Shown here: piece by piece, positions 1-20,361 of the stretch
Layout: every line of letters begins with the position of its first letter
Position numbering within the stretch: position 1 is the first letter of the stretch
DNA from: a bacterium
GTDB taxonomy: Bacteria > UBA9089 > CG2-30-40-21 > SBAY01
Direction of reading: 5' to 3'
Length of the DNA stretch: 20,361 nucleotides
NCBI GenBank assembly: GCA_040757115.1
Contig: JBFLYA010000053.1
Coordinates: 1-20,361 of the forward strand
Position numbers and translations under genes: made by a program
The notes under the pieces: model-generated
The model's input: only the letters and a program-made list of their open reading frames with translations
The model's database searches: none
What the model was told of the DNA's origin: nothing

Positions 1-17
1 CTTTGTGAGCCGCAGGT

Positions 18-233
18 TCATGAGTGTTTCTCATCAAGTCCATATCTCTTATTAGCCCATTCCTGCTGGTCTTTATTTAGACAATCCCAGCAGGTAACGC
101 TAAGAGATAAGGTATGGTCTATTCCAAACAGTGCCCTTTCTACAAGTATCTTTCTCTTGCACTTAGGGCATTCTAAAATACTTCCCCTTACTGGAAACTC
201 CATATCTTCCTCTTTATTTTCTTTTCCCTCCAT
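18..233 (-). CDS. Small zinc-ribbon protein, function unknown
   Basis: This is a 71-aa protein with two CxxC pairs, CPKC at residues 22-25 and CWDC at 48-51. The spacing suits a single treble-clef or zinc-ribbon fold binding one Zn ion. The first 12 residues are charged (Glu/Lys-rich) and probably disordered. There is no signal peptide or membrane segment. The ATG at 233 follows a GGTGGTG sequence at usable spacing; Met11 is a possible alternative start, preceded by an AGAGG-like site. It lies 113 bp downstream of the methylenetetrahydrofolate reductase gene on the same strand and may be its distal operon partner, although a repeat-like sequence sits in the gap. It is too short to be MetV, the CxxC-rich partner of MetF in acetogens. 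The fold call is from the cysteines only; the role is unknown. Confidence 0.6.
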   Translation of the reverse strand: MEGKENKEEDMEFPVRGSILECPKCKRKILVERALFGIDHTLSLSVTCWDCLNKDQQEWANKRYGLDEKHS

Positions 234-346
234 TTTATCACCACCAATGTAGCAAATTTATCAATTAGCTCATATCCACTCAAAACATTGTGGGAAAGCG
301 GTATTTCTTATCCACGGATTTCACAGATTATTTATTAAAGAATCGG

Positions 347-1210
347 CTAAAGCTTTCTTACATACTCAATAATCTCATTAGTTGCCATTATGTCCCCAAG
401 TGCCATAATATGAATACCAGATAGTCCCTCTGAGCCATAAATTTCTTTCACAGACTCTTTAGCTATCTCTACTCCCTTCACACCTGCTTTAAGTTTATCC
501 ATTACCTCTTCAGGTATATGAATGCCAGCTACTTTTTCATTCATATACTGAGCCATTTTCAAACCCTTTAGAGGCATAATACCTAAAAGAATAGGTACTC
601 CCAGATTTTTAGCTTTATTTAGAAATTCCTTAGCCTTTCCTACATCATATACTGGTTGGGTTTGAAAAAAATTTGCCCCTGCATCAATTTTTTGTTTCAT
701 TCTTTCAATTACCTGCTTCAGATTAAGAGCTTCAGGTGAAGCTACTGCGCTGATAAAGAATTCACTCTGACCTTTAATCGCTTCACCATTATAATCTAAT
801 CCTTGATTGAGGTTACTAATCATTTTAATCAACTCGATTGAGGTAAGGTTATATACCGCTTTAGAATCCTTATAAGGACCCTCTTTAGGGGGATCGCCAG
901 TAGTAGCTAAAATATATTTTATCCCCAGGCTGTATGCCCCTAAAAGGTCTGCCTGCATTCCCAAAATACTTCTGTCTCTACAAGTAAAATGAGGGATAAC
1001 ATCCAAATTGGGGAATTCTGATTGGATAAGATGAGCTAATGCAAAAGAATTGATTCTCAGGCGAGCTGAGGCACAATCGATAACATTCAAACCATCAATG
1101 GGCAGGTAAGATTTAACATCTTCTAACGATTTGGCTACATCTGTTCCATTGGTTCCCCCAAGTTCGGTGGTAACTACAAACTTCTTTCCTATCTTCTCCT
1201 TTAAATGCAT
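347..1210 (-). CDS. metF: Methylenetetrahydrofolate reductase, MetF-type
   Basis: This flavoprotein family reduces 5,10-methylene-tetrahydrofolate to 5-methyl-tetrahydrofolate. The product feeds methionine synthesis or the methyl branch of the Wood-Ljungdahl pathway. The 287-aa length matches bacterial MetF (about 290). Family landmarks are visible: the N-terminal TTELGGTNGTD segment with the catalytic-type Glu, the ATTGDPP flavin-site segment near residue 107, and the FFQTQPVYD segment near residue 185. I chose the ATG at 1210 rather than an in-frame ATG 27 bp upstream, because a strong AAAGGAGGTG ribosome site lies just before it. The gene has its own probable promoter (1377-1405) and a leader of about 160 nt. 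The stop is TAG, with two further in-frame codons before more stops. No MetV or CODH/ACS genes are in view, so the pathway is not decided here. Confidence 0.9.
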   Translation of the reverse strand: MHLKEKIGKKFVVTTELGGTNGTDVAKSLEDVKSYLPIDGLNVIDCASARLRINSFALAHLIQSEFPNLDVIPHFTCRDRSILGMQADLLGAYSLGIKYILATTGDPPKEGPYKDSKAVYNLTSIELIKMISNLNQGLDYNGEAIKGQSEFFISAVASPEALNLKQVIERMKQKIDAGANFFQTQPVYDVGKAKEFLNKAKNLGVPILLGIMPLKGLKMAQYMNEKVAGIHIPEEVMDKLKAGVKGVEIAKESVKEIYGSEGLSGIHIMALGDIMATNEIIEYVRKL

Positions 1211-1376
1211 TTGACACCTCCTTTTCTTCCAACCCAATCTTAATTAACCATTAACAATTAACCATTTTTCGTCAAATTCAAACATTAAAATTGCTAATTG
1301 TTAATTATTGTGGGTAACGATTAAGGTTAAATCAGGGGCTAACCTTAACCTTTTATCCAAGACCTTTCTATTTATT

Positions 1377-1405
1377 ATTATACAAAGTAATCCAAGAAAA
1401 GGCAA
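1377..1405 (-). promoter_or_regulatory. Probable sigma70 promoter of metF
   Basis: Read on the minus strand, a perfect TATAAT (-10, 1377-1382) lies 17 bp after TTGCCT (-35, 1400-1405, four of six consensus bases). The transcription start would fall near 1370, giving a leader of about 160 nt before the metF ATG. The leader contains a perfect 9-bp inverted repeat, TTAAGGTTA at 1321-1329 and TAACCTTAA at 1340-1348, with a 10-nt loop. Farther on are AT-rich inverted stretches. I recognise no known riboswitch. Confidence 0.5.
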
Positions 1406-1441
1406 GGTAAAATAAATGCCTCTTATAAGATAGTATCCATT

Positions 1442-2164
1442 TTAGCCAACTAACTCCATCAGTTCCTTTGCATTCTTAACCGCATAAGCATCAAAGTCAT
1501 TATTGAAATAGCAATACACATCCAGTTCTTGTTTCACAAAGTCCTTAATGCTTTCTGCAAAGTAGGCAAGCTCATCCTTTGAGTAATCATAACGATACCA
1601 ATCACTTATCCCATGAAAACGCAGATAAACAAAATCTGTGGTAGATTCTAAATGGGTGATAAGCTTTGGCGCACTAACAATGCAGTAAGCAATCCCATTT
1701 TTCCTTAGCAAATTAAAGGTTGCTTCATCTACCCAGGAATTATCCCGAAATTCTATAGCATAGCGAAAACCAGAGGGAAGTTGAGCGATAAATGCCTCTA
1801 ATCTTGGGATATCCTTCTTTAAAGAGGGTGGCAATTGATAAAGGATTACCCCTAATTTCTCAGAAAGCCCTTTAATTCGCTCTAAGAAGACCTTGAGGAA
1901 TTCCCTACAATCCACTAATTTTAGGAGATGGGTAATCCTTCTTGGTGCCTTTAGCGCAAACTGAAATCCGACTGGGCTCCTTTTATACCATCCTTTAATC
2001 ATTCCCTCAAATGGCAGGCGGTAAAAAGAGGCATTGACCTCTACAGTCTGAAATTTGCTGGCATAGAATGAAAACCTCTCTTTGGAAGGAAGCCCGGAAG
2101 GATAAAATCTTCCCTCCCAATGGTTATAACTCCATCCTGAAGTCCCAATAAAAACACAAGTCAT
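1442..2164 (-). CDS. DUF72 (YecE-like) protein
   Basis: This 240-aa protein is a full-length DUF72 member, a TIM-barrel-like family whose biochemical role is not established. Diagnostic features are the N-terminal FIGTSGWSYNHWEGRFYP segment (residues 5-22), the FQTVEVNASFYRLP strand-loop near residue 38, the FALKAPRRITHL segment near residue 69, and a C-terminal CYFNNDFDAYAVKNA segment in which family members carry a conserved Asn-Asn-Asp-type loop. The length equals the usual 240-250 aa. The ATG at 2164 has only a distant AAAGGA upstream, so initiation may be weak. It stands alone, 231 bp before metF and 159 bp after the 140-aa gene. There is no sign of disruption. Confidence 0.88.
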   Translation of the reverse strand: MTCVFIGTSGWSYNHWEGRFYPSGLPSKERFSFYASKFQTVEVNASFYRLPFEGMIKGWYKRSPVGFQFALKAPRRITHLLKLVDCREFLKVFLERIKGLSEKLGVILYQLPPSLKKDIPRLEAFIAQLPSGFRYAIEFRDNSWVDEATFNLLRKNGIAYCIVSAPKLITHLESTTDFVYLRFHGISDWYRYDYSKDELAYFAESIKDFVKQELDVYCYFNNDFDAYAVKNAKELMELVG

Positions 2165-2206
2165 GGTTTAAATTAATCCTTTTTTAAAATCCTTTTCTGG
2201 TCAATA

Positions 2207-2281
2207 GTAGCCCATACTTTTTGCTTTCTTGTATGCCGACTGGGCAAGGAATTTGTACCTCCTGTAGGTTTCCCTGGGCTA
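2207..2281. repeat. Short inverted-repeat element (TAGCCCA family)
   Basis: A stretch of about 75 bp between two genes is bounded by TAGCCCA (2208-2214) and its inverse TGGGCTA (2275-2281). An internal CATAC / GTATG pair could form a stem. The same end sequence bounds the element at 10683-10751, so I group the two as one family. The arms are short and chance matching is possible. Confidence 0.35.
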
Positions 2282-2323
2282 TCGTATTCGTATTATCTGT
2301 GCGTTGTTTTCATCCTTATACGC

Positions 2324-2746
2324 CTACCAGGTCAATCCTTCTAATTCTTTTATTCCTTTCAGCTCGGGGTATTTTTCGTAATCCGGTTCTTTCAAATCTT
2401 CTCTATTCAATTCCCCAGGGAGATAATAGCCTGGTTCTTCTTCCTCTTCTGAAGGTAGTCCCCACCAGCAGACATCATTGGTCAACATCACCTTACCATT
2501 TCCAAAAAATTCTTTCACCCTCACAAGATACTTGCGCAATGCCTCCCATCTTTCTCTTTCACCTTCTTCCTCTTTTACAAAAAATCTTGGTGGAGACGAC
2601 CATTTAGCATAATTCATCCCTTTATGTGTAAAGAGTGCCCACTCTGGATAGAATTTATCTATAAAATCTCCACCAAACTTTTTGTTTATCTCTTCTTGCG
2701 TTCTATTTGCTAAATTTTCTACCATAATTACAAAATTTACTCCCAT
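2324..2746 (-). CDS. Acidic hypothetical protein, 140 aa
   Basis: I do not recognise this family. The protein is soluble and strongly acidic, with a Glu-rich stretch EEEEEPG in the last third. It is rich in aromatic residues (several Trp and Tyr), has one Cys, and shows no signal peptide or membrane segment. The start ATG at 2746 is supported by GGAGGT about 7 nt upstream, a good Shine-Dalgarno site. The stop is TAG, and the frame stays open for another 16 codons before the next stop. It lies between the radical SAM gene (156 bp upstream) and the DUF72 gene (159 bp downstream), all on the same strand but with gaps large enough for separate transcription. A 128-aa frame on the opposite strand has no ribosome site or recognisable product, so I take this strand as coding. 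Confidence 0.6.
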   Translation of the reverse strand: MGVNFVIMVENLANRTQEEINKKFGGDFIDKFYPEWALFTHKGMNYAKWSSPPRFFVKEEEGERERWEALRKYLVRVKEFFGNGKVMLTNDVCWWGLPSEEEEEPGYYLPGELNREDLKEPDYEKYPELKGIKELEGLTW

Positions 2747-2902
2747 TTTTAAATACCTCCCTATACTTTAGACTTCTACAAAATAAGAAAAATCGCCCTT
2801 TTACCTTTAAAATGTATTTCATTTACCACACTTTGGCATCCTTTTGTGAACAGATTCGGTTTATCAATAGCCACTTATATACCGGTTTTATCTCAAATTT
2901 TT

Positions 2903-4237
2903 TCATTCCCCTACACATAAGTTCTTTAATCGGTTATATCTTTCTCTGGATAAAAATGGTAAGGCAGAATTATTGTGGAGTAAAGGGTCTGCGATAGGGT
3001 CAAATCCAAATTCCCTTACCCCTTTCTCCCATTCCTTTGTGCCAGGGATAGGTGAATATTCTACTAACTTTATCTTAACCCCTAAGTTACGCAGAAAGAT
3101 AATTCCCGCTTCTACTTCATCTTCATCCTGACCAGGTAAACCACACATAATATACACACCTATATCTTTTTTATTATATCCTGCATTAAGGAGGTTAGTT
3201 ATTGCCTGCTTAAACTCTAAATTACTTACCTTTCCACCACTTATTTGTTGGCGTCTGGAATTTGTTGTTTCTAAACTTAGTCGAATAGTCTTGAAATTTG
3301 CCTTAAAGAGTAAATCTGCTACTTCCCAAGAGATAAATCTAATATGAAGTCCATTTGGGGTATGGAAAAAGCACTTTATTTCTCTTCTTATTATTTCTTC
3401 TAATATTAAACAAAGGTGATTTTCAGCATCTACCAGCAAGGCATTATCATAAAAGGCAAAATTCTTTACCCCAAATTTCTTATGCCAATAATTAATCTCT
3501 TCCACTACCCCTTGGGGTTGGCGTTGTAAAAATTTTGATTCCAGTAACCAACTGGCACAATAACTACACCTAAAAGGACATCCATAAGAAGTAAGCAGAC
3601 AAATATATCTTCTTTCCCTCAATAACTCATAAGCGGGATAAGGATATTCAAGGAAGGTTTGAGGGAATTGGCGATAATCACTTCTCTTATTTCCCACGAT
3701 TTCATCAACTAATCTTAATATTTCTCTCCCTTGTCCATAGCGAATAACATAATCTGCCTCTGAGTATTTTAAGGCATGTTCATAACAAAGGGTGGCATAT
3801 ATCCCTCCCAGGATTATGGGCACATCTTTAAAATAATCTCGTATGATTTCTATTGCCTTAAATACACCAGGATACCAATAGGTCATAATTGAGGTGATTA
3901 AGATAGCCTGGGGTGGTGATTTTAAGTTCTTAAGTTCTTTTTTAAACAGAGCAAGAGGGTATCCATATCTTTTGTATTTACGAGGAATATGTTTATAGAC
4001 TGGAGGTTTTTCTACATCTTCCCAATAGTAGTGTCCACAACCATATAGTTTCTTCTCGGGTTCCTCTGGTAGTTCCGGATGAAAGTGGTCTAAGCAATCA
4101 ATTAGCTTTACCTTGTAGCCAGCATTTTTAAAAAGGCTTCCTAAATAAAGAAGTCCTAATGGCTTACTCCATAAATCATAAGCAGAAAAATCGTATATCC
4201 AGGGATTAATTAACAAAACAACGGTTTCAGATTTCAT
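2903..4237 (-). CDS. B12-binding domain radical SAM protein
   Basis: This 444-aa protein has the two-domain layout of cobalamin-binding radical SAM enzymes. Residues 1-180 form a Rossmann-like B12-binding domain (LLINPW start, PLGLLYLGSLFKNAG helix, IILGGIYATL strand). The usual DxHxxG cobalamin-His motif is not clear, so the mode of cobalamin binding is uncertain. Residues about 210-400 form the radical SAM barrel with the 4Fe-4S motif C220-x3-C224-x2-C227 (YGCPFRCSYC). Later come a FYDNALLVD segment and a GLPGQDEDEV segment typical of the family. The substrate cannot be told from sequence; relatives methylate or rearrange natural products, lipids, tRNA or hopanoids. The ATG at 4237 has AAGGAG about 15 nt upstream, which is long spacing. 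No biosynthetic partners are adjacent. Confidence 0.85.
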   Translation of the reverse strand: MKSETVVLLINPWIYDFSAYDLWSKPLGLLYLGSLFKNAGYKVKLIDCLDHFHPELPEEPEKKLYGCGHYYWEDVEKPPVYKHIPRKYKRYGYPLALFKKELKNLKSPPQAILITSIMTYWYPGVFKAIEIIRDYFKDVPIILGGIYATLCYEHALKYSEADYVIRYGQGREILRLVDEIVGNKRSDYRQFPQTFLEYPYPAYELLRERRYICLLTSYGCPFRCSYCASWLLESKFLQRQPQGVVEEINYWHKKFGVKNFAFYDNALLVDAENHLCLILEEIIRREIKCFFHTPNGLHIRFISWEVADLLFKANFKTIRLSLETTNSRRQQISGGKVSNLEFKQAITNLLNAGYNKKDIGVYIMCGLPGQDEDEVEAGIIFLRNLGVKIKLVEYSPIPGTKEWEKGVREFGFDPIADPLLHNNSALPFLSRERYNRLKNLCVGE

Positions 4238-4395
4238 AATAATTTGCTAAACTCCTTAAAAAATTTAACCCATTTAAATTCTCTAAATTTCAATCAAATA
4301 TGCAGTAGAACATTACCTTTGCTTTTTCATAGGATGATTGAGCAAGGGATTTTGCCTGTTCTGGATTTCCTTAGGCTTTATTCGGAGTTTATCCT

Positions 4396-4914
4396 TTATC
4401 TTCTCAAGGAGTCGATAATACCTTTTATGGTTTTGAAGACTTCCCCTCTATTTTCTGAAGTTAACTCTAAGATTAAGACATCATCCCTCTTTTTAATTCT
4501 CTCCCAAAATGGAAGATTTGCCTTGGGGATTGTCCCCAGGAGAGATTTACCACTATCCAGGGCTTTAAGCACTACTTCTTTAAATCTCTCTGAGCATAAT
4601 TCCATTTTCCCAATCTCATCAATCACAATAATCTTTTTGTTCTCTATTGCTTCCTCTATTGCCGCTACACCAATCTCATCTAAGTTCGCTACATTTACTC
4701 CATAGCTTCCCAGCTTAAATGGTGACTTTAATCCTTTCCTGGCTAATAAACTCCTTCTTCCATCCAGGGTGATAATTTCAAAACCTAGGCGCTTATCTTG
4801 GTAAAGGACTTCCTGGGTATAAAATCCACCCCCATCTTTCAAATAAGGGATTAACTCTTTAAAAAGGGTGGTCTTACCTGATTTCGGTTTGCCGGTAATA
4901 AAGATGTGTTTCAT
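4396..4914 (-). CDS. THEP1-family nucleoside-triphosphatase
   Basis: This 172-aa P-loop NTPase belongs to the THEP1/NTPase_1 family, known in archaea, thermophilic bacteria and as human NTPCR. Members hydrolyse various NTPs, and the cellular role is unclear. The Walker A motif GKPKSGKTT is at residues 8-16, the GGGFYTQEV segment at 28-36, and the Walker B motif IIVIDEIGKMEL at 95-106. All are canonical, and the length (about 170-190) is typical. The ATG at 4914 fits the family N-terminus, although the upstream GAGAAG site is weak. The gene stands 150 bp after the NACHT-HEAT gene, separated by a palindromic element, and 158 bp before the radical SAM gene. It appears to mark the boundary between housekeeping genes and the defence-like cluster. 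Confidence 0.9.
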   Translation of the reverse strand: MKHIFITGKPKSGKTTLFKELIPYLKDGGGFYTQEVLYQDKRLGFEIITLDGRRSLLARKGLKSPFKLGSYGVNVANLDEIGVAAIEEAIENKKIIVIDEIGKMELCSERFKEVVLKALDSGKSLLGTIPKANLPFWERIKKRDDVLILELTSENRGEVFKTIKGIIDSLRR

Positions 4915-4968
4915 GTACTTTTTTCTTCTCTATAGCATCTATTAACCAAAAGTCCTCAACAATTTGTT

Positions 4969-5030
4969 CTGTCATTCCGAACTCGTTTCGGAATCTCTGC
5001 AGGGATGCTGAAACAAGTTCAGCATGACAG
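4969..5030. repeat. 62-bp intergenic palindromic element
   Basis: The element is bounded by CTGTCAT (4969-4975) and its inverse ATGACAG (5024-5030). It contains two side-by-side hairpins: TTCCGAA / TTCGGAA with a 5-nt loop (4975-4993), and ATGCTGAA / TTCAGCAT with the loop ACAAG (about 5004-5024). It lies just downstream of the NACHT-HEAT stop on the transcribed strand, so the RNA could fold into a strong double hairpin. No T-run follows, so it is not a classic intrinsic terminator. Similar CTGTCAT-bounded palindromes are dispersed in many bacterial genomes; that is recollection, not checked. Confidence 0.7.
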
Positions 5031-5063
5031 CACCGCAGGATGAAAACTTTTGACTAAGAACCC

Positions 5064-8000
5064 CTATATATCTTTCTGATAAGGGTCTGTGGTTACATCC
5101 AGTTTGAGGTTTTCAAGATAGAGGTTATACTTAAATAAAATATTCTTCACTGAATTTAGTTCTGCCTCAAGCGAAGCCTTTAATAATTCCTCTATCTCTT
5201 GTGCCCGAGAAGTATTAGGTCTTACAATACTTAGGAAGATGGTCTTTTTGTTAGGCTCAATCTTTATGTCTTTTACTATTTCGTGCTTATAATACTCCTC
5301 CACATCTTTCTTACTAATCTTTTTGTTTTTCCGGATATATTCAGGTGGAATACGGTCTTTATCTGCATCTAAGGCATCTGCCAATCTTAAGATAGCTGCT
5401 AATAATTGGAGTCTTACCTTATAGGAATTACCCGCAAATGTATACTGGGCATCTTGTAGCTCATCCAGGGATTCTTTCTTAGGATGGGCACGACAAATTA
5501 TGGCAATTTGATTAGCCATAGACTCATCAGAAAGTCCAATTTCTCTCCACTCCTTCATTATCTTCTCATAACTTCTCCTGTTATGTTCTTTTCGCGCTTT
5601 TTGCGCTGTTTCTTTATTTTTATAATCCTCACCATTTTCAGGGACAAGTCCAATATCGTGGAGATAGGAAGCTGCCTTAAGTAAGAAGTATTCATATTCA
5701 TTCAAGAGGTTTTTGTCTTTTACCCCGCACCCCGTAATGCCTCGCCCTTCAGGGCGGGGATGTAGGGGTGCAATTGAAACATCATTAAGAATGCCTCGTC
5801 CTTTAGGACGGGGTGCGGGGTTTACTATTTCATCCATTAATTCTTTGACTTTAAGTGAGTGGCTCATCCCATGGCGGTTAAAGGTGCCAAAGTAGTCACA
5901 GCTTGCAGGTAAGTATTCCAGTTCTTTTGCAGAATAGCGCTCTATATTTTGTTGGATTTCGGTTAATAAATTGAGTATTGAGTCTTTTGAGATGGCTTCC
6001 TGAGGGAGTATAATTCTGCTTTCGCCTGGCTCCTTCTCTACTAATTTCTTAAGGGATTCGTAGGCAGAATTTTTTACATTGTTGTCTTTATCCTTGAGTG
6101 CCTCAAGGAGTGCATTGATGACCTTATCATCTGCACGACCTAAATTGCCCAGTGCCTCGGCTGCATTACTACGCACATACCAGTCTTTATCCTTGAGTGC
6201 CTCAAGGAGTGCATTGATAACCTTATCATCTGCACAACCTAAGTTGCCCAGTGCCTCGGCTGCATTACTACGCACAAACTCGTGTTTATCCTCTATTGCC
6301 TTAAGGAGTGCATTGATGACTTCATCATCTGCATGACCTAATCTGCCCAGTGCCTGGGCTACATTACCACGCACATTCTCTCTTTCATCCTCCAGTGCCT
6401 CAAGGAGAGCATTAATGACTTTATCATCTGCACGACCTAAGTTGCCCAGTGCCTTGGCTGCATAAAGACGCACAAGCTTGTATTTACCCTTAAGTACCTC
6501 AAGGAGAGCATTAATGACTTTATCATCTGCATGACCTAATCTGCCCAGTGCCTCGGCTGCGTTCTCACGCACATACCCTTCTTCATCCTTAAGTGCCTTA
6601 AGGAGTGCATTGATGACCTTTTCATCTACATAACCTAATCTGCCCAGTACCTTGGCTGCATTACTACGCACATGCCATTCTTTTTTATCCTTGAGTTCCT
6701 TAAGGTATGCATTGATGAGCTTTTTATCTACACAACCTAATCTCCCCAGTGCCTCAGCTGCATGAAGACGCACATCCGGGTCTTCATCCTTAAGTGCTTC
6801 AAGGAGTGCATTGATGAGCTTTTTATCTACACAACCTAATCTGCCCAGTGCCTCGGCTGCATCACTATGCACATTCCAGGCTCCACCTTTATCCTTGAGT
6901 GCTTCAAGGATGGCGTTGATAACTTTCTCATTTGCATGACCTAAGTTGCCCAGTGCCTTGACTGCCTCACGACGCACATACCAATCTATATCCTTATCCT
7001 TGAGTACCTCAAGGAGAGCATTGATGACTTCATCGTCTGCATGACCTAAGTTGCCCAATGCCTTGACTGCATGAAAATGCACAAACAACGGGTTTCTATC
7101 CTTGAGTGCCTCAAGGAAATTGTTAATTATCGCATCTGCCTTCTTTGTTCCAACTAAAGAAGCAAATACCCTCTCAATCTCATCATAGAGAGGGTAAAAT
7201 TCTGGCTCCTTCCACAACTCCCAAAGGTCATCCAGTATCTTCTTTTCTAACGAGGAATCTATCTCAGGAATATCAGAGAGGCAAAGACCTGCCAAAAGTA
7301 GGGGTTGGTGGAAAACATCATAATAGAGTGGTTTTTGTTCTAAGATGAATTCAATAAAATCCTTTGGCTCTTTAAGCTTACCAGCAATAAGTCTTATTAC
7401 CTCTCTAAACCTTGGATTAAAGAGTATAGGCTCAAGAAGCAAAGCCGGCTCTTCTTTTTCCCTTACAATCCAGCAAGCGGCTAAATATTCCTGAAAGGTA
7501 AGGTGGAGGAAGATATATTGCCCTTCGCCAAGTGAACATAAAAGACCACTCTTTTCTCTAATCTCTTTTAATACATCATCGGCATTGTAATCCTCTTTCT
7601 TATTCATTAGAAAGGTTTTTATAATCTCCCTTAAATCAGCCTCTTCAAATATCTCTTTTTTCTCAAGGAAATAAGAGGCTATCTTTTCTAACACACTTTC
7701 TTTAATAGAAAGGGGAATCTTGGGTTCTCTCAAATTCAGCAAATTATGGACTGCCTTTTTATATAACTCAATCCGGCCAGCAGGTAGCTTGAGGTTTTGT
7801 CTGTTAAAGACAAAGCAGAGTATCTGTAAAAGCAATGGGTTCTTAGAAAGGGGAATCATCTGGGGTGTCTTCTCTAAGGCAGAGAGAAAGCTAGATTCAT
7901 CCTTAAGATAATCCTCTGCATAAGAGGAGATATTTTCTTTATTTAAAGGCATTACCTCATAATGTTGCCAGCCTGACAATTCATTATTGTATCCGGCAAT

Positions 8001-8744
8001 TCGGGTGGTTACTAAAAGAGGGCAGTTTCTATACTCCCCAGAGCTTGTGTTTTGCAAGGCTTGGATGATAGATTGCCTATTCTGGGTTACCTCATCCAAG
8101 CCATCACAAAGGATGATACATCTACCCTTCTTAAGCCAATCTTTTATTAAGGATTCAATCTCCTCTTCAAAACCGCTGTTTTTTAAGGCATATTTCGCAT
8201 AATACCCAGGAAGGGAATCTCCTTTATCTGCCCAATCCTTCAAATCTATCAATAGAGGAATCAAATCCTGTTTTATTTTACGCTCTCTCTTGTTGGTGAC
8301 TAAAGAATAGGCGATATAGTGAGTAAGGGTAGTCTTTCCTGAGCCTGGGTCTCCCTTGACTACAATCTTCTTATTTTGGATGGCTTTCCAGATGTCTACG
8401 ACCACTAAAGAATGTCTTTCGGAAGAAGAGTGTATCTCTCGCCATACCTTGAAATCTACATCCTCGCCTAATTCTTTAGATTCTAATAGCTCTCTCTTGG
8501 TAGGCTTTTCTTCTCTTTCTTGGCCTAATTGGAGGGGGATATAATTCTCCATCGTCAAGCTGATATTTTCATCAAGGCAAGGTATAGTCTTGTATTTATC
8601 CCTGATGAACTGGCAATATCTGGGGGTTAATTTTTCCATTCTTTTAGATGGTTTTTTATCTTCTTTGTGAATATGCACATCCCTACCTGCCTGAATAACC
8701 TCAATATTCTGACTATGGCTAATTTCTATCTTTTGCTTTTTCAT
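5064..8744 (-). CDS. NACHT-HEAT repeat-HD(CE-like) protein, probable NLR-like immune effector
   Basis: This is a large predicted STAND switch protein of 1226 aa. Order of parts: residues about 10-28 carry a short beta-type segment (NIEVIQAGRDVHIH) often seen at the N-terminus of bacterial NACHT proteins. The NACHT NTPase follows, with Walker A GDPGSGKTT near 131-139, Walker B IILCDGLDE near 210-218 and sensor LLVTTR near 243. About 11 HEAT repeats of 31-33 aa (EALGRLG-type helices) cover about 545-905. A C-terminal HD phosphohydrolase domain resembles the HD-CE type: HGMSHS near 966, LHDIG near 1028, then a downstream RAHP and LRLADALDADKDR. Known bacterial NACHT proteins sense phage and trigger effectors; here the HD domain would be the effector, which is inference. 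A 100-bp palindromic element is inserted in frame in the HD domain. I prefer the ATG at 8744, with TAAGG upstream, over the adjacent TTG. The stop is TAG. The gene starts 33 bp after an AAA/DUF4143 gene. Confidence 0.85.
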   Translation of the reverse strand: MKKQKIEISHSQNIEVIQAGRDVHIHKEDKKPSKRMEKLTPRYCQFIRDKYKTIPCLDENISLTMENYIPLQLGQEREEKPTKRELLESKELGEDVDFKVWREIHSSSERHSLVVVDIWKAIQNKKIVVKGDPGSGKTTLTHYIAYSLVTNKRERKIKQDLIPLLIDLKDWADKGDSLPGYYAKYALKNSGFEEEIESLIKDWLKKGRCIILCDGLDEVTQNRQSIIQALQNTSSGEYRNCPLLVTTRIAGYNNELSGWQHYEVMPLNKENISSYAEDYLKDESSFLSALEKTPQMIPLSKNPLLLQILCFVFNRQNLKLPAGRIELYKKAVHNLLNLREPKIPLSIKESVLEKIASYFLEKKEIFEEADLREIIKTFLMNKKEDYNADDVLKEIREKSGLLCSLGEGQYIFLHLTFQEYLAACWIVREKEEPALLLEPILFNPRFREVIRLIAGKLKEPKDFIEFILEQKPLYYDVFHQPLLLAGLCLSDIPEIDSSLEKKILDDLWELWKEPEFYPLYDEIERVFASLVGTKKADAIINNFLEALKDRNPLFVHFHAVKALGNLGHADDEVINALLEVLKDKDIDWYVRREAVKALGNLGHANEKVINAILEALKDKGGAWNVHSDAAEALGRLGCVDKKLINALLEALKDEDPDVRLHAAEALGRLGCVDKKLINAYLKELKDKKEWHVRSNAAKVLGRLGYVDEKVINALLKALKDEEGYVRENAAEALGRLGHADDKVINALLEVLKGKYKLVRLYAAKALGNLGRADDKVINALLEALEDERENVRGNVAQALGRLGHADDEVINALLKAIEDKHEFVRSNAAEALGNLGCADDKVINALLEALKDKDWYVRSNAAEALGNLGRADDKVINALLEALKDKDNNVKNSAYESLKKLVEKEPGESRIILPQEAISKDSILNLLTEIQQNIERYSAKELEYLPASCDYFGTFNRHGMSHSLKVKELMDEIVNPAPRPKGRGILNDVSIAPLHPRPEGRGITGCGVKDKNLLNEYEYFLLKAASYLHDIGLVPENGEDYKNKETAQKARKEHNRRSYEKIMKEWREIGLSDESMANQIAIICRAHPKKESLDELQDAQYTFAGNSYKVRLQLLAAILRLADALDADKDRIPPEYIRKNKKISKKDVEEYYKHEIVKDIKIEPNKKTIFLSIVRPNTSRAQEIEELLKASLEAELNSVKNILFKYNLYLENLKLDVTTDPYQKDI
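5722..5821. repeat. 100-bp palindromic element inserted in frame in the NACHT-HEAT-HD gene
   Basis: Perfect 14-bp inverted ends, ACCCCGCACCCCGT (5722-5735) and ACGGGGTGCGGGGT (5808-5821), enclose two near-identical 20-bp palindromic units (about 5740-5759 and 5794-5813). The unit cores are CGCCCT-TC-AGGGCG and CGTCCT-TT-AGGACG, so a base change on one arm is matched on the other. The host reading frame runs straight through and encodes PAPRPKGRGI and HPRPEGRGI, between the first His helix and the HD motif of the HD domain. High GC and Pro/Arg/Gly content contrast with the AT-rich gene around it. It resembles in outline the protein-coding palindromic elements described in Rickettsia, but it is not the same sequence as far as I can tell. 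Confidence 0.85.
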
Positions 8745-8777
8745 CAAACCTTACCCTTGGTAAGAAAATCATCAATC

Positions 8778-10046
8778 TTATCCCATCAACCATTTTGTAA
8801 GGGGAATAAGGTTAATCCAAAAACCTTTAAATTCTTCTTTTGCCTCTACATCCCAGGTAATTACAGTTAAGTTTTTGCAATTTAATCTTTCAGCTCCCAG
8901 AATTAAAGATTTAAACTCCCTTTCTTTTGTTTTAATCTCTTCTATTTTATAACAGACCTGGATTAACTCTTCTATCTTTGTCTTTTCTTTTAGAACAAAA
9001 TCTATCTCTTTCCCCCTTGCATCTTTGTAATAATAGAACTCAATCAATGGTCTTTCATTCTGTCTTCTTAATAGCTCTAAAAACACACAATTTTCCATTA
9101 ATCTTCCGATGTCTTCCTGGAATCGGACAACCTTTGAGATGCCTGTGTCGCAGAGATAGACCTTTTTCGGCCAGGCTTCTTTCTCATATATCTTTTCTGA
9201 ATACCTCAAGAGAAAGAATACACTTACTGAATCTTGAATCTTTTCGCAATAATCATATAAGGTATTTTTTCCAATCCTCTTTCCTTGTGATTTTAAGAAG
9301 CTAAAGATTTTATTTATGCTGATTTCACAAGAAAGATTTTGGGCAAAGAATGAAAGGAGGAATCTTGCCAGAGCGATATTTTTTAATTTATGCCTTTCCA
9401 CCAGGTCACGGAAAAGGATGAGTTCATAAAACTCTTTTAATATCCGCTCCTTCTCTTTTTCTTTAATTATCTCTGGGAAACCTCCAAATTCTAAATATCT
9501 TCGCAATTTACCCCTTATTTCTGCTCTTTCCTCCTTTGAAAGAGAGCCTACTAAAGAAATTCCTTCTGCTCTTAAAAATTCAGAAAAACTAAAAGGAAGA
9601 AGCAAATATCTGAATGTCCTTCCCCTTAAAGAGGTAGCAATTTCATAAGCCAGTAGTTTTGAAGAAGAGCCGGTAATAAAGATTTTGTATCTTTGGGTAT
9701 CCAGGATTTCTCTTACCGCAAGTTCCCAATTTTGAATATTTTGAATCTCATCAAAGAATAAATACTTTGGTTCTCTTGCGGTAAGTTCTTTATAAGTTCT
9801 TATTAAATCCCTTATTTCCTTGAAATTGACATCTGTTAATCTTGTATCTTCAAAGTTTAGATAAAGGGCTTCTTCTTTCTTGTCTTTCATTAACTGATAG
9901 AAGTAATATGTTTTTCCTGCCCTTCTTGGTCCGATGATAGAGATTATTCTTTCTGTTTCTGTTATCATTAGCTCCCTTTCTATCAAAGGCGGAATAGGTC
10001 TTTTGGTATATTCTAAGATGTAATCTTCAACCAACTCCCGATTCAT
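8778..10046 (-). CDS. AAA ATPase with DUF4143 C-terminal domain (AAA_14 family)
   Basis: This 422-aa ATPase belongs to the common AAA_14 plus DUF4143 family (COG1373-like), whose function is not settled. Walker A GPRRAGKT is at residues 39-46, Walker B YLFFDEIQNI at 95-104, and the sensor strand IFITGSSSKL near 122-131. The C-terminal DUF4143 region is nuclease-like in look: FYYYKDARGKEIDFVLKE followed by ELIQVCYKI. The length is complete. I start at the ATG at 10046 because AAGGAGAG lies about 7 nt before it; an ATG 21 bp upstream precedes that site. It is the first gene of a two-gene unit with the NACHT-HEAT gene 33 bp downstream, driven by a probable promoter at 10100-10128 with a palindrome over the -35 box. 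A paralogue sits next to the HNH-STAND gene in this window. Confidence 0.88.
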   Translation of the reverse strand: MNRELVEDYILEYTKRPIPPLIERELMITETERIISIIGPRRAGKTYYFYQLMKDKKEEALYLNFEDTRLTDVNFKEIRDLIRTYKELTAREPKYLFFDEIQNIQNWELAVREILDTQRYKIFITGSSSKLLAYEIATSLRGRTFRYLLLPFSFSEFLRAEGISLVGSLSKEERAEIRGKLRRYLEFGGFPEIIKEKEKERILKEFYELILFRDLVERHKLKNIALARFLLSFFAQNLSCEISINKIFSFLKSQGKRIGKNTLYDYCEKIQDSVSVFFLLRYSEKIYEKEAWPKKVYLCDTGISKVVRFQEDIGRLMENCVFLELLRRQNERPLIEFYYYKDARGKEIDFVLKEKTKIEELIQVCYKIEEIKTKEREFKSLILGAERLNCKNLTVITWDVEAKEEFKGFWINLIPLTKWLMG

Positions 10047-10099
10047 AGGCTCTCTCCTTAAAGACAATTTTGTATATTTTTTTCTTTCCTGTTGAGATA

Positions 10100-10129
10100 A
10101 TTTTAACAGAACTTGACAAAAAAGTCAAG
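10100..10129 (-). promoter_or_regulatory. Probable promoter and operator of the AAA/DUF4143-NACHT unit
   Basis: On the minus strand, TTGACT (-35, 10123-10128) and TAAAAT (-10, 10100-10105) are 17 bp apart. A palindrome CTTGAC-N6-GTCAAG (10112-10129) covers the -35 box and part of the spacer, a good place for a repressor. The leader to the ATG at 10046 would be about 45 nt. Confidence 0.55.
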
Positions 10130-10138
10130 GATTTTTCT

Positions 10139-10540
10139 AACCGTTCAGGCTATATATCAAAAGTGTAAGAAAGGGGATAAGGAGATAAGAGTGATATGGA
10201 GATAAGATAATAGAATATAGATTGAAATTTATAGAAATAGGTAGAAATTGATTGTGGAAAACAACAAATTTCCATAAATTTCTATTAGTTTCTATGTAAC
10301 TGCTCATCATCAAGTGGCAATCTGCACCTTACAGCTTCAACAGCCACATAATATCTAAAGAACCGTTTTTTATGGCGAAGGGCCACATGGACAACAAACT
10401 GTACTTGCCTTTCCAATCATTTCTGCCAAGGAGGGCAGCCTGTATTCTCCAGAAAGTCTATTAATTTCAATTTTTTTAATAATATCTCCCTATCTCCTTA
10501 ATCTCCACATCTCCTTTTGTTACACCACCTGAACGCTTAC
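10139..10540. repeat. About 400-bp element with long imperfect terminal inverted repeats
   Basis: This fills most of the gene-free stretch 10047-10771. The left end AACCGTTCAGG (10139-10149) matches the inverse of the right end CCTGAACG (10528-10535). The similarity continues inward imperfectly for about 80 bp on both sides: GGAGAT tracts, then ATAATA, then ATTGAAATT and ATAG. A further CCTGAACGGTTA at 10651-10662 marks a third copy of the end sequence, as if elements were nested. Between 10541 and 10682 are a CACGAATTTCACGAATT-type repeat and an 8-bp hairpin GTGTCTGG / CCAGACAC. Decayed coding sequence lies inside the element at about 10285-10460. No transposase or intact gene is present. 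Confidence 0.55.
10285..10460 (-). pseudogene. Decayed coding fragment inside the inverted-repeat element
   Basis: Two overlapping minus-strand frames read as protein-like but are broken. Upstream is a frame giving LSGEYRLPSLAEMIGKAS, which ends at a stop at 10370-10372. Another frame follows from 10416 to a TAA at 10285, giving FVVHVALRHKKRFFRYYVAV and then EAVRCRLPLDDEQLHRN. The overlap suggests one frameshift in a former small gene. I do not recognise the family. The call rests only on the protein-like composition of the two frames. Confidence 0.3.
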
Positions 10541-10682
10541 AAGTCCAGATATAGGAAAGTATAACATACCACGAATTTCACGAATTGGACGAATAAAAAT
10601 GTGTCTAAGTGTCTGGTAGTCTGTAACCCAGACACCCAGATATCAGCCTACCTGAACGGTTACTCATTTTGACATTAGCTTG

Positions 10683-10751
10683 GTAGCCCAGGATTCTATC
10701 CTGGGTTGTCCATCCCCCATTTCTATCCGCCAACATAGAATGTTGGGCTAC
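10683..10751. repeat. 69-bp element made of two inverted, covarying hairpins
   Basis: The ends GTAGCCC (10683-10689) and GGGCTAC (10745-10751) are inverse copies. Each end continues into a hairpin: CCCAGGAT-TCT-ATCCTGGG (10687-10705), and CCAACAT-AGA-ATGTTGG (10730-10746). Read in the same direction the two are GTAGCCCA-nn-ATTCTAT-nn-TGG, and the nn positions differ in matched pairs that preserve the stem. It lies just downstream of the HNH-STAND stop codon. It lacks a T-run and is not a standard terminator. Confidence 0.7.
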
Positions 10752-10771
10752 ACTTTTTCTATTCCCACAAA

Positions 10772-13270
10772 TCAACACGGATTCAGATTTCGCAGTAGTT
10801 GCTCAGCCTCAACCCTGGGCCAGTGGTAGTGCATCTGGCTGGCTTTTTGGTAAGTGGATTGGGCGAAAATTTTGGTCTGGTCAAGATCATTTAACCCCAG
10901 ATATGCCTTAGCTAAGATTAGCTCTGCATCGGGTTCGTAGAGTAAAAAGCCTGTGCGAGCACATAGCTTCAGGACTTGGTTTGCCTGAGAGATAGCCTCT
11001 TTATATCTTTTCATATCCAACCACAACCTGCTCAACTCAAGCAAGGTTTCGATTTCAAGAAAAGGCATGCCAACCTTTCTTGCAATCTCAAGGGCTTGCT
11101 GAAGATGGACCTCAGCATCCTTGCGGTTTCCCTTTATCCTTTCAATGGTACCAAGGCAGCGGTGACATTGCGATATCTGAGCCGGCCAATTATTCCTCTG
11201 GCAGACCTCAAGGTTTGCTTTGGTAAGTTCAAAAGCCTCATCAATCTGCTTGATTGAGATTAGAAAATCAGCATAGAAAATTCCCCATCCACTGTAAAGC
11301 CGATACCCACTGAGCTTTCCTTCAAGCTCATCTGCCTGCCAAAACCCCTTTTCTGCTTCCTCATTCTTGCCCGCAAGATGGAGTATCCAGGCAAGATAGG
11401 CTTTTGAAACCACAATATACTGCTCAGAACCGGCCTTCTCTGCTGCATCATGTGCCTTTTTGGCACTCTCATCTGCCTCCTTGAGCCTGCCTACTCGAAA
11501 CTGGAGGTCAGCCAAGTTTCGATAACCTGTAGAGGCGTTTTTCCAGTCTTTGTCTTCGATTTGCATATTTGTCTTTCGAACGAAAAGCTCCTCTGCCTCT
11601 TTTGGCCGGCCTGTAGCAAGAAGAGATAGTCCGGCTTCATTGAACAGCCAGCCTTGGTCGCTCTTCTTGCTTACCAGCGGCATCTGTGAAAGGTTTCCGT
11701 CCGGAAAGAAAGTTCTGGCAAGGAATAGATTGGTTTCCCAGGCGCCAAGTTTATGGATAATAAATAGTTCCTCCCTTCTGTATATTTTCTCCCAATAGAC
11801 ATCTTTCCGCACCTCATCATAAAACCTGGCAGAACATCCATGATATACCTGCTCAAACAATGGCTGCATTTCTTCTAAGGTTTCTGGCTTATCTTTTGCT
11901 ATTTTTCCAAAGTATTCATAGATTGCTTTGTGGGTTAGCTTCTTTTCCTTTTCATCAAATATCGCCTCAAAGTAGCCCTTAATCAAAGGATGGGTAGTAT
12001 AGGTATTATCAGAGCCTTTGGTAATAAGCCTTCTTTGGCAAAGGTTATCTACCATTCTCTGGAAATAAAAATCTACCCTGGTTTGGAATATCTCCTTAAA
12101 CTCCCTTTCCGAGACTGCACCCCTAAACAGGGAGAATATCTTCATAAATCTCCTTTGTTCTTCATTTAATTGCTTATCATACCACCGCAGGATTCTATGT
12201 GCCTTACCCCCTGCCTCCTGGTCTGAATAGAAGGGCGGTATTTCCTTTGCTCTCTTAATATCACCCCCAGGGCCTAAATAATTTGCCAGGAGAACAAGGC
12301 TCAGGGTATGGCCCTTAAATTCTTTCCAGATGTCATCTATCTCATCCTCTGTTCCTCTTACCCCAATTCTTTGAAACAATAGCCGGGTATCCTCTTTTGA
12401 TAATTCCTCTATCTCAAGCCTTTGATAACTTGGGTAATTCTTGATGTCAGTCAAAGGGAACCTTGTAGTTATCAGGCACAAGCCTCTAAAATCTGCATCA
12501 GCAATGTATTTGAGTAAGTCAGTAAACTCTGGGTGTTGCAGATTACCAAATTCTTCGCCGGTTTGTGATTTTTGCATCTCCTCCAGACCATCCAGGATAA
12601 TGAGATATTCCCTTTCCAAAAGAAGCTCTTTTATTTTATCGGTCTTCTGCCAGGAGGTCTTGTAGTCATCAAGCTTAAATCTATCCTGGGAGAGATAGGT
12701 AAATAATGCGCTAAGAAAACGCTCAAGATAAGGGTTGCGATAAAACCCCCACCAGAATATGCCATCAGGCTGGATGTTGTTTTCTTTCAGGGAATCAAAC
12801 CATTTTCTTACCAATGCCGATTTTCCTACCCCACCCCAGCCGACTAATGCCCCAATCTTTACATCCGGTGATTTATACCATTTTGTAATGGTTGTAAGCA
12901 TCTTTTTCCTACCCACAAAATTCGGCTCGGGTGGGATTTGATTGTGCAGGCTGAGTAGGAGTATTCCAGGCGCTTTCCTTATCCGTTCTTCAAGTGGCAG
13001 CCCCTGAGCACAAAGATTAACCCATCTCTCCTTATACATTTTAAGCTGTCTGGGTGTATACATCGTTCGTATCCGATGTATTTTTGCATGGCAGGTTGGG
13101 CAGACGACCATAAGGTTCTCTTCGGTGTTGGGTCCTTTTTCACTTATGGGCACAATGTGGTGAATATCGGTAAGATTCTCATGTTGAGGACAGAGACAGC
13201 AGCGGTGCATTGCCTCAACCGATAGCCTATCTTTTATATCTTCAGGAATAGCTTTGCGTTGGTGTGCCAT
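10772..13270 (-). CDS. HNH endonuclease-STAND NTPase-TPR protein, probable antiphage NLR-like protein
   Basis: This 832-aa protein fuses a nuclease to a signalling ATPase. Residues about 20-66 are an HNH domain with zinc-binding pairs CCLC (24-27) and CPTC (57-60), the IHHI core (36-39), the ENL segment (51-53) and a final HAKIH. An NB-ARC/AP-ATPase-like P-loop domain follows the NFVGRKK entry: Walker A VGWGGVGKSAL at 143-153, Walker B LIILDGLEE near 223-231, sensor CLITTR near 265-270. A winged-helix-like region follows, and then about 560-830 is helical with TPR-like pairs (LLATGRPKEAEELF, LAGKNEEAEKGF, RIKGNRKDAEVHLQQALEIARK). The expected logic is that TPRs sense a trigger, the NTPase oligomerises, and the HNH cuts DNA. 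This follows known Avs/NLR-like systems but is inferred here. The ATG at 13270 starts 9 bp after the DUF4143 frame ends, with AGGAG some 15-18 nt upstream. The last codons and stop overlap a repeat related to ATCCGTGTTAATC. Confidence 0.87.
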   Translation of the reverse strand: MAHQRKAIPEDIKDRLSVEAMHRCCLCPQHENLTDIHHIVPISEKGPNTEENLMVVCPTCHAKIHRIRTMYTPRQLKMYKERWVNLCAQGLPLEERIRKAPGILLLSLHNQIPPEPNFVGRKKMLTTITKWYKSPDVKIGALVGWGGVGKSALVRKWFDSLKENNIQPDGIFWWGFYRNPYLERFLSALFTYLSQDRFKLDDYKTSWQKTDKIKELLLEREYLIILDGLEEMQKSQTGEEFGNLQHPEFTDLLKYIADADFRGLCLITTRFPLTDIKNYPSYQRLEIEELSKEDTRLLFQRIGVRGTEDEIDDIWKEFKGHTLSLVLLANYLGPGGDIKRAKEIPPFYSDQEAGGKAHRILRWYDKQLNEEQRRFMKIFSLFRGAVSEREFKEIFQTRVDFYFQRMVDNLCQRRLITKGSDNTYTTHPLIKGYFEAIFDEKEKKLTHKAIYEYFGKIAKDKPETLEEMQPLFEQVYHGCSARFYDEVRKDVYWEKIYRREELFIIHKLGAWETNLFLARTFFPDGNLSQMPLVSKKSDQGWLFNEAGLSLLATGRPKEAEELFVRKTNMQIEDKDWKNASTGYRNLADLQFRVGRLKEADESAKKAHDAAEKAGSEQYIVVSKAYLAWILHLAGKNEEAEKGFWQADELEGKLSGYRLYSGWGIFYADFLISIKQIDEAFELTKANLEVCQRNNWPAQISQCHRCLGTIERIKGNRKDAEVHLQQALEIARKVGMPFLEIETLLELSRLWLDMKRYKEAISQANQVLKLCARTGFLLYEPDAELILAKAYLGLNDLDQTKIFAQSTYQKASQMHYHWPRVEAEQLLRNLNPC

Positions 13271-13279
13271 CTTATATCA

Positions 13280-14593
13280 TTAACTCTCCTCTAAAAGCCA
13301 TTTCCATAATGGAATATAGTTTATTTTTTTATCCTCAACATCCTCTTCTGCCTCATAATCTTCTGTGATAACGAAGCCTTGTTTGAGATTCAACTCCTTC
13401 ATAGCCTTAAGCAGTGCTGAAACCTCCCTCTTTCTTGTCCTGGGGCTGTTCACATCCCAGCAGACCTAAATGAGCTCTTTTGGCTTAAAATCCTCCTTCA
13501 CCACAAAATCCACTTCCCTGTGATGCACATCCTTCCAGTAATAAAGCTCTAAGTTAGGCTTTGCACATCTCCTTCTTTCTAACTCCAAAAAGACAAGATT
13601 CTCTGCAAGCCTGCCTAAGTTTTCTGAGAATCTGAAGCCGATGGTGTTGGCAAGACCTATATCTATGGCATAGACCTTCCTGGGGCTCTTCTCCTGCTCT
13701 TTAACCCTGAAGGAGAACCTTTTGAGGAAATACAGGATATAGGCCTCTCTCAAATAACCAGAGAATCTCTCAATGGTGTCTGCTGATACTTTTAAGAATT
13801 TTTCTAAGGAACTAAAGGTTGTAAGGGAAGATATGTTGCTCAGGTAGAACCTGGTGAGGCTCATCAGCTCCTCTCCCTTCCTTATCCTGAACCTCTTTAT
13901 GATATCCCTGTTTAATATATCCTCAAAAAGCTTAAGCAGAATCTCTCTTCTTTCTTTGGCAAGGACCACCTCAGGGAATGAGCCAGACTCTAAGCACTCC
14001 CTTTGTAATCTCTTTATGTTGGTCTCTTGATTTATGAGGTCAAGTCTGTCTTTGAGATTGATACCGCAAAATGTAAGATACTCTCTGAAGGAGAGAGGAA
14101 ATAATGTGAGGTCCAGATGCCTTCCAGTGAGTAGAGTAGCCAATTCTGTACTCAGCAGTTTTGCGTTTGAGCCTGATATGATAAGTTGTGCTTTATTCAA
14201 CTCATGAACTGTTCTCACCCACTTTTCCCATTCCTTTGCCTCCTGAACCTCATCTAAGAAGAGATAGGGTCTCTGCTTTGGGTTTAGGAACTCCAAATAG
14301 ACTTCGTATATCTTCTGCAAGTTTTTGGCATCCAACCCAGTGAATCTTGGGTCTTCAAGGTTGACAAATAGTATCCTGTTCTTCTCCACACCCTCTTTGA
14401 TCAAGGACTTGGCCAATTGCCTCATCATAAAAGACTTTCCACTCCTCCTTGCACCAGTAATCACGATGATATGGGAGGTGGTGAGGAAGCCTTTGAGCCT
14501 GTTGAGGTAGTGAGGCCTTTCGTATCCTGTGGCTAAATCCTTCTTCCAGAAGTTCCAGTCTTCTAATACCCTGATTATCTCATTTTTCTCCAT
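13280..14593 (-). pseudogene. AAA/DUF4143 ATPase with one premature in-frame amber codon
   Basis: The frame encodes a 437-aa member of the AAA_14/DUF4143 family if the TAG at 13466-13468 is ignored; otherwise it ends at 375 aa. Walker A GARRSGKS (47-54) and Walker B LFLDEVQE (111-118) are intact, as is the LYYWKDVHHREVDFVVKE core of the C-terminal domain. The TAG stands exactly where the paralogue in this window has Gln, in ELI-Q-VC. The 61 codons after it remain open and family-like, ending WKWLLEES. So one CAG-to-TAG change explains it. TAG is a normal stop elsewhere in this window (metF, NACHT-HEAT, AAA-TPR), so genetic recoding is unlikely. A truncated but partly active ATPase, readthrough, or a sequencing error remain possible. 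The promoter is a perfect consensus. The full frame ends 9 bp before the HNH-STAND start. Confidence 0.8.
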
Positions 14594-14610
14594 TTTGTTT
14601 TCCTTTATCT

Positions 14611-14667
14611 GGTAAAATTGATAAATTTTACCTAATATATTATAGCATAACCTCGATTTTGTGTCAA
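14611..14667 (-). promoter_or_regulatory. Consensus promoter with palindromic operator, AAA/DUF4143-HNH-STAND unit
   Basis: On the minus strand TTGACA (14662-14667) and TATAAT (14639-14644) are both perfect and 17 bp apart. The start point should fall near 14632. Immediately there, a palindrome GGTAAAAT-N6-ATTTTACC (14611-14632) covers about +1 to +22, the classic place for a repressor. A ribosome site AAAGGA follows, before the ATG at 14593. Confidence 0.75.
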
Positions 14668-14892
14668 GACCTTCTACTTCCTTATCTATGATTCAGACAC
14701 TGGACATCAGACACAAGACTATAGATTCTATTTATGCAGGAAATTAGTGACATTTGGGAAACCATCCTCAAAACTTCACTCCCTGAATTTTTCCACCTGT
14801 GCGGTTAGATTAACCTCCCTCACATCTTTTAAAACCACGAACGACCCACAAGTGGGTACCCCGGAAGGGGATGAAGAATTATAAACCAAATC
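14668..14892. other. Gene-free stretch between promoter and repeat element
   Basis: I find no intact gene here. A plus-strand ATG at 14734 opens a 24-codon frame (MQEISDIWETILKTSLPEFF then HLCG, stop TAG at 14806-14808). It resembles the start of a protein and may be a remnant, but it has no clear ribosome site and no identifiable family. Confidence 0.3.
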
Positions 14893-15180
14893 GTAACTAT
14901 TCAGCCACAGATGGACACGGATGAAACACGGAAAAATCTGTGAGGCGTGTCCGAGATCCGTGTCTGTAATTAGGCTGAAGGGTTTTTCTCCTCTATCCTT
15001 CTTGATTTTCTGCCAGTGTAGGGAATTTCCACCCCCTAACCCCCGCCAGCGGGGGACAACCCACCCCCTATCCCGCCAACGGGGGACAACCCGCCTCTAA
15101 CCTCTGTCTTCTGTCCTCTGCCTTCTGTCCTCTGCTATTTATCTGTGCCAATCCGTGTTAATCAGTGGCTGAATAGTTAC
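14893..15180. repeat. Inverted-repeat element abutting the AAA-TPR stop codon
   Basis: About 288 bp is bounded by inverse copies of GTAACTATTCAGCCAC, at 14893-14908 on the plus strand and 15165-15180 on the minus strand. Similarity runs on through ACACGGAT on both sides. A smaller nested inverted unit spans 14900-14979: TTCAGCC with ACACGGAT at one end, ATCCGTGT with GGCTGAA at the other. The right end overlaps the first base of the AAA-TPR stop triplet, so the element marks or supplies that gene's end. The same end sequence, in the form GTAACCGTTCAGCCAC, recurs at 20235-20250. No coding capacity is seen. Confidence 0.65.
15029..15090. repeat. Two tandem copies of a GC-rich palindromic unit
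   Basis: Units at 15029-15060 (32 bp) and 15061-15090 (30 bp) share CCACCCCCTA, then CCCGCCARCGGGGGACAAC. The first contains a perfect hairpin CCCCCGC-CA-GCGGGGG (15040-15055). A pyrimidine-rich microrepeat, CTTCTGTCCTCTGC, repeats just after it (about 15102-15135). It sits within the inverted-repeat element downstream of the AAA-TPR gene. Confidence 0.7.
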
Positions 15181-17915
15181 TATTTTTTTATCTTTTCTCT
15201 TGCCTCTTTGAGCCAATCTTTGCCGTATTTAGCCTCAAACAATTTTTCTATTAGCTTTCTTTCTACCGCCTCAAGCCGTTCAAGTCTTTTTAGTGCTTTC
15301 AATGGCTCGTCTCTTTCTAAATATCCTCCTATTTCATTTGCCACAAAGAAGATGTTAAGCCTCATCCAGAGCTTTTCCCAATTTAGCTCCTTAAGCATAT
15401 CTTTCAATATAATAGCCTCTTCATATCGGCTTTTAGAAAACAGGTCTTTAAGAAGAAGGATGAATGCCTCATCTATGTCATCGGAAGGTATCTCCATAGC
15501 CCTTATCTCTCCTAATCTCTTCTTTACTAAACCATAATTCTTACTCTCAAGTTGAAACTCTATGGAATAGAAAGATTTCTGAGGTTTCAGCCTTATTCCT
15601 TCTTTATAAGCCGCAAAGCCTTCTTCATAACGACCAAGCTTATCAAGTATCTCTCCTTTGTTATACCACGCTACAGCATCATCAGGCTTTAATTCTATTG
15701 CCTTCTCAAAGGCGGCAAGTGCTTCTTCATAACGACCAAGCTTATCAAGTATACATCCTTTGTTATACCACGCTATAGCCTCATCAGGCTCTAATTCTAT
15801 TGCCTTCTCATAGGCGGCAAGTGCTTCTTCATAACGACCAAGTTCACCAAGTGCATATCCTTTCCTCCACCACGCCAAGGCATCATCAGGTTTTAATTCT
15901 ATTGCCTTCTCAATTGCTACAAGTGCTTCTTCATAACGACCAAGTTCACCAAGTGCATATCCTTTCCTACGCCACGCCAAGACATCATCAGGCTTTAATT
16001 CTATTGCCTTTTCAAAGGCTACAAGTGCTTCTTCATAACGACCAAGTTCACCAAGTATCCATCCTTTGTTATACCACATCCAGGCACAATCAGACTTTAA
16101 TTTTATTGCCTTCTCAATTGCTACAAATGCTTCTTCATAACGACCAAGATTACCAAGTATACATCCCTTGTTATTCCACGCGAAGGCATCATCAGGCTTT
16201 AATTCTATTGCCTTCTCATAGGCTGCAAGTTCTTCTTCATAACGACCAAGTTTACCAAGTATCCATCCTTTGTTATTCCACGCTTCAGCCATATCAGGTT
16301 TTAATTCTATTGCCTTCTCAGTTGCTACCAATGCTTCTTCATAACGACCAAGTTCACCAAGTGCATATCCTTTCCCACGCCACGCCCAGGCATCATCAGG
16401 CTCTAATTCTATTGCCTTCTCATAGGCGGTAAGTGCTTCTTCATAACGACCAAGTGTACCAAGTTCAACTCCCTTATCAACCCATTCCTTAGCCAAATCA
16501 GGTCTTTCCTTATCTCGCTCAATTTCATAAGAAAGAGGTTCAAGAAATGGCTTTTCAATAATAAACCTCTCCTTTAATCTGATTGCTTGCTCATAAAGCC
16601 CTACCAGTTCACCTGGCACCTTTTTCTTAAGCCCAATTAATTCATCATGACTAAAGATATGGGCAAATAAAGGGATGACAAATGACCATTTCTCTTGCCA
16701 GGAGCCACCCTTTCTCCATTTATACCAGATAGAAAAAAGTGGTTCAGAGAGGATATAGAATCTTTCCTTCCCTGTGCTTTCTGTAGCACTCCTTAGCCAA
16801 CCCTTCTTTATCAGCCGCAAGATGTAAGTGGAAACCTCGGCTAAACTAAAGGAGGTCTTCTCTTCAATCTCTTTAGGTTGCAAGGATTGCTCGGATTCGG
16901 CAAATAACTCTATTATCTTTCTTTCCTTTGGAGGTAAAATCCACAAAGCCTCTCTGTAGATTAAGGTGAGCTTCTCAAATATCTCCTGCATAAATCCAAA
17001 AGAAGACCGCCATCTAATCTCTGCGGATTTTTCATCATCTATCCTTCCACATTCAGAGAGAACAATCTCAAAGAGGGGAAAGATCATTCTTGGCAGTCCT
17101 CCTGAAAGATAAGAGATTGCCTGGAAGATTCTTATTCTTCTCTCACCCTGGGGAGAACGAAGATATTTAATTAGCCGGGGAGACTCTTTGGCATAAAACT
17201 CTTGAATCCTTGAGATGAGCTCAAAAGACTCACTATCGCTGAACCTACTAATCTCATGTTTTTTAAAATAGCCATAAATAGAAGAATCCCTTTTGCCAAG
17301 AATTTCAATAAAGGTTGCTGATGTAGCCAATAGTTTAAGGCTCTTTGAACGGGGCAGGAGAGAAAGGAAGTTATCTACCTCGTTTTTTTCAAAGGAGTCA
17401 ATCAACCGATCAAGATTCTCTACCATTATTATCGTTCTTTTCCTGAATCTATCTCTTATCTCCTCAAATACACTTTTTGCTCGATTGAATCGCTTATCTT
17501 TATTCTCACCCTCTTCAACCCATTTAATCTTACTATTGACAAATTCGTGAATTTTTTCATCTTGTATCGTCCTTCCGGGTATATTGATAATCACCTCAAG
17601 GGCTCTTTGGAGTATTTCCGCCACATTTCTTGCGCCAAAGAGCTCCTCTGGAAGCAGGATAGGGAAATAGTGTTTTGAGAGGGATGTATCTTCTTTTATC
17701 CGATGAAAGATTATAGAAAGGAGGAAGGTTTTTCCTATCCCGGCTGGACCATAAAAGAGGTGGGACTGAAGGTATCTATCCGACTCTATCTCCTCTTTTA
17801 ATTCTTTGATTATATCCTCTACATAATCCTTTCTTTCTCTTCCTACAAAGATAGACTCTAAATCTTCGGCTCGTTCAACCGCAGGATGAAAGCGACTTAT
17901 CAAGATCTCGCTCAT
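15180..17915 (-). CDS. AAA/STAND-like ATPase with nine C-terminal TPRs
   Basis: This 911-aa protein is the third gene of a tight operon. Residues 1-320 form an Orc/Cdc6- or archaeal-ATPase-like P-loop domain: entry FVGRERKDYV near 23-32, Walker A GPAGIGKT at 56-63, Walker B TIIMVENLDR at 161-170, and an LLATSATF sensor strand. A winged-helix segment follows near 330-400 (LQPKEIEEKTSFSLAEVSTY, then ILRLIKKGWL). Residues about 475-780 hold nine 34-aa TPRs with near-identical consensus (AWYNKG, LGRYEEALAAYEKAIELKPDD). A helical C-terminal region of about 130 aa is not recognised. The ATG overlaps the TGA of the upstream AAA gene (ATGA), so translation is coupled and the two ATPases probably work together. 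TPRs normally bind protein ligands, so a sensor role is inferred. The stop is TAG at the edge of a repeat element. Confidence 0.85.
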   Translation of the reverse strand: MSEILISRFHPAVERAEDLESIFVGRERKDYVEDIIKELKEEIESDRYLQSHLFYGPAGIGKTFLLSIIFHRIKEDTSLSKHYFPILLPEELFGARNVAEILQRALEVIINIPGRTIQDEKIHEFVNSKIKWVEEGENKDKRFNRAKSVFEEIRDRFRKRTIIMVENLDRLIDSFEKNEVDNFLSLLPRSKSLKLLATSATFIEILGKRDSSIYGYFKKHEISRFSDSESFELISRIQEFYAKESPRLIKYLRSPQGERRIRIFQAISYLSGGLPRMIFPLFEIVLSECGRIDDEKSAEIRWRSSFGFMQEIFEKLTLIYREALWILPPKERKIIELFAESEQSLQPKEIEEKTSFSLAEVSTYILRLIKKGWLRSATESTGKERFYILSEPLFSIWYKWRKGGSWQEKWSFVIPLFAHIFSHDELIGLKKKVPGELVGLYEQAIRLKERFIIEKPFLEPLSYEIERDKERPDLAKEWVDKGVELGTLGRYEEALTAYEKAIELEPDDAWAWRGKGYALGELGRYEEALVATEKAIELKPDMAEAWNNKGWILGKLGRYEEELAAYEKAIELKPDDAFAWNNKGCILGNLGRYEEAFVAIEKAIKLKSDCAWMWYNKGWILGELGRYEEALVAFEKAIELKPDDVLAWRRKGYALGELGRYEEALVAIEKAIELKPDDALAWWRKGYALGELGRYEEALAAYEKAIELEPDEAIAWYNKGCILDKLGRYEEALAAFEKAIELKPDDAVAWYNKGEILDKLGRYEEGFAAYKEGIRLKPQKSFYSIEFQLESKNYGLVKKRLGEIRAMEIPSDDIDEAFILLLKDLFSKSRYEEAIILKDMLKELNWEKLWMRLNIFFVANEIGGYLERDEPLKALKRLERLEAVERKLIEKLFEAKYGKDWLKEAREKIKK

Positions 17916-19243
17916 TTTGCAGGAAACCTCCTCCAGAAGTCCCTTAATAATTTTGATTTAAAAGAGTATTTGCCATTTTTCTCTTCTATCAAGAGGTCAT
18001 CTATAAGCCATTGAATCATATTTTCAAACTCCTCTTGTTCAAGACCAGTCTTTTCTTTAAAAATCTTCTTTGCCATCCCTTTTTCTATCTCTTCTTTAGC
18101 CATTTCAGAAAGCATAGCATAACCTGCCGATGACAATCTTCCAGGATACCTTCTGGGTAAATCCTGAAAGTCTCTTAAAAGATTCCAGCCCTCTTTACCT
18201 ATTAACCTTTCATATATCTCTTCAGGGCATACATCTTTTTTCTCTCTATATACCTCATTCCACACATAGACAAAGATATGAATAAAGTAAGGCACATAGG
18301 TTTCAAGGAGATTACATATTTCTTCAATCTCTCCCTTTTTTGGGATTATCTGTGAATTGTAAGCAAGTTCTTCAAGGAGTAGATTTGCATCCTGTCTTTC
18401 AAGCAAAGGAAGATCAATCTTTTCAAAATTAGAAAGGGTTTGCCCAGCAATTCTATCCTCTGCTTCACTACTTGCCGTAATGAATCTTATATTAGAAAGA
18501 TTAAAGAACCGGTCAAAATTTAGAGGTTCATTATTATTTTTAAGATTTCTTAAGAATTCAGCAAACTCGTCAACCAGGAGTAAGTAGTGTTTATCTTGAG
18601 GGAAAAGAGAAGGTAGTATACTCTCTAACCCCTCTTTTGATGTCTTTTCAATTTCTTCCCTTTGTTTTTGACGTTCAAGGGAATTGCCCTTTTTTATTTC
18701 GTATCCAATTGCCCCTAAGAATGCTCTCACATCTTGCAGATTTCTTGCCTGGATGAAGAGGGGTTGATAAGGTTGGGGTGGTCTTTCAAAGATGGCATTA
18801 AGTATTGAGGTCTTTCCATAACACCTTGGAGCACGGAGAGAAATATGCCTTTCTTTAAGCAATTCCAATATTTCCAAAATCAAATTTTCCCTGCCTACAA
18901 GTTCATCAAAGGGAAGAAGGGTTCTTAGGCGAATAAGGAAGGTAGGAATTCTATTCTTTGTAAAGAGCCATTCAAGATGCCTTCTAAATCTCTCTTCATT
19001 AAAACTTCCATCTTTATAGGCATATTCTACAATATCTTTTACCTCTTGAGCCTCCTTACTGGTAGATGAGGTGGTAGTAAGTTCTAAAGAATGCTTTTGG
19101 GCAAGTTCCTTAGCCGTATTAAGGAGAAGAAAGTAAAGGTCTAAAATTTTTGTGTCGTTGACTTCCTTTCTTTCATTTATAATTCCCAAAGAGAATCCTT
19201 TGTCTTTGTTTGAGAATTCAAGAAGATATTTATAAGTTTTCAT
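17912..19243 (-). CDS. AAA ATPase with altered Walker A and C-terminal winged helix
   Basis: This 443-aa protein lies between the RelA/SpoT-like gene (14-bp overlap) and the AAA-TPR gene (4-bp ATGA overlap). Residues 1-100 are an unrecognised N-terminal domain. An ATPase domain follows, with the LVGREN entry at 115-120, a P-loop APRCYGKTS at 138-146 and Walker B HYLLLVDEFAEF at 219-230. The first P-loop Gly is replaced by Ala, although the essential Lys-Thr remains, so nucleotide binding is likely and hydrolysis uncertain. An FITASSEAEDR sensor strand follows. The last 75 residues look like a winged helix (KKIFKEKTGLEQEEFENMIQ). It resembles archaeal-type AAA ATPases found in two-gene pairs. 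Inferred role: adaptor or switch that links the TPR sensor to the nucleotidyltransferase. No effector domain of its own is visible. Confidence 0.8.
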   Translation of the reverse strand: MKTYKYLLEFSNKDKGFSLGIINERKEVNDTKILDLYFLLLNTAKELAQKHSLELTTTSSTSKEAQEVKDIVEYAYKDGSFNEERFRRHLEWLFTKNRIPTFLIRLRTLLPFDELVGRENLILEILELLKERHISLRAPRCYGKTSILNAIFERPPQPYQPLFIQARNLQDVRAFLGAIGYEIKKGNSLERQKQREEIEKTSKEGLESILPSLFPQDKHYLLLVDEFAEFLRNLKNNNEPLNFDRFFNLSNIRFITASSEAEDRIAGQTLSNFEKIDLPLLERQDANLLLEELAYNSQIIPKKGEIEEICNLLETYVPYFIHIFVYVWNEVYREKKDVCPEEIYERLIGKEGWNLLRDFQDLPRRYPGRLSSAGYAMLSEMAKEEIEKGMAKKIFKEKTGLEQEEFENMIQWLIDDLLIEEKNGKYSFKSKLLRDFWRRFPAK

Positions 19244-19949
19244 GTTGGTTTTGTTCCTTTATGTACTTCTTCCAGGTCTTATCAGCAAATTCGTCAGCAA
19301 TCATCAGTAATCCGCTTAAGGCATGAAAACGGTCCTGGATGGATTTAATCTCTGGGTGGTTTACATTTTTCCTTATTTCTTCATAAATTATGTGCTGTTT
19401 AATATCCCACGCCTCTTGCAGTGAAGTCATAATCTGGACCTCAAGATAATACACCTTTTCATCCCTTTTCATCTTAAAATACTCATGGATAGCCCGATGT
19501 GCCCCTTTTTCAAAACTCAAACCTGCTTCAATTCTTTTATCTTTTCTCTTATCTTCACAGTATTCAAAAGGGACAGGGTCAAAATCAGACTTATTCTTTA
19601 ACTTTTCATCTATTTTCTCCATATCCGAGTTATAATTACATAGAATACGGCAGCGGGCAATATCGTCAAGCTTTAAGATACAATCTTCGATAAATCCTTT
19701 TAGATTTGATGCAGAAGGCTTTTTCTTTATAGTTTTATTAATCTTTTCAACAATAGAGGAAGAGGATTTAAGCCTATTTTTATTCTCTATATCTATCCAA
19801 TAGGCTTTTCTTCCATATTGAAAAAAGATTTTGTCATTCTCTTGGGTTATAAAATCAAAAAGTTTTTTTATAAAATTGTCATAGAAGATTTCCCAGGTAC
19901 TTCTTAAATCCTGAATAATTTTAATAGTGTCGTTGTTTAGTTCAGGCAT
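19230..19949 (-). CDS. RelA/SpoT-like nucleotidyltransferase domain protein (candidate alarmone-type effector)
   Basis: This 239-aa protein is a stand-alone RelA/SpoT synthetase-type domain with no HD hydrolase, TGS or ACT domains, the size class of small alarmone synthetases. Family landmarks: KSSSSIVEKI (61-70) matches the start of the fold. LDDIARCRI (94-102) carries the metal-binding Asp. GAHRAIHEYF (149-158) corresponds to the GYRSLH motif. LEVQIMT (169-175) holds the catalytic-type Glu. W181 and H186 fit the following helix. The substrate motif is divergent (Ala-His for Tyr-Arg), so the product may not be (p)ppGpp. Toxic synthetases of this type pyrophosphorylate nucleotides or tRNA. 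As first gene of an operon with two AAA ATPases it is the obvious effector, which is inference. A ribosome site AGGAAA precedes the ATG; the consensus promoter lies only about 25 bp upstream. Confidence 0.82.
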   Translation of the reverse strand: MPELNNDTIKIIQDLRSTWEIFYDNFIKKLFDFITQENDKIFFQYGRKAYWIDIENKNRLKSSSSIVEKINKTIKKKPSASNLKGFIEDCILKLDDIARCRILCNYNSDMEKIDEKLKNKSDFDPVPFEYCEDKRKDKRIEAGLSFEKGAHRAIHEYFKMKRDEKVYYLEVQIMTSLQEAWDIKQHIIYEEIRKNVNHPEIKSIQDRFHALSGLLMIADEFADKTWKKYIKEQNQHENL

Positions 19950-19971
19950 TTTTGTTTCCTATATAATTAGA

Positions 19972-20000
19972 ATTATACCACAGTATTAAATTTTTGTCAA
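19972..20000 (-). promoter_or_regulatory. Perfect consensus sigma70 promoter of the RelA/SpoT-AAA-TPR operon
   Basis: On the minus strand TTGACA (19995-20000) and TATAAT (19972-19977) are both perfect, with exactly 17 bp between them. The predicted start is near 19965, giving a leader of about 15 nt with an AGGAAA ribosome site before the ATG at 19949. A promoter this strong in front of a likely toxic operon implies tight repression, and repeated palindromes lie directly upstream. Confidence 0.85.
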
Positions 20001-20058
20001 CTAAAATTTTAATCAACAAATTTGTTAGTCAACAAATTTGTTAGTTAACAAATTTGTT
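19999..20058. promoter_or_regulatory. Array of 16-bp-spaced palindromes, probable operator
   Basis: Three perfect copies of the palindrome AACAAATTTGTT lie at 20015-20026, 20031-20042 and 20047-20058, each 16 bp from the next. Flanking bases AGT and TAA are also shared. A decayed fourth copy, AACTAAAATTTT, falls in register at 19999-20010 and overlaps the -35 box of the operon promoter. Regular spacing of about 1.5 helical turns suits cooperative binding by a dimeric regulator. The regulator is not identified here; no small DNA-binding protein is adjacent. Confidence 0.8.
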
Positions 20059-20103
20059 AAGAATGAACTGTTCTCCCCTCCCTCTTGATAGCCTTTCAAA
20101 AAG

Positions 20104-20238
20104 GTTCTGCTGTTGGAGAGTCAAAAAGAGTAGCTATCTCTTGAGAAGGAAGTTACAGAGGATGAAGAGAGGTGGTGTCGAATTTCAATAAAGATCAGGA
20201 AACCCCAACAAGTTGATCAAGATGAGAATAATGTGTAA
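20104..20238 (+). pseudogene. Decayed plus-strand coding fragment, unidentified
   Basis: This frame reads LLLESQKE, then TAG (20131-20133), then LSLEKEVTEDEERWCRISIK followed by about 13 more residues to a TAA at 20236-20238. The composition is protein-like, with a coiled-coil look and then a strand. A neighbouring frame just upstream (LDSLSKR, about 20081-20103) would join it by a frameshift. So this may be the C-terminal remnant of a lost gene. The family is not recognised. Its stop lies inside a GTAACCGTTCAGCCAC repeat. Confidence 0.3.
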
Positions 20239-20306
20239 CCGTTCAGCCACAGAGGCACAGAGTTCACAGAGAATTAGAGAAATTAGCCACAAATGGACAC
20301 GAATTA
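20235..20306. repeat. Dispersed repeat beginning GTAACCGTTCAGCCAC
   Basis: The segment starts with GTAACCGTTCAGCCAC (20235-20250), near-identical to the ends of the element at 14893-15180. It continues with CACAGAG-type and CCACAAATGGACACGAATTAA sequence, like the interior of that element. The rest of the window (20307-20361) holds nothing I recognise. Confidence 0.55.
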
Positions 20307-20361
20307 ACCTGTGACATTCGATAAATGTAGTGCGAACCTTATGGTTTTTGCAAAATTAACT

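Follow-up and report, generated by a model that had tools for sequence, protein, structure and literature searches.

In (p)ppGpp synthetases, the G-loop motif YxSxH, which stacks the acceptor base, and the Arg of the QIRT motif are standard. SYNTH enzymes can also be anti-phage growth-arrest effectors, as in CapRel and the toxSAS (PMC9712102, PMC11559606). The G-loop Tyr is conserved in toxSAS (CapRel Y155, FaRel2 Y128), where it binds the acceptor (PMC9712102, PMC11782079). A RelA-type nucleotidyltransferase effector is also found within a multi-component NTPase system in the MoxR-vWA ternary conflict systems (Kaur et al. 2020, PMC7159879). The STAND immune ATPases (Avs, bNACHT, plant NLR resistosomes, CED-4 and archaeal PABY2304) are single proteins with a fused effector.

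The locus described here lies in a stretch of 20,361 nucleotides (the window) and combines a SYNTH-fold enzyme (gene 1) with two ATPases (genes 2 and 3). It is like the MoxR-vWA systems in its type of effector, but Pfam detected neither a MoxR nor a vWA domain in the operon. As in CapRel, a SYNTH-fold enzyme is the proposed growth-arrest effector under a sensor; unlike CapRel, gene 1 has no fused pseudo-zinc-finger sensor and no Tyr155 equivalent, and the tasks of sensor and relay would fall to separate ATPases. The toxSAS pairs (FaRel2/ATfaRel2, FaRel, Tas1/Tis1) likewise consist of a stand-alone SYNTH enzyme and a partner in the same operon, whereas here there are three genes, the acceptor-binding Tyr is lost, and in place of a small adjacent or fused antitoxin gene 1 is partnered by ATPases no shorter than about 440 aa. 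With the STAND immune ATPases the locus shares the AAA core and winged helix of gene 2 (residues 100-443) and, in gene 3, a repeat array in the role of sensor; it differs in having two homologous STAND-like ATPases in tandem and a separate enzyme.

The operon matched no named system in PADLOC; gene 1 gave a weak partial match to the candidate PDC-S33 (27.9 bits), gene 2 gave none, and gene 3 matched through its TPR repeats, with one weak CARF3 match. An earlier note on this DNA had known of no such arrangement with two AAA ATPases, and we likewise found no description of a RelA/SpoT enzyme with a two-ATPase operon in PADLOC or in the main texts of the open-licence papers searched, which is weak evidence.

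Operon structure and promoter

All three genes are on the minus strand (19949-15180), and the ORF calls place overlaps of 14 bp between genes 1 and 2 and 4 bp between genes 2 and 3. Gene 1 (19230..19949, minus strand, 239 aa) is predicted to encode a stand-alone SYNTH-fold (RelA/SpoT) nucleotide pyrophosphokinase-like enzyme, the putative effector. Gene 2 (17912..19243, minus strand, 443 aa) would encode a STAND-like ATPase made up of an N-terminal domain of ~100 aa, an AAA core and a winged helix, and gene 3 (15180..17915, minus strand, 911 aa) an ATPase homologous to gene 2 with a winged helix and a TPR array, the putative sensor. The unit in the window contains no other sense-strand ORF of at least 80 aa. 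Ahead of gene 1 is a sigma-70 promoter (19972..20000, minus strand; TTGACA-17-TATAAT) with 12/12 matches and a TG before the -10 hexamer. The re-derived ORFs and promoter agree with the earlier description of three overlapping minus-strand genes behind a single perfect promoter.

Four other copies from the same phylum (L011, L013, L015 and L016) likewise have a perfect promoter immediately before gene 1. The operon promoter is not unique in the window, since a second perfect one precedes an AAA_14 gene (14667-14639, minus strand). Three perfect palindromes, AACAAATTTGTT, spaced 16 bp apart (20015..20058, no strand assigned), lie just upstream of the -35 hexamer. None were expected in shuffles, and among operon copies they are present only in that of the window; they are a candidate operator.

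Conservation and distribution

A contig search with a single window protein returned no match, and homologues were recovered by profile search. Gene 2 was the next gene on the same strand at 22/22 loci with a specific gene-1 homologue, and gene 3 was present at all but one of those loci where the next gene was readable. At the exception (L055, genome G782), genes 1 and 2 have no adjoining gene 3, which may therefore be dispensable or located elsewhere. The loci are spread over the window's own phylum, Myxococcota (including the isolate Myxococcus dinghuensis), other Deltaproteobacteria, Lentisphaeria and Solibacteraceae, and the divergence of the genes is congruent (Mantel r 0.93-0.96, p = 0.0001). 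The three genes do co-occur elsewhere, as the earlier reading required, and form a real conserved unit whose order is kept across phyla. Tandem homologues of genes 2 and 3 were also found without gene 1 (L074, L076 and L077).

The operon's distribution is patchy. Genome G000 has three divergent copies, its congener one and two family members none. To find the unoccupied site of the window's operon, we searched the congener G001; apart from an HNH-NB-ARC gene (82%), the alignments consisted of dispersed repeats or short segments, and no operon gene was among them. The composition of the operon is unlike that of its flanks, and this mismatch and the patchy distribution better fit an accessory conflict system. 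No relative was found in IMG/VR viral contigs; the synthetases on plasmids and phages were all distant and generic, at about 22-32% identity.

The earlier expectation of a location in defence islands has so far found no general support. The majority of copies have housekeeping genes around them. Neighbours of the STAND and PDC-S01 types occur in the window and at L013; the flanks of L012, L015, L016, L022, L053 and the Myxococcota loci are mainly of housekeeping type or unrelated, as judged by reading the sequence rather than by exhaustive annotation.

The gene 1 enzyme

Gene 1 matched PF04607 (RelA_SpoT) at 31.2 bits (cut-off 27, E = 2.9e-7), and 21/22 homologues match this profile. Its AlphaFold model (pLDDT 86) superimposed on RelQ (5dec) with a Z of 18.0 and 2.3 A over 186 aligned residues. 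RelQ/SAS1 and RelP/SAS2 were the nearest folds (Z about 18), followed by CapRel (Z 13.8) and Tas1 (Z 11.5). The RelA/SpoT fold that had been assigned to the first protein is therefore borne out by profile and model. As in RelQ and RelP, the ATP-side KSxxSIxxK loop is retained, and the catalytic Asp96 and Glu170 are invariant in the 22 homologues. Gene 1 differs from these two enzymes in always adjoining a STAND-like ATPase and on the acceptor side, where DIAGxR is changed to D[IL]xRxR, the Arg of QIRT is lost, and the G-loop Tyr is replaced by His, Ile, Val, Asn or Glu in all 22 homologues (alignment against YwaC and YjbM). It thus departs from canonical (p)ppGpp synthetases in the G-loop. On sequence, the absence of this Tyr excludes gene 1 from the toxSAS; of the kinship with RelA/SpoT toxins that had been suggested, the SYNTH fold stands and toxSAS membership does not. 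The lost Tyr predicts an unusual acceptor; another possible meaning is that catalysis is weak or has been lost.

The two ATPases

In Pfam, gene 2 had only a weak AAA_16 match below cut-off, and a sequence search against PDB gave no significant match; its relatives came from fold comparison. Residues 100-443 of the model (pLDDT 90.5) resembled PABY2304 (2qen, Z 24.6), the NRC4 resistosome (Z 20.1) and CED-4 (Z 17.6), and on the strength of the model residues from about 100 to 443 are a STAND-like ATPase with AAA core, helical and winged-helix domains. The P-loop, APRCYGKTS, lacks the first Gly, and Walker B is LLVDE. We considered a dead ATPase on account of this P-loop and rejected it, since APRRxGK[TS]S without the first Gly is the norm throughout the family, and GK[ST] and the Walker B DE are invariant in 20 copies. 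The altered P-loop noted earlier is thus real but not a defect, and the middle ATPase is STAND-like and a homologue of gene 3.

A reciprocal search tied the N-terminus of gene 2 to gene 1. Full-length gene-2 matches (starting at profile position 1-7) came from exactly the gene-1-bearing loci, and in other related ATPases the match begins no earlier than position 102, apart from a weak one at 30. The first ~100 residues (about 1-99; 18947..19243, minus strand) probably serve as the docking domain for gene 1, since they are confined to loci that carry it.

Gene 3 was homologous to gene 2 over 319 columns (hhalign probability 98.3, E = 1.7e-14). Nine TPR_1 stretches (E = 5e-85) were detected with Pfam, the AAA_16 match stayed under the cut-off, and Walker B is [DE]N, not DE. 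In the window, the TPR array is encoded at 15620..16464 (minus strand) by 8.3 copies of a 102-bp unit with 84% matches (Tandem Repeats Finder). The C-termini of most gene 3 proteins read were of TPR type, with repeat units that differ between paralogous copies. Judged from its homology to the STAND-like gene 2 and its repeat sensor, gene 3 is itself classed as a STAND-like ATPase, and with this array it is the natural candidate for the sensor, as had been proposed.

Proposed mechanism and alternatives

The unit has the look of a so far undescribed system for arresting growth, with a probable role in defence. The explanation that we prefer as a whole, and to which we give even chances, is a horizontally mobile sensor-relay-effector module, most likely of abortive-infection type. 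Gene 3 would be the sensor and gene 2 the relay, holding or docking the gene 1 enzyme through its dedicated N-terminal domain. On meeting a trigger, the TPR array would cause an ATP-dependent rearrangement of the ATPase pair that switches on gene 1. This divergent pyrophosphokinase, with ATP as donor, would pyrophosphorylate an acceptor whose binding probably departs from the usual G-loop mode, and growth would stop. We infer the sensing, the order of the relay, the docking, the toxicity, the acceptor and the anti-phage role. Counted for this explanation were the conserved triad, the coincidence of full-length gene 2 with gene-1 loci, the congruent divergence, the SYNTH fold with its catalytic residues, the STAND-like fold of gene 2, the TPR-type C-termini of most gene 3 proteins read, the accessory character and the precedent of CapRel and toxSAS; counted against it were the housekeeping flanks, the lack of a PADLOC system or IMG/VR relative, the merely distant synthetases of plasmids and phages, L055 and the loss of the G-loop Tyr.

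Growth regulation rather than defence, with gene 3 sensing internal or envelope stress and gene 1 making an alarmone, seems unlikely. The closeness of the gene 1 fold to the non-toxic RelQ and RelP, ahead of CapRel and Tas1, agrees with it, as do the location of most copies outside defence islands and a strong promoter that suggests constant expression. Against this, the YxSxH G-loop and the QIRT Arg expected of a (p)ppGpp synthetase are lost, and an accessory conflict system better accounts for the patchy distribution and composition. The gene overlaps, the leading position of the enzyme gene and its close association with a partner domain on gene 2 would also suit a toxin-antitoxin-like arrangement, for which toxSAS are a precedent (PMC11782079); gene 2, or genes 2 and 3, would neutralise gene 1 until proteolysis or phage shut-off, not ligand sensing, released it. 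We consider this distinctly improbable, as the partner is a large two-ATPase machine rather than a small antitoxin, the ATPase motifs of gene 2 are conserved, and gene 2-gene 3 pairs occur without gene 1. Those same pairs indicate that the two ATPases can act by themselves, which favours a reading in which gene 1 is the signal source and its nucleotide product or binding activates the pair to deliver the output. This is very unlikely, since the gene-2 N-terminal domain is missing from the pairs without gene 1, and genes 2 and 3 showed no further domain recognisable as an effector.

Implications

If the preferred module is correct, it would add a RelA/SpoT-type effector controlled by a cooperating pair of STAND-like ATPases, in contrast to the toxSAS known so far, which small antitoxins or fused sensor domains keep in check. 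We tentatively suggest, as a doubtful but real possibility, that gene 1 represents a distinct SYNTH class with a new acceptor, switched on by a sensor-helper STAND-like pair that parallels plant sensor and helper NLR pairs in function, and that the tandem ATPases form a broader core with gene 1 as one of its effectors. The unusual acceptor predicted from the lost G-loop Tyr is directly testable, and the sequenced Myxococcota copies, M. dinghuensis among them, offer workable material. The tandem ATPases raise the question of whether sensing and execution are split between paired bacterial switch proteins, as in plant NLR pairs.

Conservation and distribution of the operon

The minus-strand genes 1 (RelA/SpoT-like enzyme, 19949-19230, 239 aa), 2 (STAND-like ATPase, 19243-17912, 443 aa) and 3 (ATPase with TPRs, 17915-15180, 911 aa) overlap by 14 bp (genes 1/2) and 4 bp (genes 2/3) behind a perfect sigma-70-type promoter, TTGACA-17-TATAAT (20000-19972, minus strand), confirming the layout in the earlier note. 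An identical perfect promoter was found immediately 5' of gene 1 in four further same-phylum copies (L011, L013, L015 and L016). In the window copy only, the -35 hexamer is closely preceded by three perfect AACAAATTTGTT palindromes with 16-bp spacing (0 expected from shuffles), possibly an operator.

Gene-1 homologues were sought by a profile scan over 84,980 species and by searches within phyla, which added loci in Deltaproteobacteria, Lentisphaeria, Myxococcota and Solibacteraceae. The three genes proved to be conserved neighbours, as had been proposed: gene 2 was next on the same strand in 22/22 loci with a specific gene-1 homologue, and gene 3 followed wherever the contig continued, the sole exception being L055 (genome G782), where a metabolic gene takes its position. 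At L021 the contig stops inside gene 2, and the remainder of gene 2 and gene 3 are on a separate contig of the same genome. The triad was also present at L056, though the gene-1 homologue there reached only E = 4.6e-23, and was absent at the more distant synthetases L017 and L019 and at L018 (a 632-aa protein).

The window's own genome carries three copies (window, C248 and C14), genes 1 and 2 of the latter two being only about 25-35% identical to those of the window. Four further genomes of the phylum (G001, G006, G014 and G016) have one each; the G016 and G006 copies are the UBA9088 and 'Marinifilum' MAG contigs, respectively, of the species-wide scan. The system is rare, occurring in 9 of 195 genomes of the Myxococcus-locus phylum sample and in 1/247, 1/194 and 2/198 of three others, with the seed genome counted in each.

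Pairwise distances of the three genes were correlated across 18 loci (r = 0.93-0.96, Mantel p = 0.0001), supporting their joint inheritance. Relative to its flanks, the operon has a third-position GC that is 0.06-0.18 lower in 11 loci from GC-richer hosts and 0.05 lower in L016; two AT-rich loci show the opposite shift, and the window is near parity. One copy was found in the same-genus genome and none in two same-family genomes. This compositional shift and the patchy presence are compatible with horizontal spread, although base composition over so few genes does not prove it.

The RelA/SpoT-like enzyme

Profile and structure agree on the RelA/SpoT fold claimed for gene 1: PF04607 matched 21 of 22 members, and the AlphaFold model (pLDDT 86, pTM 0.84) superposed on RelQ with Z 18.0 (2.3 Å, 186 residues), followed by RelP (Z 17.9), CapRel (Z 13.8) and Tas1 (Z 11.5). 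Asp96 and Glu170 are invariant across 22 homologues, as are Lys69, Arg99, Arg101, Gln172, Thr175, Trp181, Asp182, His186, Tyr189, Glu190 and Arg193. Three features of standard SYNTH domains differ in gene 1: D[IL]xRxR stands in place of DIAGxR, Met, Leu, Val or Gln in place of the Arg of QIRT, and His, Ile, Val, Asn or Glu in place of the Tyr in the G-loop motif YxSxH. This Tyr, present in CapRel and FaRel2, binds the acceptor (PMC9712102, PMC11782079); Y155A abolished protection by CapRel (PMC9712102) and Y128F impaired FaRel2 (PMC11782079). The donor side and the catalytic pair of gene 1 therefore look functional, and its acceptor side is different. We infer that gene 1 is still an active enzyme.

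The ATPase pair

Residues 100-443 of the gene 2 model (pLDDT 90.5) matched PABY2304 (Z 24.6), Sso1545 (Z 22.8), the NRC4 resistosome (Z 20.1) and CED-4 (Z 17.6); the STAND ATPases include PABY2304, CED-4 and the NLRs. Across the family, the P-loop (APRRxGK[TS]S) and the acidic Walker B pair (DE) show little or no variation. The P-loop that the earlier note called altered does depart from the usual form, but this conservation makes it typical of the family and not a sign of decay. Genes 2 and 3 are homologous over 319 columns (profile comparison, probability 98.3%, E = 1.7e-14). Gene 3 has an intact Walker A, a Walker B reading [DE]N, a winged helix (MarR-like matches) and a TPR-type tail, whose repeat unit is 102 bp in the window copy versus 126 bp in C14.

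When the gene-2 profile was run on 195 and on 61 genomes, full-length matches (beginning at profile position 1-7) coincided precisely with the gene-1-bearing loci in both sets, the split G098 locus counting as two pieces. The remaining related ATPases align only from about position 102, with one weak exception from 30 (E = 1.9e-10). Gene 1 is therefore accompanied by the N-terminal ~100 residues of gene 2. Tandem pairs resembling genes 2 and 3 at L074, L076 and L077 have neither a RelA/SpoT gene nor this N-terminal domain.

Genomic surroundings

A defence-island location is not generally supported: the operon has NACHT, NB-ARC and PDC-S01 (a PADLOC candidate system) genes as neighbours in the window, and PDC-S01 and PDC-S27 at L013, but ordinary genes surround most other loci. 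The surroundings are thus of limited help as a guide to function.

The window also encodes a 1227-aa protein (5064-8747) with NACHT, a long HEAT array (99-bp DNA repeats) and a C-terminal HD-CE domain, a candidate further conflict protein. Two AAA_14/DUF4143 ATPases (8778-10067 and 13466-14593) match PDC-S01, the second having its own perfect sigma-70 promoter (14667-14639). An HNH-NB-ARC-TPR protein (10772-13270; further entries at L013 591-906 and L119 4902-7463) has relatives in the congener G001 (82% at the DNA level); another, a fragment, is close to the operon copy of G014. A dispersed repeat (10132-10295 and 10457-10544), likely a small mobile element, occurs at about 40 places in G001 and also in L012. 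Dispersed repeats with a 35-nt inverted repeat pair (89%) lie downstream of the operon (14788-14981 and 14888-15185), and a repeat segment with 98.6% identity to G001 C167 DNA lies upstream (20234-20306).

Proposed mechanism

PADLOC gave only a weak partial match for gene 1, and searches of an open-access library turned up no account of a RelA/SpoT enzyme accompanied by two ATPases. RelA domains are named as occasional effectors in MoxR-vWA systems (Kaur et al. 2020, PMC7159879), to which the window operon does not belong. The most economical reading is a chain in which gene 3, with its TPRs, would be the sensor, gene 2 would relay the signal through its dedicated N-terminal domain and gene 1 would be the enzyme at the end. 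Phage defence by the operon is unproven. The output is likely growth arrest, since known SYNTH effectors such as CapRel stop growth upon phage infection (PMC9712102). We class the operon with the STAND-type conflict systems, its putative effector being a divergent SYNTH enzyme.

Follow-up and report, generated by a model that had tools for sequence, protein, structure and literature searches.

An iterated palindromic array is conserved before, and specific to, a pair of adjacent genes here termed g2 and g3, and it overlaps the promoter. In both gene products, a winged helix comes after a P-loop AAA core. Judged from comparative analysis of the DNA and the encoded proteins, the array probably serves as the autoregulatory operator of this conserved two-ATPase module, bound by the pair, which would thereby block its own promoter. 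Gene pairs for archaeal-type and STAND ATPases are widespread and mostly uncharacterised, and a common operator provides a handle on their binding targets and their switching, and helps to locate further members.

The array and promoter in the window

The window, the whole 20,361-nucleotide stretch of bacterial DNA analysed here, contains the following features.

20047-20058, no strand assigned: operator unit 1, exact copy of AACAAATTTGTT; extended form TAACAAATTTGTTA at 20046-20059
20031-20042, no strand assigned: operator unit 2, exact copy of AACAAATTTGTT
20015-20026, no strand assigned: operator unit 3, exact copy of AACAAATTTGTT
19999-20010, no strand assigned: decayed unit 4, AACTAAAATTTT, in register, matching AACAAATTTGTT at 9 of 12 positions
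19995-20000, minus strand: -35 box TTGACA, read from the sequence
19972-19977, minus strand: -10 box TATAAT, read from the sequence, after a 17-bp spacer
19230-19949, minus strand: g1, RelA/SpoT-domain protein (small alarmone synthetase-like), 239 aa, Pfam PF04607 at 2.9e-7
17912-19243, minus strand: g2, AAA/STAND-type ATPase with C-terminal winged helix, 443 aa
15180-17915, minus strand: g3, AAA/STAND ATPase with MarR-like winged helix and TPR, 911 aa
16710-16967, minus strand: winged helix of g3, residues 317-402, candidate operator-binding domain

Exact copies of the palindrome follow one another at strict 16-bp steps, upstream of a consensus sigma-70 promoter (TTGACA-17-TATAAT, minus strand) and abutting its -35 box, whose first two bases are covered by the decayed fourth unit. 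This promoter serves g1, which starts with an ATG at 19949. The initial annotation had described three exact copies and a decayed copy in register at the -35 box, and all four were found again at the positions listed. Because the array lies upstream of the -35 box, it is not transcribed from the window promoter, which speaks against an RNA hairpin, and that reading was dropped.

An array with a 16-bp period has two dyads per period. The dyad TTGTTGNNCAACAA was at first favoured as the true center, since TTGTGCAA forms the common core in some operons, and was later dropped; the AT-centered dyad is the better unit because the CAA-N8-TTG spacing does not vary, whereas the junction can be 1 or 2 nt long.

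A palindrome of this kind is unremarkable when alone, with 2.7 occurrences expected per window at up to two mismatches. The 4.3-Mb genome of the window has four other copies of AACAAATTTGTT (L004-L007), and no array surrounds these single copies. One of them (L004:1501-1512, G000:C73) stands in a GGTAACAAATTTGTTACC-like context just after the promoter-like sequence TTGACA-17-TAACAT, and is possibly the site of a separate regulator. The window also carries, at 20246-20290, a dispersed CACAGAGGCACAGAG-like repeat that recurs near other promoters of the same genome (L004, L007, L016).

Proteins encoded by the operon

Reading frames overlap by 14 bp between g1 and g2 and by 4 bp between g2 and g3, so g1-g2-g3 form one operon. 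The RelA_SpoT domain of g1 scores 31.2 bits, above the curated Pfam cut-off of 27, and its relatives of solved structure are YwaC (profile match 4e-16), YjbM, and FaRel2. The last of these, the comparison relevant to ToxSAS toxins, is a weak profile match (0.0025), and no antitoxin of a known family was seen at the operon.

Walker A is conserved in both ATPases. The window's g2 has no Pfam match of its own; in its family, ATPase_2 is matched by 22 of 46 members. The predicted model of g2 (pLDDT 93) finds SSO1545 and PABY2304 as its best Foldseek matches, as profile searches do. For g3, the predicted model covers residues 1-440 (pLDDT 88) and aligns with PABY2304 (PDB 2qen; Z 23.0, rmsd 3.4, 328 residues), SSO1545 (PDB 2fna; Z 21.9, rmsd 3.6, 313 residues), and Aeropyrum ORC2 (Z 20.6, rmsd 4.2, 343 residues), and it also matches NLR/CED-4 ATPases. 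On these predicted structures, g2 and g3 belong with the STAND and archaeal ATPase_2-like NTPases.

Conservation of the array at g2-g3 loci

A first survey covered g1 homologs in other genomes plus two paralogs in the same genome, and iterated dyads appeared at every promoter for which upstream sequence was available. A first scan of genome contigs with a single g2 protein as query returned no match, and a homolog scan of viral contigs found none; a search with a g2 profile gave 67 loci in named genomes and further loci besides. Promoter regions were scored for pairs of the unit YAACANNNNTGTTR at 15 or 16 bp, with a threshold of at least 15 of 18.

Arrays of YAACA-N4-TGTTR units with a 15/16-bp period were found at the promoters of 65 of 76 testable g2-family loci, which are related by descent and not phylogenetically independent. 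The same score was reached by 2 of 1355 windows of the same length elsewhere on those contigs and by 0 of 15 distant AAA loci; some of the counted loci had also served to derive the motif, and controls were scored identically. The initial annotation had named absence of the array from homologous operons as grounds for refutation, and the array is present there. Array-bearing loci come from many bacterial phyla and from methanogenic and ANME archaea, many of the source organisms being metagenome-assembled genomes with uncertain names. Spacing between paired units peaks at 16 bp (54 loci), with 8 loci at 15 bp and 35 at 32 bp, the last representing a third copy.

Eleven loci fall below the threshold. 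Six of these have a close variant, either spelled with TTGTGCAA or CAATAAA or weak in one unit. Another three (L088, L094, L098) have a CGTT/AACG version with a 17-bp period. In the clade of these three, the array again lies upstream of g2, and g3 carries a different recognition helix (VRNYL).

The array accompanies the pair and not g1. It occurs in 13 of 17 loci with g1 and in 52 of 59 without it, archaeal loci included, and g3 comes after g2 wherever downstream sequence suffices. Retention of the array in loci that lack g1 means that it belongs to the g2-g3 pair, and the RelA/SpoT protein is ruled out as its binder.

A protein search later added four plasmid loci, which serve as an out-of-sample set. 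The Methylomonas plasmid locus scores over the threshold, at 15.5, and the Segatella plasmid locus scores 13 with a clear 16-bp period. On two Moraxella plasmids (L150, L151), g2-g3 follow other iterated dyads, of AACTATAAAATTATAGTT type, at steps of about 27 bp. From these four loci, an iterated operator before g2-g3 seems to be general, and its spelling less so.

Specificity of the array across genomes

When up to three mismatches are allowed, the two-unit pattern occurs three times in the window's genome, each time before a g1-g2-g3 operon, and each of the three operons has its own operator spelling. The array is therefore not a general repeat, the initial annotation having raised a genome-wide palindrome search as a check on this point, and the palindrome and array scans together rule out an ordinary genomic repeat. 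In the phylum of the window there are six arrays, five at the operon and one orphan. The orphan (L032:1501-1530, G013:C531) lies at a promoter-like sequence; a UPF0175/PIN toxin-antitoxin-like pair follows about 180 bp downstream, and none of g1-g3 is nearby.

The strict two-unit pattern at 15/16 bp was found in 6 of 386 genomes. Four of these have it at g2 loci (window, G014, G130, G267), so that a short DNA pattern by itself found g2 loci among these genomes; in the other two, the match falls inside unrelated ORFs, by chance. Among 20 genomes with g2 loci, 8 have a strict match, in all 8 at the g2 locus. Over the 406 genomes scanned, the strict pattern is thus confined to g2 loci except for the two matches in unrelated ORFs. 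Reversed-pattern controls gave 0 matches in both scans. Unlike the lone palindrome, the array is remarkable. A chance origin is ruled out by these figures (6 of 386 genomes against a reversed control of 0) together with those for homologous loci (65 of 76 against 2 of 1355).

The candidate binding protein

The initial annotation had proposed one of the operon's own two winged-helix ATPases as a candidate regulator, a hypothesis that is well supported. An operon product does fit, since the array follows g2-g3 even where g1 is missing, and the choice between the two can be narrowed to g3. The winged helix of g3 is of the MarR/IclR/TrmB type: MarR_2 is matched by 31 of 55 members, with HTH_24, TrmB, IclR, and ArsR among the other Pfam matches, and its profile matches the solved repressors MJ223, ZitR, AdcR, HosA, and SmtB. 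The window's own copy is weakly basic (+3) and falls below the Pfam HTH models. Mean net charge is +6.4 for the winged helix of g3 versus -1.4 for that of g2.

Because g2 and g3 always occur together, comparative data cannot tell them apart; the contrast between a basic MarR-like domain in g3 and an acidic one in g2 points to g3 as the candidate binder. Most likely, then, the array is bound by the pair itself, through the basic MarR-type winged helix of g3. A less likely reading makes g2 the main binder of the same operator, or requires a g2-g3 heteromer, with the g3 winged helix insufficient alone. The pair is obligate, and g2 has a C-terminal winged helix of its own and resembles SSO1545, PABY2304, and Orc1/Cdc6, all as such a reading would have it, but that winged helix is acidic on average and none of 46 g2 proteins matches a Pfam HTH family.

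Position of the array on promoters

The array touches the edge of the -35 box in the window and in G014. It lies in the spacer between -35 and -10, with a unit junction forming the -10 box, in L051, L046, L076, L096, and L100, and over the start region in L022, L025, L023, and L043. The unit junction of archaeal loci is TTATATAA, which looks TATA-like. The array overlays the core promoter, so it likely acts in repression, and steric repression accounts better than activation for a constant element whose place on the core promoter shifts.

MalT is a STAND transcription factor that acts as an activator. IniR, a second STAND transcription activator, combines an ATPase, a sensor, and a DNA-binding domain (PMC5760070). 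The array might by analogy be an activator-binding or assembly site and not a repression operator, and its position upstream of and against the -35 box in the window and in G014 would allow this. Such a role is nevertheless unlikely, given that units cover the -10 or start region in most bacterial homologs and that the window promoter is already consensus.

Control by a host-encoded global regulator, binding the arrays from outside the operon, is very unlikely. The G013 orphan, with no g2-g3, would suit it, as would the single palindromes elsewhere in the genome, one of them near promoter-like sequence. Against it, archaea and many bacterial phyla with pair-linked arrays are unlikely to share one such regulator, arrays are found almost nowhere else in the searched genomes, and the three paralogous operons of a single genome differ in operator spelling. 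Still less plausible is a role like that of replication or partition sites, in which the array would nucleate a DNA-bound ATPase complex and affect transcription only secondarily: g3 resembles Orc1/Cdc6 and SSO1545/PABY2304, and iterated dyads recall Orc1/Cdc6 boxes or ParR iterons, but the loci are chromosomal or contig-internal, each operon has a single array that invariably lies at the promoter, and no replication or partition genes were seen.

Proposed mechanism

For the identity of the binder, cooperativity, repression, and signal-driven release, we infer the following scheme, in which the array acts as the operator of the g2-g3 module, joined here to the RelA/SpoT-like enzyme g1. Either by itself or in a g2-g3 complex, g3 would bind the palindromic units with its MarR-like winged helix. 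The AAA/STAND domains would let several copies assemble on adjacent units about 1.5 helical turns apart, and the assembled g3 or g2-g3 complex would block the core promoter. Release of the DNA, and with it expression of the operon, would then follow a change of ATPase state that is sensed by way of the C-terminal TPR or variable region.

A broader proposal is offered tentatively. Paired STAND/Orc-like ATPases across domains of life may form their own transcription switch on a 15/16-bp iterated operator, whose junction would supply a TATA-like element in archaea and the -10 box in bacteria; an NLR-like sensor module, in some cases joined by an alarmone-type synthetase, would stay silent until the ATPase state changes. 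An NLR-like prokaryotic ATPase may here be a sequence-specific repressor. A single operator design is kept in bacteria and archaea over quite different promoters.

Comparison with characterized systems

The archaeal ATPase_2 proteins SSO1545 (2fna) and PABY2304 (2qen) have the AAA-winged-helix architecture in common with g2 and g3, and they are the best structural match of g3. Here, in contrast, two such ATPases are paired, and the winged helix of g3 is MarR-like and usually accompanied by TPR. No operator array for that family is described in the literature searched. MalT and IniR are alike in linking ATPase, sensor, and DNA-binding domain to control of transcription, but theirs is a C-terminal LuxR-type or SdiA-like DNA-binding domain, whereas in the present system the winged helix comes straight after the ATPase; they activate, and the site here is the operon's own promoter, where repression is more likely.

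The sites of ZitR and AdcR are TTAAC..GTTAA-like palindromes. Both regulators match the g3 winged helix profile, and their sites look close in sequence to the unit junction here, which is a lead. Unlike them, the present system has two to four units in a fixed 15/16-bp array and a binding domain carried within an ATPase. In the operons of AbiEi and Rv2827c, a protein encoded by the operon binds several inverted repeats at that operon's promoter (PMC7319586). Autoregulated toxin-antitoxin and defence operons of that type resemble the present one in such repeats, but here there is no antitoxin family, a large ATPase is the candidate repressor, and conservation of the operator extends across domains of life. 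We found no published description of a 15/16-bp array before g2-g3 in the literature searched.

Neighborhood of the module

PADLOC gave no match to the window's g2, gave weak matches only (to mads_8, PDC-S27, and PDC-S01) for 46 g2 proteins, and has no model for the g2-g3 pair. Conflict-type genes stand beside the module both in the window and on a Moraxella plasmid. In the window, the gene beyond g3 begins 587 bp on, and at that distance four further conflict-type genes adjoin the operon (5064-14593): two AAA_14/DUF4143 ATPases (PADLOC PDC-S01), an HNH-NB-ARC-TPR protein, and a NACHT-HEAT-HD-CE protein. On the Moraxella plasmid (L151), g2-g3 lie close to a QatD anti-phage gene.
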